Source of the DNA: Pseudohongiella acticola
Lineage (GTDB): Bacteria > Pseudomonadota > Gammaproteobacteria > Pseudomonadales > Pseudohongiellaceae
Assembly (NCBI RefSeq): GCF_001758195.1
Contig: NZ_MASR01000002.1
Span: forward strand, 1 to 64,000
Length of the DNA stretch: 64,000 nt
Direction of reading: 5' to 3'
In this document: positions 1 to 64,000 of the stretch, one piece after another
How positions within the stretch are numbered: the stretch's first letter is position 1
How the letters are laid out: each line of letters begins with the position of its first letter
The notes under the pieces: generated by a model
The model's database searches: none
The model's input: only the letters and a program-made list of their open reading frames with translations
Told to the model about the DNA's origin: nothing
Translations under genes and position numbers: made by a program

Positions 1-2
1 TA

Positions 3-2279
3 ATGAAAAATACCAGCCGTTACAAGACGCGCCTGAGCCAAGTGGTCATTGCGGGCGTTATATCCGGATTTGGCGTTTATGCCAACGCAAATGATTTCAC
101 CATTGTCTCGAGTGGCACGCAGGGGCAATTTACGCTCAGTAACGGCTCGGGGTATTCCACCTCGGCGCAGGTAGACGCAACGGGCACAGTCGGCACGATT
201 AACAACATCCCGTTGACTGATAACTTTGGTATTCCCAACTTTGCCTTCACCCTGGGCAATTCAGTCGGCGCGACCAACAAAACGCATACCTTTAAAGTCG
301 GTGTTTCCATCTCCGAGGTCGGCACTAACCGTCGCCTGGAGGCCTACATTGCGACACTGAATTTGACGGTCAACGGCACCACGGTTACTGGCGATATTCC
401 GGTTCAGAACCTGACCGTGCTGGCACGGGCCGGCTCACTGAACGCAACCACCACACTTAACAACACCAATGCCAATGGCCCCTACGCCATCAGCGGCGGC
501 GGCATCAGCTTCAGTGGTTCCAACCTGGTCAACGGCCTGCTGCCTGATTCACTGTTCACCAACATTCTGGGTGAGTTCAATACCGGCGGCAACACGTACG
601 ATTACAGCATCGTTATTGAAGAAACCACTGGCGCACCCAAAGCACGCTTTGGTATTGATACCGGTGCCTTTACTTCGTTCACCGCAGCGACGCCACCCAA
701 TACGGTCTTTGACCTGAACGGCAATCAGCTGGAAGCAAACTTTGGCGCAGGCTCCTACCGCGTCAATGGCCGCTTCACTACCGCAGCAGCCGGCAGCGGC
801 GCCGGTGGCGGTGACGCGCCTCCGGGCCAGGTGGCCACAGAAACGGTTGAAAGCACCGGCACCACTGCCGCTGCAGCCAATAACGCCATCGTCAATGGTA
901 CGGCCGAAGAAGCACAAAGCGCACTGAACACGGCGGCCAGCTCACTGGAAACCCTGGCCACTGCCGTTACCAACGGTGGCACACTGTCTACCGAGCAGCA
1001 GGCAGCGGTGCAGGCCAACGTACAAACGGTATTTAGTAATGTAGTAACACTGATCAACAAGGTCAGCAACAATCCAACCCAATTGGCCGCCGCTGTTGCC
1101 ACCCTCAACAAGACGCTTGACGCCATGCAGAAAGCCAAAGTACCCGCCACTGCCGCCATCGTGAACAGCGTTGTCACAGCCGGCCAGGCGTCGGCGCGCG
1201 GCGAGGCTATACGCCAAGCCGGATTGGGCGCTAATGCGACACCCGAGGAGATTGCGGCGGTACTGGTCGCGAGCCCGACTGCGCTGGAAGCAACCCTTCG
1301 CCAGTCCATTCGTATTCCGTCCAATGACGTGCTTACGGACGCGCAGATTACCGCAAAAACTAACACTACAATTAGCAATAATTTCGGTGGCAACACTGAC
1401 GCAAACCCCATCGTCGAGGCAAACATAGCAGCGTTTGACGCAAGTAAAGCATCAGTCGAAGTTAACACTGAGCACCTACGTGATGCACTCAGCTTTTTCT
1501 CCTTTGGTGATGACAGGACCGGCGGCGCCTTCGCACTTGACAGTAATACCGGGGTCGTCAGGAAGGATGATTCCCTTAGTAAGATCCTGACCTTCGAGTT
1601 TCCAGGCGAAGCCTACGCAGCTTATTACATCGACGTTCGTGCAGTGCCGACAGAAGTACCCACCGGCACCCGAATTCTGCGTGATGGCACAGCGGTTATT
1701 GTCAATAGAGGGTACGCGATGAGGTTCGCACCCGTCCCCATCGATGTGCTTGGTTTTAGTTTCGCCGTGGTGCAGGCGGGCTACACCAATATGACCATTG
1801 GTGTCGACGATGCTGCCTACCGTATCGACTTCGGCGGCGGCCAGCGCTTCGCCGGCGTGTTTGCCTACGACAACCTGAAGGGCAAGACACTGGACTTCAA
1901 CTGCGGTGGCACCACCATTGTTGAGCCAACCATCGCACCCACGGCTGCCGAGTACAGCTTTGGCATCCACTGCGCCAACGGTGTGCAGCAGCGCATGGTG
2001 CCTTATATGGACAACACCAGCTTCTTCGCCAGCCTGGAAGCGGCGCAGATCCCCTACCAGGTGGATCGCAGCACCGGCATCATCACCTCGGAAGGCAATG
2101 GTCGCTTCAAGCCCAGCTTCTTTGTCAGCCCGCTGACCGCTGCCGAAACGGCCTTCCATACGGCCAACAAGGATGCCAACGGCATCGCTTTCCAGGCAAT
2201 TGATGTGAATGGCGATGGTCGTATCGATTTCAAGGTCATCGGCGATAACGGCACGCAGGTGCTGTACGGCGTCGAGTGA
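3..2279 (+). CDS. Large secreted protein of unknown function
   Basis: A 758-residue protein with an N-terminal signal peptide (basic MKNTSRYKTR, a hydrophobic stretch, cleavage near ANA-ND around residue 30). Residues about 30-260 are Thr/Asn/Gly-rich and beta-rich, as in adhesins or surface proteins. A Gly-rich linker near 260-275 leads into an Ala-rich, probably helical region (about 275-480). The C-terminus ends with DVNGDGRIDF, an EF-hand/dockerin-like calcium loop. I do not recognise a family. The ATG lies 3 bp from the window edge, so no upstream signal is visible, but the signal peptide supports this start. Export is well supported; the function is unknown. Confidence 0.7.
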   Translation: MKNTSRYKTRLSQVVIAGVISGFGVYANANDFTIVSSGTQGQFTLSNGSGYSTSAQVDATGTVGTINNIPLTDNFGIPNFAFTLGNSVGATNKTHTFKVGVSISEVGTNRRLEAYIATLNLTVNGTTVTGDIPVQNLTVLARAGSLNATTTLNNTNANGPYAISGGGISFSGSNLVNGLLPDSLFTNILGEFNTGGNTYDYSIVIEETTGAPKARFGIDTGAFTSFTAATPPNTVFDLNGNQLEANFGAGSYRVNGRFTTAAAGSGAGGGDAPPGQVATETVESTGTTAAAANNAIVNGTAEEAQSALNTAASSLETLATAVTNGGTLSTEQQAAVQANVQTVFSNVVTLINKVSNNPTQLAAAVATLNKTLDAMQKAKVPATAAIVNSVVTAGQASARGEAIRQAGLGANATPEEIAAVLVASPTALEATLRQSIRIPSNDVLTDAQITAKTNTTISNNFGGNTDANPIVEANIAAFDASKASVEVNTEHLRDALSFFSFGDDRTGGAFALDSNTGVVRKDDSLSKILTFEFPGEAYAAYYIDVRAVPTEVPTGTRILRDGTAVIVNRGYAMRFAPVPIDVLGFSFAVVQAGYTNMTIGVDDAAYRIDFGGGQRFAGVFAYDNLKGKTLDFNCGGTTIVEPTIAPTAAEYSFGIHCANGVQQRMVPYMDNTSFFASLEAAQIPYQVDRSTGIITSEGNGRFKPSFFVSPLTAAETAFHTANKDANGIAFQAIDVNGDGRIDFKVIGDNGTQVLYGVE

Positions 2280-2301
2280 TCGCTAAAGGTTAAAGGGGAC
2301 A

Positions 2302-2359
2302 GGATAAAAGGGGACGGAGGGATTTGCGCAGCAAATCTAACCTCCGTCCCCTTTTATCC
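2302..2359. repeat. REP-like palindrome, copy 1, between convergent genes
   Basis: Perfect 19-bp inverted repeat (GGATAAAAGGGGACGGAGG at 2302-2320 against 2341-2359). The spacer holds a second hairpin (GATTTGC/GCAAATC, 2321-2337). It lies between the convergent ends of the secreted protein and the MBL nuclease. It shares the GGGGACGGAGGGA core with two other palindromes at 3.79 and 20.57 kb but has a different inner loop. It probably also ends transcription in both directions. Confidence 0.85.
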
Positions 2360-2367
2360 CATGCCCT

Positions 2368-3774
2368 TTAACAGATCACCTCAACTTCCCTGCCCGCCTC
2401 CGCCGCCATCGTCAGCATGGCCTGCTTCAGTGTTTCCCGCGCCACGCGCTCTCCATGCACAATCCGAATCTGTGCTGGCCAGTGCGGCATGTGATAGACA
2501 AAATCCAGCAGATCCTGCTGATCGGCATGGGCGCTGTAACCACCGATGCTGGTAATCGGGCACGCCACTGTCACCGTCTCGCCATCTATCTCGACCGTGG
2601 CACCAGCCCCGGGCGTCAGTTGCTGAAGCTGATGACCCAGCGTACCCCGGGCCTGATACCCGACAAACAGCACATCGTGCACCGGTTCCGGCAGCATGGC
2701 TTTCAGGTAGTTGACGATGCGCCCGCCGGCGGCCATGCCACTGGCGGCAATAACCACCGCTGGCTGCCGGTTTTTGGCCAGATAGGCGACGGTCTGCAGA
2801 TGCTGCTCATGAGAGTCGACGGTATACAGGCTGTCAAAATCCAGTGGATGGCGTCCGGCCCGTACCCGTTTTAGCGCCTCGGCATCCCAGAAGGGTTTGA
2901 GTTCGCGATAGATCGCGGTAAATTTTGCCGCCAGCGGTGAATCGACAATGACCTGCAGGTCTCTCCAGGCAGCATCCTGCGCGTCTTTACCGGCCTGAAT
3001 CAGACCTTCAAGCTCGTACAGCAACTCTTGCGTGCGCCCGATACTGAAGGCCGGGATCATCACCGTGCCGCCATTTTCCAGAGCATGGCTGAGTACGTCG
3101 CGTAAGCGCTGTTGCCGGGTTTCCCGGTTCTCGTGCAGACGATCGCCATACGTACTTTCAATAACGAGGGTATCGGCACATGCCGGGGATTCGGGTGCGG
3201 GCAGCAACGGTGCATGCGGTGCGCCCAGATCACCGGAGAATACCGTACGGTGCGAGCGGCCATCCGCATAGACCGCGTCAATCTCGATATAGGCCGAGCC
3301 CAGGATATGGCCGGCGCGTTGCAGACGGATACGAACCGCGACATCAGTGGTCTCGGCGATGGTGTGCCACTGCTGGTACGGCAACGGTACCAGCTGCTTG
3401 TCCACAGTATCCAGAAACCGCTGAATCAAATCCGCATCACGGGTGAACCCCACTTTCAGCGCATCTTCTATGACCAGCGGCAACAGGCGCGCCGATGGTT
3501 CGCTGCAATAGATGGGGCCGTCAAAACCGGCAGCCAGCAGATAGGGCAGCCGCCCAATGTGATCAATATGCACGTGGGTGACCAGCAATGCCCTGACCGT
3601 GGAGATATCAAAGTCGATGCGATGGAGGTCCAGCGTATCGCCGCGGGCTTCACGTCCCTGAAACAAGCCGCAGTCGACCAGCACATGCAGATCTGGTGAT
3701 GCCAGTAAACGATGGCAGCTGCCCGTCACACCCGTGACGGCACCGTGGTGCTTAAACCTGGGATAGTTTTCCAT
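2368..3774 (-). CDS. Beta-CASP metallo-beta-lactamase RNase-like exonuclease
   Basis: A 468-residue member of the COG1236/YsH1-type beta-CASP metallo-beta-lactamases, which are zinc-dependent RNA or DNA nucleases. The metal-binding motif HVHIDHIG sits near residue 67 within an MBL fold (VDCGLFQG upstream). Further family signatures are FSGDLG, ESTYGDR, IPAFSIGRTQELLYEL (beta-CASP) and the C-terminal IGGYSAHADQ plus IVHGE (RMMBL domain). Length fits the bacterial family. The start ATG is preceded by a short AGGG. It stands alone between two palindromic repeats. The in vivo substrate is unknown; mRNA processing or decay is the family expectation. Confidence 0.88.
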   Translation of the reverse strand: MENYPRFKHHGAVTGVTGSCHRLLASPDLHVLVDCGLFQGREARGDTLDLHRIDFDISTVRALLVTHVHIDHIGRLPYLLAAGFDGPIYCSEPSARLLPLVIEDALKVGFTRDADLIQRFLDTVDKQLVPLPYQQWHTIAETTDVAVRIRLQRAGHILGSAYIEIDAVYADGRSHRTVFSGDLGAPHAPLLPAPESPACADTLVIESTYGDRLHENRETRQQRLRDVLSHALENGGTVMIPAFSIGRTQELLYELEGLIQAGKDAQDAAWRDLQVIVDSPLAAKFTAIYRELKPFWDAEALKRVRAGRHPLDFDSLYTVDSHEQHLQTVAYLAKNRQPAVVIAASGMAAGGRIVNYLKAMLPEPVHDVLFVGYQARGTLGHQLQQLTPGAGATVEIDGETVTVACPITSIGGYSAHADQQDLLDFVYHMPHWPAQIRIVHGERVARETLKQAMLTMAAEAGREVEVIC

Positions 3775-3793
3775 ACCCTAAGCTTAGACTATA

Positions 3794-3866
3794 AGAATGG
3801 GGACGGAGGGAATACTTTTTGACCATATATAGTATGGTCAAAAAGTATTCCCTCCGTCCCCATTCT
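3794..3866. repeat. REP-like palindrome, copy 2 (34-bp perfect arms)
   Basis: Left arm 3794-3827 is the exact reverse complement of 3833-3866, with a 5-nt loop TATAG. The arm contains GGGGACGGAGGGAATAC followed by TTTTTGACCAT. It sits between the start of the MBL nuclease gene and the 3' end of the outer-membrane protein gene. It is nearly identical in sequence to the 20.57-kb copy, including the inner GACCA/TGGTC segment. Confidence 0.9.
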
Positions 3867-3876
3867 TTCTAGAGCA

Positions 3877-5004
3877 TCAGAGGCTGATGCTGTAGCGGAT
3901 GTAGTAGTCGACGTCGTTGCGCTTGCGCACGGCGGTGCTGCGCTGGATCAGGTCCTCGCGTTCACGCAGACGGAACTGAAACAGGTGCCCGGACATGGGC
4001 CGCCAGTTGTAGCGGAACTCGGTCAGCGACTGGTTGTTGGTGAAGTCGGTGGACAGCAGCCAGCCGGCGTCGTTTTCACCGTGCACCAGGCCGATGCTGT
4101 GGCCCGGCGCCAGGTCCATCACGTTCAGCGAAATCTGCCAGGCATTGCCGTCACTGTCGCCAAAACCGGGAAGGCCCATTGCTGCCGATGTGGGCGTGTC
4201 AGGCGCATGGCCGACTTCAACACCGGCGACAAAGCGGCTTTCGCCGCGCAGTGCCCATTGCAGGCCCAGACGCGCTGTCACCGCCACGTAATCAGTCTTG
4301 TCGCCTGCCGCGACCCCGTTGTAATACAGCGCCGAGGGAATCACGGTGACATCAACCGAGCGCTGCAGGAACAGACCGTCTTCATCAGACTTGTCGACTG
4401 ACGCATAGTACGTTGCCCGACTCTGCGACGATTGGTAATTCAGCGGCGAGCGGCGCACGGTGGTCGGGCCATCTTCGGTGGCATGCTCGATAATGAAGTT
4501 GTATTTCCAGCCATCGCCTGCGCTGAACTGGCTATGCAGACCGTCGGTCCAGCTGACATTCCAGCTGTTTGAGTTCATCCGGCTCATGGATTTGGCTGGC
4601 ACGCCGACCAGTGCATTGCTGAACTGGAAGCGTCCTACCTTGTGATCCCAGTTGCCATAACGGGCACGCACATAGAGTTCGTCGATGGTCATATCACCTG
4701 GCTCGATGCTGGACGCCCCGGCCGGCAGCTCAGTGTAGAACTTCAGGTCGCCACTGAAATCGCTGTCATTGCCAGTGGCAGCAACACGGATTTTGGCACT
4801 GTATATCTCGGAGATATTCCATTGCATGCCGGCTCTGACACGCAGATTAAACTGACTGTCATCAGAGTTCAGACCATTACGGTCTTCGCGATCAAGACTG
4901 GCAAACCCGAAACGCAGGTCTCCGGAAAAATCGACATCCTGAGCAAATGCCGTACTGCTGAGCACAGGCAACAATGCCAGTCCCAGCCATGATTTATGAG
5001 TCAC
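3877..5004 (-). CDS. Outer-membrane beta-barrel protein (porin-like)
   Basis: A 375-residue exported protein. I choose the GTG at 5004 because AGGGGAGA lies about 8 nt upstream and it gives a clean signal peptide (MTHKSWLGLALLPVLSSTAFAQ); the longer frame up to 5094 adds an atypical N-terminus. The mature part alternates polar and aromatic residues in strand-like stretches (DVDFSGDLRFGFA, FNLRVRAGMQWNI, YVRARYGNWDHKVGRFQF) and ends in IRYSISL, a plausible beta-signal. It probably forms a channel or structural barrel in the outer membrane; no specific substrate can be assigned. Confidence 0.72.
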   Translation of the reverse strand: MTHKSWLGLALLPVLSSTAFAQDVDFSGDLRFGFASLDREDRNGLNSDDSQFNLRVRAGMQWNISEIYSAKIRVAATGNDSDFSGDLKFYTELPAGASSIEPGDMTIDELYVRARYGNWDHKVGRFQFSNALVGVPAKSMSRMNSNSWNVSWTDGLHSQFSAGDGWKYNFIIEHATEDGPTTVRRSPLNYQSSQSRATYYASVDKSDEDGLFLQRSVDVTVIPSALYYNGVAAGDKTDYVAVTARLGLQWALRGESRFVAGVEVGHAPDTPTSAAMGLPGFGDSDGNAWQISLNVMDLAPGHSIGLVHGENDAGWLLSTDFTNNQSLTEFRYNWRPMSGHLFQFRLREREDLIQRSTAVRKRNDVDYYIRYSISL

Positions 5005-5127
5005 TAAAGTTCTCCCCTTAGCGTGATATTTTTGAACAGTATCGTAATTGTCACATGTCAAATTAAAGACAGTTACAAGACAACTGTGTGTCATTTTAGC
5101 AACAGCTACATGACATTAATGTGACAA

Positions 5128-5757
5128 TCACTCAATCAGACAGGACAATCCGCGAATACCACAATAACCCGCAGGGTTTTTCGCGAGATACTGTTGATGA
5201 TATTCCTCTGCGTAATAAAAATCGGCCAGTGGCGCAATTTCTGTAGTCACGATGCCGACACCTGCCGCATCCAGCCGTTTCTGTGCCTCTGCACGGCTGG
5301 CATCAGCCTGTATTTTTTGTTCGTCAGACACGGTGTAGATGGCAGAACGGTACTGCGTGCCACGATCGTTGCCCTGACGCATACCCTGAGTCGGATCATG
5401 GGAGGCCCAGAATGTTTTCAACAGCGCGGCAAACGACGTCACTGCCGGATCAAACACCACCCGAACCGCTTCGGTATGGCCAGTGGAACCACTGCAGACT
5501 TCTTCATAGGTCGGGTTCGGCGTAAACCCGCCGGCATACCCCACCGCCGTGCTGTAAACGCCCGGCAGCTTCCAGAATACCCGCTCCGCACCCCAGAAGC
5601 AGCCCAGCGCAAAAACCGCTTCCTGCAACCCTGCGGGCAATGGCTGTAACATATTGTTACCAGTGACGACGTGCTGGCCGCTTATCTGCATCGGAGAATC
5701 GCGCCCGCGCAGGGCACGATCCGCTGAAATCATTCTGTCTTTATCAAATAAACCCAT
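5128..5757 (-). CDS. msrA: Peptide methionine sulfoxide reductase MsrA
   Basis: A 209-residue protein, about the size of the E. coli enzyme. It reduces methionine-S-sulfoxide in proteins and free methionine using thioredoxin. The catalytic GCFWG motif lies near residue 52, followed by AVGYAGG and TGHTEAVRV. The N-terminus [19 protein letters not shown] is typical of the long enterobacterial-type MsrA, and the C-terminus has the resolving-cysteine segment [10 protein letters not shown]. The ATG has GAAGGAG just upstream. It is transcribed divergently from argD. Confidence 0.95.
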
Positions 5758-5908
5758 TGCTTTCTCCTTCCTCCAACGGCTGATACGACTGCGTTGAAAA
5801 CAGGCATTTCACCGCCACGCGTATACAAGAACCTGACTGACGCCTAGAATATCACACCAACGATTTCAGCTACTCATTTACACATAACCATCACCCCAGG
5901 ATTTAGTA

Positions 5909-7084
5909 ATGACTTCAGCTTTGATGGCCAACTATGGTCACCCGGAACTCCAGTTTGCCCGTGGCCAGGGCGTTTATCTGTACACGGCAGACGGCGAGCG
6001 CTATGTCGATTTCACCATGGGCATCGCCGTGAACTGCCTGGGCCATTGCCATCCTCACCTTATTGCAGCGCTCAAGCGCCAGGCAGATACGCTGTGGCAC
6101 ACGTCCAACCTGTTCAGCAATGTGCCCACGGAAACACTGGCAAAGCGCCTGGTTGAGCTGACCTTTGCTGATCGTGTGTTTTTTGCCAATTCCGGCACCG
6201 AAGCGGTGGAATGTGGTTTCAAGATGATGCGTCGTTACCATTACCATCATGGACGTAAGCAACGTGTGCGTATCATCTCCCTGACCCAGTCCTTTCACGG
6301 TCGCACACTGGCGCCGGTAGCTGCCTGCCTGAATCCCTTGCATACCGAAGGGTTCCTGGTCGGTGATGCCGGTTTTGATCAGGTACCGTTTGGCGATCTC
6401 GACGCCCTGCGCGCTGCCATCAGCGACAGCACCGCCGGCATCATCCTTGAGCCGGTGCAGGGCGAAGGCGGTATACGCGCGGTGTCGGTGGAATATTTGC
6501 AGGCTGTACGTCAGATTTGTGACGAACACGGCATTTTATTGATGTTCGACGAGGTACAATCAGGTATCGGACGGACCGGTTATCTGTTTGCTCACGAAGC
6601 GCTGGGAGTGGCCCCTGACCTGCTGGCCTCGGCCAAGGGATTGGGCGGCGGTTTCCCCATTGGTGCCTGCCTGTCCAGAGAACACGTGGCTGAAGTCATG
6701 ACGGCCGGCACCCATGGCAGTACTTTTGGCGGCAATCCGCTGGCAACGTCAGTGGCAAATGCGGTACTGGACGTATTGACCGAGCCAGGCTTTCTGACCC
6801 AGGTGAACCAGCGTGCCGATCAGTTGCGGGCTGGCATAGATGCCCTCAGTGAACAGTACCCGGGCATTCTCGCCGGTCATACCGGACTCGGACTGATGGT
6901 GGGTCTGCGTTGCGCCGGCAGCAATGCTGATCTGCTGAAGGCGATGGCAACACACAAGCTGCTGGCGGTAAAAGCCGGCGGTAACTCAGTCCGGCTGCTA
7001 CCGCCGCTGAATATCAGCGCTGCAGAGGTGGACGAGTCGCTGGCATTACTGGCATCTGCGTGTGCCGACCTTGCCAGTCTGTAA
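5909..7084 (+). CDS. argD: Acetylornithine/succinyldiaminopimelate aminotransferase
   Basis: A 391-residue class-III PLP aminotransferase. It converts N-acetylglutamate semialdehyde to N-acetylornithine in arginine synthesis and probably also acts in lysine synthesis. Diagnostic segments are MGIAVNCLGHCHP, FFANSGTEAVECGFKM, ILEPVQGEGG, LLMFDEVQSGIGRTG and the PLP-lysine motif SAKGLGGGFPIG (Lys243). AGGA precedes the ATG by about 8 nt. No other arg gene is adjacent. Confidence 0.93.
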   Translation: MTSALMANYGHPELQFARGQGVYLYTADGERYVDFTMGIAVNCLGHCHPHLIAALKRQADTLWHTSNLFSNVPTETLAKRLVELTFADRVFFANSGTEAVECGFKMMRRYHYHHGRKQRVRIISLTQSFHGRTLAPVAACLNPLHTEGFLVGDAGFDQVPFGDLDALRAAISDSTAGIILEPVQGEGGIRAVSVEYLQAVRQICDEHGILLMFDEVQSGIGRTGYLFAHEALGVAPDLLASAKGLGGGFPIGACLSREHVAEVMTAGTHGSTFGGNPLATSVANAVLDVLTEPGFLTQVNQRADQLRAGIDALSEQYPGILAGHTGLGLMVGLRCAGSNADLLKAMATHKLLAVKAGGNSVRLLPPLNISAAEVDESLALLASACADLASL

Positions 7085-7177
7085 CAGAATGTCATAAGCT
7101 ATAACAATTACGTATAACACTCATAATAATAATACGCCGGATAGCCACACATCACGGTCGACTGTAGTTGGAAGATT

Positions 7178-10100
7178 ATGCTGCCCACAAAAAATGTCAC
7201 CCGGCTGGGAGAAGTCGCCCTGCGCCCTGCCGTCCCCGGCTCGTTGCAGCAGGTCGTGTCGCTTTGCACCGACCTGAGCTGGCAGGAAGATGACAAAGGC
7301 TTCTGTACACAAATTGACAGCCACAGCGACAAAACTACCTCAGTAGCGCAGCTGTTGTTCCAACGAAGACTCATTGATCTGGGCGACGCTGACAGTGTTG
7401 CCAGCGAAGACTGGCCCAGATACCTGGCCAGTGTTGGCGCACGGCAGCCCTACCGCCAGATCAAATGCCGCCTCAGTGGCGATGAGCGGAACGTTTACCT
7501 GCAGATCAGCGGCGTCCCCCAGTTTGATGACAATCAGGTGTTTCAGGGCTACGACTGTGTCGCCATCGACATGAGCCATGAACATCACAGTGAAGCCAGC
7601 CTGCTCCGCTTCCGCGCCGCCATGGACATGTCCATGGACATGATCTACCTGGTTGATCGGGACACCCTGACCTTCCTTGATGTCAATGACACCGCCGCTC
7701 GCGCCTATGGCTTCACCCGAGAAGAAGTGCTGGCCATGGGACCCTCGGAAGCGCTGGACCTTACACCAGAAGAACTGATTGAACGCTATGATCGCCTGAT
7801 TACCCAGGGCGGCAGCAGTCGTATCGAACGCCGCGTCAAACTGAAAGACGACAAACCTGGCATTATCGAAGTCTACAGCCGCGCCACCTGCCTGAATGGC
7901 CGCTGGATCATCATTGGCGTCAGCCGCGACATCTCCGACCGCAAAATGGCCGAAACGCGTGCACTGCATCTGCAACACATCTTTTCCACGCTGAGCAATA
8001 TCAACGGCGCCATCATTCGGGCAGAAACAGTTGCCACGCTGTATCAGGATATCTGCGCCGCTGCCGTCAATGAATCCCTGTTTGCCATGACCATGATTGT
8101 GACGCCTGATGCCGGTGGTGAACTCAACGGCGTTGCCATGATGGGCGATGAAACTTTCGAAGCGCAGCCGCTGCAGATCAGTGCCGACGCCGGCACGCCT
8201 CAGGGCCAGGGGCTGGTAGGCAGTGCACTGCGGGACGGCGTCGCCATGATCAGCAACGACTATATCAATGACCCGCGCTCCCTGCCCTGGCGTGACCTGC
8301 TTATAAATCAGGGGCTTAACAGTGCCGCCGCCATGCCGTTGTTCCAACGTAAACAGGTGGTCGCGGTGATGCTGTTTTACAGTCGCATCAAGGACGCCTT
8401 TGACAGTGAAACCCAGGCCGTGATGCAAAGCATGGCCGACAACATTTCATTTGCGCTGGATAATTTTGCCAGCGCAGAAGAACAGGCCCGCGCAGCCGCG
8501 TTGATTCAGGAAAGTGAAGCCCGCTTCCGCAGTCTGACCAACCTGACATCCGATTTTTACTGGGAACAGGATGCCAACCTGCGTTTTACCAAATATGAAG
8601 GCCGGGTTGTCGGCGAAGCCAACCAGCGCGCGGTGAAGACCATACTGGGCCGGCACCTGTGGGAAATGCCCGGCATAAAACCGGATTCGATGAACTGGCG
8701 GCAACTGCGCCGGCTTTTAAAAAAAGAACAGCCGTTTCGCGACTTTGAATTTTCATTCACCAATGAAGACAGCGTCCGTTACCATTTTACTCTGGCCGGC
8801 GAGCCCATCGTCGACAGCGCCGGTGCCTTTGCCGGATACCGTGGCATATCACGGGATATCACCGAGAAAAAGCGTATCGCTGACCGCATCAAACACCTCG
8901 CCACCCACGATACCCTGACTGGCCTTCCCAATCGGGTGATGTTCAGTGAATTGCTGCGCCAGTCCATCCGCACCGCCAATCGTTATAAAGATCAGCGTTT
9001 TGCCGTCATGTTTATTGACCTGGACCGATTCAAAGCTGTCAACGACACTTATGGCCACCACACCGGTGATCTGTTGCTGTCCGAGGTAGCGCAGCGGCTC
9101 CGCAAACCTCTGCGCGACAGTGACATCGTGGCACGGCTGGGCGGTGACGAGTTCGTCGTGCTGCTGCACAAGGTGTCGGACAAGCAGCAGGCCGGTCAGA
9201 TTGCCGAAAACGTGTTAAAGATGTTTAAACAACCCATCGCACTGGCTGAGCGCGAGTTCGCCGTCAGCGGCAGCATTGGCATCAGCCTGTATGGCATTGA
9301 TGCCAACGATGAAGAAAGCCTGATGAAACATGCGGATACGGCCATGTATGCGGCCAAGGAAGACGGTCGCAACAGTTACCGTATCTATTCCGCCGATCTG
9401 CATCAACATACCCAGGAACGTGCCGGTCTGGCACTGGAACTGAGGCATGCGCTTGAGCGAGGCGAGCTGGCATTGCACTATCAGGCCAAAGTGGCACTCG
9501 ACAACGATGAGGTGGTGGGTGTCGAGGCACTGCTGCGCTGGCACCACCCCGAGCGGGGCGACATTTCGCCCGTGCAGTTTATCCCCATTGCCGAAGACAA
9601 TGGTCTGATCATCCCGATTGGCGAATGGGTCATGGAAACTGCCTGTCAACAACTGGTGGCGTGGCAGGCACAGGGTCTGCCGCCGCTGGCACTGGCCGTT
9701 AATCTGTCGCCGCGCCAGTTTAACCACCCAGACCTGCACAAACACATCAGCGATGTACTGGCGCGCACGGACTTCGCCGCTAATTTGCTGGAGCTGGAGA
9801 TCACCGAAAGTCTGGTCATGCAGAATCCGGAGCGTGCCATTGAACTGATGACCCAGATCAAGCGCATGGGAGTACGATTTGCCATCGATGATTTTGGCAC
9901 TGGTTATTCTTCGCTGGGACAGCTGCGTCACTACCCCATCGATACGCTGAAAATTGACCGCGCGTTTATTCGCGACCTGGCCAGCAGCAAGGAAGACCAG
10001 GCCATCAGCAAAGCCATTATCTCCATGGGTAAAACTCTGGGTCTCACCGTTGTCGCCGAGGGCGTGGAAAACGCCCGCCAGCTGGCATTTCTACGTGACA

Positions 10101-10210
10101 ATTATTGTGACCAGATCCAGGGCTTTTTCTACCACCGGCCCTGTTGCGCGGATGAATTTGTTAGCTGGTACCGGGCGACCGGATTTCCCGCAAACGTCAT
10201 CAGTACCTGA
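7178..10210 (+). CDS. PAS/GAF-containing diguanylate cyclase-phosphodiesterase
   Basis: A 1010-residue cytoplasmic c-di-GMP enzyme without obvious membrane segments. Order of domains: a degenerate PAS-like region (about 30-135), PAS (about 141-255), GAF (about 265-430), PAS (about 445-565), GGDEF (about 575-735) and EAL (about 755-1000). The cyclase signature GGDEF (655-659) is intact and is preceded at the correct distance by an RDSD inhibitory-site motif (646-649). The EAL domain keeps EALLRW (783-) and DDFGTGYSSL. Both activities are therefore possible. The PAS/GAF ligands, and so the signal, cannot be read from sequence. Confidence 0.93.
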   Translation: MLPTKNVTRLGEVALRPAVPGSLQQVVSLCTDLSWQEDDKGFCTQIDSHSDKTTSVAQLLFQRRLIDLGDADSVASEDWPRYLASVGARQPYRQIKCRLSGDERNVYLQISGVPQFDDNQVFQGYDCVAIDMSHEHHSEASLLRFRAAMDMSMDMIYLVDRDTLTFLDVNDTAARAYGFTREEVLAMGPSEALDLTPEELIERYDRLITQGGSSRIERRVKLKDDKPGIIEVYSRATCLNGRWIIIGVSRDISDRKMAETRALHLQHIFSTLSNINGAIIRAETVATLYQDICAAAVNESLFAMTMIVTPDAGGELNGVAMMGDETFEAQPLQISADAGTPQGQGLVGSALRDGVAMISNDYINDPRSLPWRDLLINQGLNSAAAMPLFQRKQVVAVMLFYSRIKDAFDSETQAVMQSMADNISFALDNFASAEEQARAAALIQESEARFRSLTNLTSDFYWEQDANLRFTKYEGRVVGEANQRAVKTILGRHLWEMPGIKPDSMNWRQLRRLLKKEQPFRDFEFSFTNEDSVRYHFTLAGEPIVDSAGAFAGYRGISRDITEKKRIADRIKHLATHDTLTGLPNRVMFSELLRQSIRTANRYKDQRFAVMFIDLDRFKAVNDTYGHHTGDLLLSEVAQRLRKPLRDSDIVARLGGDEFVVLLHKVSDKQQAGQIAENVLKMFKQPIALAEREFAVSGSIGISLYGIDANDEESLMKHADTAMYAAKEDGRNSYRIYSADLHQHTQERAGLALELRHALERGELALHYQAKVALDNDEVVGVEALLRWHHPERGDISPVQFIPIAEDNGLIIPIGEWVMETACQQLVAWQAQGLPPLALAVNLSPRQFNHPDLHKHISDVLARTDFAANLLELEITESLVMQNPERAIELMTQIKRMGVRFAIDDFGTGYSSLGQLRHYPIDTLKIDRAFIRDLASSKEDQAISKAIISMGKTLGLTVVAEGVENARQLAFLRDNYCDQIQGFFYHRPCCADEFVSWYRATGFPANVIST

Positions 10211-10328
10211 ACAAAACCGGGGTTCTGGACTTGGCGTTATTGCTTAAAAATTTACAGATCCTTCACTCAAGTTAAACTGGCCATCGCCGCTATTGTGTAT
10301 GTATACCTGACACGCAAGAGATTCGGCC

Positions 10329-11867
10329 ATGTCACAACGCATTAAGTTCTCCGCATCGGAAAAACTGGTTTCCACCACGGACCTCAAGAGTACGATCAAA
10401 TACGCAAACCCGGAATTTATTGCCATCTCGGGCTTTACCGAGAAGGAACTGCTGGGTGCCACCCACAACGTCGTACGCCACCCGGATATGCCCAAAGACG
10501 CATTCAAGGCGTTGTGGGATACGATCCAGTCCGGGCGCCCGTGGATGGGCATGGTCAAGAACAAGTGCAAAAACGGCGATTACTATTGGGTCGACGCCTA
10601 CATCACACCGGTGCTGGTTAACGGCAAAGTGACCGGCTATCAGTCGGTACGCTCGAGTCCGGATGAGAGCGATGTCGCCCATGCGGAGTCTTTGTACAAA
10701 AAGCTGCGATCAGGGGCGTCCGTGCGTATGCAGTCGCTGTTGTCGTGGCGACAATCGTTGCTCGCGATTCAGGCGGTCAGCGCCGCTGCCGTCATTGCCG
10801 CACTCAGCCTGTTATCGGGCCCCCTGGCTCTGGTTCTGGCACTGGTTGCTGCCGGTGCCGGTGTCGCCGGTTGCGCCATGCAGCTGGCGCAGATGAATCC
10901 GTTGCTGCAGCGCTGCGAAAGCATCAGTCAGGATAAACTGGCACGCGCCGTGTATACCGGCCATAAAAATGAACTGGGCAGCATTGAGCTGGCACTGAAA
11001 TACCAGAACGCAAAGGCCAGCACCATTCTCAAACGCGTTGACGAATCTGCCACACGCCTGACAGCGCTGGCGAAACAGGCTACTGACTCCGTTGAAGTGA
11101 CTGATCAGGCCATCAACCAGCAACAACACGAACTCACTTCGGTGTCATCCGCCGTCACCGAGATGTCCAGCGCGATTGTGGAAGTATCCAGTAATACCGC
11201 GCGCACCTCGACTGCTGCTGAAGAGGCCGACAATTCCGTCGAACAGGGTCACAAATCGATTCAGGAAAGCCTGTCAGCGACCACCCTGCTGGCTGAGAAC
11301 ATTGATGACATTACCCAGCTTATCAACGGCCTTGGGACCGACAGCAAGGCCATCGGCTCGGTCATTGAAGTGATCAACGCCATTGCCGAACAGACCAACC
11401 TGTTGGCCCTGAACGCAGCCATTGAGGCGGCCCGTGCCGGAGAACAGGGCCGTGGCTTTGCCGTGGTCGCCGACGAAGTGCGTACATTGGCCCAGCGTAC
11501 GCAGAATTCCACGGTCGAGATCAAGGACATCATTTCACGCATCCAGAACAGCACCAACAGCTGTGTCGACAGCATCAGCGATGCCCAGAGTAAGGCACAG
11601 CAATGTGTCAGCTACAATCAGCAGGCTGGCCACTCCTACACCTCCATCAGCAAGGCGGTGTCCGATATCCGCAACATGGCCTTCCAGGTAGCCACCGCCG
11701 TCGAAGAACAAAGCGCTGTCGCCGAGGAAGTAAACCGCAACATCGTCAATATTCAGGGACAGTCTGAGAAGACCAGCGAGGCCTCCAAAGTCAATGCTGA
11801 CAGCAGCACTCGACTGGCCAAGGATATTGCCGCCATGCGCGAGATAGTGAAGCAGTTCAGCGCATGA
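10329..11867 (+). CDS. Aer-like PAS methyl-accepting chemotaxis protein
   Basis: A 512-residue receptor. The N-terminal PAS domain (about 10-115, with [26 protein letters not shown]) resembles Aer, which senses redox/oxygen through FAD. A hydrophobic hairpin (about 143-185) anchors it in the inner membrane. The cytoplasmic signalling tip carries the conserved [20 protein letters not shown] and [13 protein letters not shown], which contact CheA/CheW. It has no periplasmic ligand domain. It likely mediates energy taxis. It follows the c-di-GMP gene by 118 bp and no che genes are nearby. Confidence 0.9.
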
Positions 11868-12039
11868 GGCGCTTGTAGAGCTTAGGATAACGGTTAGCAC
11901 GAGCCTGGATAAAAATAGAGATTTGCATGCGGATGGCGACGGCGTCACCCATGATGTGAATCCATTCACTTTTGGTTTAGAATCGGTCTGTTGATATATT
12001 CGGCAAAATCAAGCCGCAGAATAACAAGAGACTTATTCC

Positions 12040-13206
12040 ATGCATTACCCGCAATTGAGTTTTGACCTGGACGAAACCCTGACCATGCTGCAACAGCAGG
12101 TCAGACAGTTTGCCGACCGCGAGATCGCCCCACGTGCCGCCGGGATCGATCAGGACAATGAATTCCCTGCCGATCTCTGGCGCAAAATGGGTGACCTGGG
12201 TTTGCTGGGTATTACCGTGTCTGAAGAGCACGGTGGCTCGGGCCTGGGTTATCTGGCGCATGTTATTGCTGCCGAGGAAATCAGTCGTGCTTCGGCCAGC
12301 GTCGGCCTCAGCTACGGCGCGCACTCCAATCTGTGTGTCAATCAGATCTACCGCAATGGCAATGACGCGCAAAAGCAGCGCTACCTGCCCGGCCTGGTCA
12401 GTGGTGAAGCCATAGGCGCACTGGCCATGAGCGAACACAATGCCGGCTCTGATGTGGTGAGCATGAAGCTCAGCGCCCGCAAGCAGGGAGATGTGTATGT
12501 TCTTAACGGCAGTAAAATGTGGATCACCAACGGGCCTGATGCCCATGTCTATGTGATCTATGCCCGCACCGATGCAGATGCCGGTGCCCATGGCATCACT
12601 GCCTTTCTGGTGGAACGTGACGCTCCCGGCTTCAGCCGCTCTCCCAAACTCGACAAACTCGGCATGCGCGGCTCCAATACCTGCGAACTGGTGTTCCAGG
12701 ACTGTGAAGTGCCGGCGGAAAATATTCTGGGTGTGGAGAACGGCGGCGTACGCGTGCTGATGAGTGGCCTGGATTATGAGCGCGTGGTTTTGTCCGGCGG
12801 CCCGCTGGGTATCATGCAGGCCTGTGTTGATGCCGTGCTGCCCTATATTCATGATCGCAAGCAGTTCGGTGAACCCATCGGCAACTTTCAGTTTATCCAG
12901 GGTAAAGTCGCTGACATGTATACCAATCTGAACGCCGCCCGCGCCTATGTCTATGCCGTGGCACGCGCCTGTGATCGCGGTGAAACCACCCGCAAGGACG
13001 CCGCCGGCGCCATCCTGTTCAGCTCCGACAAGGCCACACAACTGGCGCTGGAAGCAATACAGATACTGGGTGGCAACGGTTATATCAATGACTACCCTAC
13101 CGGGCGACTGCTGCGTGATGCCAAACTGTATGAGATCGGCGCCGGCACCCAGGAAATCCGCCGCATGCTGATAGGCCGTGAGCTGTTCCGGGAGACGCAG
13201 CCATGA
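12040..13206 (+). CDS. liuA: Isovaleryl-CoA dehydrogenase
   Basis: A 388-residue acyl-CoA dehydrogenase oxidising isovaleryl-CoA to 3-methylcrotonyl-CoA with FAD and ETF. Family segments include [83 protein letters not shown] and [14 protein letters not shown]. It is the first gene of a leucine-degradation operon, which fixes the substrate. Its TGA overlaps the ATG of the 37-codon repeat ORF. No liuR regulator is adjacent, unlike many gammaproteobacterial liu operons, and I could not assign a confident promoter in the 172 bp upstream. Confidence 0.94.
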
Positions 13207-13310
13207 GCGAGAAGACAGCCATGAGCGAGAAGGCAGCCATGAGCGAAAAGACAGCCCTGTGCGAAAAAGCAGCCCTGAGCGAAAAAACAGTCATGAGCGA
13301 GGTAAAGAGC
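13203..13310 (+). repeat. Six tandem 18-bp repeats between liuA and liuB
   Basis: Units start at 13203, 13221, 13239, 13257, 13275 and 13293, with consensus ATGAGCGAGAAGACAGCC. The first three are almost identical and the later ones diverge (CTGTGCGAAAAAGCAGCC and similar). Length changes by whole units would keep the bridging ORF in frame. Confidence 0.95.
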
Positions 13311-13316
13311 AGATGA
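13203..13316 (+). CDS. 37-codon ORF made of 18-bp repeats, bridging liuA and liuB
   Basis: The ATG overlaps the liuA stop (ATGA at 13203) and its TGA overlaps the liuB start (ATGA at 13313). It would give a 37-residue peptide of six near-identical six-residue units based on MSEKTA. Both junctions are translational-coupling arrangements. It could be a real peptide, or simply a translated spacer that keeps ribosomes flowing from liuA to liuB. I know no homologue. Confidence 0.5.
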
Positions 13317-14914
13317 CAACGCTGACCTCCGCCATCAGTCCGCAGAGCGAAGCGTTCGCGCACAACTATCAGCACCATTCCGCGTTGCGTGACGAATTAC
13401 AGGCACTTACCGCCACACTCGCGCTGGGCGGTGACCAGCGCTCACGCGAGCGCCATCAACAGCGCGGCAAACTGCTGCCACGCGAACGCATTGAAGCACT
13501 ACTGGACACCGGTTCGCCGTTTCTTGAACTGTCAGCACTGGCGGCGTATCAAGTGTATGACGACGACATTCCAGGTGCCGGCATGATCAGCGGTATCGGC
13601 ATGGTGTCGGGACAATGCTGCGTAATCGTTGCCAATGACGCCACGGTCAAAGGCGGTACCTATTATCCGCTGACCGTGAAAAAACACTTAAGGGCACAAC
13701 AGATTGCCGCCGAGAACCACCTGCCCTGCATTTATCTGGTCGATTCAGGCGGTGCCAACCTGCCGCATCAGGCAGAAGTGTTTCCGGACCGCGAACATTT
13801 TGGTCGCATCTTTTTTAATCAGGCACGGATGTCGGCAGCCGGTATTCCACAGATTGCCGCGGTAATGGGATCGTGCACGGCCGGTGGCGCTTACGTGCCA
13901 GCGATGGCCGATGAATCCATTATTGTCCGCGAACAGGGCACCATCTTTCTGGGTGGCCCGCCCCTGGTAAAAGCCGCCACCGGCGAAATCGTCAGCGCCG
14001 AAGACCTTGGCGGCGGCCTGGTACACAGTCAGATTTCAGGCGTGGCCGATCAGCTGGCTGACGATGACATGCATGCACTGGCATTGATCCGGCGTAGTAT
14101 GGCGCGCCTGAACCGGCCCGGGCACACTCTGGACCTGACTGCACCCGCGCCGCTGTTTGACAGCGACGAACTGCTCGGCATTGTGCCCGCAGATGTACGC
14201 CAGCCCTACGATGTACGTGAAGTCATTGCCCGCATTGTGGACGGCTCGGTGTTTGATGAATTCAAGCCCCTGTACGGCGCTACGCTGGTGTGCGGGTTCG
14301 CCGACATTCTGGGGCAAAGCGTCGGCATCATCGCCAACAACGGTATTCTGTTTTCCGAGAGCGCATTAAAAGGCAGCCACTTCATTCAGCTGTGCTGCCA
14401 ACGCAATATTCCGCTGGTGTTCCTGCAGAACATTACCGGGTTTATGGTCGGCAAAAAATACGAACACGAAGGCATTGCCAAGAACGGCGCCAAACTGGTC
14501 AACGCCGTCGCCACCGCCAATGTAGCCAAAGTAACGGTCTTGATTGGTGGCAGTTTTGGCGCCGGCAACTATGGCATGTGCGGCCGCGCCTACGATCCGC
14601 GTTTTCTGTGGACCTGGCCCAATGCCCGCATCTCGGTAATGGGCGGCGCCCAGGCCGCCGGTGTGCTGGCACAGATCAAGGCCGAGACACTGGCTGCGAA
14701 AAAACAGTCATGGACGGACGAGGAAGAGCAGCAGTTCAAGAAACCCATCGAAGACAAGTACGAACGCGAAGGCCACCCCTACTACGCCAGTGCGCGCCTG
14801 TGGGACGATGGCGTTATTGCGCAGACGGACACGCGTTTTGTGCTTGGGCTGTCGCTGTTTGCCGCGCAAAATGCACCGCGTCAGGACACGCAATTTGGTA
14901 TTTTCCGGATGTAG
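13313..14914 (+). CDS. liuB: Methylcrotonyl-CoA carboxylase, carboxyltransferase (beta) subunit
   Basis: A 533-residue carboxyltransferase subunit that moves CO2 from biotin on LiuD to 3-methylcrotonyl-CoA. I place the start at the ATG at 13313 ([15 protein letters not shown]), which gives normal family length; the in-frame extension to 13178 would translate the 18-bp repeats in a non-native frame. Family motifs include [85 protein letters not shown] and [20 protein letters not shown] lies about 10 nt upstream. Confidence 0.95.
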
Positions 14915-14967
14915 GCAAATTCCGCTATAACCGCGACGTAAATCCATAAAAACAATAAGGCATCGTT

Positions 14968-15840
14968 ATGACCACTGACAGCATTACCGCACCGCTGGAG
15001 ATAAGTCGCCCGCATGACGGGGTCACTGTGATCTGGCTGAACCGACCCAAAAAACACAATGCCATGACGCAGGCACTGATTGCTGATCTGCATGACGCCC
15101 TGACCACACTGGCAAAAGATGACAATACCCGCGTTGTGATTCTGGCGGGCCACGGCAAAAGCTTCTGCTCCGGGGCCGACCTGAATTACATGAAGTCGAT
15201 GGTTGATTTCAGCCACGAAGAAAATGTTGATGACGCCTGTCGCTTTGCTGCCATGCTGCAGGCACTGCATCAGTTCCCCAAACCGGTCATCGCTGCTCTG
15301 CATGGCAACATATTTGCCGGTGCCACCGGGCTGGCGGCCTGCTCCGATATTGTGATCGCGGCAGATGACGCTCGTTTTTGTGTCAGCGAAGTCAAGCTGG
15401 GGCTGGTACCGGCGGTGATCAGCCCCTATGTGGTTGCCCGTATTGGCGCGCACCAGGCACGACGTTACTTTCTGACCGCCGAGGTGTTCAGTGCCGACGC
15501 TGCCGAACGTGCCGGCCTGGTTCACCGTTGTGTGCCGGCAGACACGCTGATGAACGAGGTCATGGACACCGCGATGATGTTGTTGAACAACGCACCCCGC
15601 GCCATGACCACCACCAAGAGCCTGATCAATTACCTGGTGCCGGTACCGTCCTCACGTGAAATAACCGATTACACCGCAGCGTTGATCGCACGCGTGCGTA
15701 CGGGTCAGGAGGCCCAGAATGGTCTACAGGCATTCCTGGACAAGCAACCAGCACCATGGGCTGAACCTCAAGCCACGGGGAAACACACCACCACAGGCTC
15801 CGACTGGACGTCGACCGCTGCGGATAAAAGCAAACCATGA
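14968..15840 (+). CDS. liuC: Methylglutaconyl-CoA hydratase (enoyl-CoA hydratase family)
   Basis: A 290-residue crotonase-fold enzyme hydrating 3-methylglutaconyl-CoA to HMG-CoA. It has LNRPKKHNAMTQALI, the oxyanion-hole region GKSFCSGADLNYM and HGNIFAGATGLAACSDI. The catalytic-face EVKLGLVPAVISPYV fits the LiuC subgroup, and the operon position settles the substrate. The last 35 or so residues, rich in Thr/Ser/Ala, extend beyond the usual crotonase end. AAGG precedes the ATG by 8 nt and the stop overlaps the liuD start. Confidence 0.92.
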   Translation: MTTDSITAPLEISRPHDGVTVIWLNRPKKHNAMTQALIADLHDALTTLAKDDNTRVVILAGHGKSFCSGADLNYMKSMVDFSHEENVDDACRFAAMLQALHQFPKPVIAALHGNIFAGATGLAACSDIVIAADDARFCVSEVKLGLVPAVISPYVVARIGAHQARRYFLTAEVFSADAAERAGLVHRCVPADTLMNEVMDTAMMLLNNAPRAMTTTKSLINYLVPVPSSREITDYTAALIARVRTGQEAQNGLQAFLDKQPAPWAEPQATGKHTTTGSDWTSTAADKSKP

Positions 15841-17645
15841 TAGAACGCTTATTGATCATCAATCGCGGTGAAATCGCCTGCCGCATCCTGCGCACCGCTC
15901 AGCAGCTGGGTATTCGATGCGCAGCCGTGTATTCACCGGCAGACGGCAAAGCCCTGCATGTGCAACTGGCGGATGATGCCTTTGCCCTGCGCGGCAATGC
16001 CGCCAGCGACAGTTATCTGGACGCTGAGCAGATACTGGCCATTGCCGCTGACTGGGGCGCAGACGCCATCCATCCCGGTTACGGTTTTTTGTCGGAGAAC
16101 AGTGAATTCGCCCGCGCCGTAGCAGCGGCCGGCATACGCTTTGTTGGTCCGGGTGCCGATGCCATTGCCGCCATGGGTTCCAAGGCGCGCGCAAAACAGT
16201 TGATGACTGACGCCGGTGTGCCCCTGTTGCCGGGCTACCATGGTGACGACCAGAGTGTGGATGGCTTGCGCCGCGAAGCGGACAAAGCCGGGTATCCGGT
16301 GTTGCTGAAAGCGGTATCAGGTGGCGGCGGCCGTGGCCTGCGCGTAGTGAATTCGGCGGCAGAAATGGAGGAAGCTCTGGCTGCCGTGCAGCGCGAAGCA
16401 CAAGCCGCCTTTGGCGACAGCCGCGTGCTGCTGGAGAAATATCTGACGCAGGCTCGGCATGTGGAGATCCAGATTTTTGCCGACGACCATGGCCACTGTG
16501 TGCACCTGCATGAGCGCGACTGTTCGGTGCAGCGTCGGCACCAGAAACTGATCGAAGAAGCCCCTGCCCCCGGCCTTGATGACAGCACTCGCGATGCCAT
16601 GGGCGCGGCAGCGGTACGTGCCGCCACCAGCATTGGTTATTCCGGTGCCGGCACGGTCGAGTTTCTGTATCAGGACGGCGCGTTCTATTTCCTGGAAATG
16701 AATACCCGCCTGCAGGTGGAACACCCGGTAACCGAATGCATCACCGGACTGGACCTGGTGGCCTGGCAATTGCGCGTGGCCAGTGGTGAAACCCTGCCCC
16801 TGGCGCAGGCCGATATCCCGCGTCGGGGCTGGGCCATTGAAGCCCGCATCAATGCCGAATCCGGCGCCCCGGATTTTTTGCCATCAACCGGCATGATCAA
16901 CGAACTGAACTGGCCTCAGGGTGAGACACTGCGGGTGGATTCCGGGTTTCGCAGCGGTGATCGTGTCAGCGTATTTTACGACAGCATGCTGGGCAAACTT
17001 ATTGCCTCAGCACCCAACCGCGCAGAAGCGATTGAGGAACTGTCGCAGGCATTGGCGCAACTGCAGATTGCCGGCATCAGTCACAATGCCGACTTCCTCG
17101 GTGCCGTACTCGACTCACCCGCCTTCAGGCAGGCGAGCTTGCACACTGGATTCCTGGCAGAGCATCAGCAAGACATCGCGGTCGCGCTGGTGCGACGGCA
17201 GCGCAGCAGATCAGCGTCACTGTCGCACCACAAGCCTGCCTGGGGCGCACTGAGCGGCTGGCGGCAGAATCAGGGTCAGCGTCAGGCCTTTGTGCAGCAA
17301 TACCATCTGCGACCGCTGTATGCCGGTGGCGCGGCGTCGGCGGCGACTGATATCAATACCCTCTTTACGGGAACAGGCGGTGGCCCGGGTGCAGCCCAAC
17401 AGGCCCTGAAAGCCCCCCTGCCCGGTCGTGTTATCAAGCTGTTTGTTAATGCAGGCGACCCGGTAGTGGCGGGTCAGCCGCTGCTGGTCATGGAAGCGAT
17501 GAAGATGGAACATACGTTAAGGGCCAGCGCCGACTGCAACATCGACACAGTACAGTGTGAAGCCGATGCGATGGTACAGCCGGATCAACTGCTGATGACC
17601 TTTACCGCAAACGATGAGGCCAGTGGAGCCGCCAATGAACACTAG
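15837..17645 (+). CDS. liuD: Methylcrotonyl-CoA carboxylase, biotin-carboxylase/carrier (alpha) subunit
   Basis: A 602-residue subunit that carboxylates its own biotin with ATP and bicarbonate. It starts with the biotin-carboxylase N-domain (RLLIINRGEIACRILRTA). The ATP-grasp region follows (GGGGRGLRVV, HERDCSVQRRHQKLIEEAPAP, FLEMNTRLQVEHPVTE). The C-terminal biotinyl domain carries MEAMKMEH with the acceptor Lys556. It is somewhat shorter than the usual 650-670 residues, mainly between the carboxylase and biotinyl domains. Its ATG overlaps the liuC stop (ATGA). Confidence 0.95.
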   Translation: MIERLLIINRGEIACRILRTAQQLGIRCAAVYSPADGKALHVQLADDAFALRGNAASDSYLDAEQILAIAADWGADAIHPGYGFLSENSEFARAVAAAGIRFVGPGADAIAAMGSKARAKQLMTDAGVPLLPGYHGDDQSVDGLRREADKAGYPVLLKAVSGGGGRGLRVVNSAAEMEEALAAVQREAQAAFGDSRVLLEKYLTQARHVEIQIFADDHGHCVHLHERDCSVQRRHQKLIEEAPAPGLDDSTRDAMGAAAVRAATSIGYSGAGTVEFLYQDGAFYFLEMNTRLQVEHPVTECITGLDLVAWQLRVASGETLPLAQADIPRRGWAIEARINAESGAPDFLPSTGMINELNWPQGETLRVDSGFRSGDRVSVFYDSMLGKLIASAPNRAEAIEELSQALAQLQIAGISHNADFLGAVLDSPAFRQASLHTGFLAEHQQDIAVALVRRQRSRSASLSHHKPAWGALSGWRQNQGQRQAFVQQYHLRPLYAGGAASAATDINTLFTGTGGGPGAAQQALKAPLPGRVIKLFVNAGDPVVAGQPLLVMEAMKMEHTLRASADCNIDTVQCEADAMVQPDQLLMTFTANDEASGAANEH

Positions 17646-18576
17646 AACGGACCTGGCACTGTCAACGTTGCAGGGACAACGCGTCAGCATTGTCGAGATG
17701 GGCGCACGCGATGGTCTGCAGAATGAAACCACCCAGCTGAGCGCAAACGTCAAGGCGGGTCTGGTGGATCGTCTGGCTGCCTCGGGCCTGCAGCGCATCG
17801 AGACTGGCAGTTTCGTCTCCCCCAAATGGATTCCGCAGATGGCAGACTCTGACCAGGTATTTGCTGCTATCACCCGACTGCCCGGTGTGCGCTACAGTGC
17901 ACTGACACCCAACATGCAGGGTTTTGAACGCGCAATGCAGGCCGGCGTCGATGAAGTGGCAGTATTCGCCGCGGCCTCTGAAATGTTCAGCCAGAAAAAT
18001 ATCAATTGCAGCATTCAGGAAAGCATTCGGCGGTTTACCGAAGTCTGCGCAGCAGCGAAGTCAGCGGGTATTCCGGTACGGGGTTATGTGTCCTGTGCCA
18101 TGGGCTGTCCTTATCAGGGCGACGTATCGGCAGAGGATGTTGCCATGGCGGTGCGTGAGCTGATGGCACTGGGCTGTTATGAAGTGTCCATTGGCGACAC
18201 CATTGGCACCGGCACACCTCACCATGTGCAGTCGGTGTTGTCACGCTGCCTGCAGGAAACCGGCCCGGCGCAACTGGCCATGCATTTCCATGACACTTAC
18301 GGGCAGGCACTGGCCAATCTGACAGCCGGCCTGCAACTTGGCCTGCGTACCATTGATGCCTCGGTGGCCGGTCTCGGTGGTTGCCCCTACGCTCAGGGCG
18401 CCAGTGGCAATGTTGCCACGGAGGATGTGCTGTTCATGTTGCAGGGCCTGGGCATGGAGACTGGTATCGACCTGCCACGTCTGATTGATACCAGCCACTG
18501 GATCTGTACGCAGCTCAATCGACGCAACCAGTCCAGGGTATCGTTGGCCGGGTTACCGGTCGCACGCGGGATCTGA
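17635..18576 (+). CDS. liuE: Hydroxymethylglutaryl-CoA lyase
   Basis: A 313-residue TIM-barrel lyase splitting HMG-CoA into acetyl-CoA and acetoacetate, the last step specific to leucine breakdown. Motifs are VEMGARDGLQNE near the N-terminus, FVSPKWIPQMAD, and the C-terminal VAGLGGCPYAQGASGNVATED with the catalytic-loop cysteine. I prefer the ATG at 17635, with GGAG about 7 nt upstream. An in-frame ATG at 17614 would add seven residues and deepen the overlap with liuD. Confidence 0.94.
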   Translation: MNTRTDLALSTLQGQRVSIVEMGARDGLQNETTQLSANVKAGLVDRLAASGLQRIETGSFVSPKWIPQMADSDQVFAAITRLPGVRYSALTPNMQGFERAMQAGVDEVAVFAAASEMFSQKNINCSIQESIRRFTEVCAAAKSAGIPVRGYVSCAMGCPYQGDVSAEDVAMAVRELMALGCYEVSIGDTIGTGTPHHVQSVLSRCLQETGPAQLAMHFHDTYGQALANLTAGLQLGLRTIDASVAGLGGCPYAQGASGNVATEDVLFMLQGLGMETGIDLPRLIDTSHWICTQLNRRNQSRVSLAGLPVARGI

Positions 18577-18579
18577 ATC

Positions 18580-20556
18580 ATGACAACCACCATAACCAAC
18601 AGCGCAGAACGGATGAGCCCGGCGCGGTTCACTATAAAAACAGCGGCACCCGGTGACTGTCACCTGGTCGATTTTATCCACTGGCTGAATAAGACCCAGC
18701 GGCTTCAGCTTGACAGTTATGCCGCCGTCCATCGCTGGAGCGTGCAGAACCGGGAAGCATTCTGGCACACCTGCCTGGATTTCACCGGCATTGAAACTGA
18801 CGCCCCCGCCCATGCCAGAACGCTTAAACCTGGTCAGCAGATATGGCTGGACCAATGGTTTCCCGAGCATCAACTGAATTACGCAGGCAACCTGCTGCGC
18901 TTTCGTGATGACAAAACGGCCTTGATCTTCAGTGACGAACACAACAACCGCCAGTCATTGAGCTATGCCGAGCTCTATCAGCAGGTGTCGCAGCTGCAGC
19001 GCTGGTTGCTGGCCCAGGGCGTGATTGCCGGTGATCGGGTCGCCGGTTTTGCTGCCAACCGAATTGAAACCGTGGTCGCTATGCTGGCCAGCGCGTCCAT
19101 CGGTGCGATCTGGTCATCGTGTTCACCGGATTTTGGTGTCGGCGGCATACTGGACCGATTCACCCAGATTGAACCGACAGTACTTTTTGCCGTCAGCAGT
19201 CACTGTTATGCCGGGCGCATCAACAGGCATCAGGCAGTGCTGGAGAAACTGATGGCGGGTCTGCCATCGCTGCGACAGGTGGTATTGCTACCTGACCTGT
19301 ACGAGGCCGGCGCTGACGATCCCGTGGGACATAGCGACGTTGTGCACTGGCGCGACGCCCTGGCCGGAGAACTGGCAGCGGAAATGACCTTTGCTGCCCT
19401 GCCGTTCGCGCATCCACTGTTTATCATGTATTCATCCGGCACCACCGGCGTCCCCAAATGCATCGTGCACAGTGCCGGCGGTACGCTGTTGCAGCATCGC
19501 AAGGAACATCACCTGCACCTGAACCTGCAGCGTGATGACGTGCTGTTCTATTTCACCACTTGCGGCTGGATGATGTGGAACTGGCTAGTCAGTGGTCTGG
19601 CCTCAGGCGCAACACTGGTGCTGTACGATGGGTCGCCGTTTCATCCCAAACCCTCAATACTGTTTGACCTGGCAGAAGATACCGGCGTCACGATTTTTGG
19701 CACCTCGGCCAAGTACCTGTCGGCAGCAGAAAAAGCCGGTGTCCAGCCACAGCAGACTCATGCCCTGCCGCATCTGCACACCCTGCTCTCCACCGGTTCA
19801 CCGCTGAACGCAGAAGGCTTTGATTACGTTTACCAGCAGGTGAAGGGCGACATCAGTCTGCAGTCGATTTCCGGCGGTACTGATATCATCTCCTGCTTTG
19901 TGCTCGGCAGTCCGTTGTTGCCGGTATACCGTGGCGAGATTCAGTGTGCTGGCCTGGGCATGGATGTAAAGGTCTACAACCAGGCCGGCAAACCGGTGTC
20001 GCAGGAAAAAGGCGAACTGGTGTGCCAGCAGTCCTTTCCCAGCATGCCCACCGGCTTTTGGCAGGATCCGGAGCATGAGAAGTACCAGGCGGCATACTTC
20101 GCGCGCTTCGATAACATATGGACCCACGGCGATTACGCTGAACAGACTGCACATGGCGGCTGGATTATTTACGGTCGTTCAGACACGGTGTTGAACCCTG
20201 GCGGCGTGCGCATTGGCACTGCTGAAATCTATCGCCAGGTGGAACAATTAGCACAGGTACTTGAGAGTGTAGCCGTGGGTCAGGAGTGGGAGGGCGATGT
20301 GCGCATTGTGCTGTTTGTACGCCTGCAGGCCGATGCCACACTGGACGATGAGCTGATTGGCACGATCAAGCTCAGTATTCGCAACGGTGCGTCACCGCGC
20401 CACGTACCTGCCGTCATCCGTCAGGTCACCGACATACCCCGCACCCTCAATGGCAAGATTGCCGAGATCGCAGTGCGTGAAACCCTGCACGGCCGCCCCG
20501 TCAACAACAGAGATGCTCTCGCCAACCCCGATGCGCTGAAAGAATTTGAGGCCTAA
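18580..20556 (+). CDS. aacS: Acetoacetyl-CoA synthetase
   Basis: A 658-residue ANL-superfamily adenylating enzyme activating acetoacetate to its CoA thioester. The N-terminal block [14 protein letters not shown] is specific to acetoacetyl-CoA synthetases. The AMP-binding loop reads [18 protein letters not shown], followed by [10 protein letters not shown] and [11 protein letters not shown]. The C-terminal lysine motif is TLNGKIAE. It begins 3 bp after liuE. Thus acetoacetate made by LiuE is salvaged here rather than by a CoA transferase. The operon ends at a palindromic repeat. Confidence 0.95.
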
Positions 20557-20567
20557 AAAGAAAGAAA

Positions 20568-20635
20568 AGAAAGGGGACGGAGGGAATACTTTTTGACCAT
20601 AGGTGGTCAAAAAGTATTCCCTCCGTCCCCTTTCT
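20568..20635. repeat. REP-like palindrome, copy 3, between convergent operons
   Basis: Perfect 32-bp inverted repeat (20568-20599 against 20604-20635, loop TAGG), with the same GGGGACGGAGGGAATAC core and inner GACCA/TGGTC as the 3.79-kb copy. It lies exactly between the convergent ends of aacS and mtnC. It can fold in either RNA strand and probably separates the two operons transcriptionally. Confidence 0.9.
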
Positions 20636-20639
20636 TTCT

Positions 20640-21329
20640 CTATAGCTCGATTTCGCTGAAAGTGTTGACGATGGCATGTCGGGTTTTTTTCGGCGCCACA
20701 GTGCCTTCCTGGGGCCGCACCACCCAGATAGTGTTGAGACCCGCATCAGCGGCAGCGTCCAGTTCACCTTCGATGTCGGACAGGAACAGAATATCCTTGG
20801 GCGGCAAGGCAATCTGCTCGGCCAGGTTAAGGTAGGACTGCACTTCCTGCTTGGCGCCGATAGTGGTATCAAAATAACCGGCAAACATCAGCCGCAGATC
20901 ACCGCAACTGGAGTAACGGAAGAACAGGCGCTGTGCTTTTTCCGAACCCGACGAATAAACATACAGATTGATACCTTCGTCCAGCCACTCCTGCAACTTG
21001 GGTGGCACGTCGGCATACACGTGTGCTTGGTATTCACCGCGCTGGTAACCACGCTCCCATACCATGCCCTGCAACGCCTTCAGTTCAGTTACCTTCTGGT
21101 CCTCGTGCATCCACAGCCGCAGCTGATCAATCAGCGCTTCGGTATTTTTTTGCGGAATGCCAGTGCTCTCACTCATGCTGCGCAGCTGTCGTGCCACGTC
21201 GCGCTCTTCCTTGTGCTTGCGCACAAATTCCGGCAGAAACCGCTCCGCGTAGACAAACAGCACGTCCTTAACAAAACGGATGGAACTTGTGGTGCCTTCG
21301 ATATCCGTAACAATGGCAATCGGTTTCAT
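20640..21329 (-). CDS. mtnC: Enolase-phosphatase E1 of methionine salvage
   Basis: A 229-residue HAD-family bifunctional enzyme converting 2,3-diketo-5-methylthiopentyl-1-phosphate to the acireductone. HAD motif I appears as IVTDIEGTTSS near residue 6. Motif II is YSSGSEKAQRLFF, and the C-terminal FLSDIEGELDAAADAGLNTI holds motif III/IV acids. Length matches MtnC. Its ATG overlaps the mtnD stop by one base (TAATG). Confidence 0.95.
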   Translation of the reverse strand: MKPIAIVTDIEGTTSSIRFVKDVLFVYAERFLPEFVRKHKEERDVARQLRSMSESTGIPQKNTEALIDQLRLWMHEDQKVTELKALQGMVWERGYQRGEYQAHVYADVPPKLQEWLDEGINLYVYSSGSEKAQRLFFRYSSCGDLRLMFAGYFDTTIGAKQEVQSYLNLAEQIALPPKDILFLSDIEGELDAAADAGLNTIWVVRPQEGTVAPKKTRHAIVNTFSEIEL

Positions 21330-21886
21330 TATGACTCCAGTCGGGAAAACGATTCAGCAATCGGACTGCCCGTATAGTTGGCAACCCAGCCTTCGGTGTT
21401 GTTAAAAAACCGGATCGCCACGAACGACGGTTTCGGGCCCATGTCGAACCAGTGTGGCGTGTTGGCCGGCACTGAAATCAGATCTCCTTTCTGACACAGT
21501 ACTTCATAAACTTTATCCTGAAGATGCAGACTGAACAGCCCCTGACCATCAACAAAGAAACGCACTTCGTCTTCGCTATGGCAATGTTCACTGAGAAATT
21601 TCTGACGCAGTTCCGGCACTTTGGCTTCCACCTCAGGGTTGGACGCATCCAGACTGATCACGTCCACGGTTTGATAGCCCTCTTCGGCAACCAGTTTGTC
21701 AATATCGGTCTGGTAAGCAGCCATGACATCTTCGCTGCTGTCGCCGGCCCTGGCCGCGGCCGTTGCCTGCCAACGTTCAAAGCGGATACCGACGGCTGCC
21801 AGCTGCTCTGCAATCTGCAGGGCATCAGTGGCCTGCCACTCAACGGTGGCGGGATCGGAGTCCGAATATATCGTTAACGCGCTCAT
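21329..21886 (-). CDS. mtnD: Acireductone dioxygenase
   Basis: A 185-residue cupin that oxidises the acireductone from MtnC to the keto acid precursor of methionine (Fe form) or to off-pathway products (Ni form). Metal ligands are in HCHSEDEVRFFVDG (HxHxxxxE), with the last His in VPANTPHWFDMG. It is the middle gene of mtnB-mtnD-mtnC. Metal identity cannot be told from sequence. Confidence 0.95.
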   Translation of the reverse strand: MSALTIYSDSDPATVEWQATDALQIAEQLAAVGIRFERWQATAAARAGDSSEDVMAAYQTDIDKLVAEEGYQTVDVISLDASNPEVEAKVPELRQKFLSEHCHSEDEVRFFVDGQGLFSLHLQDKVYEVLCQKGDLISVPANTPHWFDMGPKPSFVAIRFFNNTEGWVANYTGSPIAESFSRLES

Positions 21887-21899
21887 TTTCTATCCTCAA

Positions 21900-22562
21900 T
21901 CAAATCACTACTTCAGTCGTGTCAGGTCGGGCGTGCCAATAATACTCAAGCAGAAACTCCAGTGCCTCAAGATGGCGCAGAGTTTCCGGCAAATCGCGGC
22001 CCCAGGTGTACAGACCATGCCCCCTGATCAAATATGCATGTCCGGTGCCATGTTGTTGCATCCAGGTTTCGACATCATTGGCCAGTGCTGCAATATCCTG
22101 GGTATTGTTGAACACCGGAATACGCAGGGTGACCTGATGACTACTATTGCCGGCAAAAGCTTTGAGCAATTCCAGGCCGCTGAGTTCCACGATGCTCGGG
22201 GCAACTGTCGACACCAGCGTCGCATTCATCGAATGGGTATGCAAAACCGCACCAATCTCGGGGTCATGCCGGTATAACTGCGTATGTAACAGGGTTTCGG
22301 CCGACGGCTTTTTGCCATCCAGCGCCTGCCCCGCCAAGTCCACTTGCATGATGTCTTCCGGCTGCAGGTTGCCTTTGTCACGGCCCGACACGGTAACGGC
22401 ACAGCTGTCCGGCCCCAGACGCTGGGAAAAATTACTGCTGGTGGCCGGACACCATCCCTGCTGCCAGAGTCGCGCACCCGCAGCGATCAGGCCTGATACG
22501 GTATGAGCGTAGTCTGCTGCGGAGCGGGTTGAAGAGACATTTGTCGAGGGTGCTGGCTTCAT
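21900..22562 (-). CDS. mtnB: Methylthioribulose-1-phosphate dehydratase
   Basis: A 220-residue class-II aldolase-family dehydratase forming the diketo substrate of MtnC. The zinc motif is AVLHTHSMNAT, with SGRDKGNLQPEDIMQVDL (substrate loop) before it and IRGHGLYTWGRDL towards the C-terminus. First gene of the mtnBDC operon. mtnA and an MTA phosphorylase or nucleosidase are not in the window. Confidence 0.94.
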   Translation of the reverse strand: MKPAPSTNVSSTRSAADYAHTVSGLIAAGARLWQQGWCPATSSNFSQRLGPDSCAVTVSGRDKGNLQPEDIMQVDLAGQALDGKKPSAETLLHTQLYRHDPEIGAVLHTHSMNATLVSTVAPSIVELSGLELLKAFAGNSSHQVTLRIPVFNNTQDIAALANDVETWMQQHGTGHAYLIRGHGLYTWGRDLPETLRHLEALEFLLEYYWHARPDTTEVVI

Positions 22563-22586
22563 GGCGTGAATTATAGCCCGATTTGT

Positions 22587-23771
22587 TCAGTCAAGCACAC
22601 ACACCAACCCCTTCAGATACAGTGCCTCCGGAAACGGCAATGCCACCGGGTGATCTTCAGCCTGATGCAGGTAATGCGTTATGCGGCCCTCGCGCCCGGC
22701 ATCCAGCAGGGCGTCCGCGGTAATTTTCTGAAACAGCGCCGGATCGATGGCACCGGAGCAGGAGAAACTCACCAGTGTGCCGCCGACATTGAGCAACTGC
22801 GCCGCCTGCAACGCGATATCCTTATACGCTCGCGCCGCTTTTTTAAATTGATGTTTTGTCTCGGCAAACTTCGGTGGATCCAGCACGATCAGGTCATAAG
22901 ACGTATTGCTGGCTTTTAACTCGCGCAAATACTCAAAGACATTGGCCTGCACCAGCTCGGCCTGATCGGCATCAAAGCCGTTCAGCTCCAGATTCTGGCC
23001 GGCCAGTTCCAGCGCCGGTGCCGAGGAGTCGACATTGGTGACGTGGGTGGCGCCGCCCTTGAGCGCGGCAATGCCAAACCCGCCGGTATAGGAGAAGCAG
23101 TTGAGCACGGTTTTACCGGCGCTCAGTTGTTGCACCAGGCTGCGGTTGTCAAACTGATCCAGATAGTAGCCGGTTTTGTGGCCCTGCTGGATGCTGACCA
23201 TGAACAGGCGATCCTGCTCCTGGATCTGCACCCATTGCGGAGGCTCCTGCCCATGCACCAGACCCTGGCGCTGTTCCAGACCTTCGTGTTTGCGCACCGC
23301 AACGTCGGAACGCTCATAAATACCCAGGCACGGGGACAATTCCGCCAGTGCAGCGATGATGGTGTCTCGCCAGAACTCGGCGCCACTGCTGAGAAACTGG
23401 CAACTGAGATAGTCACCATACCGGTCCACGATCAACCCGGGGAAACCGTCCGCCTCTGCGTACACCAACCGGCAGGCGGTGCGTGTCTCACTCAACAGGC
23501 CGGCGCGCCGGGCAATGGCGCGGCGCAGGCGTTCGCGAATAAAGTCCGCATCAATCACCGTGCCTGGATCAAACGACCACATGCGTGCACGGATCTGTGA
23601 TGCCGGCGACCAGGCGGCCACGCCCAGAGCCTTGCCACTGCTGTCTGCAATGGTCACGGTGTCGCCGACACCAGGCGTACCTTCTACGGCGGCAACTGCA
23701 CCAGAGAAAATCCACGGATGATGGCGCAACAGCGAACTGTCACGGCCCTTGCCCAGCTTCACAATATTCAT
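22587..23771 (-). CDS. rlmI: 23S rRNA (cytosine-5) methyltransferase, RlmI family
   Basis: A 394-residue protein with an N-terminal PUA-like domain (LGKGRDSSLLRHHPWIFSGAV) and a C-terminal Rossmann methyltransferase. The methyltransferase shows VLNCFSYTGGFGIAALKGG (SAM motif I) and LIVLDPPKFA (motif IV). SFSCSGAID takes the place of the usual catalytic-cysteine segment. E. coli RlmI makes m5C1962 in 23S rRNA. It lies 24 bp upstream of mtnB on the same strand and may be cotranscribed, without an obvious pathway link. Confidence 0.88.
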   Translation of the reverse strand: MNIVKLGKGRDSSLLRHHPWIFSGAVAAVEGTPGVGDTVTIADSSGKALGVAAWSPASQIRARMWSFDPGTVIDADFIRERLRRAIARRAGLLSETRTACRLVYAEADGFPGLIVDRYGDYLSCQFLSSGAEFWRDTIIAALAELSPCLGIYERSDVAVRKHEGLEQRQGLVHGQEPPQWVQIQEQDRLFMVSIQQGHKTGYYLDQFDNRSLVQQLSAGKTVLNCFSYTGGFGIAALKGGATHVTNVDSSAPALELAGQNLELNGFDADQAELVQANVFEYLRELKASNTSYDLIVLDPPKFAETKHQFKKAARAYKDIALQAAQLLNVGGTLVSFSCSGAIDPALFQKITADALLDAGREGRITHYLHQAEDHPVALPFPEALYLKGLVCVLD

Positions 23772-23784
23772 TGCTTAATGACAC

Positions 23785-24639
23785 TCATGGCAGTGGTATA
23801 AATTCCTTGTCATCCCCCGGCACCCGGGGAAACTCGCCATTGTCCCAGCGTTTGCGCGCCGCATCCAGTGTGCTGCGCTCATAAGCGACAAAATTCCAGT
23901 GTATGTGTGGCACGCGGTGAAATTTTTCACCGCCCAGCAGCATCAGACGACTGTGTTCGAGGCTCTCGATTTCCAGATCATTGCCATCGAGCAACACAAA
24001 GTCACCGGCATTAAATACCGTATCACTGACCTTGATGCTGCCACTTTCAACAAAAAGCGCTGCCTCATGTTCGGGATTCGGATGTTCCAGCGTGGCGCCC
24101 GGCTGCGCCAGAATGTCCAGGTAAAACATGGGGGAGAAGGTTCTCACCGGCGAACTGCGATCATAGGCCTCACCCACAATCAGCCGCATCATCAAGCCGG
24201 GACGATTAATGGTAGGCAGCAGCGACTTGTTGATGTGCTGAAAATCAGGTTCAACGGTCTCGTGCTCCGGCGGCAGTGCCACCCACAATTGCAGACCATG
24301 CAACGGATGCTGTTGCGCCCGCACTTCATGGGTTTCCCGCTCAGAATGCACAATGCCTTTGCCGGCTATCATCCAGTTGACGTCACCGGGGAAAATCTCC
24401 TGCACCGAGCCCAGGCTGTCACGGTGCAGAATGCTGCCGTTAAACAGATAGGTGACCGTGGCCAGACCGATATGCGGGTGCGGTCGCACGTTGATGCCCT
24501 CACCGGCTGGGAAATCAGCCGGACCGATGTGATCAAAAAAGATAAACGGCCCGACCATTTTTTTATCCTGGTTGGGTAAAACCCGACTGACGGTGAATCC
24601 ACCCAGGTCTTTGTCGTCTGCCTGCAGTATCGTTGCCAT
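23785..24639 (-). CDS. Pirin-family cupin
   Basis: A 284-residue bicupin. The metal site of the pirin family is intact: RPHPHIGLATVTY (two His) and GIVHSERE (His and Glu). It starts with the family-typical GGFTVSRVLP. Some bacterial pirins have quercetinase activity and others modulate pyruvate dehydrogenase or transcription, so no single role can be assigned. It is 13 bp from rlmI on the same strand. Confidence 0.88.
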   Translation of the reverse strand: MATILQADDKDLGGFTVSRVLPNQDKKMVGPFIFFDHIGPADFPAGEGINVRPHPHIGLATVTYLFNGSILHRDSLGSVQEIFPGDVNWMIAGKGIVHSERETHEVRAQQHPLHGLQLWVALPPEHETVEPDFQHINKSLLPTINRPGLMMRLIVGEAYDRSSPVRTFSPMFYLDILAQPGATLEHPNPEHEAALFVESGSIKVSDTVFNAGDFVLLDGNDLEIESLEHSRLMLLGGEKFHRVPHIHWNFVAYERSTLDAARKRWDNGEFPRVPGDDKEFIPLP

Positions 24640-24690
24640 GGTTTACTCCGGCCTGAGTGAGTCAAAAGTAGGATGACGCCCTGTCACGTG

Positions 24691-25275
24691 TTATCTACGC
24701 AACACCTCGCTGAGCGGTTTTCGCGGTGAGGGTTTCTCCTTGGCAGCCAGTTCGTCAGGCAGGATCGTAGGCGCAGCCGCGACACCAATGGCCAGGCCGC
24801 AGATGACTTTATGATCGTCGTCCAGCTTGAGGTAAGCGGCGACTTCATCATGCTTGATGCCGCCCATTCCATGCGTATACAGGCCCATCTGCCGCGCCTG
24901 TAAGGTCATCGCCATCCACGCAGCGCCGGCATCGTATTCGGCATAGGCGTTGGCTTTGCCGTTATGGGAAAAGGTCTTTTTCACCACAACAAAACCCAGC
25001 AAGGACGCATTTTTGGCCCAGGCCTGGTTACCTTCAACCAGCAGGTTCAGGTAATCATCAAAGGTTTTGTCAGTGGAAACGTAAAACTCCCAGGGCTGGG
25101 CGTTGAAACAGGAGGGTGCCCAGCGGGCCGCCTCGAACAACAAGGCCACATCGGCTTCGGCGATGACCGATTTGGTAAATGCGCGAGGCGACCAGCGACT
25201 GATCTGCAATGGATCAACACCCTGCAGAGCGTCGCGGGCTGAAAAATCGGGATGAATTGAATCGGGGTACTTCAT
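24691..25275 (-). CDS. Nitroreductase-family flavoprotein
   Basis: A 194-residue FMN oxidoreductase of the nitroreductase fold. RWSPRAFTK near the N-terminus and AARWAPSCFNAQPWEF are the typical FMN-phosphate and substrate segments. The C-terminal IGVAAAPTILPDELAAKEKPSPRKPLSEVL is typical of the family. I use the ATG at 25275 (AGGGAG 7 nt upstream); a TTG two codons earlier is possible. The physiological substrate is unknown. Confidence 0.87.
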   Translation of the reverse strand: MKYPDSIHPDFSARDALQGVDPLQISRWSPRAFTKSVIAEADVALLFEAARWAPSCFNAQPWEFYVSTDKTFDDYLNLLVEGNQAWAKNASLLGFVVVKKTFSHNGKANAYAEYDAGAAWMAMTLQARQMGLYTHGMGGIKHDEVAAYLKLDDDHKVICGLAIGVAAAPTILPDELAAKEKPSPRKPLSEVLRR

Positions 25276-25388
25276 GGGCAACTCCCTTTTGACACGATGG
25301 CGCGTACATTAAGAGAGAAGTGTACCGTTGATGCGCTAACCGTGCCAGCGACAGCGTCCGGTCACCAGACCCCGCTTGGCCGTCAGAG

Positions 25389-25411
25389 AAAAAGGGCACC
25401 TTCCCGTGCCC
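25389..25411 (-). terminator. Rho-independent terminator
   Basis: On the minus strand GGGCAC-GGGAAG-GTGCCC is followed directly by TTTTT. It lies 32 nt past the stop of the secreted protein gene at 25443-25937 and before the nitroreductase gene, so it separates the two. Confidence 0.85.
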
Positions 25412-25442
25412 CTCTCCCCCCACGGCCTGCAGAACGCCAGCA

Positions 25443-25937
25443 CTACAATGTGAAATCCGTTTTCACACCATTAACATTGACAGAATATTCACCAGAAGAC
25501 AGATCTTCAGTCGGTAATGTCGTGATTAGGTAATACTCGACGGCCAGTTCGATACACACATCCGAGGTCGGTTCAGACACCGGAATGGCGACCATGAATT
25601 GACCATCATGATAGGAGACCGCTGCCGGTTCGATACTGACACAGGCAGAACGAAAGCCCTCGGCCAGGACGTCAACACGATCAGCGTTTTTCAGAATCTC
25701 CACCGATTCAACTTGGGCCAGATTGCCCGGATCAGAAGCAGTAATGGCAAAATTGCCGTTAGCTCCCTGAGTCAACTCCACATTTCGAAAGTGACTGAAG
25801 TCGTCGCCATCCATGACCACGGCCTGCGGCAGGGTCAGCACATCATCGCGCAACACGACGGGCGACTGCTCCGCCCACACGGCGTGACTGCAACCCAGCA
25901 ACATGGTAGCAGCGACATAGTTTTTCAGATAAGTCAT
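25443..25937 (-). CDS. Small secreted protein, unknown function
   Basis: A 164-residue protein with a signal peptide (MTYLKNYVAATMLLGCSHAVWA). I choose the ATG at 25937 because AAGGAGG sits 6 nt upstream; the longer frame lacks any such site. The mature domain has two cysteines (SACVSIE and SDVCIELAV) that could pair, and reads as beta-rich. I do not recognise a family. It has its own terminator, so it is probably a monocistron. Confidence 0.75.
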   Translation of the reverse strand: MTYLKNYVAATMLLGCSHAVWAEQSPVVLRDDVLTLPQAVVMDGDDFSHFRNVELTQGANGNFAITASDPGNLAQVESVEILKNADRVDVLAEGFRSACVSIEPAAVSYHDGQFMVAIPVSEPTSDVCIELAVEYYLITTLPTEDLSSGEYSVNVNGVKTDFTL

Positions 25938-25971
25938 CGTATCCTCCTTTGCATTAAAGCTCATTTATCCT

Positions 25972-26027
25972 ACGACTTCTCTAACACGACTTTTCTAACA
26001 CGACTTTTCTATCACGACTTTTCTATC
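25972..26027. repeat. Four tandem 14-bp repeats upstream of a secreted protein gene
   Basis: Four head-to-tail copies of ACGACTTTTCTAAC/ATC begin at 25972, 25986, 26000 and 26014. They lie about 35 bp upstream of the start codon of the gene at 25443-25937, in its probable promoter/leader. Copy-number change here would alter promoter spacing. Confidence 0.9.
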
Positions 26028-26109
26028 AGAGCACAACTGTCCAAATGACACTCTTCGCTTTGTGCCCTACAACAGCGACTTTGATTTTCGCAAACGACCG
26101 GCATGCCTA

Positions 26110-26964
26110 TCAACCATTGATCACGCTGCCACCGTTCAGGTGGAGCACTTGTCCAGTCATGTAGCTGGAATCATCGCAGGCCAGATACACATAAGCAGGC
26201 CCCAGGTCTGATGGCTGGCCCGGTCGACCCAGCGGCGTGTTGGCACCAAAGGTACTCACGGTATCCTCATCAAATGTTGACGGAATCAGTGGCGTCCAGA
26301 CTGGGCCCGGCGCCACACCGTTGACACGAATACCGCGCTCGGCAAGGTTCAGAGACAGCGACCGGGTAAATGAAGTAACGGCGCCTTTTGTTGCCGAATA
26401 ATCGATCAGGACCGGGTTGCCTTTGTAGGCAGTGATTGAAGTGGTATTGATGATCGATGCACCACTACGCATATGTGGGAGAACCGCCCTGGTCAACCGG
26501 AACATGGCGAGGATGTTGCTACTAAATGTTCTTTCCAGTTGGTCGTCGCTGATATCTTCCAGATTCTGTTGCGGATGCTGTTCGCCCGCATTGTTAACCA
26601 GAACATCGACCTGACCAAATTTTGCCAAGGTCTGTTTTATCACTTCTTTGCAATGTTTAGCATCGGCGACATCTCCGGCAAGCATTAAAGCCTCACGCCC
26701 GGACAGTTCGACTTCACGGCGGGTAAGTTCGGCGTCCTCATGTTCTTCCAGATACAACATCACTACGTCTGCGCCTTCTCTGGCGAAGTACACGGCAACG
26801 GCGCGGCCAATACCGCTATCAGCACCGGTGACAATGGCAACTTTGCCGGTCAACTTGCCTGCAGGTCTGTAAGCACTGGAGTAATAGTCGGGACGCGGTT
26901 GCATTTTTTCCTCGCGCCCGGGGCGTTGATTCTGGTGCTGCGGAGGAAGTGTTGATTTATCCAT
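26110..26964 (-). CDS. Short-chain dehydrogenase/reductase (YhdF/glucose-dehydrogenase-like)
   Basis: A 284-residue SDR with a short hydrophilic N-terminal extension rich in Pro/Gln. The NAD(P) site is VTGADSGIGRAVA, NNAG follows, and the catalytic YxxxK is YSATKGAV. This long-N-terminus subgroup (SSAYRPAGKLTGKVAIVTG) is often found with general stress genes. AAGGAG precedes the ATG at 26964; the longer frame to 27021 lacks such a site. The substrate is not defined. Confidence 0.88.
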   Translation of the reverse strand: MDKSTLPPQHQNQRPGREEKMQPRPDYYSSAYRPAGKLTGKVAIVTGADSGIGRAVAVYFAREGADVVMLYLEEHEDAELTRREVELSGREALMLAGDVADAKHCKEVIKQTLAKFGQVDVLVNNAGEQHPQQNLEDISDDQLERTFSSNILAMFRLTRAVLPHMRSGASIINTTSITAYKGNPVLIDYSATKGAVTSFTRSLSLNLAERGIRVNGVAPGPVWTPLIPSTFDEDTVSTFGANTPLGRPGQPSDLGPAYVYLACDDSSYMTGQVLHLNGGSVING

Positions 26965-27180
26965 AAAAATCTCCTTGTAATATCCTTTCCATCTGTAAAT
27001 TACGACCGGAATTGTGGGCAATAGTTTCGCATTCAGGCAAATCCGGTGAACGCCGTACGTCTCATCAAAGCGCCCTCTTTACTGAACTTTTCACACCCGC
27101 TACAGTCGTAAATAGTATGTATGAGTGGATTGGTAGCGCACTCATGTGATGCAACGGATGAATCAACGGAGGATACGATT

Positions 27181-27555
27181 ATGCCGCGTGGAAGCAAAGA
27201 CAAATACACCAAGAAGCAACAACGACAAGCGGATCACATAGAAGAAAATTACGAGGAGAAAGGTGTATCTCCGGAAGAGGCCGAAGCCAGGGCCTGGGCG
27301 ACCGTCAACAAACAGAGCGGCGGCGGCGAACGCACGGGCGGCTCCGGGCAACACAAAAGCGCCCGGGACAAGGAGCGCGACCGCAGTGACTCCGCCAAAC
27401 AGGCAAGCGCCACCCGTAAAGGCAAGACCAAACAGGGAAAGCTGGAAGCCAAAACCAGGGATGAACTAATGCAGGAAGCGCGCAAACGTGATATTCGAGG
27501 TCGCTCAACAATGCGTAAACAGGAGCTGGTGACTGCATTGAAAAAGAGTGCCTGA
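27181..27555 (+). CDS. Small basic Rho_N/SAP-like protein (often called plasmid stabilization protein)
   Basis: A 124-residue, highly charged protein. The N-terminal MPRGSKDKYTKKQQRQADHI and GVSPEEAEARAWATVNK match a widespread family annotated as plasmid stabilization protein, although its role is not established. A Gly/Ser/Lys-rich linker leads to a C-terminal SAP/Rho-N-like helix-extended-helix (RDELMQEARKRDIRGRS and KQELVTALKK) that suggests nucleic-acid binding. GGAGG lies upstream of the ATG at 27181, favouring it over the earlier in-frame start at 27121. Neighbours are stress-type genes, not plasmid functions. Confidence 0.8.
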   Translation: MPRGSKDKYTKKQQRQADHIEENYEEKGVSPEEAEARAWATVNKQSGGGERTGGSGQHKSARDKERDRSDSAKQASATRKGKTKQGKLEAKTRDELMQEARKRDIRGRSTMRKQELVTALKKSA

Positions 27556-27718
27556 CGCGGATTATCGCAGTCATACCGCAGCAAAAACGCCAGAAAATAT
27601 CGTTACCAATTCCAGTCAGTATTAGGTACCCACGCGAAACACACAGTACAATGACAGCGAACAACCTGACTGCCTTGGCGAGGGTCGATTTATCAACTGG
27701 AAACCAGGATTCTACGCA

Positions 27719-28252
27719 ATGGAAGACCAACCCACACTGGCCACCGAACGATTGCTGTTGCGACCGTTTCAGCCAACTGACGCCGAACGCGTGCAGTTAC
27801 TGGCTGGCAACCCCAATGTTGCCAGAATGACCACCAATATCCCGCACCCGTATACCGACGGCGAGGCTGCCAACTGGATAACGGCACATACCGACGACTG
27901 GCAACGCGGCAGCGCTGCCATTTTTGCCGTGTGTCTGCGACGCGACGGCGAACTGGTTGGCGCGGTCGGCCTGATGAATATTCACCACCATGACGCGGAA
28001 CTGGGCTACTGGATTGGCGAACCCTACTGGGGCCAGGGGTTTGCCAGCGAGGCTGTGGATGCAATCATCGGTTTTGGAATAACCTCATGCGAACTGACAC
28101 GGCTTCATGCCCACCACTTGTCACGTAACCCCGCCTCTGGCAAGGTATTAACAAACGCGGGTCTGACGCGCATGGAAAAACGCCGCGTCACCGCTCGCGA
28201 CGGCATTACCCAGGAAGACGCTGACTTTTATGAAATGCTGATAACGGATTGA
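27719..28252 (+). CDS. GNAT N-acetyltransferase (RimJ/RimL-like)
   Basis: A 177-residue acetyltransferase. LATERLLLRPFQPTDAERV at the N-terminus, ELGYWIGEPYWGQGFASEA (acetyl-CoA pyrophosphate loop) and NPASGKVLTNAGLTR are typical of the RimJ/RimL-type subfamily acting on protein N-termini or small amines. The target is unknown. It ends 23 bp before the lipoprotein gene and may be cotranscribed with it. Confidence 0.88.
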   Translation: MEDQPTLATERLLLRPFQPTDAERVQLLAGNPNVARMTTNIPHPYTDGEAANWITAHTDDWQRGSAAIFAVCLRRDGELVGAVGLMNIHHHDAELGYWIGEPYWGQGFASEAVDAIIGFGITSCELTRLHAHHLSRNPASGKVLTNAGLTRMEKRRVTARDGITQEDADFYEMLITD

Positions 28253-28275
28253 GGACATCATTCGGAGGTCTAATC

Positions 28276-28683
28276 ATGTTGAATCACAGAACCCTGCTCT
28301 ATCGCCTGGTCACGGCTGCGGCACTGCCGATGGCACTGACCGCGTGTGCATCATCGGGCCCCAGTACGCAGGATGCCATTATGGCCGGCATGCTGGGTGA
28401 AGAAGAAAATTCGGTCTGTTTCACCCGCAACATTCGCAGCTGGCACGATTTTGATGACCGCTCAATTGTTATTGAAACGCTGCGTGACGAGTACTACAAA
28501 CTGGAACTGGCCGGCGGCTGCAACACGCGCAATTCGTTTATGCAGATTGCCGTAGAATCACGCGGCGGTTCCTGTCTTGGACCGGGAGATCGCATCAGCT
28601 TTGATCGGGACCAGGGCCTGTCCTGTGCCATCACCCAGATCAATCGTTGGCATCTGGCTGACGAGGAAGAATTAAGCTTCTGA
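28276..28683 (+). CDS. Small lipoprotein, DUF6491-like
   Basis: A 135-residue protein with a lipoprotein signal peptide ending in the lipobox LTAC (Cys24). The start at 28276 has GGAGG upstream; an earlier in-frame ATG at 28249 would spoil the signal peptide. The mature part (CFTRNIRSWHDFDDRSIVIE, then several Cys residues) resembles small gammaproteobacterial lipoproteins grouped as DUF6491, from memory of the pattern only. No function is known. Confidence 0.7.
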   Translation: MLNHRTLLYRLVTAAALPMALTACASSGPSTQDAIMAGMLGEEENSVCFTRNIRSWHDFDDRSIVIETLRDEYYKLELAGGCNTRNSFMQIAVESRGGSCLGPGDRISFDRDQGLSCAITQINRWHLADEEELSF

Positions 28684-28685
28684 TA

Positions 28686-29360
28686 TCAGGATGGGAGCAT
28701 CATCGCAGCGCCCCCGACAATCATCCAGATAGTGATTACGGTGGCGCTGTAGCCGAACAACGCCAGCAGTCCGTCTCGAGTCACCAATGCGACGCCAAAC
28801 AGAACCAACACTGCGCCGGCCACCGAGGACGAGAACAGGATCAATTCCATCAGGGGCAACACACAGGCAATTGCCAGACAGATGACAGCAATGATGTAAA
28901 TGCTCGGGCCGCGCACCAGCACCGTCATTCTGGGCATGGTGATGCGATCAACAAACGCTGCCGGACGTTGCAGCCAGCAAAGCGCTTTTTGTAATTTCTC
29001 GCATGGCACTTGTACGTTAAGCAGTCGGGCAGGCAACCAGAAATGTTTGCGCCCGTACAGCATTTGCGAGGTAACCAGCAGAACAACGCAGGCAACCATG
29101 CTAGGAAACGTGGGCACACCGCTTAGCGGCGATACCAGCAACATCCCCACCAGCATCAGTAGCGGGGCGAACGAGCGATCGCCAACCACATGGATGATGT
29201 CACCGACGCTGACATGCGTGAGATCGCTTTGGTCCTGGTCTTTAATTTGGTTCTGCTCCGGAGCACCCTGTGTACACAACTCAGACAGATGATCCAGCAA
29301 TGCCTCCAGAGGAATTTCCGTTTCCGCTTTATGCGAAGACTTCGTTGTTTTTCCGTTCAT
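28686..29360 (-). CDS. ExoD-family membrane protein
   Basis: A 224-residue integral membrane protein with four or five hydrophobic segments in its second half. GDRSFAPLLMLVGMLLVSPLSGVP is the hallmark of ExoD, named for a Rhizobium mutant with altered exopolysaccharide and alkali sensitivity. The biochemical function is unknown. I use the ATG at 29360, with GAGG just upstream. It is transcribed divergently from the long epimerase fusion. Confidence 0.85.
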   Translation of the reverse strand: MNGKTTKSSHKAETEIPLEALLDHLSELCTQGAPEQNQIKDQDQSDLTHVSVGDIIHVVGDRSFAPLLMLVGMLLVSPLSGVPTFPSMVACVVLLVTSQMLYGRKHFWLPARLLNVQVPCEKLQKALCWLQRPAAFVDRITMPRMTVLVRGPSIYIIAVICLAIACVLPLMELILFSSSVAGAVLVLFGVALVTRDGLLALFGYSATVITIWMIVGGAAMMLPS

Positions 29361-29492
29361 AAAACCTCGTCCGGGAGTGTCAGCGTTGCCACCTTGCAAC
29401 TTGAACCTTTCAGTACTAAGCTGGTCCTAGTTCTTACCACGTTCACAACCAGTCGCTGCTGAACAGTTCAAGGTAGATCGCACCCACGTTCA

Positions 29493-32198
29493 GTGTCGAA
29501 GGAGGGATCCGCCATCGACCGGAAGAGCAAACCAGAAGAGTCTTCAACGGCTGAGAAGCCAAAAGAGTCTTCAACAGCTGCAAAGCCAAAAGAGTCTTCA
29601 ACGGCCGCAAAGCCCAAAAAGCCTTCAACAGCTGCAAAGCCGAAAAAGCCTTCAACGGCCGCAAAGCAAAGTCAAAAGCAAGGTCAAAAGCCAGCTAAGC
29701 AGGCAAAACCAACCAAGAGCGCACCCAAGCCTCTGGTTGTCATTACCGGTTCCAACGGCAATATTGGAACAGCTCTGCGGCAAAAACTCAAATCTGACTA
29801 CCGTGTTGTCGGTCTTGATCGCGACGATAGCAAGCACACTGATATCGTTGCCGACCTGACATCACCTGATTCGCTCGCGCTCGCATTCCGCGAGCTGCGT
29901 GATCGCCACGGCCAGGACATTTCCGCCGTTGTGCACCTGGCCGCCTACTTCGACTTTACCGGTGAAAAATCACCCCTTTATGACAAAGTGAATGTTGAAG
30001 GCACAAAGAACCTGCTGACAGCACTGGCCGATTTTGAGGTCGCCCGATTCATCTACTCAGGGACCATGCTGGTGCATCAGGCTGTGTCGCCAGGCGAACG
30101 CGTCACCGAAAGTACGCCGATCGCTCCCAAATGGGCTTACCCGGAATCCAAGGCGGAAACCGAAGACGCCATTCGCGAGCATTGCCAGGACACGCCTTTC
30201 ACACTGTTACACCTGGCGGGTCTTTACGATGATCACACTGCCGTACCAACGCTGGCGCACCAGATTGCCCGAATCTACGAACGCGATATGAAGGCGCATC
30301 TGCATTCGGGCGACCAGGATGCAGGACAGTCGTTTATCCATCTGGATGACATGCTGGAACTGATCAAACGCTGCATTGACTGTCGCAATGCCTTGCCTGC
30401 AGACAACGTCATTCTGGCTGGCGAGCCGGATGTGATGAGTTACCAGCAGTTGCAGGATGAACTTGGTCGCCTGATACATGGCGCGGACGTCTGGCGCACA
30501 CTGTCGCTGCCACAGCCACTTGCCAAGGCCGGTGCCTGGCTGGAAGAAAAAGCCGAGCCGGTGGTACCGGACGCAATCGACCACGGCGAAAAACCCTTTA
30601 TCCGTCCGTTTCTGATTGACCTGGCCTGTGATCACTATGCGCTGGATATCAGCCATGCCAAGTACCTGCTGGACTGGCAACCCAGACACAGCATACACAA
30701 CAAGCTTGAGACGCTGGTCAGCAATCTGAAAAAAGATCCGGTCGCGTGGTATCAGAATAACGGTATCCGTGCGCCGGAGTGGCTGGTGGAAGCCGACGAA
30801 AAAACCGATAAACCCGAGGCCATGCGGCAACGTCATGAAACCTGGTACCGGGACGAACACGCACGTAATCTCTGGGGTGCCTTTTTTAACATTGCACTTG
30901 GCGCCTGGCTGATCGCTTCGGTGCCGCGGCTGGCATACGAATCACAGGCCATGGTTTACAGTGACATCATCTCTGGCATTGCCATCATGGTATTGGCGTC
31001 GCTGTCCCTGTCCTGGCGCTTGCCGTTGGCCCGCTGGGCTACCGCGGGCGTGGGTCTATGGGTGATGTCAGCGCCCCTGGTGTTCTGGGCACCCAGCACC
31101 AGCGCCTACCTGAACGGCTCCCTGATTGGTTTTCTGGTGGTAGCCCTGTCGGTGCTGTTGCGGCCCGCGCCGGGTATTTCGCCACTTGCGGTAATGAGTG
31201 GCCCCACGATTCCGCCGGGTTGGCAGTACTCGCCCTCCTCCTGGCTGCAGCGTTTGCCCATTATCATTCTGGCCTTTATCGGTTTCTTTATTTCCGCATA
31301 TATGGCCGCTTATCAATTGGGGCATGTCGACACTATCTGGGAGCCATTCTTTGCCGGCGCCATTCCCGACGATGGCAAAAACGGCACCAGCGAGATCATT
31401 ACCTCGTCAATTTCCGAAGCCTGGCCGGTGCCCGATGCCGGCGCCGGCGCGATGGTCTACCTGCTGGAGATCCTGGTGGGAGTTATTGGTTCGTCACAAC
31501 GTTGGCGCACCATGCCCTGGCTGACACTGCTGTTTGGCATTCTGATTGTGCCTCTGGGTGCGGTTTCCATCACCTTCATCATCATCCAGCCCATCCTGCT
31601 CGACACCTGGTGCACCTTGTGTCTGATGGCGGCCGCGGCGATGTTACTGCAGATTCCGTTTTCAGTGGATGAACTGGTCGCCACCTGTCAGTTTCTGCGT
31701 CGCCGCAAACGCGCCGGGCATTCATTACTGCGCGCCTTTATTTTTGGCGATACTGATGAAGGTGGCAAAAGCATGACCAGTGTCAAAGCCCTGAATACAA
31801 CGGATGATTTTGAGCGATCGCCTGTTGCCATTATCCAGGACATTTTCACCGGTGGCGTGCGTCTGTGCTACGGCCTGCTGGCTTGTATCGTATTAGGCTC
31901 GCTGTTGATGCTGAGCCGTTTGTTGCTGGGCGTGGAAGGCAGTATGGCCGATGCGCATCACCTGATCGGCGCGCTGGTGCTTACCATTTCGGTCACCTCG
32001 CTGGCGGAAGTGGCCCGACCTCTGCGCTACCTGAATCTGTTCCTGGCGCTGGGGTTGATAATCTGTGCGCTGGTACTGGACAGCACCTTGCTGGTCACTG
32101 GCGTGACACTGCTGATCGCGGTCCTGATCATGGTCACCAGCATTCCGCGCGGCCCGGTTAATGGCAAGTACGGTAATTGGTCACGGTTGATTGTATGA
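29493..32198 (+). CDS. Epimerase-SPW-VKOR-like membrane fusion protein
   Basis: A 901-residue protein in four parts. Residues 1-78 are a Lys/Ser/Thr/Ala/Pro-rich tail containing five 9-residue repeats. Residues 79-400 form an extended SDR (GSNGNIG, catalytic Y216PESK220). Residues about 455-560 carry SPW-type membrane helices. Residues about 588-730 resemble a four-helix VKOR domain with the redox pair C707TLC710, followed by more helices to 901. VKOR domains reoxidise thiol-oxidising partners; the fusion to an epimerase is unusual. The GTG at 29493 has no ribosome site; AAGGAGGG at 29499-29506 would serve a start at about 29514, where the in-frame codon is ATC. The true start is therefore uncertain. 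Confidence 0.75.
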   Translation: MSKEGSAIDRKSKPEESSTAEKPKESSTAAKPKESSTAAKPKKPSTAAKPKKPSTAAKQSQKQGQKPAKQAKPTKSAPKPLVVITGSNGNIGTALRQKLKSDYRVVGLDRDDSKHTDIVADLTSPDSLALAFRELRDRHGQDISAVVHLAAYFDFTGEKSPLYDKVNVEGTKNLLTALADFEVARFIYSGTMLVHQAVSPGERVTESTPIAPKWAYPESKAETEDAIREHCQDTPFTLLHLAGLYDDHTAVPTLAHQIARIYERDMKAHLHSGDQDAGQSFIHLDDMLELIKRCIDCRNALPADNVILAGEPDVMSYQQLQDELGRLIHGADVWRTLSLPQPLAKAGAWLEEKAEPVVPDAIDHGEKPFIRPFLIDLACDHYALDISHAKYLLDWQPRHSIHNKLETLVSNLKKDPVAWYQNNGIRAPEWLVEADEKTDKPEAMRQRHETWYRDEHARNLWGAFFNIALGAWLIASVPRLAYESQAMVYSDIISGIAIMVLASLSLSWRLPLARWATAGVGLWVMSAPLVFWAPSTSAYLNGSLIGFLVVALSVLLRPAPGISPLAVMSGPTIPPGWQYSPSSWLQRLPIIILAFIGFFISAYMAAYQLGHVDTIWEPFFAGAIPDDGKNGTSEIITSSISEAWPVPDAGAGAMVYLLEILVGVIGSSQRWRTMPWLTLLFGILIVPLGAVSITFIIIQPILLDTWCTLCLMAAAAMLLQIPFSVDELVATCQFLRRRKRAGHSLLRAFIFGDTDEGGKSMTSVKALNTTDDFERSPVAIIQDIFTGGVRLCYGLLACIVLGSLLMLSRLLLGVEGSMADAHHLIGALVLTISVTSLAEVARPLRYLNLFLALGLIICALVLDSTLLVTGVTLLIAVLIMVTSIPRGPVNGKYGNWSRLIV
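29538..29672 (+). repeat. Five in-frame 27-bp repeats in the fusion protein N-terminus
   Basis: Units begin at 29538, 29565, 29592, 29619 and 29646 and encode the nonapeptide (E/K)(S/P)STAAKPK with small changes. Whole-unit gain or loss would change the length of a flexible, positively charged tether without shifting frame. Confidence 0.93.
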
Positions 32199-32271
32199 GG
32201 CTGGCTGCATTAGGCTGGCTAACGGAGTGCACGCCGCCGAGCCATCATGAGTGGCCCGGCGTGCAATACGA

Positions 32272-32736
32272 TCAGCCTGCAACCATCAGCTGCTGCTTGC
32301 GTTCCTTGATCTGGCTGCCGACCGCAACCAGATCTATGTCAGCAGAGCGCATCAAGGGAAACATTTCCTTTTCCTCCTCTTTGACATGATGATCGATGTA
32401 CTCAGACAGGACTTTCACCCTGGCATCAAACAGCTCCTCGTCGCCCTTCATATCAAGGATTTCTCCGATAAGCACTTTGGCACTTGAGTGCTCTACCACA
32501 GCTTCGTTAACCAGAGGTTTTTCCTTCTTGATATTCTTGACAAAAACCGGATAAAGAATCTCTTCTTCTACCTGGGTATGCACCAGTAGCTCCATGCAGA
32601 TTTCGTCCGCCAGTTTCTTTTTGCTGACAAATGCTTTATCACCCAGTTCTTCAAATTGCTTGAATGCAGCTTTCACCTTCTTGTGATCAGCCATCAGAAT
32701 CTTGATTGCGTCGTCCTTTGCATTACTATTAGCCAT
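32272..32736 (-). CDS. Hemerythrin HHE-domain protein
   Basis: A 154-residue four-helix protein. The diiron ligand pattern appears as ADHKKVKAAF, ELLVHTQVEEEILYPVF, VEHSSAKVLIGEI and DHHVKEEEKEMFPLM. Such proteins bind oxygen or NO, or handle iron under stress. I use the ATG at 32736 with AAGGAG upstream. It lies just downstream of the K+ channel gene on the same strand, within a minus-strand run from 35.6 kb. Confidence 0.9.
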   Translation of the reverse strand: MANSNAKDDAIKILMADHKKVKAAFKQFEELGDKAFVSKKKLADEICMELLVHTQVEEEILYPVFVKNIKKEKPLVNEAVVEHSSAKVLIGEILDMKGDEELFDARVKVLSEYIDHHVKEEEKEMFPLMRSADIDLVAVGSQIKERKQQLMVAG

Positions 32737-32777
32737 CAGTACTACTCCTTGTTTAATCAAAAGGTCCAACATTAAAG

Positions 32778-33770
32778 TCAATCGTAGCTAGCGTCCGGAA
32801 AAACCCCATCCAGGGCGCCCCAGCCACTGCTTTCCACATACACAGCCAGAACCGTTTCGAACGACTGCGCGTGAACTCCACGGCGTAACATTGCCATATC
32901 TTCGTTGAGTGCATCTCTTATGCGTTTGTCGCGAATCAGAGACGACCAGTGACTGGTGATGGCGTTCACCGCCAATGCACGAACCAGGGTCAGGCTAACC
33001 TGACATTGTGCGATAACCTTTAGCGGGTACGCCTGTCTGTTGGCCAAAACCCGAGTCAGGAACGTTGTCAAACGTTGAATATTAACGGGCAGACATACGC
33101 GCGCCGAGCGTTCGCTGAATGCTTGAATCACCGGATAGGCAAGGTATTTTTGGGCGGCACCCGCCACCGCCATGTCGAGCGAAGCAAGATGTCCCGAAAT
33201 AAATTCCACGCTTTCCTTATCGCACTGCGCCGATTGTTGGACGGTGAAGCGGATCTGCTCCATGGCATCAATCATCAACGCAAGCCGACGATTCTCCACC
33301 ACTGCCGTCAGCACCTGAATACTATAGGTTATCGCCAGTGTGAGCAGAAAAAGACCGTTGAAGCCAGCAATCGCAGAGGCAAACTGCCCCCGGGTGTCCA
33401 GTGCCTTAAAATCGCCGTAGCCAACCGTGGTGATGGTATAACCTGTGTAATAAATGCGTTCTGCCAGCGTCGAGGGCAGGCCCGATTGTGCATTAACCAG
33501 TGTAATCCCCTGCCAGGAAAATACCAGCACCCAGCCTACCCAGATGCAGACAACCCAGAACAGAATCATGACCACCAGTACGGCTGGCCCACTCATGATA
33601 CGCCGGCGCGCACCACTGGACCGGCCCTGCGGTCGAAACCAACGCCACATGAAGTGACTCACCGGATTGGACACCGGCCCCGCACCTTCCATGGTCAGGG
33701 TCGTTACAATCAGGTCCACCATGGCGACCAGAATAATTAACAGGCCGATGATCAACAGCACAACTGACAT
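32778..33770 (-). CDS. Two-helix potassium channel
   Basis: A 330-residue membrane protein. A first helix (LLIIGLLIILVAMVDLIV) precedes a KcsA-like pore unit: helix near 70-95, pore loop with the selectivity filter TTVGYGDF, then helix FNGLFLLTLAITYSIQVLTAV. The C-terminal 170 residues are cytoplasmic, helical and without a recognisable RCK nucleotide-binding motif. It probably conducts K+; the gating signal is unknown. AGGAG precedes the ATG, which is 1 bp after the upstream gene. Confidence 0.85.
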   Translation of the reverse strand: MSVVLLIIGLLIILVAMVDLIVTTLTMEGAGPVSNPVSHFMWRWFRPQGRSSGARRRIMSGPAVLVVMILFWVVCIWVGWVLVFSWQGITLVNAQSGLPSTLAERIYYTGYTITTVGYGDFKALDTRGQFASAIAGFNGLFLLTLAITYSIQVLTAVVENRRLALMIDAMEQIRFTVQQSAQCDKESVEFISGHLASLDMAVAGAAQKYLAYPVIQAFSERSARVCLPVNIQRLTTFLTRVLANRQAYPLKVIAQCQVSLTLVRALAVNAITSHWSSLIRDKRIRDALNEDMAMLRRGVHAQSFETVLAVYVESSGWGALDGVFPDASYD

Positions 33771-33771
33771 A

Positions 33772-34164
33772 TTAGGGCTCCTGATATCCTAAAGGCACGA
33801 ATTCCAGTTCACCCGTAGCCGGGTTGGCGGGAAAATAAAAACCCACGCGTCGCGTCGATTCGGCGGCCAGATAGTCAACCTGAGACGTGGCGCTTAGCGT
33901 GTCTTCATTGGCTCGGACCAGACGGCTCTCCAGTTGCAACGCTGATGCAGTCTGGTCTCCCCGGTTACTGACGTCCACGAGCACCAGATAGCGCTGCATC
34001 ACAGGTTCGACCGACACCACGTCAAATTCAATATCAGGCGGCTGTTCACCTGCAGTCGCAGCCAGCCATGCCAGGTAAACGATGGTAAAACAGATCAGAA
34101 CAAAGCCCGCCAGCCCTACGAACCATTCCCACAATGGCGTTGTTGATCTTCGATGCCCGATCAA
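33772..34164 (-). CDS. TIGR02588-family membrane-anchored protein
   Basis: A 130-residue protein with one N-terminal helix (PLWEWFVGLAGFVLICFTIVY) and an extracytoplasmic beta-rich domain of about 90 residues (LVLVDVSNRGDQTASALQLE). It matches the uncharacterised TIGR02588 pattern, and its upstream neighbour is the usual partner TIGR02587. The start codon is TTG with GGGAGG 5 nt upstream. The domain resembles Ig-like CARDB folds by pattern only. Confidence 0.78.
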   Translation of the reverse strand: MIGHRRSTTPLWEWFVGLAGFVLICFTIVYLAWLAATAGEQPPDIEFDVVSVEPVMQRYLVLVDVSNRGDQTASALQLESRLVRANEDTLSATSQVDYLAAESTRRVGFYFPANPATGELEFVPLGYQEP

Positions 34165-34217
34165 ATTAGCCTCCCTGGTTTCAATCGTTCTGGCGTTTGA
34201 TGATTGTCGCCCGACAT

Positions 34218-35108
34218 CTAAATAATAAATCGGGCCGCAGCCGCCCCAATGCCGGCCGGAAACAATAATACAACCACATTGGCCAGAATCTGCGCACTGG
34301 CCAGCCCATCAAAGTGATCGAATACCCACAACATCAATGCACTGGCTGCCAATGCCACAACAAATGCAATACAGGTGTAACGCAGGTAGTCGATATGAGT
34401 TTGTTGCTTGCCACCCTGGCTGCTCTTGCTTTCCTTAGCTTCCGTATTGTCCTGCTCGCTCTGGTAACTGTCGGGCTCGCGCGACTCCGCAACACTGCTC
34501 GCCACCGTAAAAATATACATGACGAGCAGAGTCGTTGAAAACAGCGCCAGCTGATGCCAGGGCGTCATACGGTTGGCAATGAGATGTATCTCTTCCGTGG
34601 GCGCCACGTTGAGCGCAAGAAACAGGGCACCAATGGCCAGCACCACAAGCCGGTCAATTGCACTTTTTCCCGCGGTCCTGTCGTGCTCCCCGCGACCCAG
34701 TTCACTGCGTGCCAGCAGGGCCCCCAGACTGGCCGGAACGGTCTGCAGCATCACCGCTGTAAAGTTGATACCGGCAGGATAATCACTGGCGGCGACACTG
34801 AACAGGTAAAGAACGATACCCGACACCACAAAGCCAAAACCATAGGCCACAAAAACATCAATGATGTTATCGGTCAGGTTCCGACTCGCGGTAAAACCGA
34901 TCAGACTGGAGACACCCACCAGCAACGGTAAACTGACCACAATGAGCACGATCAGCCTGACCGGATCAATATAAAAACCCAGCCACCACATCTCCATTGT
35001 CATCATCAGCGGCAAGCCAAAAACAACGGCACCCCCGATCGCCCTCCCCACGCCCATCCAGCCTGGCTGGGGCGCTTCAGTTTCCGGGGAATCACGGGTC
35101 GGGGACAT
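34218..35108 (-). CDS. TIGR02587-family integral membrane protein
   Basis: A 296-residue polytopic protein with about seven hydrophobic segments. GLPLMMTMEMWWLGFYIDP and TASRNLTDNIIDVFVAYGFG are the conserved face of TIGR02587, known from genomes as a pair with TIGR02588. Function unknown. A Ser/Gln/Glu-rich loop (about 200-220) splits the protein. I start at the ATG at 35108; a TTG at 35141 also lacks a good ribosome site. Confidence 0.82.
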   Translation of the reverse strand: MSPTRDSPETEAPQPGWMGVGRAIGGAVVFGLPLMMTMEMWWLGFYIDPVRLIVLIVVSLPLLVGVSSLIGFTASRNLTDNIIDVFVAYGFGFVVSGIVLYLFSVAASDYPAGINFTAVMLQTVPASLGALLARSELGRGEHDRTAGKSAIDRLVVLAIGALFLALNVAPTEEIHLIANRMTPWHQLALFSTTLLVMYIFTVASSVAESREPDSYQSEQDNTEAKESKSSQGGKQQTHIDYLRYTCIAFVVALAASALMLWVFDHFDGLASAQILANVVVLLFPAGIGAAAARFII

Positions 35109-35149
35109 CGTTTCGTTGCAGCCTGAAAGACTCTTAACCAAAAAAACGC

Positions 35150-35602
35150 TTAATGCGCGCTGCTGGCGTCCTGCCGTGCTTTCAGCTCATTGGCCATATG
35201 CAGGTGTTCATGCAGCTTGGGCAATTTCTGACGAGCAAATGCGCTGATTTCAGGAATCTCAGAGTGACTCGCTCGTTCAAACAGATTCGTGGTTTGTTCG
35301 TGCGCGTTAATCTGATTCTTGATATAGGCCTCGTCAAAGGATTCGCCACTACGGACACTGAGTATCATTGCTTTGGCTTGATCCATCAGGGTGGCGTCGT
35401 CTGCGATTTCCAGATTCGCGCGGCGGGCAATGGCTTTCAGCTCATCATTCGCTTCCGTGTGATCGGCAATCATCATGCGGGCAAAGGCAACCACGGAAGG
35501 ACCTCCTTCTTCCAACGCCATTCGTGCCGTTTCAATCTCTGCAATACCTTTCGCAGAGGCTTTTTCTACAAAGTCTTTAGCATCAATAGTATCTTTACTC
35601 AT
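35150..35602 (-). CDS. DUF4142 ferritin-like protein
   Basis: A 150-residue all-helical protein without a signal peptide in the chosen frame. FVEKASAKGIAEIETARMAL, FARMMIADHTEANDELKAIA and NQINAHEQTTNLFERASHSE are the repeated helical signatures of DUF4142 (predicted ferritin-like outer-membrane or periplasmic stress proteins). The ATG at 35602 has GGAAGA upstream; 35617 is an alternative. Divergent from katE, which suits an oxidative or osmotic stress context. Confidence 0.82.
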   Translation of the reverse strand: MSKDTIDAKDFVEKASAKGIAEIETARMALEEGGPSVVAFARMMIADHTEANDELKAIARRANLEIADDATLMDQAKAMILSVRSGESFDEAYIKNQINAHEQTTNLFERASHSEIPEISAFARQKLPKLHEHLHMANELKARQDASSAH

Positions 35603-36028
35603 ATCATCATCTTCCATGTTAAAAATATTAGTACATTGATATCCGTATTCCATAACCTTTGAAATACGTTGTCTTGCAGGAGCACTATGCTCCTGACAGT
35701 TTGGACCTGTCAACCCTGAAGAAGTTCATACGGAACACTAGAGCCTGTCGCAATCGTTCTGAAACGAGTGACGACTTTAACCTGGGTTAATCAGCAAACC
35801 TTTATTGCTTCTGGAAATCTTGTCATATTATTATCTGGCTGGTCATGCATTTTACGATGTGGAATTTTCGGCAATATTTGTAGTCTCAATGTTTGCGCTA
35901 ATTGTTGCGAAACTATCCAGATAAATTCAGACTATTTTTTTCATACTGATAAAGATAGAACGCAAAGAAGGAGATCCAACGAGACAGAATCATTACGAAT
36001 TGCAGCTAAAGCTGAAAAAGGAGGTAGT
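35603..36028. promoter_or_regulatory. AT-rich divergent intergenic region with a 7-bp inverted repeat
   Basis: This 426-bp gap between DUF4142 and katE holds no convincing gene; the in-frame extension of katE to 35768 is Cys/Phe-rich and unlike any catalase. A perfect inverted repeat CAGGAGC-ACTAT-GCTCCTG lies at 35677-35695. It could be a shared operator or an RNA hairpin in the DUF4142 leader. No confident -35/-10 pair can be assigned. Confidence 0.45.
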
Positions 36029-38095
36029 ATGAAGGACGATACCACTAACACCACTCGCGGCACCGGCGGTGAGCTTCATCAACAGGCGGGTGATGGTGCC
36101 CCTACCCTGACAACTCAGCAGGGCGGTCCCGTGGCGGACGACCAGAACTCTCTTAAGGCGGGCATGCGAGGCCCCACCTTGCTGGAAGATCATATTCTGC
36201 GCGACAAAATTTTCCATTTCGATCATGAACGCATCCCTGAACGCGTGGTTCACGCGCGCGGTTTCGGCGTTCACGGTTTCTTCGAAACCTATGATTCGTT
36301 ATCAGACATTACCTGTGCAGACTTATTCCAGCGGCCAGGAGAAAAAACGTCAGCGTTTGTTCGCTTTTCCACAGTTGCTGGGAGCAAGGGCTCACCAGAT
36401 CTGGCACGAGATGTCAGGGGGTTTGCGGTCAAGCTGTACACCAAAGAAGGCAACTGGGACATTGTTGGTAACAACATTCCGGTGTTTTTTATCCAGGACG
36501 CGATGAAATTTCCGGACCTGGTTCATGCCGCCAAAGAAGAACCAGACAGCGGTTTTCCACAGGCCCAGACGGCTCATGACAACTTCTGGGATTTTATTTC
36601 CTTGACCCCGGAAAGTATGAACATGGTGATGTGGATCATGTCAGATCGTGCCATACCACGCTCTTTCCGTTTTATGGAAGGCTTTGGTGTGCATAGCTTC
36701 CGGATGATCAATGAGGAAGGCAAAGCGGTCTTTGTAAAATTCCACTGGAAACCCAAACTGGGGTTGCAGTCTGTACTTTGGGACGAGGCGCTGAAGATTA
36801 ATGGCGCCGATCCGGACTTCCACCGGCGCGATCTGTGGGATGCCATCAATAGAGGTGACTATCCCGAGTGGGAGCTGGGGCTGCAGGTGTTCGATGAAGA
36901 ATTCGCCGAACAATTTGAATTTGATGTGCTCGACGCAACCAAAATAATTCCCGAGGAACAGGTACCCATTCAGCCTGTGGGCAGACTGGTACTCGAGCGA
37001 GTGGTCGATAACTTTTTTGCCGAAACTGAACAGGTTGCCTTCTGCACGCAGAATATTGTTCGTGGTATAGATCATTCGGAAGATCCGTTGCTGCAGGGAC
37101 GCAACTTTTCCTACCTGGACACGCAAGTAAAACGCCTGGGCGGACCCAACTTCACGCACATCCCAGTGAATGCGCCCAAGTGCCCGGTGAATCATTTTCA
37201 GCAGGATGGGCACATGGCCATGCACAATCCCAAAGGGCGCGCCAACTACGAACCCAATAGCTGGGGTGAACAGGGCGGGCCGCGAGAATGTCCGATGAAA
37301 GGCTTCACCAGTTACCGTCAGCCAGCAATTGGAGACAGACAGCGTGTACGTTCAGAAACCTTTGCTGATCACTACAGCCAGGCACGCCAGTTCTACATCA
37401 GCCAGACCCCCACGGAGCAAAACCACATGGCGAAAGCGCTGGGTTTTGAGCTAAGTAAGGTCAAAACCGAACGCATCCGTGAACGTGTCGTCTCGCATCT
37501 ATTGAACATTGACAACGAGTTGGCAAAAAACGTGGCTGCCATGCTTGCCATTGACCCATTGCCAGACCCGGCCGAGGCTGCCATGCCGACGCGGCAGGAC
37601 CTGCCCTCTTCCGACAAACTCAGCATCATCAAAAATGGCCCCGGTAGTTTCAAAGGTCGCAAACTTGGCGTGTTAATGAGCGCGGGTGCAAACGCCAAAC
37701 TGTTTGCTGCGTTACAAACAGCCTGCAAGGAAGAAGGCGCCATGCTGGAAGTCATAGCACCCATGACCGGCGCATTAAAGCTCAGCGATGGCAATAGCGT
37801 CAAGGTAGATGAGAAAGTTGATGGCGGCCCATCAGTGCTATACGATGCAGTTGTATTGCTTCCGGGAGACGAAGGTTCGGAAGAATTGAGCAGAATCCCG
37901 GCAGCGCAGAACTATGTCAAAGATGCATTTGACCACCAGAAATTTATTGCTTACGTAGACGCCGCAGCAGGGCTGATGGACAGGGCCGGTATCGGCAAGG
38001 CGCTCGATGAGGGTTGCCTGAAGTTGGATACCCAGACCTCAGCCGATGATTTTATCACTGCTTGCCGGCAAATACGGTACTGGCAACGACAGTAG
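36029..38095 (+). CDS. katE: Large-subunit catalase HPII (clade II)
   Basis: A 688-residue catalase disproportionating hydrogen peroxide. The distal histidine is in [15 protein letters not shown], followed by [24 protein letters not shown]. The proximal haem tyrosine lies in [10 protein letters not shown]. The extra C-terminal domain (about 555-688, beginning [12 protein letters not shown]) is the DJ-1/class-I-amidotransferase-like fold unique to clade II. The ATG at 36029 has AAAGGAGG 6 nt upstream. The N-terminal arm is hydrophilic (Thr/Gly/Gln-rich), like other HPII. Slightly shorter than E. coli HPII (753). Confidence 0.95.
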
Positions 38096-38103
38096 TCTGG
38101 ACT

Positions 38104-38134
38104 CCGGGGGCGGGCCAGGAAAACCCTCCCCCGG
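38104..38134. terminator. GC-rich hairpin after katE
   Basis: CCGGGGG (38104-38110) pairs with CCCCCGG (38128-38134) across a 17-nt loop, 8 nt past the katE stop. No T-tract follows, so termination would need another factor, or the hairpin protects the 3' end. Confidence 0.4.
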
Positions 38135-38173
38135 GTAATACCTAGAGCGAAACCCTGACTGAAGGATTCAGAA

Positions 38174-39307
38174 ATGGCGCCTCGCGACACCGCTAGTCAG
38201 AATCAGGCACAAGCCCATACTCAGGCCAAGAAACCCGACCATCACCGTCATCATGATCGTCGCTGGTGGTCTCGCCGTGTGCTGTTGATCGTGGCGACCC
38301 TGGTTGTGCTGCTGGTGGTCATTCGCCTCGCCCTGCCCTCGATAATCAAATCCTATCTGAACCGCAATCTCGCTGAAATTGGTGACTATCGCGGTCACAT
38401 TGAAAATGTTGACCTGGCCATCTGGCGCGGCGCCTATGTGATCAGGGAGCTGGACGTGGTCAAACTGGAAGACAATGTACCGGTGCCTTTTTTTCGGGTG
38501 ACGGCGATTGATCTTTCTGTGGACTGGTCGGCTTTGTTGAGAGGCGCTGTTGTCGCAGAAATCGATTTTTTGCAGCCTGAACTCCATTTTGTGGATGCCA
38601 ACGATAACGCTGAACAGGCCGGTGCCGGCACCGATTGGCAACTGACGTTACAACAGCTGGTTCCCATTACCATCAACCGGCTCAGTATCCAGCAGGGACA
38701 ACTGCACTTTCACAATTTCCAGTCCGAGCCTCCGGTGCACATTGTGGTGACCGATCTTGGTGGGCAGTTCACCAATCTCAGTAATGCCGACCGTAGCGAA
38801 GCCGCCGTAAATTCGGAGTTTTCGTTTAACGCGCAGGTACTGGGCGCCGCGCGTGCATCGGTTGAAGGATACCTGGACCCGCTTGGCGATTTCCGAGATT
38901 TTGATATTGACCTGCGTGTTCTGGGTATTGACCTGACCCGGATAAATGACTTCGCCGAAGCCTACGGCAATTTTGATATAGAAACAGGCGAAGGCGATTT
39001 TGTTATGGAGCTACAGGCGGAAAATGGTCAGCTGGAGGGCTATGCCCGACCGGTACTGGACAATGTCGCCATTCTGGACCTGAGTGAGGACGGAGAAGAG
39101 GGTGTGCTCAGCGCTGCCTGGGAAGCAATCGTCGCTGCGCTTGGGCAAATCTTCCGCAACCAGCCAGAAGACCGGATTGCCACCGAAATAGAAATTAGTG
39201 GCAACCTGGATAATCAAGACGTCAGTGCGTGGCAGGCCTTTGTGTCAATCTTGCGTAACGCGTTTATTGAAGCCTATGATGCACAGTTTCGCCCCAATCA
39301 GCCCTGA
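38174..39307 (+). CDS. AsmA/DUF748-like membrane-anchored protein
   Basis: A 377-residue protein with a His-rich cytoplasmic N-terminus (HHRHHDRR-type, residues 23-30), one transmembrane helix (VLLIVATLVVLLVVIRLAL) and a long periplasmic beta-rich part. IENVDLAIWRGAYVIRELDVVKL and VDWSALLRGAVVAEIDFLQPELHFV are typical of the AsmA/DUF748 bridge-like group, members of which act in envelope lipid homeostasis. It is shorter than most AsmA proteins. Convergent with norR, 20 bp apart. Confidence 0.75.
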   Translation: MAPRDTASQNQAQAHTQAKKPDHHRHHDRRWWSRRVLLIVATLVVLLVVIRLALPSIIKSYLNRNLAEIGDYRGHIENVDLAIWRGAYVIRELDVVKLEDNVPVPFFRVTAIDLSVDWSALLRGAVVAEIDFLQPELHFVDANDNAEQAGAGTDWQLTLQQLVPITINRLSIQQGQLHFHNFQSEPPVHIVVTDLGGQFTNLSNADRSEAAVNSEFSFNAQVLGAARASVEGYLDPLGDFRDFDIDLRVLGIDLTRINDFAEAYGNFDIETGEGDFVMELQAENGQLEGYARPVLDNVAILDLSEDGEEGVLSAAWEAIVAALGQIFRNQPEDRIATEIEISGNLDNQDVSAWQAFVSILRNAFIEAYDAQFRPNQP

Positions 39308-39327
39308 GGTTTTTTTATTCGCTGCCA

Positions 39328-40875
39328 TCAAAGACCGAGTCGCTTCAACAACCTGCTAAGGTTGCCCCGGTCCAGGCCCAGGGCTCTGGCCGCTTGTGAC
39401 TGATTGCCGTCGCACTGACGCAACGCATTAGTGACCATGTCCTTCTGAAACATTTCAGTGGCCTGCCGCAACGTTAACCCGGGCTTCGTATCAGGCGGCA
39501 CACTCGGCGGCAAGGTAATTGTTGCCTGGGAGACGCTGTCAGGCAGATCCAATACATCACAGGTAATCGTCAGCAACCGGCGCGTATCCGATATTCCTGT
39601 TTCTGAAGCGCGGGCACGCAGTGCCGCCCGGCTGATCAGATGCTCCAATTCACGCACATTGCCGGGCCAGTCGTACGCCAATAACGCGTCACGCGCTGCG
39701 CTTTGTAATCGAATGCCTCTTAACCCGAGACGACGCCGGTTCATTTCAAGAAAGTGCCCCGCCAACGTCAATACGTCACGCTGCCGGCTGCGCAGAGGCG
39801 GAACTTCTATCGGATAGACGCTGAGACGATGATAGAGGTCGGCACGAAAATGACCAGCAGCCACCTCTCTGGCAAGATCACGATTGGTTGCAGCGATAAT
39901 GCGCACGTCTACTTTATGTTGAACGTCACTGCCGACACGCTGAACATCACCATTTTGCAACGCCCGCAACAATTTAGGTTGCGTTGCCAGTGGCAGTTCA
40001 CCAACTTCATCCAGGAACAGAGTGCCTCCGTGCGCCAGTTCAAACTTTCCGGCTCTTGCCTGTGACGCGCCAGAAAATGCGCCTTGGGTATGTCCAAATA
40101 ACTCGCTTTCGACCAGGTTATCCGGCAACGCAGCGCAGTTGACATAGACCAGCGGTGACTGCGCACGTGATGAACCGGCGTGAATATGTCTGGCCACCAG
40201 TTCTTTACCAACACCCGTCTCTCCCGTGATAAGCACTGCCAGATCGGTCAATGCCACCACATCGATCTCGTGTCGCAATATCTGCATCACCTTGCTATGG
40301 CCCGTCAGTTCCAGCTGCACCTGCTCCGCCACTACAGCCTGCGTCACCAGATGTTCGCGCTCCACTCGCGCACGCAGACCACCGATCAGATTGACGATTT
40401 TAATTGTCGCTTCTGCCAGTCGCAAAAACGTGCGCAGATCATATGGATCTATTTCATCAAAAGCGCCAGGTCGCATGGCATCCAGTGTCAATAATCCCCA
40501 CGGCATATCATCAATATACAAGGATGCCCCCAGGCAGTCGTGTACATGCAGGCTGTCACTGTCCACAAGTCCATCGTAGGGGTCGGGCAATTGCGAATCC
40601 GCCATAAAGCGTACAGGCTCACGACTCAACAGAATTTTCGCCAGACGCGGGTGATCATCCACCATAAAACTCCGACCCATTGTGTCGTCACTTAACCCCT
40701 GAATCGCCAACGGTTGCAGCGTGCCTCCATGTAGCTGCAGCAATGCTGCTGCATCACAGGGAAAAACCCGGGATAAAGCCTGCAGCAGGCGTGTATACCG
40801 CTCACCAGGCGTCAGCTCACGTGACAGATCTGCCAGAATTTCCAGTACTGCGTCCGGCATGTGTCTCGTTGTCAT
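39328..40875 (-). CDS. norR: NorR-type nitric-oxide-responsive sigma-54 activator
   Basis: A 515-residue bacterial enhancer-binding protein. The N-terminal GAF domain (about 15-165) would hold the non-haem iron that senses NO in NorR. The AAA+ domain has Walker A GETGVGKE (218-225), the sigma-54 contact loop GAFSGA (265-270, Ser in place of the usual Thr), and GGTLFLDEVGELP (Walker B). The C-terminal Fis-type helix-turn-helix reads GNQSQAARALGLDRGNLSRLL. It diverges from hmp, its likely target, as in the FhpR-Fhp pair of Pseudomonas. Confidence 0.92.
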   Translation of the reverse strand: MTTRHMPDAVLEILADLSRELTPGERYTRLLQALSRVFPCDAAALLQLHGGTLQPLAIQGLSDDTMGRSFMVDDHPRLAKILLSREPVRFMADSQLPDPYDGLVDSDSLHVHDCLGASLYIDDMPWGLLTLDAMRPGAFDEIDPYDLRTFLRLAEATIKIVNLIGGLRARVEREHLVTQAVVAEQVQLELTGHSKVMQILRHEIDVVALTDLAVLITGETGVGKELVARHIHAGSSRAQSPLVYVNCAALPDNLVESELFGHTQGAFSGASQARAGKFELAHGGTLFLDEVGELPLATQPKLLRALQNGDVQRVGSDVQHKVDVRIIAATNRDLAREVAAGHFRADLYHRLSVYPIEVPPLRSRQRDVLTLAGHFLEMNRRRLGLRGIRLQSAARDALLAYDWPGNVRELEHLISRAALRARASETGISDTRRLLTITCDVLDLPDSVSQATITLPPSVPPDTKPGLTLRQATEMFQKDMVTNALRQCDGNQSQAARALGLDRGNLSRLLKRLGL

Positions 40876-40927
40876 AAATACACCATATTTGTCTTTATGA
40901 CATCATACTGAGATTTGTCATATTAAC
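40871..40927. promoter_or_regulatory. Three NorR-type GT-N7-AC boxes upstream of hmp
   Basis: GTCATAAATAC (40871-40881, overlapping the norR start codon), GTCTTTATGAC (40891-40901, within the palindrome TGTC-N5-GACA) and GTCATATTAAC (40917-40927). The known NorR consensus is GT-(N7)-AC with an AT-rich centre, usually in three copies. The boxes lie about 70-125 bp upstream of the predicted hmp start point, a normal enhancer distance. Confidence 0.75.
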
Positions 40928-40969
40928 AACACTTAATATTAACCCCTTATTAATCATATATTTAAATAA

Positions 40970-40985
40970 TGGCATAAATACTGCT
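40970..40985 (+). promoter_or_regulatory. Sigma-54 (-24/-12) promoter of hmp
   Basis: TGGCATAAATACTGCT has GG at 40971-40972 and GC at 40983-40984 with exactly 10 nt between them, the spacing required by RpoN. It predicts transcription start near 40996, giving a leader of about 80 nt before the hmp ATG. With the upstream NorR boxes it forms a complete NO-responsive control region. Confidence 0.72.
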
Positions 40986-41075
40986 ATTAACACTGCTATT
41001 GGAAATCAGTAACAGGCACTGCTAACTGAAACTGCAGACCAACGCTCAACCATCAACAACCTGAGGGGAACCACA

Positions 41076-42251
41076 ATGCTGTCACAACAATCCAAGGACA
41101 CCATCGCTGCCACGTTGCCCGCCGTCGGCGCTCACGTAAACCAGATTACAGAAGTTTTTTACCCGCTGCTGTTCCAACGTTATCCCGAGGTCAAAGCCTA
41201 TTTTAATGAAGCCCATCAGGTACAGGGTACTCAACCTCAGGCGCTGGCCAACGCCGTGGTAGCTTATGCCAGCAACCTGGAACGGCTGGAAAAACTTGGT
41301 GACGCTGTCAGCCTCATTGTGCAAAAACATGTATCGTTAAACATTCAACCAGAACATTACCCGTTGGTGGGTGAATGCCTGCTGGCGGCCATCAAAGAAG
41401 TGCTGGGCGACGCCGCATCCGAAGAGGTTCTGGCTGCCTGGGCGGAAGCCTACACCCAACTGGCCGACATTTTGACAGGCGCTGAAGAACAGGTTTATCA
41501 CAGCATTGAACAACAGCCTGGCGGCTGGCGCGGCGAACGTGAATTTGTGCTCAAACACAAGGTCCGGGAAAGCGCGATCATTACCTCTTTTTATTTTGAA
41601 CCCGCCGATGGTGCAGCCCTGCTGGCATTCAAACCCGGCCAATACATTGGTCTGGTATTGAACATAAACGGGCAAGCAGTGCGCCGCAACTACTCACTTT
41701 CTGACAGCCCAGACAACCCGCATTACCGCATCAGTGTTAAACGCGAAAACAATGGCCTGGCGTCGGCATATCTTCACGATGAACTGACAGTGGGTGATCG
41801 CGTTCGGATGACACCACCGTGTGGCGACTTTGTGCTGAACGATGCCGACCGCCCTCTGGTGCTGCTGTCCGGCGGTGTTGGCATCACGCCAACCATTGCG
41901 ATGCTGAAACCGGCCCTGGAAAGTGGCAGAGACGTGCATTTTCTGCATGGCGCACTGAACAGCGAAAGCCATGCCTTCCGCGAACTGATCGAGGAGATGG
42001 CCACGACTTACAAAAACCTGCATAACTATTACTGTTACAGCCATCCATTACCGCAGGATACAGCGCAAAACAGTGGTTTTCTCGATCGGGAACGCCTTTC
42101 GGCACTGCTGCCTGAGCACAGAGATGTTGATGTCTATTTCCTGGGGCCGAAACCATTCATGCAAGCCTGTTACAAATCGCTTAAAGAGCTTAAAATTCCG
42201 GCGGAGCGAATTCGCTATGAATTCTTCGGACCATTGGAAGCATTGAATTAA
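41076..42251 (+). CDS. hmp: Flavohaemoglobin, nitric oxide dioxygenase
   Basis: A 391-residue flavohaemoglobin oxidising NO to nitrate with O2 and NAD(P)H. The globin domain (1-140) carries the proximal histidine in NIQPEHYPLVGECLL. The FAD-binding domain has RRNYSLSDSP, and the NAD domain LLSGGVGITPTIAML and FLGPKPFMQACYKSL. Full length for the family. GGGGA precedes the ATG. Regulation by NorR and sigma-54 is supported by the upstream sites. Confidence 0.96.
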   Translation: MLSQQSKDTIAATLPAVGAHVNQITEVFYPLLFQRYPEVKAYFNEAHQVQGTQPQALANAVVAYASNLERLEKLGDAVSLIVQKHVSLNIQPEHYPLVGECLLAAIKEVLGDAASEEVLAAWAEAYTQLADILTGAEEQVYHSIEQQPGGWRGEREFVLKHKVRESAIITSFYFEPADGAALLAFKPGQYIGLVLNINGQAVRRNYSLSDSPDNPHYRISVKRENNGLASAYLHDELTVGDRVRMTPPCGDFVLNDADRPLVLLSGGVGITPTIAMLKPALESGRDVHFLHGALNSESHAFRELIEEMATTYKNLHNYYCYSHPLPQDTAQNSGFLDRERLSALLPEHRDVDVYFLGPKPFMQACYKSLKELKIPAERIRYEFFGPLEALN

Positions 42252-42257
42252 GCGCCT

Positions 42258-43211
42258 ATGAGTGTTCGGAAAGAAATAAAAGCGCTGGCCGGCATTGAAA
42301 ACAATACCACAAGTCATACCGAGAAAATGATCTGTGCCGCTGGCGTTTTTGTGGGTGTCATGGTGGTGTACTGGATCAGCGCAGGTGTACTGTCAGAGCC
42401 TACCGGGCACACGCTGATGGTAGCCTCGCTGGGGGCCAGCGTGGTATTGCTGTTTGCAACACCACACGGCGCCCTGTCACAGCCTTGGCCGGTAATCTCC
42501 GGCAATGTAATTTCGGCCGCTATTGGCGTCGCCTGCTATAAACATATACCTGACCCCTACCTGGGTGCGGCTACCGCTGTCAGTCTGTCCGTGGCTGCCA
42601 TGCATTATCTGCGCTGCCTGCATCCGCCCGGTGGTGCAACGGCATTAACTGCGGTGATCGGCGGCAACGAGATTCACGACGTCGGTTACCACTATGTGCT
42701 CAACCCCGTACTCATCAACGTCGTTGCCATTGTGTTGGTTGCCGTACTGTTTAATCTGGTGTTTAGCTGGCGTCGCTATCCAGCGCACCTGACGCGTCGA
42801 CACAAAAAGACGGCGGAAACCGTGCCCGATAAAATCGAGTTTGAATTGACTCAGGAGGATTTTGCTGCCGCCATGCAGCAAATGGATTCCTATATAGATG
42901 TGACATCGGATGGTCTGACTGAACTTCTGGAGTTGGCCAAACAGCATGCGGAAACCCATAAAACCCAGCCGGCCAACATTGAAGCTGGCCTTTTCTATAG
43001 CAACGGCAGAATCGGTCGCTCATGGAGCGTCAGACAGGTGGTCGCGGTAAACAACATCGCAAACCCGGACAAAGCTACCGTCACTTATCAAACAGTAGCT
43101 GGCCACGGCGGACATGAATCAGCCACATGTCCGCGGGCAAAATTTCTGCAATGGGCCCGGTTTGAGGTGACGCAGGAAGGGGGACGCTGGGTTAAAGTTC
43201 AGGCGTCGTAA
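42258..43211 (+). CDS. HPP-family membrane protein with C-terminal soluble domain
   Basis: A 317-residue protein. Four hydrophobic segments (about 22-175) include the HPP signature LHPPGGATALTAVIGG. The remaining 130 residues are soluble and would face the cytoplasm. Some HPP proteins of cyanobacteria and chloroplasts transport nitrite. Starting 6 bp after hmp, this one is probably cotranscribed and could move nitrite or related species, which is inference. Its end overlaps the end of the convergent DUF3817 gene by 13 bp. Confidence 0.82.
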   Translation: MSVRKEIKALAGIENNTTSHTEKMICAAGVFVGVMVVYWISAGVLSEPTGHTLMVASLGASVVLLFATPHGALSQPWPVISGNVISAAIGVACYKHIPDPYLGAATAVSLSVAAMHYLRCLHPPGGATALTAVIGGNEIHDVGYHYVLNPVLINVVAIVLVAVLFNLVFSWRRYPAHLTRRHKKTAETVPDKIEFELTQEDFAAAMQQMDSYIDVTSDGLTELLELAKQHAETHKTQPANIEAGLFYSNGRIGRSWSVRQVVAVNNIANPDKATVTYQTVAGHGGHESATCPRAKFLQWARFEVTQEGGRWVKVQAS

Positions 43212-43570
43212 TTGTGCTCAGTGCTGGCTGAGTGGCGGCGCGTTGACGCCAACAATCCCAGACGCAGAAACCACATCTCCAACGGCAGCGTAACCAGAGG
43301 CGGAATGGCAGCCAGAATGGCCAATACTGTCGCCCACCACGGCCAGCGCAAACGCCATGCTGCGAACACCGCAATCACCACGTAAAACATAAACGCCGCA
43401 CCATGCAGACGGCCGAACAGCCAGACCCCCATGTCTGTGGTTTCAGTCACGTATTTTAGAAACATGCCGATCAGCAGCCCGGCCCAGGTGGCGGCTTCGA
43501 TCAGGGAGGCAATGGCAAACAGTCGGCCGGTACCGGTGAGTCGGGTACCTGAGAGTCGAGTGACGGTCAA
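43199..43570 (-). CDS. DUF3817 small membrane protein
   Basis: A 123-residue protein with three hydrophobic segments. GRLFAIASLIEAATWAGLL and GRLHGAAFMFYVV are characteristic of DUF3817 (YdzA-like) integral membrane proteins of unknown function. The start is a TTG with AGGAGA 8 nt upstream. It converges on the HPP gene with a 13-bp overlap. Confidence 0.8.
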   Translation of the reverse strand: MTVTRLSGTRLTGTGRLFAIASLIEAATWAGLLIGMFLKYVTETTDMGVWLFGRLHGAAFMFYVVIAVFAAWRLRWPWWATVLAILAAIPPLVTLPLEMWFLRLGLLASTRRHSASTEHNYDA

Positions 43571-43670
43571 AACAGGTTTCTCCTGCGTTTTAGGGAATTG
43601 GCATTTCTTTTAAATATTAAAAACTTAAGTCTGTATAAAAACATTAAAACCCGGAGGAATAGCATTACGA

Positions 43671-43688
43671 AACTGTATATAAACAGTT
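43671..43688. promoter_or_regulatory. Inverted repeat upstream of the small ORFs
   Basis: AACTGT-N6-ACAGTT is a perfect 6-bp dyad, 28 bp upstream of the 41-codon ORF in an AT-rich stretch (43600-43700). Spacing and symmetry fit a dimeric regulator site; the regulator is unknown. Confidence 0.4.
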
Positions 43689-43715
43689 ATTTTAATTTTC
43701 CTCAGGAGAGCGGAA

Positions 43716-43841
43716 ATGTACGCTAATACGGCCGTTACCGCTACTGCACATCCCGCTTTTTCAGGATCGGTGAATGTCATCACACATGACGACATTCCCG
43801 AAGACAGCAACGCTGTGGCCGCCGCCTTCACCACCTGGTGA
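43716..43841 (+). CDS. 41-residue small ORF, unknown
   Basis: ATG at 43716 with AGGAGA 7 nt upstream. The peptide begins MYANTAVTATAHPAFSG, has a central THDDIPEDSN and ends in AAAFTTW. It has no signal peptide or membrane helix. A second short ORF with its own ribosome site follows at once. It could be a leader or a precursor peptide; I recognise no family. Confidence 0.45.
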   Translation: MYANTAVTATAHPAFSGSVNVITHDDIPEDSNAVAAAFTTW

Positions 43842-43850
43842 GGAGAACAG

Positions 43851-43892
43851 ATGGATTATTCCATGGCCGTGACAGGGTTGCAGACTTTTTAG
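43851..43892 (+). CDS. 13-residue micro-ORF
   Basis: ATG at 43851, stop TAG at 43890, with GGAG 5-6 nt upstream. The peptide is MDYSMAVTGLQTF. It is listed because of its excellent ribosome site right after the 41-codon ORF, but could be chance. Confidence 0.3.
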   Translation: MDYSMAVTGLQTF

Positions 43893-44072
43893 CTCGACAA
43901 GATGCGCAGTTTTCTTTAATTGTGACGCCGATTATTGTACTGTTTATTTAAGTACATAATGTTGCCACTGCATTTTGATAACAGTTTTTGTCTAAGTATT
44001 TGATAGTAGGAGTTTCTATACCCGCTGGAGGCGAATTCAGTCCTATCCATACCATTACGCGAGGAGATCAGA

Positions 44073-45428
44073 ATGAAAATAAGACACACTCCCGGAATGC
44101 TACATAAAACCTGCACAGGATCAGCGGCCCTCATGATGTTGATGGCCGCCGGGCTGGCAACGGAAACCCTGGCTCAGGGCTCATCCAACCACTCTTCACC
44201 GACCTACGCCGCCGATGTTGCCAGCATCATCAATGAAAACTGCGTGGTATGCCACCGCGAAGGTGGTATTGCGCCCATGCAGTTGACCAACTATGAACAG
44301 GTACGCCCATGGGCGCCATTGATCCAGGACCGGGTTGTCAATCGCAAGATGCCGCCCTATTCCTACGATCATGGCATCGGCATCCAGGATCTGCAGGGCG
44401 ACTGGCGTCTGTCTCAGGACGACATTGATACCATCGTCGCCTGGGTCAGTCAGGGCTCTCCTTCCGGTAACCTGAACGAGATACCTCCGATGCCTGATCT
44501 GCCGGATCTGGCAGAATGGAACTTCGCCCCACAATTTGGTCAGCCCGATATCGTGCTGGCATCCAACGCCATTGATGTGCCGGCCAGCGGCAATGATCTG
44601 TGGGACATCCATTTTGTGCAAAGCGGATTGACTTCAGACCGCTGCATCAAAGCCGTTCAAGTGAAGCCCCGCGGCGATGCCAAATCTGTGGTGCACCATG
44701 CAAACACCTATTTTGCTGACGTAGACGAGGACGGTAACGTTTCCCGTAGCCCGCTGACCGAGTACGCCATGGGCAAATGGGGTGAGATCATCCCCGAGGG
44801 CGTCTGCCGCACTGCCGCCGCTGGCAGGCTGGTGCAATGGGACATCCATATGTATCCCGGCGGCCTCGGTGGCGCTGCGCCAGGCACCATGATTGAGGAC
44901 AATGTCGTTGAACTGGGCATCTGGCTGCATGACGAAGATTACCAGGCTGACATCAAGCAGGATCTGTCATCGTATCAGCTGAACCAGGGAGAGCTGCTGA
45001 TTCCGCCCCACGGCAAGATCATGACGCAGGGTTTCCACACATTTGACCACCCGGTGCGAATCGACAGCTTCCAACCTCATGGCCACTTACGCATGAACGC
45101 TGCCACGCTGGAGATTTTTTATCCCGAAACCGGTCGGACAGAAGTCGTCAGTTCGATTTCCGACTGGAGCGCGACCTGGCATCACAGTCACTTGTTCGAC
45201 TCTGATGCTGCGCCGCTGGTGCCCGCCGGGGCCGTCCTTGTTATCAAGCAGTGGTATGACAATACCGCCGACAACCCCAACAACCCTGATCCCCGTCAGT
45301 GGGTTGCCTGGGGTCAGCGCACTGCCGATGAGATGACGCATGCCTGGATCGCCGTTTCTCACCTTGATGATGAAACCTATCAGGAGTTGCTGGCCGAGCG
45401 CGAAGCCGGCTCTGTGGCGGTCAATTGA
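44073..45428 (+). CDS. Cytochrome c fused to a PHM-like copper monooxygenase domain
   Basis: A 451-residue exported protein. A signal peptide (to about residue 35) is followed by a class-I cytochrome c-like domain with CVVCH at 57-61 and a possible Met ligand in KMPP (Met93). The second domain has HH at 208-209, DIHMY (His259), HGH at 336-338 and DEM (Met421). This order and spacing mirror the copper ligands of peptidylglycine and dopamine monooxygenases (HH, H, HxH, M in DEM). I infer a periplasmic haem-copper oxidoreductase in which the haem may feed electrons to copper. First of three exported proteins in one operon. The substrate is unknown. Confidence 0.75.
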   Translation: MKIRHTPGMLHKTCTGSAALMMLMAAGLATETLAQGSSNHSSPTYAADVASIINENCVVCHREGGIAPMQLTNYEQVRPWAPLIQDRVVNRKMPPYSYDHGIGIQDLQGDWRLSQDDIDTIVAWVSQGSPSGNLNEIPPMPDLPDLAEWNFAPQFGQPDIVLASNAIDVPASGNDLWDIHFVQSGLTSDRCIKAVQVKPRGDAKSVVHHANTYFADVDEDGNVSRSPLTEYAMGKWGEIIPEGVCRTAAAGRLVQWDIHMYPGGLGGAAPGTMIEDNVVELGIWLHDEDYQADIKQDLSSYQLNQGELLIPPHGKIMTQGFHTFDHPVRIDSFQPHGHLRMNAATLEIFYPETGRTEVVSSISDWSATWHHSHLFDSDAAPLVPAGAVLVIKQWYDNTADNPNNPDPRQWVAWGQRTADEMTHAWIAVSHLDDETYQELLAEREAGSVAVN

Positions 45429-45484
45429 ATCTGGGCTGACGCTACCAACAGCGAATACTAATAATAAGACTGGAGAACATGTAC

Positions 45485-46405
45485 ATGCGAGTGATGAGTT
45501 CCCTTGTGATTCGAGCGGCACTGGTGCTGCTGGTAAATGGTTTGATGATCACCAGCATCAGTGCGCAATCTGGTGACAGGTTGTTACGACCGGCGCCCGG
45601 CGCTGGCACACCGGTCATTCCATTTATGGAGGGCTGGTACGGCAACGAGGATGGATCGGTAACCCTGTCGTTCGGCTACCAAAACCGCAATCGGGAGCCG
45701 GTCCGTATCCCAGCCGGGGCCAACAATCGCATCGAACCGCAAGGCCTGGGTGACATGCAGCCAGAGTTCTTTTTGCCCGGGCGGCACCACGGTGTCTTCG
45801 CCGTCACCATCCCCGCCGACATGGACGGGACAACCGTCTGGTGGCACCTGATCTCCGAAGGTGAAGAACTCAAAGTACCCGGCGAGCGCGGCTCCACAGC
45901 CTACGAACTGGACCGTAACCCGCGCCCACAGGGAAGCGTGCAGCCACTGGTCGGTTTCAGCGAGAGCGGCCCGGTCGGCGTAGGTCCGGAAGGCATCGTC
46001 TCAGAGCAGGTCGTGGAAGCGTCGATAGATGAGCCTGTCACGTTAGAGGTCTGGACCAATGATCCGTCCAAGCACGACCCGTCGGATCCGCGTTATGCCA
46101 AACCACTGGACTCCCGGGTGTCATGGTACTTGCACCAAGGGCCTGGTGAGGTAGATTTTATCGCGCATGAGTCGATGCCATTCCTCGACACGCGGCCGGC
46201 CACACCGCTCAGCCGTAACGCGCCACCGCAGCATGCCGTGGCCGTCAAAGAAAGCGTAGGACCTGCGCGGGTGACCGCCTCGTTTTCAGAACCGGGCGAG
46301 TACCTGATTCGCGCTCGTCTCGATAACTGGGAAGCGTCCGACAGTGATGCCCTGGACCAGTGCTGCTGGAGCAATGCCTATCAACGTGTCCGTGTCATTG
46401 AATGA
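45485..46405 (+). CDS. Secreted protein associated with the cytochrome/copper operon
   Basis: A 306-residue exported protein (signal peptide MRVMSSLVIRAALVLLVNGL to ISAQ). I prefer the ATG at 45485, where GGAGA is 8 nt upstream; the ATG at 45479 is too close. Two beta-rich halves are visible: YGNEDGSVTLSFGYQNRNRE near the N-terminus and an Ig-like end (ARVTASFSEPGEYLIRARLD). DALDQCCWSNAY near the C-terminus has a vicinal Cys pair. Homologues seem to travel with the upstream gene type, but I know no function. Its stop overlaps a possible ATG of the next gene. Confidence 0.72.
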   Translation: MRVMSSLVIRAALVLLVNGLMITSISAQSGDRLLRPAPGAGTPVIPFMEGWYGNEDGSVTLSFGYQNRNREPVRIPAGANNRIEPQGLGDMQPEFFLPGRHHGVFAVTIPADMDGTTVWWHLISEGEELKVPGERGSTAYELDRNPRPQGSVQPLVGFSESGPVGVGPEGIVSEQVVEASIDEPVTLEVWTNDPSKHDPSDPRYAKPLDSRVSWYLHQGPGEVDFIAHESMPFLDTRPATPLSRNAPPQHAVAVKESVGPARVTASFSEPGEYLIRARLDNWEASDSDALDQCCWSNAYQRVRVIE

Positions 46406-46422
46406 TATGCGGGGTTTCCGCC

Positions 46423-47616
46423 ATGACCAGAAAACCACTGAGACTTTTTAAACCAGCCCTGGCGCTATTGCTGGGCATCTCGGTGTCGACCGGCGCCCTG
46501 GCTCAGGCCAACCTGGAGAGCAGCGTTGAGAGTCAGCACTCCGAACTCGCCCGCCTCTACCACGCTTTCACCGTCACTCATGCCGCCGCGCTGGATACCA
46601 TCGCCAGGGCCAACCTCGATCCCCAGTTTGCTCAAGCGCGAGCAGACATGCGTCAGCATCTGGAACAAATGCAGACCCGGGAAAACTCGCAATCGATGTC
46701 TCACGGCATGATGCACAGTTCAGGCGACAGCAATTCACACGACATGGACATGAGCATGGAAGGCCCCTACCGGGAGCTGGATGTAAAGGCGCGTGTCAAC
46801 ATGGGCCGACAGGTGCGTGCCGATCATACTGACGCGGCCGCCGCCGAGGCCTACGACAATGTTGCGTCCCTGCCCCGCCACGCCGCAATGGTGCTGGCTG
46901 CGGGCCGGCAGTTCGAAGAAGCGTTGTGGAGCCTCTGGGCCGACCCGGTCACGAGCGTTGACGACAAGGTGAAGGCAACCCAGACAGTTATCGAAGACTA
47001 TCGATCCGCCGACGAAAGGCACGCCGTCTCTGTGCAGCCCAAGCCGGTCGCGCTGTATCTCGACCACGCCTACACCGGCAGCCTGCAGAGCGCCTACCCA
47101 CGCCTCAGTGGCCTGCTCTGGTCCAATCAGTGGCTGCAACTGGCGTCTCTGGAAGCCATCATCCGTGGCCAGGTAGACCCTCAGTTCGCCGGTCGTGTCG
47201 ATGACACGCTGGAGCGCTACAACAACAAACTGGGTTCAGACAGCGGCATGAGCATGTTTCCCGCCCCCGTGGAGATGCCCACCGTACCGACGATCGCGCC
47301 GACCCTGTACACCCTGGCGCCTGAGGCCTCGATCATCGTCGACAACCTGAACATGCTGGATGCGGCCATTGCCGATATCATCGCCTACCCCGGCCTGGAT
47401 GCGAATACTCGCGAGCACGCAATCCTGGATAAAGTGGCGCAGTTTACCGACGACGACACCGCCACGGACAACATGAGCTACCTGCTATCAGCCCTGCGCG
47501 GCGGCATCTACAACCAGGGTGGCCCTGCCATTGGCGAACTCATGGGCTCCGAGCGCAACCGCTCCCGCGACGCTATGGGCATGCAGCATCATATGAGTAT
47601 GTCCGGGCCGAATTGA
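46423..47616 (+). CDS. Exported Met/His-rich protein, probable copper binder
   Basis: A 397-residue exported, mostly helical protein. Its signal peptide runs MTRKPLRLFKPALALLLGIS to ALAQ; an in-frame ATG at 46402 overlaps the previous stop and is an alternative start. Residues about 90-113 form a Met/His cluster with SMSHGMMHSS and SHDMDMSM, and the C-terminus has GMQHHMSMSG. Such clusters bind Cu(I) in periplasmic copper proteins. It follows the PHM-like gene, so copper delivery or storage for that enzyme is a reasonable inference. No known family is recognised. Confidence 0.7.
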   Translation: MTRKPLRLFKPALALLLGISVSTGALAQANLESSVESQHSELARLYHAFTVTHAAALDTIARANLDPQFAQARADMRQHLEQMQTRENSQSMSHGMMHSSGDSNSHDMDMSMEGPYRELDVKARVNMGRQVRADHTDAAAAEAYDNVASLPRHAAMVLAAGRQFEEALWSLWADPVTSVDDKVKATQTVIEDYRSADERHAVSVQPKPVALYLDHAYTGSLQSAYPRLSGLLWSNQWLQLASLEAIIRGQVDPQFAGRVDDTLERYNNKLGSDSGMSMFPAPVEMPTVPTIAPTLYTLAPEASIIVDNLNMLDAAIADIIAYPGLDANTREHAILDKVAQFTDDDTATDNMSYLLSALRGGIYNQGGPAIGELMGSERNRSRDAMGMQHHMSMSGPN

Positions 47617-47813
47617 GGAATGGGGTGTGGGCAATTAAGTCAGAGACTTATTCCCTAATTCACAATATCACGCTCAACATTAATTGAATTTAGCTCCAGC
47701 TCTTGTGTCCGGCGATTACACGATTTTTATCGAGTTTACGGGCACCAGAAGAATAGAACGTTAGTTGTCGTGAGTCCATTCTGAATATAATGAAATAACA
47801 AAGGGTGAAAGCA

Positions 47814-48992
47814 ATGAAAAAACCCTCTCTGATTTCCGTGCTCATTGGCTGCGCTTTACTCTCTTTCACGAATTTGACTTCGGCTCAGGAACAGCGGCCA
47901 TTCAGGTTTTTCTTCAATGCATCAGGCCTAAACCCTTCCGCCAGCGGTGTAGCATCGGTGGACCTGGAGTTAAAACAACTGCTAGGTTCAGTTGAGTTCA
48001 TGTCCATGGAACTGGAACGTGACCGGAACAACCGATACGAAGCGGAAGAATTGATACCGCGGGAAAGCGAGTACTTCATGATTTCGGGCTATTGGGAAGC
48101 AGCTGATTCTGACTATCGGCTATATCTGCCAATCCAATTGGTCCATAACTCCACTTATCCAGGCCCTGACATCAGAGAATTGACCAAGACTGAGAGATTT
48201 GTAAACGCCAATGATGCTTTTTTTGTCTCATTGCATATGAGAGCGAGAGATGCATTCGAGGCTGGAAATACTCCACTCGCCTTGCTATTTCTGGAAAAAC
48301 TTTACGTTCATGAGCTGGTTGAGTTAAGCAATGGAAACAGTGCAGCGTTGTCTTATTTCCATACATATGAAGATTCGATAACTCGCCCGGAAAACTTGCC
48401 GTACACCCTCACAGTCTGGGATAACATCTACAACAGTTCGAAAGAAAACATCGATCTGGTAATGACATATGCCAATTTCCTGGCAAATCTGGGCAACAAA
48501 AACATCGACGGTTTACCTCTATTTGGATCCAACCTAGGGAATTATAGAAAAAACCGCCTTCACAGCCTTGCTGAACAGAATCTCAATGGATTGTTTACGA
48601 ACTATGTCAGCATTGCATACCAGCTATTCGATTCACGACAATTTACTGACTGTGTATCCATGAGCTCAAAGCTACTTGAAGAACTAACAAGAGCAGATGA
48701 CTATCATGCCACAGTAAAAGCAAATGATGACTGGCAGACTAGTTTGACGAGATACCTTCTAATCGGATCAAGCTGCCTGCATCGCGAGTTCGAACTGTCA
48801 CGCGGGATCGTTGATGGCTCGATGATGTTAGATGATCGGTTTCGAAACTTTATACAACAAGATCCAGATACGCGGAAATTTGCAGAGTTGTATGTGTCTA
48901 TCGTCGAAGCGTTCAGCCTGGACTATCTGGATGGCGTCTCAGATACTGCTAAGGACGTGAAGAAATATTACATGGCTTACACAGGAACCTGA
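47814..48992 (+). CDS. Exported protein of unknown function
   Basis: A 392-residue protein with a signal peptide (KKPSLISVLIGCALLSFTNL to TSAQ). AAGGG precedes the ATG at 47814; a GTG at 47805 is less likely. The C-terminal two-thirds look helical and repeat-like (TPR-like pattern, for example NTPLALLFLEKLYVHELVEL). Base composition is clearly more AT-rich than upstream genes, hinting at transfer. No family recognised. It may be cotranscribed with the 80-residue membrane protein one base after it. Confidence 0.65.
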   Translation: MKKPSLISVLIGCALLSFTNLTSAQEQRPFRFFFNASGLNPSASGVASVDLELKQLLGSVEFMSMELERDRNNRYEAEELIPRESEYFMISGYWEAADSDYRLYLPIQLVHNSTYPGPDIRELTKTERFVNANDAFFVSLHMRARDAFEAGNTPLALLFLEKLYVHELVELSNGNSAALSYFHTYEDSITRPENLPYTLTVWDNIYNSSKENIDLVMTYANFLANLGNKNIDGLPLFGSNLGNYRKNRLHSLAEQNLNGLFTNYVSIAYQLFDSRQFTDCVSMSSKLLEELTRADDYHATVKANDDWQTSLTRYLLIGSSCLHREFELSRGIVDGSMMLDDRFRNFIQQDPDTRKFAELYVSIVEAFSLDYLDGVSDTAKDVKKYYMAYTGT

Positions 48993-48993
48993 T

Positions 48994-49236
48994 ATGAAAT
49001 CTTCCCCAATATCATTTGTCTTCATTATGACCAATGTGATAACCGCAATACTGGCCCTGTGCATTATCGCTGTGCCAATATTCATGCATGCTTTTGACGG
49101 TACTTATCAATTACCAAACGTGATCAAGGAATGGGGTGGAGTCGTGGTTGGTTACTACTTCGGCAGCTCGTTAACTCTTTTTGTGAAGTATTTTGAGTCT
49201 GAAAGCAAATCATCAAAACCAGAGCCTGGAACTTAA
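48994..49236 (+). CDS. Small two-helix membrane protein
   Basis: An 80-residue protein with a hydrophobic helix (SFVFIMTNVITAILALCIIAV) and a second weaker one (WGGVVVGYYFGSSLTLFV), ending in a charged Ser/Lys/Glu tail. It starts 1 bp after the preceding stop, with AGGA upstream. AT-rich like its neighbour. Function unknown. Confidence 0.6.
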   Translation: MKSSPISFVFIMTNVITAILALCIIAVPIFMHAFDGTYQLPNVIKEWGGVVVGYYFGSSLTLFVKYFESESKSSKPEPGT

Positions 49237-49312
49237 GTGGTTTCACGCACACTGTGAATTTGAGCGTGGCTGGGTGGTCGACGCCGGCAGGTAACTACCA
49301 CTGTAAACCGCC

Positions 49313-50530
49313 CTACCTGGCCATTGGCTGGAACCGCCAATAGGTCAGTGATCGCCATAACCATTCCAGCGGTCCAAAACGAAAATGCCTCAGCCACATT
49401 GGCGAAACAAGAAGTTGCAGTATCCAGATGCCAAACACAATGACGATCTGCCCGCTGCGATCAATCTGCCCGAACTGCCCCAGGCCATGTCCATAAAAAA
49501 TGAAACCGCAGATAAGTGTGTGCATGATGTAATTGCTGAATGCCATACGGCCGACGGCTGCCAGACGTTGTGTCAGCCAGTTCATCCTGTTGTGCTTTAG
49601 CAGGAGTATCAGCGAGGCCATATAGGCCATACTGACCAGTATGCTGGCCCAGTAGTTGAACTGCGAGCCGAGGAACATCGACACTGGCCCCCACGCGTTG
49701 GCGAAGTTCCACTGAATGCCGATCATGATTATTGGCAACCCCAATAAAACACCAACGGCCAGAAAGCGCCAGTAAACCCTGTTGTCAGCGCGCGCAGAAA
49801 GAATGCCGAGTTTGTAAAGCGCCATACCCAACAGCATCATGCCAGCCGCGCGCCAGAATCCCCAGATCAGGTATACAAAGGTGTGCATCTCGAGTGTGAC
49901 TGGCACACGGTTTGACATCTGCTGTGACCAGCCGCCCTGGTAAGCTGCAATTTCTTCCGCCAGTTGCGCGGCCGGTGGGTTCCAGCTCGGCTGGATCGCC
50001 TCTACGAGTACTTCCTCAGGCAATGACGGTAGCGCAAATCCAGTCAACAGATAGACAATCGACGATATCGACAGAAATACGATGCCCACGATGATCAATC
50101 GTCGCGGACGCCAGTTACGCAATGGGTAAAGCGCAAACGCGCAGATAGCATAAAGAAACAGGACATCGCCATACCACAACAGATAGGCGTGGGCAGCACC
50201 AAACAGCAACAACCAGAAATTGCGTCGGTAGTGATAGCCCACCGCTGACTTGCCCTGTGCCGTGGCGCGTTCGGTAAACAGGATGATGCCCGCGCCAAAC
50301 AGCATGGAAAACAGAGCCATCTTTTTCTGGTCGGTGAACACGTGACTCAGGTACCACACCGCACCATCCACCCCTGACAGCGTCCCCCAGACAGTCGGAT
50401 TGAGGTAGGTGGCGGAAGGCATGGCAAAGATCTGTATGTTCATGACCAGTATGCCGAGCACAGCAAATCCGCGCAGCACGTCCAGAGAATTGATGCGATC
50501 GCTGGTGGGCGAAGCGAGAGGCGCAACCAT
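49313..50530 (-). CDS. DUF418 (YeiB-like) membrane protein
   Basis: A 405-residue protein with about ten hydrophobic segments. The N-terminal RINSLDVLRGFAVLGILVMNIQ and the C-terminal DUF418 region (VGRMAFSNYIMHTLIC, PLEWLWRSLTYWRFQPM) define the family, which is related to acyltransferase-3-type membrane proteins. Substrate and role are unknown. Transcribed towards the AT-rich pair at 47.8-49.2 kb. Confidence 0.88.
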   Translation of the reverse strand: MVAPLASPTSDRINSLDVLRGFAVLGILVMNIQIFAMPSATYLNPTVWGTLSGVDGAVWYLSHVFTDQKKMALFSMLFGAGIILFTERATAQGKSAVGYHYRRNFWLLLFGAAHAYLLWYGDVLFLYAICAFALYPLRNWRPRRLIIVGIVFLSISSIVYLLTGFALPSLPEEVLVEAIQPSWNPPAAQLAEEIAAYQGGWSQQMSNRVPVTLEMHTFVYLIWGFWRAAGMMLLGMALYKLGILSARADNRVYWRFLAVGVLLGLPIIMIGIQWNFANAWGPVSMFLGSQFNYWASILVSMAYMASLILLLKHNRMNWLTQRLAAVGRMAFSNYIMHTLICGFIFYGHGLGQFGQIDRSGQIVIVFGIWILQLLVSPMWLRHFRFGPLEWLWRSLTYWRFQPMAR

Positions 50531-50749
50531 AGTTAAGGTCCTGTGTGTTTATGTGCAAACAGTCGCGATAAAGACAGTAGCGATCACTGAACAGCAAGGA
50601 CGCCATAAGAATCTAAAGGTCATCAATTTAAGCCTTTAAGTCCCGGTTCCATTTATAACTCATATATCTGGACAAGTCAGCCGGTGGCGGGGCTACAGAA
50701 TGTAGGGCGTATTGGAGCTAGTGCTGAGCATTCTGTTTAGGGATAAGAA

Positions 50750-50836
50750 TGGTGCCCGGGACCGGAATCGAACCGGTACGGAGTTTCCCCCGAGGGATTT
50801 TAAGTCCCTTGCGTCTACCAATTTCGCCACCCGGGC
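50750..50836 (-). tRNA. tRNA-Leu (anticodon TAA)
   Basis: 87 nt on the minus strand including encoded CCA. Acceptor arms GCCCGGG and CCCGGGC pair fully, the discriminator is A, the T-arm contains GGTTCGATTCC, and a long class-II variable arm is present. The anticodon loop reads CTTAAAA, giving anticodon TAA, which reads UUA/UUG. Its upstream leader consists of the 125-bp repeat array. Confidence 0.96.
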
Positions 50837-51235
50837 ATGGGAGGCTGTCTATCTAGTTAGGTGCCAGCTCAGAGGCTGCCCCTTGCGGCCGTTCCCGGAC
50901 GTCCTGTCCTCCACGGCATTCGTGCATCCTGCACTTCATCTACCAATTTCGCCACCCGGGCATGGGAGGCTGTCTATCTAGTTAGGTGCCAGCTCAGAGG
51001 CTGCCCCTTGCGGCCGTTCCCGGACGTCCTGTCCTCCACGGCATTCGTGCATCCTGCACTTCATCTACCAATTTCGCCACCCGGGCATGGGAGGCTGTCT
51101 ATCTAGTTAGGTGCCAGCTCAGACGCTGCCCCTTGCGGCCGTTCCCGGACGTCCTGTCCTCCACGGCATTCGTGCATCCTGCACTTCATCTACCAATTTC
51201 GCCACCCGGGCATGGGAGGCTGTCTATCTAGTTGG
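50814..51235 (-). repeat. 125-bp tandem repeats carrying the tRNA-Leu 5' end
   Basis: Units begin (plus-strand side) at 50814, 50939, 51064 and 51189; the last is partial. Each contains the first 23 nt or so of tRNA-Leu (GCCCGGGTGGCGAAATTGG and TAGA) joined to about 100 nt of spacer. The unit at 50814 is the real tRNA start. Spacers include the dyads GTGCA-GGA-TGCAC and GGAC-AGGAC-GTCC. Copies are virtually identical (one G/C difference seen near 51124). All lie between the tRNA and its predicted promoter, so they should be transcribed in the precursor. Confidence 0.95.
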
Positions 51236-51279
51236 GTGTCGACTCGCCAATTCAGCACCAGCAGGATGGGTGCCTTTTT

Positions 51280-51326
51280 GCGAAGCTGCGCATTATATAG
51301 CAATCACTTGCCTAAACCTAGTTACG
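51280..51326 (-). promoter_or_regulatory. Stable-RNA-type promoter for tRNA-Leu
   Basis: On the minus strand TATAAT (51292-51297) is followed by GCGC, the GC-rich discriminator of stringently controlled tRNA promoters. The -35 is weak. A 47-bp block here is about 80% identical to 57527-57573, which lies upstream of the tRNA-Cys fragment. Start would fall near 51285, about 450 nt before mature tRNA-Leu. Confidence 0.6.
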
Positions 51327-51373
51327 AACCGGCACACGGGACCACTGCCCCGGCTCGCGCGACCACAACAGCA

Positions 51374-51642
51374 TCAATCCGCAAGAACCTCCTGATCCGA
51401 CTGGTTGACGTCCTCATTGGGGGGGGCCAGCCAGGCGTCCAGAGTGGATTGATCGTCAGGCAGCATCAGAGGTATGGATTTGGGGTGGATTGCCTGCAGC
51501 CAGCGTTGGTTGTCGGGCGATGGCGGGTTCGGGGTATTGCGCAAGTCAAGATAAAACAAACGTCCGGATACAGGGTGACGCCCAGATACTGCAGCAGCGT
51601 CATGACTTCGGGACTGTCAATTACGTTGAAGCGGCCGCACAT
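51374..51642 (-). pseudogene. Decayed SRAP (YedK/HMCES-type) gene
   Basis: Minus-strand remnants of an SOS-response-associated peptidase. At 51642 the exact catalytic N-terminus MCGRFNVIDSPEVMTLLQYL (Cys2 forms DNA-protein crosslinks at abasic sites) is present. After about 30 codons the frame breaks, and a second frame carries the family C-terminus (RWLQAIHPKSIPLML to LDAWLAP). The middle, including the catalytic Glu/His region, is deleted: about 85 of some 220 residues remain. Confidence 0.8.
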
Positions 51643-51758
51643 GGGCTCCTCCGGGATGGGTGACATGCTCTGGTTCCGCTGTCGCTGGACAATCAGCGGG
51701 ACCGGCGCTACCTTTGGACTTTGAATCGTATTAGCAAACGCCAGAGAAACGCGAAACA

Positions 51759-53204
51759 ATGACAACTCCTCCGCCCGATGGCCTGATTGTCGTCGCCAAG
51801 GCAGACTGCCCGACCTGTCGCCTGGTCGAACCGCTGCTGACTGAGCTGGCCGATGCCGGCCCGCTGCAGGTGTATGTGCAGGATGACAGCGACTATGCCG
51901 CTGCCCTGCCGGACACGCGCTACGATGACACCCTGGAACACTCCTGGCGGCTGGAGACCGAATTTGTGCCGACACTGATCCGAATGGAGCAGGGCCGGGA
52001 GGTGTCACGTACCTACGGCTGGGACAAGGCAGAGTGGCGCGCCATCAGTGGCCTGAGTGGACTGGGCGAGGCGCTGCCGGTGATGCGGCCCGGATGCGGC
52101 TCCAAAACCCTGGAGCCCGGCATTGCCGAGCGACTGGAACTGGCCTTCGGCGATGTGCAGCTGAAGTCGCGAGGAATCGACGTCAGCGCCGAAGATGATG
52201 CCATCGAGGCCTGTTATGCCCGCGGCTGGAGCGATGGCCTGCCGGTGGTGCCGCCGACGCCGGTGCGGGTGCTGCGCATGCTCAAGGGTACGACCCGCGA
52301 TCCGCAAGAAGTGGTCGGCCTGATGCCGCCGGATCTGGTGTCCTGCACCGTCGAGAAGGTCGCCATCAATGCGGTCATGGCGGGCTGCAAACCGGAGTAT
52401 ATGCCGGTGCTGCTGGCCGCGCTGGAAGCATCATTAGAAGACGACTTCGGTCTACATGGACTGATCTGTACCACCATGTTTGGCAGCCCGTTGATCATGG
52501 TCAATGGCCCCATTGCCAAAGCCATCGGCATGAATTCCGGCAACAATGCCCTGGGTCAGGGCAACCGCGCCAATGCCACCATCGGGCGGGCCCTGCAACT
52601 GATCATCCGTAATGTTGGCGGTGGGCGTCCGGGCGAGATTGACCGGGCGGCGCTGGGCAACCCGGGCAAATATACCTTCTGCTTTGCCGAAGCCGAAGAC
52701 AGTGACTGGCTGCCGTTGGCGCAGGAACGCGGCATTGCTGACGGCCGTTCTGCCGTGACCGTGTTTCCCGGCGAAGGTGTGCAGGGCATTATTGACCAAA
52801 AATCCCGCGACCCGGAGTCGCTGGCCCGTTCCATGGCAGAGTCGCTGCGCGCTGTGGATAACGTCAAGCTGGCCATGGCCGGTGATGCCGTACTGGTGGT
52901 CTCCCCCGAGCATGCACGCATATTTATCGAAGCGGGTTGGTCCAAGCAGCGTTTGCGCGAGACCCTGGAGCAGTTGCTGATGGCGCCCGGCGAGTCACTG
53001 CTGGCCGGTGCCGGGGGCATTGCCGAAGGTATTCCGACACGTTTCAAAGACAAGCAGGTGCCCAAATTCCGGCCGGGCGGTCTGCTGATCGTCCGCGCCG
53101 GTGGCACTGCCGGGCTGTTTTCTGCGATTATCGCTGGCTGGGCCGCATCCGGCCCGGTTGGTTCTGCACCTGTGACACGCGAAATCAAACAAGAGGCTAC
53201 ATGA
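51759..53204 (+). CDS. Thioredoxin-like partner protein of the UGSC selenoprotein
   Basis: A 481-residue protein. The N-terminal 95 residues look like a thioredoxin fold with a C17PTC20 redox motif (VVAKADCPTCRLVEPLLTEL). The long second part (about 130-475) has several conserved-looking stretches (GWSDGLPVVPPTPVRV, GSPLIMVNGPIAKAIGMNSG, GNRANATIGRALQLIIRNVGGG) that I associate with UGSC-linked proteins but cannot assign a reaction. It is first in the operon; its TGA overlaps an ATG of the selenoprotein frame. A dithiol that reduces or recycles the selenoprotein is the natural inference. Confidence 0.65.
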   Translation: MTTPPPDGLIVVAKADCPTCRLVEPLLTELADAGPLQVYVQDDSDYAAALPDTRYDDTLEHSWRLETEFVPTLIRMEQGREVSRTYGWDKAEWRAISGLSGLGEALPVMRPGCGSKTLEPGIAERLELAFGDVQLKSRGIDVSAEDDAIEACYARGWSDGLPVVPPTPVRVLRMLKGTTRDPQEVVGLMPPDLVSCTVEKVAINAVMAGCKPEYMPVLLAALEASLEDDFGLHGLICTTMFGSPLIMVNGPIAKAIGMNSGNNALGQGNRANATIGRALQLIIRNVGGGRPGEIDRAALGNPGKYTFCFAEAEDSDWLPLAQERGIADGRSAVTVFPGEGVQGIIDQKSRDPESLARSMAESLRAVDNVKLAMAGDAVLVVSPEHARIFIEAGWSKQRLRETLEQLLMAPGESLLAGAGGIAEGIPTRFKDKQVPKFRPGGLLIVRAGGTAGLFSAIIAGWAASGPVGSAPVTREIKQEAT

Positions 53205-53215
53205 GAGGTCATAAT

Positions 53216-53773
53216 ATGAACGATAGTATTCTGCTGGACCCGACGGCGGAAACCGCCCCGGCGCAGCGGGCACGACTGGCCAGGCCCGGCAGCCTGGATG
53301 GCAAGGTGGTCGGCCTGCTGGATATCTCCAAGCCGCGCGGCAATGTGTTCCTGGATCGTATTGAGGAGCAGCTGGCGGCACTGGGCATCACCGTCAACCG
53401 CTACAGCAAACCGACCTTCACCCGCCCTGCCCCCACTGCCCTGAAACAGCAGATGGCGGCAGAAGTGGATGTGCTGGTGGAAGGACTGGCTGACTGAGGA
53501 TCGTGTACGTCGTGCTGTATGCATGACATAGCCGATCTGGAGTCACGACAGATTCCGGGAGTTGGAGTTGCCTCTAGCGAGTTTATTGATGCGGCGGCAG
53601 CACAGTCCAGAACGCTGGGTTTCGACCCGGCGATGGTTTTTGTGCCGCACCCGATCCAGAACCGCACTGATGCGGAAATGTGTACCCTGGCCGACGAGGC
53701 TTTGGGGGATATTCTGCGGCTGCTCGGTCACGATCAGGGCGTTGCCGCTCAGCCGCCAGAAGACGACACCTGA
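53216..53773 (+). CDS. UGSC-family selenoprotein with in-frame UGA (Sec94)
   Basis: 185 residues when the TGA at 53495-53497 is read as selenocysteine. The decoded motif is D-U94-G-S-C-T-S-C-C-M-H-D, the hallmark of the UGSC (seleno)protein family. Both sides of the UGA belong to one domain: LDGKVVGLLDISKPRGNVFL before, and IPGVGVASSEFIDAA and VFVPHPIQN after. The gene lies directly upstream of selA, selB and selC. I prefer the ATG at 53216 (AGAGG 7 nt upstream); the ATG at 53201 overlaps the previous stop. The true stop is TGA at 53771. A bSECIS hairpin is expected just after the UGA. Function is unknown, probably redox. Confidence 0.92.
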
Positions 53774-53809
53774 CGCCTGCAACGCCACAGCGATACCGGG
53801 GCGTATGTT

Positions 53810-55213
53810 GTGAGCAGTACTCACGGCGGGCGCCCGCCGGCGGTCGACAAGGCACTGGCCTGGCCGGGCGTGCAGGCACTGATTGATTGCCATGGCCGCA
53901 ACCTGGTGCTGGACGCACTGCGCGCCGGGTTGCAACAGTGGCGCGAGGGTCACATCGGCGATGAACAGACCCTGGTCGCCGAGGTACAGGCCAGCATTGA
54001 ACAGGTGCTGGCGCCCGCTTTTAAACCGGTCTTTAACCTGACCGGCACCGTCATTCACACCAATCTGGGACGTGCGCCCCTGCCACCGGAAGCCATCAAC
54101 GCCATCGCCGCGGTGGCCAGTGGCGCCAGTAACCTGGAGTATGACCTGCACAGCGGCCAGCGTGGCGACCGCGATGCCCATGTCGAGGACTGGATCTGCC
54201 GGCTGACCGGCGCTGAAGCCGCGACGGTGGTCAACAACAATGCTGCAGCGGTGCTGCTGGTCCTTAATGCCCTGGCGCTGCGCCGGGAAGTGATTGTCTC
54301 GCGCGGTGAATTGATTGAAATTGGCGGCTCCTTCCGCCTGCCGGATATCATGGCACGTGCTGGCTGCAAACTGCATGAAGTCGGCAGCACCAATCGCACC
54401 CATGGCCATGATTACGCCGATGCCATCAGCTCGCGCACGGCGCTGCTGCTCAAGGCGCATACCAGCAACTATGTGGTGCAGGGGTTCACCCGCAGCCTCA
54501 GTGAAGCCGAGCTGGCAACCATCGCACATCAACATGACCTGCCGCTGGTGGTCGATCTGGGCAGCGGCTCGCTTATTGATATGCAGCGCCTGGGTTTGCC
54601 GTTTGAACCGGTGGTGCGTGAGGTCCTGGCCCAGGGCGTTGACGTGGTGACCTTCAGTGGCGACAAATTATTGGGTGGACCGCAGGCCGGTATTATTGCC
54701 GGACGCGCAGACCTCATTTCGCGAATTCGAAAAAGCCCGTTAAAACGCGCACTGCGCTGCGACAAACTGACACTGGCCGCGCTGTCCGCGGTGCTGCGCC
54801 TGTATGCCAACCCGGACACGTTGGCTCAGCGCATCCCCGCCCTGCGTCTGCTGAGCCGATCGCAAACAGATATCGAGCAGACTGTCGCGGCACTGCTGAC
54901 GCCATTAACAAGCTGGGCTGGCGACCCTATTGCTGTTGATGCCTGCGAGGTACTCAGTCAGATTGGGTCCGGCTCGCAGCCGCTGGACCGGCTGCCCAGT
55001 GCCGCACTGCGCCTGCGCAGCCAACACACCAATAAACGCGCCCGCAGTCGGCAATTACGCGAACTGGCCAGACAATTGCGACAACTGCCGGTGCCGGTGA
55101 TTGGCCGTATTGCCGATGACAGCCTGCTATTGGATTGCCGTTGTGTCGAGGAGCCGCAAGCCCTGGCAACGCAGTGGCTGAATCATCGTTTTAATGCGGA
55201 GCCGCTGGCGTGA
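53810..55213 (+). CDS. selA: L-seryl-tRNA(Sec) selenium transferase
   Basis: A 467-residue PLP enzyme converting Ser-tRNA(Sec) to Sec-tRNA(Sec) with selenophosphate. Diagnostic stretches are [42 protein letters not shown], and the PLP lysine in [13 protein letters not shown] (Lys286). The GTG start lies 36 bp after the selenoprotein stop. The stop overlaps the selB GTG (GTGA), so selA and selB are coupled. selD is not in the window. Confidence 0.96.
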
Positions 55214-57213
55214 TCATTGCCACCGCCGGGCATGTGGACCATGGCAAGACCACGCTGATCAAGGCGCTGACCGGCAAAAACACGGATCAGCTTGCCGAGG
55301 AGCAACGCCGCGGCCTCACCATCGATCTGGGTTTCGCCTGGCGGCATGACAGCGAAGCTGGCACGCTCGGATTCGTGGACGTGCCAGGTCATGCGCGGTT
55401 CATTCGCACCATGCTGGCCGGTCTGGCGGGCGTGGATGCAGCGCTGCTAGTGATCGCTGCGGACACCGGTCCGATGCCACAAACCCGTGAACATCTGGCG
55501 TTGCTGGAACTGCTGGGTATTCACCGTGGCATTGTGGTGATGACTGCGATGGATCGGGCCGATGCCGGGCAGCAGGCTGATTGCCGGGCAGCTATTCGAT
55601 CATTGCTGCAACACAGTTCGCTGGCCGGCTCACCGCTGATTGCCGTGGACTCAATCAGCGGTCAGGGACTGGACGAGTTGCTGGCCGCGATCCGTACACT
55701 GGCTGCGAATACGCCAGCCCGCCGTGTTGAAGGCCATGCCCGCTTTCTGATTGATCGACGCTTTACCGTACCCGGTGCGGGTTGTGTGGTAACCGGCACT
55801 TTGTTGAACGGTCGCCTGAGCGTGGCGCAGCAGACACCACTGCAATTGGCACCTGTGAACAGCAGCGTGCGGTTGCGTGGCATCCAGATTGACGGCCAGG
55901 CAGCGACCGGGATTGTCAGTGGCCAGCGCGCTGCCCTGAACCTGACCGGGGAGTTGGACAACGAGCATCCGCAGCGTGGCGACTGGCTGCTGGCAGCGGA
56001 GCCTGATCACAACAATCGGCCCCTTATCAGTCAGCGCCTGGATGTCCATCTGCGCATACTGCCTGAAAAAATTATCCATCGTGGCACCTTACAGATACTG
56101 ACCGGCGCCACTGCCGTCAGCGGCCGCCTGGTGTGGCTGGAAGCGCCTGCGGCAGGTAAAGCTCCTGCAGCGGGTAAAGCGCCTGCGGCAGATAAAGAGC
56201 CTGCGGCAGATAAAGCGCCTGCGGCAGATAAAGAGCCAGCGGCGGGTTTGGCACAACTACTTTTGGACAAACCCGTGCATGTCATGGCCGGCGACGCCGT
56301 CATTGTGCGGGAACCGGCGGCCAATATCACCCTGGGCGGCGGCCGGGTGCTGGACCCCCAGGGACGTCAGCGTGGTCGCAGCAGACCCGAAGCGCTGGCG
56401 CGACTGAGTGAGCTGAGCACGGTGAGTTCTGCTACCGTTGCGCTGGCGGTGGAGCTGAACCATCAGCAGGAAATTGATCTGACGGCCTTCGCCGGACGCT
56501 GGAACCTGACGGCGCCGGAACTGGATGAGCTGCTGACGCAACACTCGGTGGTCAGGCTGGGACAACAGGGGCTGAGTCACGCGCACTATGCCGCCGCCCA
56601 GGCGATCATCCTGCAATGTGTGCAACAGGCTCATGATGAGCATCCCGAACAATTGGGCATCCATCCGCAGTTGCTGCTGCGCGCCGCAGCGACAGGACTT
56701 TCCCGGCAGACAGCTAAACGGCTGGTCGACCAGCTGGTTTCGGAACATCGCCTGCACCGACATGGCGTGGTGCTCGCCCTGCCCGATCATCAGGCAGTGC
56801 TGCCGGCTCAAGATGAAGCGCTGTATCTTCGAGTGCGCGAGGCACTGGCCAATGCCGGATTGCGTCCACCGATTGTCGGTGAACTGGGTGCATTACTGGG
56901 ACTTGAACGTGACGCCATGCTGGCCTTCATGCACCGCCTGCAGGGCTGGGGCTATGTGCTGCCGGTGGCGCCCAACCGGTTCTATCTGCCCAAGCAACTG
57001 GATGATCTGGCCGCGGTGGCACAGGCGTTGTGTGAAGAAGGCACCGACGGCGGGTTTTCGGCAGCGGACTACCGGGATCGCTCGGACATTGGCCGAAATC
57101 TGACCATCAGGGTGCTGGAGTATCTGGACCGCGTCGGCATTACCGTGTACCGGAACGAGCGGCGCTATATGCGTGTGGGCTGGCGATGCACGGTCGCCGA
57201 CAAAAACAGGTAA
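55210..57213 (+). CDS. selB: Selenocysteine-specific elongation factor
   Basis: A 667-residue GTPase that brings Sec-tRNA(Sec) to UGA codons by binding the SECIS hairpin. G1 is [17 protein letters not shown], the switch region [11 protein letters not shown]3 DVPGHARF and G4 TAMDRAD. Domains II-III follow to about 310. Residues 312-346 are a repeated Ala/Pro/Lys insert not seen in typical SelB. C-terminal winged-helix domains (about 395-667) recognise SECIS RNA. It starts with GTG overlapping selA and ends 24 bp before tRNA-Sec. Confidence 0.95.
56143..56247 (+). repeat. Six in-frame 18-bp repeats inside selB
   Basis: Near-identical 18-bp units begin at 56143, 56161, 56179, 56197, 56215 and 56233 (the last partial), consensus GCGCCTGCGGCAGATAAA. 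They encode a hexapeptide (A/E)PAA(G/D)K, adding a flexible linker between domain III and the winged-helix part. Confidence 0.94.
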
Positions 57214-57237
57214 ACTGCCTGGTGCACGACAGATCAT

Positions 57238-57332
57238 GGAAGGACATCGTCCCCGGTGGGGCGCCCGGACTTCAACTCCGGTGAGATGCGCAACGCGCGT
57301 CTGGTGGGTTCGACTCCCATGTCCTTCCGCCA
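57238..57332 (+). tRNA. selC: tRNA-Sec (anticodon TCA)
   Basis: 95 nt with encoded GCCA end. The 8-bp acceptor stem GGAAGGAC/GTCCTTCC, long variable arm and the anticodon loop CTTCAAC (TCA at 57272-57274) identify tRNA-Sec. It lies 24 bp after selB in the same direction and is probably part of the same transcript. Confidence 0.97.
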
Positions 57333-57348
57333 ACAGTCCTTCCGCCAA
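57321..57348 (+). repeat. 13-bp duplication of the selC 3' end
   Basis: GTCCTTCCGCCAA occurs at 57321-57333 (the 3' end of tRNA-Sec) and again at 57336-57348, separated by CA. selC is a known integration site for genomic islands, and a doubled tRNA end can mark a former attachment site; simple slippage is an alternative. Confidence 0.6.
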
Positions 57349-57399
57349 ACCAACAGAAAATGCCTGCGATAGGCAAGCTAATGTTAATCAGGGAAAAAA

Positions 57400-57447
57400 T
57401 GGAGGCTGGGGTCGGAATCGAACCGGCGTACGCGGAGTTGCAGTCCG
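57400..57447 (-). tRNA. tRNA-Cys 3' fragment (attachment-site remnant)
   Basis: 48 nt on the minus strand match a tRNA-Cys from the anticodon stem to CCA: CGGACTGCAACTCCG (anticodon GCA), then GCCGGTTCGATTCCGAC and CCCAGCC-T-CCA. The 5' half is missing: no GGCTGGG acceptor strand or D-arm exists upstream, and the pairing breaks at the first base of the anticodon stem. This is the usual extent of a tRNA-derived att core. It is not a functional tRNA. Confidence 0.78.
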
Positions 57448-57526
57448 TAGTCCCTAGATACCTCTATTTCCTTTCCCTTCAATAACTTAATGCTGTTTCC
57501 GGCCTTACAAATTCGCCCACTTTCCA

Positions 57527-57573
57527 GCGAAGTCGCGCATTATATATCAATAACTTGCAAAACTATAGTTGCG
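57527..57573 (-). promoter_or_regulatory. Stable-RNA-type promoter upstream of the tRNA-Cys fragment
   Basis: Minus-strand TATAAT (57539-57544) followed by GCGC, inside a 47-bp block about 80% identical to the tRNA-Leu promoter region at 51280-51326. It points at the tRNA-Cys fragment about 80 nt away. It may be a relic of a tRNA promoter captured or duplicated by the element. Confidence 0.5.
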
Positions 57574-57619
57574 GTTTTACATTGCGGTGGCGGTTTTTCC
57601 ATTTGCTCATAGAGGCGCT

Positions 57620-58342
57620 ATGCGACATCTACATTGGATATTCTTAGGCCTTTACGCAGCTGCGTTAAGCCTTCCCGTAATAGCCGACACTAACAGCCCA
57701 AGCACAGCAACGCTCGGCATGTGGGCTTCATGGGCAGCTGTTGTGGCGACCGCCGCAGGTGTATTGGTTGCCGCCGTGGCAGCCTATTATTTGCGTAAGA
57801 CCCTTCGGGAAACACAGGAAGGCACACGCCTTATGCGAGAACAGCTCTGGTCCAATAGAGCATATTTAGCCTGCATAGATATCAAATGCAATTATCACGG
57901 TACTTACTCGTCAGAGGATGGTTCAGACGCCTCTGTAACACTGATATCCGAATGGGTCAATTTCGGACTCTCCCCCGCTAACGCAGTCACCTTTGGTTTC
58001 CACGTCTTCTCGCAAGGAAACGTATATCCAGCAGAGGTAGAAGCCAGTTTCGATAAAATTCCATCGGGGGCCATAATCGGGCAAGGGGAGAAGAAACCGC
58101 TTGAGCAAAGAATTATTATTCCGCTGATCAATCTATCAGTGGAGCCCGATATCAAAAATTATGTACCGATGGTAGTTATTCTGTGGGCAAAGTATCAGGA
58201 TATTCACAAACGTCAATTTCAAGTTCAGCAGGGAGTCTCTGTACGCTTTCAATCTAACCTTTTTAGCGGTGCATTGGAGAGGGTAACAGTGGAGCCAGAC
58301 GACCCATCAAACGTAGAGACCACCCTTCAACTCCCAGCATAG
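57620..58342 (+). CDS. Island membrane protein, paralogue 1
   Basis: A 240-residue protein. It has an N-terminal helix beginning HLHWIFLGLYAAALSLPVIA and a second helix (WAAVVATAAGVLVAAVAAYYL) running into LRKTLRETQEGTRLM, a probable short coiled coil. A soluble beta-rich domain with EWVNFGLSPAN follows. The ATG at 57620 has AGAGG 4 nt upstream. It shares architecture and the HWIFL, AGV(L/I)VA, LRKT and WVN-GLS blocks with the gene at 59160. Function unknown. Confidence 0.7.
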   Translation: MRHLHWIFLGLYAAALSLPVIADTNSPSTATLGMWASWAAVVATAAGVLVAAVAAYYLRKTLRETQEGTRLMREQLWSNRAYLACIDIKCNYHGTYSSEDGSDASVTLISEWVNFGLSPANAVTFGFHVFSQGNVYPAEVEASFDKIPSGAIIGQGEKKPLEQRIIIPLINLSVEPDIKNYVPMVVILWAKYQDIHKRQFQVQQGVSVRFQSNLFSGALERVTVEPDDPSNVETTLQLPA

Positions 58343-58350
58343 AGCTGAGA

Positions 58351-58533
58351 ATGGAAATTAAAGAAATTAGTATCTTCTCCCTCCTCCATAGACCAATCAC
58401 TCAGCGACATGAGGTAAAATTGAGTCAGCCGGATTTATATTTGGAAATTTTTGAGCAAAATCCGAATAAACCAGCCATCTCTGATCGCCCAAGAGCGCAT
58501 GCAAAACAAGCAAACGCATCAAATTTCGATTGA
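58351..58533 (+). CDS. Doubtful 60-residue ORF
   Basis: Begins 8 bp after the preceding stop with only a weak GAG upstream. The product (MEIKEISIFSLLHRPITQRH and on) is hydrophilic and matches nothing I know. It may be a real small island gene or chance. Confidence 0.25.
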   Translation: MEIKEISIFSLLHRPITQRHEVKLSQPDLYLEIFEQNPNKPAISDRPRAHAKQANASNFD

Positions 58534-58547
58534 GGCTAGTCTTTGCT

Positions 58548-58913
58548 CTACCTAAGACAAGCCTTCATTAGTGCAGCATATCCAAGTACATGTGCCCCCT
58601 GGTGCCATTTCTCAGGATTCTCCTCAACATACTTGGTAATTATCGCTGCAACTTGAATATTATTCATGGGCTTAATGCACTCCAAAAGAGCTTGTACCTC
58701 TACTTCTGCCGCGCCGAATAGCGGTGCTAGAAGCGCACCTTCAATTAAACCGATAACATATATGGCTTTCTGCTCCTCGGAATAAGCAATATAGGTGTTT
58801 GCATCGATAAACCCGCTTTGCACAGTCACAGTCCGTGTATCGCTTTGCGCGTGCCCTGTGGTTAAGTAGAAAGAAAGAATGATCAATGAGGCTGAATATG
58901 CAAATATTCTCAT
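58548..58913 (-). CDS. Rap1a/Tai-like exported protein
   Basis: A 121-residue protein with a signal peptide (MRIFAYSASLIILSFYLTTG to HAQ). The mature part has YVIGLIEGALL, CIKPMNNIQVAAIITKYVEENPEKW and HVLGYAALMKAC. This order fits the Rap1a/Tai domain of periplasmic type VI immunity proteins and relatives. GAGGG precedes the ATG at 58913. It sits between the two paralogous membrane genes on the opposite strand. No effector gene is visible, so immunity is only a possibility. Confidence 0.6.
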   Translation of the reverse strand: MRIFAYSASLIILSFYLTTGHAQSDTRTVTVQSGFIDANTYIAYSEEQKAIYVIGLIEGALLAPLFGAAEVEVQALLECIKPMNNIQVAAIITKYVEENPEKWHQGAHVLGYAALMKACLR

Positions 58914-59159
58914 TGTGCTACCCTCGATTTGAGTAAATCTGATTTGACCGACAACCATCCGAATACGTCCAGCTGATATTCTGCCTGCTGCTTCTGGCTG
59001 ATATTGTTGCAGTTTTAGATCTTCAAGACCACACAGAAACACAGCAACACAGAGAATAGCGTTAAACCAACAAAGATATCGACAAATTTTCAATGCCAAT
59101 GTTGCAGCCGCTTGAGTTATCGAGGCAACATAGTTCTCCACTAAAAATTGGACAAGCGC

Positions 59160-59900
59160 ATGCTCAAGTATAGTCACTGGATCTTTCTGGCACTGTTTGC
59201 CGGTATGGTATATCCCGCAGTGGCGAAAGCTATGACTGGGCAGAACATTACTGACTGGATATCCGCAATCGCCAGTGTAGCTGGCGTGATTGTCGCTTTC
59301 TTTGCCTTAGTATTCCTGCGAAAAACTTACCAGCAGACCCTTGAAGCAAACATGATTTTGCAGCGCCAGCTAAAATCGACCGAAGCGAGGATTTCCGCAA
59401 CAAAACCATCGGTGAAGCCAGAACAATTCGATAGTGCGAATTCGGCATTTAATTATTATATCCGTTGGGTCAATTCGGGTTTATCGATGGCACTGCAAGT
59501 AAAAACTGACATAAGAATTTTCGCTTCTACGGAAGATATTGTTTCGTCTTTTGACGTGTACAGTAAATTAAAAGAGGAGGTTGGGCTAACGATCGGACCT
59601 TCAGACTCAATCGATAACACGCTTTCTTTGTCTTTTGACGACTTTCAACGACTAGCGAGTAAGTTCAAGCAAGACGGCCCACACTCTCATGTGTTAATCG
59701 GAGAGAGTTTAGTCTTATATTGTGCGTGCTCCTATAGAACTCCCACAGGCGAATATTTTGAGGAGTTCACCTTTGGTTTTGAGTTTGCTAATAATTGGGG
59801 CCGCGCTCCAGGCGTGCTCAAATACAATTTAGGAGACGTTGTCATAAAGCCTATTGGAGAGCGGAGCGGACCTGTAGATATTGAAGCATTATCAAGTTAG
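59160..59900 (+). CDS. Island membrane protein, paralogue 2
   Basis: A 246-residue protein with the layout of the 57620 gene: a first helix beginning SHWIFLALFAGMVYPAVA, a second helix (ISAIASVAGVIVAFFALVFL) leading into LRKTYQQTLEANM, then a soluble domain with RWVNSGLSMAL. The ATG at 59160 lacks a strong ribosome site. Divergence from paralogue 1 is large outside the membrane blocks. Function unknown. Confidence 0.68.
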   Translation: MLKYSHWIFLALFAGMVYPAVAKAMTGQNITDWISAIASVAGVIVAFFALVFLRKTYQQTLEANMILQRQLKSTEARISATKPSVKPEQFDSANSAFNYYIRWVNSGLSMALQVKTDIRIFASTEDIVSSFDVYSKLKEEVGLTIGPSDSIDNTLSLSFDDFQRLASKFKQDGPHSHVLIGESLVLYCACSYRTPTGEYFEEFTFGFEFANNWGRAPGVLKYNLGDVVIKPIGERSGPVDIEALSS

Positions 59901-60025
59901 CCCCCGGCTTAGAAGGCCGTTGTGCAAATCAACCTTTTCAACGACTTAACACCCCTCTTTCCTAATACAACCACCCTGTAAAGGCCAGTTAATGGGGGTT
60001 TAGCGGGATTTATATTAGGAAGCAA

Positions 60026-60277
60026 TCACGGCATCCAGAGCGCTATTATCTGCAGAGTGAACCCGACTGTAATTAGCCATATCCCGGAACCAGCCAGGCG
60101 TTTTTTCCATGTTCTGCGATCGCTCGAGGACCCTTGCCCAATCATGTGTTCGGTGCCATCAGAATTGAATACTGGAATTCCTTTACCTAGATCGAATTTG
60201 AAGATGAACCAAACCCCTGCAATGTCCAGCAGTAGACCAATGGTAGCGATGTAGGCCGGATTTATCTCGGCGATCAT
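60026..60277 (-). CDS. Small two-helix membrane protein of the island
   Basis: 83 residues with two hydrophobic segments (YIATIGLLLDIAGVWFIF and GSGIWLITVGFTLQIIALW) joined by a polar loop of about 35 residues. It lies downstream of the tail genes on the same strand. Holin-like size, but not a recognised holin. Confidence 0.55.
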   Translation of the reverse strand: MIAEINPAYIATIGLLLDIAGVWFIFKFDLGKGIPVFNSDGTEHMIGQGSSSDRRTWKKRLAGSGIWLITVGFTLQIIALWMP

Positions 60278-60338
60278 GCGGGGCTATCCTTTTCTGTGGA
60301 TGATGACCGATGATAGCACCTGACGAATGACACCTATA

Positions 60339-60719
60339 TCATTGAATCAACGCTAAGATAGCCCCCGTCAATTCTGCCGGGGTAGTGTCCGTAGTGAATT
60401 CATAGTTCACCGCGCAGTCGCCCGGATACGGCCCATCAATCCACTTGAAATTGATCAGATTAACCATGAAGTCGATGTCAGTTATCTCGGCCTGCGGGTG
60501 TGTTTCAGATTCAAGATCAATTATCCAGCCCCGGCCGGTTGACTCTATTTCCAGCGGTTCATCATCAAGGAATGCCTCGATAGCCTCAACAGCGGCAGCC
60601 AAGCTGAAGCCGGTAGTCCATTCAAATGGCACCAAACCGACGCTGGTTTCGATTGTGTCTCGCACAATGTCGCCGCGATAAATATCAATTGATTGCTCAT
60701 TGGCGGTTACTGTCAGCAT
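60339..60719 (-). CDS. Phage-associated hypothetical protein
   Basis: A 126-residue acidic soluble protein without signal or membrane segments. It begins 2 bp after the stop of the long tail-fibre gene on the same strand, so it is part of the tail module, perhaps a fibre-assembly or structural accessory protein. No family recognised. Confidence 0.62.
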   Translation of the reverse strand: MLTVTANEQSIDIYRGDIVRDTIETSVGLVPFEWTTGFSLAAAVEAIEAFLDDEPLEIESTGRGWIIDLESETHPQAEITDIDFMVNLINFKWIDGPYPGDCAVNYEFTTDTTPAELTGAILALIQ

Positions 60720-60721
60720 GA

Positions 60722-63109
60722 TCAGGCCTCCGCGCTGTAGTAGATTGCCGTTACCGAGATTGTTCCGGTGTAACTGGCGGTGGGCTTGGCAGTCAGCTTC
60801 TTGTTCGTCCCGTCACAGAAAGGAGTCGATGTCAGGGACACCCTGTTTTTTCCTACGACGAGCGCCTGGGCCGCGACATACCGATCCTGGTCAGAGCCAT
60901 CCCCAATATCAAAGCTGCCGGTGGCGCTGGCCTCGATGTCGATATACATGACAGCCGCATCGCCCGGGACAACAGCCTGATTAACTTTGGCCAGATATTG
61001 AATCTCATTGGTGGCAGTCCAGCTATGATCATTTGATTGCACTTTGCGCTGTCGCGCCTGAGGTACTCCAATAACCTTAGCCCCGCTGGCCGGCAATAGA
61101 GCGTGATTGCCGTGCGCCCTGTCTAGCATCTGCCCGGTGTCTGACTGGGCGTCCTCTGTAGAGAGATGAGTCGTGATGCCAACCACCACAGTTTTGATTT
61201 CTGTAACTGCCAAACCTGAAGTACCGTCACCAACAAAAGACGTGGGGCCAATAAAACCAAAATTCGGTCCAGATAGGTACGGCAGCGTTGACTCCACAGA
61301 CAGGAAAACCCACCCGTCATCAAGAGCATAAATTGTTGGTATTATTCCCGCTGAGACACTGGAAGCGGCCAGTGTATTCAAGTTAAATACTGCGCCTCCA
61401 GCACCAGGTGTGAGATGAAAACCACCCACGGTCACTTGGTCATATCCTTCAGCTTTGACCTTGCATCTGGTTCTGTATTTCTTGCCAACCACTGGGGGGA
61501 TCACGTAACGAATATCAGCTTGATCAACCCCTACAGCTGGAACTATCACGTCTGCGGGTGTTACACCATCAGGCCCTGTGACTGCGCCTGCATCGATAGT
61601 GCATTGAAACTTAGACCAGGAAGCATTCGTAAGGTCAATTGGCTCAGGTATTAGATTTACCTGGCTGCCATAAATATCAGATGCAGCAGGACCATTCATG
61701 TACAGCGACAAAACCTCGGACGCCGCCAGTGCTCGGTTGTAGAGTATGGTTTCTCCGGTGTTTCCAGAGTGCCTTACTGTTCCAGTGAATTGGCCCGATA
61801 CATAAAGTTTCTCCGCAGTATCGATATCACCGATCGCACCTGCAGCAATAGCAACTGGGGCGCCCAAAGGCACACCATTGACGTAGAAAGTGATAGTGCC
61901 GGCCGCGGACACGGTTTCTCGTTTTACAGTCGCGCAGACCTCGAAAAACTCACCAGCACTGAAGTCACAATCAACAGTAGAATAGTATGGGTTTTCTCCA
62001 ATATCACCAGATAAACCCATCCGCAATCGCCGATAGTCAGAAGCGGTATTGGTTAAATACAGCCCGAAACCACGATTGCCCCCCGATGTGGTGAATTTCG
62101 TCACTGCGGTTATGAAAGAAGTGAGGGCTGCCACCGAGCCTTTCCATACGACAGAGAAATCACCGGTGTTGAAGCTGTTTTGGAGATTGCTCGCCTGACT
62201 GATACCGCCAACACTCGCGCTCTCTGTCATTGCAACTGCCGGGGCGCGGGCAAGTGGGCTTGTAAACGTCTGCACCTCATCGATATTCACAATCTCAGCA
62301 GCAAGCTGAGCCTGGCCTGTGGCAATACCAGCCTGGGTGGTGGCGTCATTCTTTGCCGCAGTCGCAACGCCAGCCTGGGTGGTTGCTGTCGCGGCCGCTG
62401 TTTCGGCCCCTTCCTCTGCATCCTCGGCCGACTCCTTCAGAGCAGTAACATCAACAATGGCACCACTGGCAAGTTCATTCTTCTGCGTCGGGGTCAGGTC
62501 ATCGTATGTGAATGCCTCGCCCTGCAGAGTGCCTGCAAAGTCACGGATATCTGCGATGCGTGAATCTGGTATCCCGGTTACATCGTCCTCGACATAGATT
62601 CGAGCAACCGGCATGACCCCCACCGGCAGCGCAGCGTCAGTTCCGGAGTCATAGGGTGTGGTTACCAGGCCATCGTTATCATAAGCAGTCTTGACACCTT
62701 CAGAGGGTGTGCCCGTGGCCACCGCGAAGCCGGGCCCTGCCGGACCATTGAATATGTAGGCGATGTCATAACGCGCCAGCCCGGTACCCGGCACAGCAGC
62801 CAGAGTGGCTTCAAGATCACCCGAGAAGAAACCACCAGACTTTGTGAATGCGATGTTGGCGTATTCAAATGGGTAAGCCGGTGTTGCTGAAAGGTCCGGA
62901 TTCAAGTTGTCGGTGTCGCCAGAGGCCTCGCCTTCCAAGGCGACGATCATGTCCGTGTCGTCAGAGCCCTCTGTGACCTTGCAGCCATAGCTGATTCGCT
63001 CACCAGTGGCGGCCAACAGATTAGGATCTGGAGACAGGCCGGTCAGGCGAGACTGGAGGCCGTTTATGCGGCGATACAGATCATTTAGCTGTTCGGTTAG
63101 ACTTGCCAC
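60722..63109 (-). CDS. Phage tail-fibre-like protein with LamG-type domain
   Basis: A 795-residue protein. I choose the GTG at 63109 (GAGGG 8 nt upstream; N-terminus ASLTEQLNDLYRRINGLQSR, a tail-type coiled coil); an in-frame ATG at 63130 is an alternative. An Ala/Thr/Glu-rich helical segment (EDAEEGAETAAATATTQAG) separates the N-terminal region from a concanavalin/LamG-like domain (about 305-475, with GTITFYVNGVPLG and LYNRALAASEVLSLY). A beta-rich C-terminus follows. It probably binds surface polysaccharide or acts as a fibre. Confidence 0.75.
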   Translation of the reverse strand: MASLTEQLNDLYRRINGLQSRLTGLSPDPNLLAATGERISYGCKVTEGSDDTDMIVALEGEASGDTDNLNPDLSATPAYPFEYANIAFTKSGGFFSGDLEATLAAVPGTGLARYDIAYIFNGPAGPGFAVATGTPSEGVKTAYDNDGLVTTPYDSGTDAALPVGVMPVARIYVEDDVTGIPDSRIADIRDFAGTLQGEAFTYDDLTPTQKNELASGAIVDVTALKESAEDAEEGAETAAATATTQAGVATAAKNDATTQAGIATGQAQLAAEIVNIDEVQTFTSPLARAPAVAMTESASVGGISQASNLQNSFNTGDFSVVWKGSVAALTSFITAVTKFTTSGGNRGFGLYLTNTASDYRRLRMGLSGDIGENPYYSTVDCDFSAGEFFEVCATVKRETVSAAGTITFYVNGVPLGAPVAIAAGAIGDIDTAEKLYVSGQFTGTVRHSGNTGETILYNRALAASEVLSLYMNGPAASDIYGSQVNLIPEPIDLTNASWSKFQCTIDAGAVTGPDGVTPADVIVPAVGVDQADIRYVIPPVVGKKYRTRCKVKAEGYDQVTVGGFHLTPGAGGAVFNLNTLAASSVSAGIIPTIYALDDGWVFLSVESTLPYLSGPNFGFIGPTSFVGDGTSGLAVTEIKTVVVGITTHLSTEDAQSDTGQMLDRAHGNHALLPASGAKVIGVPQARQRKVQSNDHSWTATNEIQYLAKVNQAVVPGDAAVMYIDIEASATGSFDIGDGSDQDRYVAAQALVVGKNRVSLTSTPFCDGTNKKLTAKPTASYTGTISVTAIYYSAEA

Positions 63110-63269
63110 TTGGCTTACCCTCTTTTTCATCCACAATGAGAGCTGCAGCATCTTCCAGCACGCAGGCCATCAGGCCGGTCGCCAGCGCAGGTGTTAGTTT
63201 GCTGCCCACGTTATCCCCGAGCTCTGATTTGAGCGTCGCTGCCAGTTTTTCGTAATCTGATTTCGTCAT
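63081..63269 (-). CDS. Small phage tail-module protein
   Basis: A 62-residue hydrophilic protein (MTKSDYEKLAATLKSELGDN and on). AGGAGC precedes the ATG. Its start overlaps the stop of the upstream gene (ATGA) and its end overlaps the tail-fibre start by 29 bp, the tight packing typical of phage structural operons. Confidence 0.6.
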   Translation of the reverse strand: MTKSDYEKLAATLKSELGDNVGSKLTPALATGLMACVLEDAAALIVDEKEGKPSGKSNRTAK

Positions 63270-63559
63270 TTCGATCTGCTCCTGCCCTTCGTAGCGTGTT
63301 TTTTATCGATAACATTGAAAAGATCGTCTTTCCTGAACTCGCCTCGGGGCTTGCCATTGTCGCCAGCGGCCATGAGCTCATCGAAGTCAATCATCTCGTA
63401 GGTTGCCGTGGTCATGTCCGGTACGAACTCACCGTCGATGATTTCACCCTGGGCGGTACCGACTTCAGCCGTTTTATTCACATAGGAAATGCTCAGGGCT
63501 ATGATGTCCTCGGGCACCTCCTTGCGCCGGCGCGATGTGATGATTTTGGTTCTGGGCAT
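63266..63559 (-). CDS. Phage tail-module hypothetical protein
   Basis: A 97-residue soluble protein with a basic N-terminus (MPRTKIITSRRRKEVPEDII) and an acidic middle. The ATG at 63559 has AGGA about 8 nt upstream. It is packed between two tail genes. No family recognised. Confidence 0.6.
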   Translation of the reverse strand: MPRTKIITSRRRKEVPEDIIALSISYVNKTAEVGTAQGEIIDGEFVPDMTTATYEMIDFDELMAAGDNGKPRGEFRKDDLFNVIDKKHATKGRSRSK

Positions 63560-63572
63560 GATGTGTATCCTG

Positions 63573-64000
63573 TTATGGTGAGCCGAAGCGGTATTCGAAT
63601 TTACCGACATAGGTACCGTCTGAATGGTTCCAAATCTCTATGACTTGATTTGTCACGCGCACTTTCGCGAGCAGTCCAACAATGGTCAGGGCCGTACCTC
63701 CGTTGCCATCTGCAAGGATTGCCTGGCTTCCACTTGAACCACGGCTGGCATACAGACCGCTGCCGCCTACAGCGCCGCAAATAGCATGCATCGCGGCGAG
63801 CTGGCCTGAAACAGTTTCCCCGCCGCTCGCAACGACTCGCCCAACAGTTACAACGTCACCCGAGAAGGTGGCGCCACCGCTGGCCGCCAAAACGAACGTG
63901 GGGGAGCCCGCCTGGTACCAGCGCAGGCCGTTGACATCGATAATCCCGCCGTTTAACGGATTGCTGCCGCTGATAGCGATCTTCTGGGTACCGAGCGTGC
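63573..64000 (-). CDS. Phage tail/structural protein, 5' end beyond window
   Basis: The reading frame stays open to the window edge, so at least 142 residues are present and the start lies to the right. Gly/Ser-rich, beta-repeat sequence (GGATFSGDVVTVGRVVASGG, SRGSSGSQAILADGNGG) resembles tail-fibre or spike shafts. It ends with EYRFGSP. First visible gene of the minus-strand tail module. Confidence 0.6.
   Translation of the reverse strand, partial: TLGTQKIAISGSNPLNGGIIDVNGLRWYQAGSPTFVLAASGGATFSGDVVTVGRVVASGGETVSGQLAAMHAICGAVGGSGLYASRGSSGSQAILADGNGGTALTIVGLLAKVRVTNQVIEIWNHSDGTYVGKFEYRFGSP

Follow-up and report, generated by a model that had tools for sequence, protein, structure and literature searches.

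The two-copper fold shared by peptidylglycine alpha-hydroxylating monooxygenase (PHM) and dopamine beta-hydroxylase (DBH) makes noradrenaline and amidated hormones in animals; both enzymes hold two coppers, about 11 Å apart in PHM, that are reduced by ascorbate. For the copper ligands of the two enzymes and the roles of their CuH and CuM sites we follow PMC6123673 and PMC4846438.

Here we analysed a stretch of 64,000 nucleotides, the window (NZ_MASR01000002.1, positions 1 to 64,000), from Pseudohongiella acticola, a little-studied bacterium of a free-living marine genus. A sequence-only reading of the window had proposed a haem-copper monooxygenase system encoded by three neighbouring genes and knew of no described pathway for such a trio; our literature search agrees, as no bacterial PHM-type or cytochrome-fused enzyme appeared among the best-ranked titles and abstracts. 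The first gene product, P0001, is predicted to share the fold of PHM (rat 1PHM/1OPM), with the six putative copper ligands in register through an intermediate sequence, L147, at an identity to PHM of 11-12%.

Gene layout and the cytochrome c domain

The three open reading frames lie where the earlier reading had placed them, and the motifs CVVCH, HH, DIHMY, HGH and DEM are all found in P0001 (Table 1). The start of P0003 overlaps the end of P0002 by 4 bp, and signal peptides suggest that all three proteins are exported. Promoter and terminator scans gave signals no commoner than in shuffles, and plasmid carriage of the trio was rejected after a plasmid check gave no match. Genes for a flavohaemoglobin and a sigma-54 regulator sit upstream of the trio. 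A link to NO stress was set aside, there being no homologue of either in the stretches around the four nearest trios (L038-L041), which reach 6 to 8 kb upstream. In L043, part of the flavohaemoglobin finds a match at 43%.

Table 1. Features of the trio, in window coordinates
Feature	Position	Strand	Description
P0001	44073..45428	+	451 aa; cytochrome c - PHM/DBH-fold fusion; signal peptide judged by eye
Cytochrome c domain of P0001, residues 45-127	44205..44453	+	Pfam Cytochrome_CBB3 weak, 19.3 bits, below cut-off of 27
Haem motif CVVCH, C57-V-V-C60-H61	44241-44255	+	C57, C60 and H61 conserved in 98-100% of 216 relatives
Met93	44349-44351	+	probable distal haem ligand; conserved in 98-100% of 216 relatives
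H208-H209	44694..44699	+	predicted CuH ligands; 100% and 97% of 216; aligned with PHM VHH via L147
H259 of D257-I-H259-M-Y	44847..44849	+	predicted third CuH ligand; 97% of 216; aligned with PHM QVHY His via L147
H336-G-H338	45078..45086	+	predicted CuM ligands; HxH kept in 172/216 (80%)
M421 of D419-E-M421	45333..45335	+	predicted CuM ligand; 96% of 216; aligned with PHM DEMC via L147
P0002	45479..46405	+	308-aa partner; signal peptide judged by eye; QCCWSN motif at C-terminus
P0003	46402..47616	+	404 aa, all-alpha protein; signal peptide judged by eye
Met/His-rich loop of P0003, residues 99-119	46696..46758	+	from sequence; model low-confidence at 97-119
Met/His-rich C-terminal tail of P0003, residues 392-402	47575..47607	+	from sequence; similar tail in Met-rich members compared

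The N-terminal part of P0001 is a c-type cytochrome, with a CxxCH motif, a probable distal Met and a small helical domain whose helices lie between residues 45 and 126 of the structure model.

The predicted PHM/DBH fold and copper ligands

The structure model of P0001 (pLDDT 84, pTM 0.81) has the PHM/DBH fold that the earlier reading had expected. All of ranks 1-31 in a Foldseek search of the PDB were PHM or DBH (E 3e-13 to 6e-10), human DBH (4ZEL) being the top match at E 3e-13; the PHM matches had TM-scores over the target of 0.53-0.64, and the first match outside PHM and DBH had an E of 1.5e-6 and TM of 0.14/0.24. The RMSD to PHM and DBH was 4.3-7.2 Å, so that how the two domains sit towards each other in the model is not secure.

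P0001 itself is matched by neither Pfam copper-monooxygenase model, PF01082 (Cu2_monooxygen) or PF03712 (Cu2_monoox_C). Across the whole genome a PF01082 profile search returned nothing even at E 10 and PF03712 only paralogues. NCBIfam scans gave nothing over cut-off. Nor was PHM reached by PDB sequence searches with P0001, with paralogue sets or with family profile A1, which was built from 62 of 101 non-redundant matches (45 of the matches and P0001 made up A2). The sole query to reach it was L147, a 414-aa cytochrome c-PHM fusion from Pseudomonadota of another family, which lies over the cut-off of both Cu2_monooxygen and Cu2_monoox_C; against rat PHM it gave an E of 2.8e-7, and the alignment pairs VHH, QVHY, HxH and DEM. 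Residues 18-422 of P0001 align in turn to L147 at a single-comparison E of 3e-22, with the six ligands and CxxCH all matched.

Conservation was assessed in 216 near-full-length unique relatives, 12 of the 228 unique family matches having been left out as too short. The His and Met residues singled out by the sequence-only reading are conserved in these relatives and stand in register with those of PHM through L147; the Met is kept in 171 of the 172 members with HxH, and beyond residue 61 no other His of P0001 is conserved in more than 77%. The predicted ligand order, HH and H for CuH followed by HxH and Met for CuM, is that of the PHM/DBH superfamily.

The 43 relatives that have no HxH carry Arg or Lys at its first position and no His at its second; all 43 form one clade (support 0.996), indicating a single loss of HxH, and 30 of them retain the remaining four ligands. 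A paralogue in the window's own genome, L117, has lost CuH residues, so that the fold can persist without the full ligand set, and the CuM-less clade offers a natural, evolution-made control. The same bacteria also encode TlpA - cytochrome c - PHM-like paralogues of about 560-700 aa, with an N-terminal thioredoxin-like domain (AhpC-TSA).

Partner proteins and gene neighbourhood

P0002, which the sequence-only reading took for an Ig-like protein, probably has beta-sandwich domains. It matched no Pfam family, DOMON included, and no His is kept in at least 85% of 47 aligned members; with neither a Pfam match nor a conserved His, we rejected its assignment as a cupredoxin. The CCW of its C-terminal motif is present in 45 of the 47. 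At 59 of 76 places that have an HxH gene, a P0002 homologue of the same strand lies no more than 1.5 kb away; of the other 17, 7 are at most 1.2 kb from a contig end and 10 are not.

P0003 was modelled by AlphaFold as an all-helical protein (pLDDT 69, pTM 0.73). A fold search of the PDB with the model gave no match (best E 1.3), and the protein matched no curated family or known fold, known copper chaperone families included. The earlier description of a Met/His-cluster partner holds for P0003 itself and not for its family as a whole: 24 of 39 family matches are of the Met-rich type and 15 of the other type. The cluster occurs in most of one subtype, another having SHYH instead, and in the Met-rich member L140 the loop is shortened and the tail absent.

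The three genes co-occur, as the sequence-only reading had supposed. Of 56 genomes surveyed, 16 hold close homologues of P0001 and P0002, and precisely these 16 have any P0003 homologue, with the trio side by side in 11 of them. Order-wide, close P0001 occurs in 6 of 293 genomes, and P0003 was found in those 6 and in no others. Both thresholds for a close homologue were set after seeing a gap in the matches: E < 1e-130 for P0001 (weakest kept 2.5e-136, best left out 2.2e-45) and E < 1e-40 for P0002 (weakest kept 9.0e-43, best left out 5.9e-15).

Recurrent neighbours of P0001 homologues, surveyed at 77 places, include homologues of TonB receptors (18 places), a GMC oxidoreductase paired with a protein of the gluconate-dehydrogenase-3 type (8) and a PQQ dehydrogenase with a cytochrome (6). 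Such neighbours would fit the oxidation of an alcohol product; neither GMC nor PQQ genes stand beside the window's own trio.

Proposed function and comparison with known systems

P0001 is probably a periplasmic, haem-wired type-2 dicopper oxygenase with the PHM/DBH fold, partnered by P0002 and P0003. The built-in c-type haem would stand in for ascorbate, taking up electrons that the respiratory chain or some periplasmic cytochrome supplies and passing them to a CuH site formed by H208, H209 and H259, and from there to a CuM site formed by H336, H338 and M421. O2 would be activated at CuM and an aliphatic C-H bond of a small, non-peptide substrate hydroxylated. P0002 may be a structural or docking partner of P0001, and P0003 an accessory that, most simply, would load or store copper by means of its mobile Met/His loop and tail.

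The same fold might instead serve copper handling or electron relay, that is, copper reduction, storage or sensing. This reading, which we consider unlikely, is consistent with the 30 CuM-less relatives in which the four ligands outside HxH survive, with the neighbouring Met/His protein P0003 and with the TonB receptor homologues. A pure relay, however, would not need the strictness with which HxH and its Met are kept, and the high copy numbers, 16 P0001-matching stretches in the window's own genome (some being two parts of one gene) and 27 in genome G019, point more to substrate diversity than to metal handling. Use of the oxygenase to make or modify a secreted metabolite rather than for catabolism seems less likely again: genes for a tryptophan halogenase, SapC and DUF6445 adjoin P0001 and P0002 homologues at 6 to 7 of the 77 places, yet these groups are absent from the examined stretch of the window and from most of the 77, and the GMC and PQQ dehydrogenases and transporters at other places suggest breakdown rather than synthesis.

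A bacterial peptide-amidating enzyme, a true PHM that would hydroxylate C-terminal glycines while an NHL-propeller neighbour served as the lyase, is very improbable. Beyond the PHM fold of P0001, such a role would find a counterpart in the NHL-repeat protein homologues at 16 of the 77 places, one of which, when scanned, matched PAL chain 3fvz at E 1.9e-12. That protein, however, matched TRIM71 better still, and there is no NHL protein among the eight window proteins scanned in and around the trio. Moreover, of PHM Arg240, Asn316 and Tyr318, which we take to hold the peptide carboxylate, the Arg is present in none of the 172 HxH members, the Asn in one and the Tyr in one; stand-alone copies in L120, outside the 172, do have an Arg two positions before HxH. 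The replacement of these peptide-gripping residues makes amidation by P0001 unlikely, and we rejected it.

Returning to the haem-wired oxygenase, a broader picture that we offer tentatively, and regard as rather doubtful, is that the Pseudohongiella family has modular haem-wired PHM-type dicopper hydroxylases that oxidise dissolved organic compounds in the periplasm. Each HxH enzyme would work with P0002, the CuM-less TlpA-cytochrome-PHM paralogue would be a dedicated redox or regulatory partner, and the P0003 family would be a new copper-loading class in which each type of enzyme has its own form, the Met-rich one beside HxH enzymes and the SHYH one mostly beside CuM-less enzymes. The trio may account for some of the oxidation that marine bacteria with poorly annotated oxygenases are capable of, and a natural haem-wired version would allow single electrons to be supplied and followed, with a bearing on electron transfer between the coppers. 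In the sister family HTCC2089, PMC8371827 describes many oxygenase annotations of doubtful substrate, with annotation challenging in both families.

Unlike PHM, P0001 is fused to a cytochrome c and has the partners P0002 and P0003, and it lacks a Pfam match, a PAL domain and what we take to be the peptide-carboxylate residues. In DBH an Ig-like DOMON domain lies beside the catalytic core, as PMC4846438 describes, and loosely recalls P0002; the DOMON domain is, however, within the same protein, whereas P0002 is a separate gene product with no DOMON match. None of the four domains of DBH named in PMC4846438 is a cytochrome c, whereas P0001 has one. The TlpA-cytochrome c-PHM-like paralogues are homologous over most of P0001 and differ by their extra thioredoxin-like domain and, in one clade, by the loss of the CuM histidines. 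L147 has the same two-domain order and the same haem and copper motifs as P0001 at 23% identity and, unlike P0001, exceeds both Pfam cut-offs. Together, the fusion and the recurring partners point to an undescribed bacterial oxidation system.

Fold and ligand register of the cytochrome c fusion

The three open reading frames lie where the sequence-only reading had placed them: P0001, a 451-aa cytochrome c fusion, is separated by 50 bp from P0002, its 308-aa partner, which overlaps the gene for P0003, a 404-aa Met/His-rich protein, by 4 bp; judged by eye, all three have a Sec signal peptide-like N-terminus. The genome is 3.6 Mb in size, and the closest four copies from named records are 86–89% identical, one being from Pseudohongiella sp. 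O18 and three from Gammaproteobacteria.

In Pfam, P0001 had no match above a cut-off, just weak ones to cytochrome c and haem-binding families, meaning that Pfam alone could not assign it the fold of peptidylglycine monooxygenase (PHM). Its AlphaFold2 model, built from 46 aligned sequences (pLDDT 84, pTM 0.81), bears out the PHM-like fold proposed from the sequence: in the Foldseek comparison computed against the PDB, ranks 1–31 were PHM and dopamine hydroxylase (DBH; E 3e-13 to 6e-10), and the first other fold followed at E 1.5e-6 with TM-scores of 0.14 and 0.24. The RMSD of 4.3–7.2 Å to PHM and DBH, at 11–14% identity, suggests that the two sub-domains of the model may be placed differently from theirs.

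A survey of PF03712, in which two of 398 genomes exceeded the cut-off, the window's own among them, led to L147, a cytochrome c–PHM fusion from another Pseudomonadota family that is over both Pfam cut-offs (31.7 bits for a cut-off of 30, and 52.9 for 23) and matches rat PHM (E 2.8e-7) and DBH (E 5.7e-5) by phmmer. VHH, QVHY, HxH and DEMC are in register between L147 and rat PHM; P0001 residues 18–422 in turn align with L147 at 23% identity (single-comparison E 3e-22), the two coinciding at CxxCH, HH208–209, H259, H336/H338 and Met421 of DEM. According to PMC6123673 and PMC4846438, the copper ligands are His107, 108, 172, 242, 244 and Met314 in PHM, and His262, 263, 333, 412, 414 and Met487 in DBH.

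Ligand conservation and the CuM-less clade

The His/Met set picked out in the sequence-only reading is retained among homologues. The 263 matches in collected loci gave 228 unique sequences, and across the 216 near full length H208 is kept in 100%, H209 and H259 in 97% each and M421 in 96%; H336 and H338 are both present in 172 (80%), the haem residues C57, C60, H61 and M93 are 98–100% kept, and each remaining His after residue 61 is kept in at most 77%.

The 43 members without HxH carry Arg or Lys at its first position, then Met, then mostly Asn. When a tree was computed with FastTree, the ligand columns being left out, exactly these 43 tips grouped as a single clade (support 0.996); two changes of the HxH character suffice in all, one odd sequence accounting for the second. 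The other four ligands are intact in 30 members of this CuM-less clade, and one or more of them are missing from the remaining 13, a pattern like that left by relaxed constraint. Most of the clade consists of proteins of 560–620 aa with an N-terminal extension, which was AhpC-TSA/TlpA-like in both proteins scanned (L097 and L057). A CuM-less paralogue is found in 36 of the 76 places with an HxH gene (L038–L113 and the window), always on the opposite strand; outside these, in L137–L139, it shares the strand of the trio. No CuM-less copy was seen among the own-genome paralogues L002–L008, L114–L120 and L148, of which L117 keeps HxH and Met and, in the alignment, has lost two of three CuH histidines. 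A 2.8-Mb relative, G019, holds 27 P0001 matches, a very large expansion of cytochrome–PHM genes.

The two partner proteins

The three genes, proposed as one system on sequence grounds, do travel together: close P0001 (E < 1e-130), close P0002 (E < 1e-40) and any P0003 (E up to 1e-3) occur in the same 16 of 56 genomes (own and relatives), counts that are not independent events as the genomes are related. P0003 was absent from the other 40 at E up to 1e-3; weaker matches add 10 genomes for P0001 and 9 for P0002. Judged by coordinates, 11 of these 16 genomes have the three genes adjacent and in the same orientation; G024 has P0003 about 1.6 kb off on the opposite strand, and in G017, G019, G028 and G033 P0003 and close P0001 are on different contigs. 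The P0003 profile (A4) finds 6 of 293 genomes of the order, the same six that hold close P0001. Phylum-wide, a P0001 match at E 1e-10 turns up in only three of 398 genomes, the window's own being one of them.

A P0002 homologue lies within 1.5 kb of the HxH gene on the same strand in 59 of 76 places. Seven of the other 17 are at most 1.2 kb from a contig end (L056, L083, L093, L096, L104, L106, L107); the remaining ten (L050, with a 74-aa fragment, L089, with a homologue at 2.1 kb, and L068, L071, L081, L098, L101, L103, L108 and L112) lie farther from any contig end, so some HxH copies seem to be without P0002. Among 47 non-redundant P0002 members no His reaches 85% conservation, and 43–45 retain the QCCW close to the C-terminus; this conservation pattern lowers the likelihood of a metal site and raises that of a structural or docking role.

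The P0003 model is all-helical (pLDDT 69), with low confidence in the Met/His loop at 97–119; it has no similar PDB fold (best E 1.3), and P0003 matched no curated family over cut-off. Its 39 matches, four loci being counted twice under two ids, comprise 24 Met-rich members and 15 with SHYH instead, both sharing an LRGGI(Y/F)N.GGP..G core near the C-terminus; in L140, of the Met-rich type, the loop is much shortened and the Met tail absent. A PHM-family gene was present in the stretch examined for 20 Met-rich members, the nearest always of HxH type, and none for four. Of the SHYH members, 12 have a CuM-less paralogue no more than 72 bp away, and three (L134–L136) adjoin an HxH gene; P0003 subtype therefore largely goes with enzyme type. 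A copper-loading role for P0003 is a reasonable guess.

Genomic setting, haem partner and substrate

Coordinates of features in the window and in related loci
Feature	Location	Coordinates	Strand
GAF + sigma-54 regulator and flavohaemoglobin genes	window	39328-42251	divergent
P0001	window	44073-45428	+
395-aa gene after the trio	window	47805-48992	
tRNA-Leu	window	50750-50836	-
125-bp tandem repeat	window	50814-51238	
Stand-alone PHM-type genes	L120, own genome, contig C1	about 1392994-1397666	
Paralogue with partial CuH set	L117, own genome	1489-3276	
CuM-less TlpA-like/cytochrome c/PHM-like paralogue, mostly R/K-M-N	L137; also L138, L139, L142	5815-7497 (L137)	

The 395-aa gene has a 99% identical copy adjoining the trio in L038/L146; no homologue was found in the remaining loci of that comparison. 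The regulator and flavohaemoglobin genes, which we take to be a likely nitric oxide response pair of NorR type, are probably unrelated to the trio, and neither has a homologue in the stretches examined around L038–L041. At 3.4 copies and 99% match, the tandem repeat covers the 5′ end of the tRNA-Leu gene with its first copy, and part of the tRNA seems to be present in every unit.

No neighbouring gene group is universal across 77 places (76 loci and a stretch of the window), for which one representative per gene cluster was Pfam-scanned. The groups include MFS transporters and cupins (20 places each), TonB receptors (18), NHL-repeat proteins and TPR proteins with NB-ARC (16 each), beta-lactamase-family proteins (9), GMC oxidoreductases and gluconate-dehydrogenase-3-type proteins (8 each), SapC and DUF6445 (7 each), and PQQ dehydrogenases with cytochrome and tryptophan halogenases (6 each). 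The alcohol-oxidising neighbours would fit a putative hydroxylation followed by alcohol oxidation. In most of L042–L049, the P0001 and P0002 homologues adjoin tryptophan halogenase, SapC, DUF6445 and TonB receptor genes.

L120 is a split version of the fusion: three stand-alone PHM-type genes (318–342 aa), with HH, H, HMH and EEM motifs and all over the PF03712 cut-off, surround a gene for a 290-aa TlpA–cytochrome c protein. Even when encoded separately, then, the haem and dicopper domains remain neighbours in the genome, evidence in favour of the haem being the dicopper domain's partner.

In P0001, Gln, His and Trp stand at the positions of the peptide-carboxylate residues of PHM, which we take to be an Arg two before HxH and an Asn two and a Tyr four after Met; among the 172 HxH members Arg is found in none and Asn and Tyr in one each. 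Judging from these replacements, peptide amidation by P0001 is unlikely. The stand-alone L120 copies, outside the 172, do share with rat PHM an Arg at that position ahead of HxH.

Computation gives the fold, the ligand set, the haem fusion and the co-occurrence of the trio; copper binding, an electron path, hydroxylation and what the partners do are inferred. P0001 is a putative dicopper protein of PHM/DBH type whose haem is built in; it has two partners specific to the lineage and a sister clade that lacks the CuM histidines.
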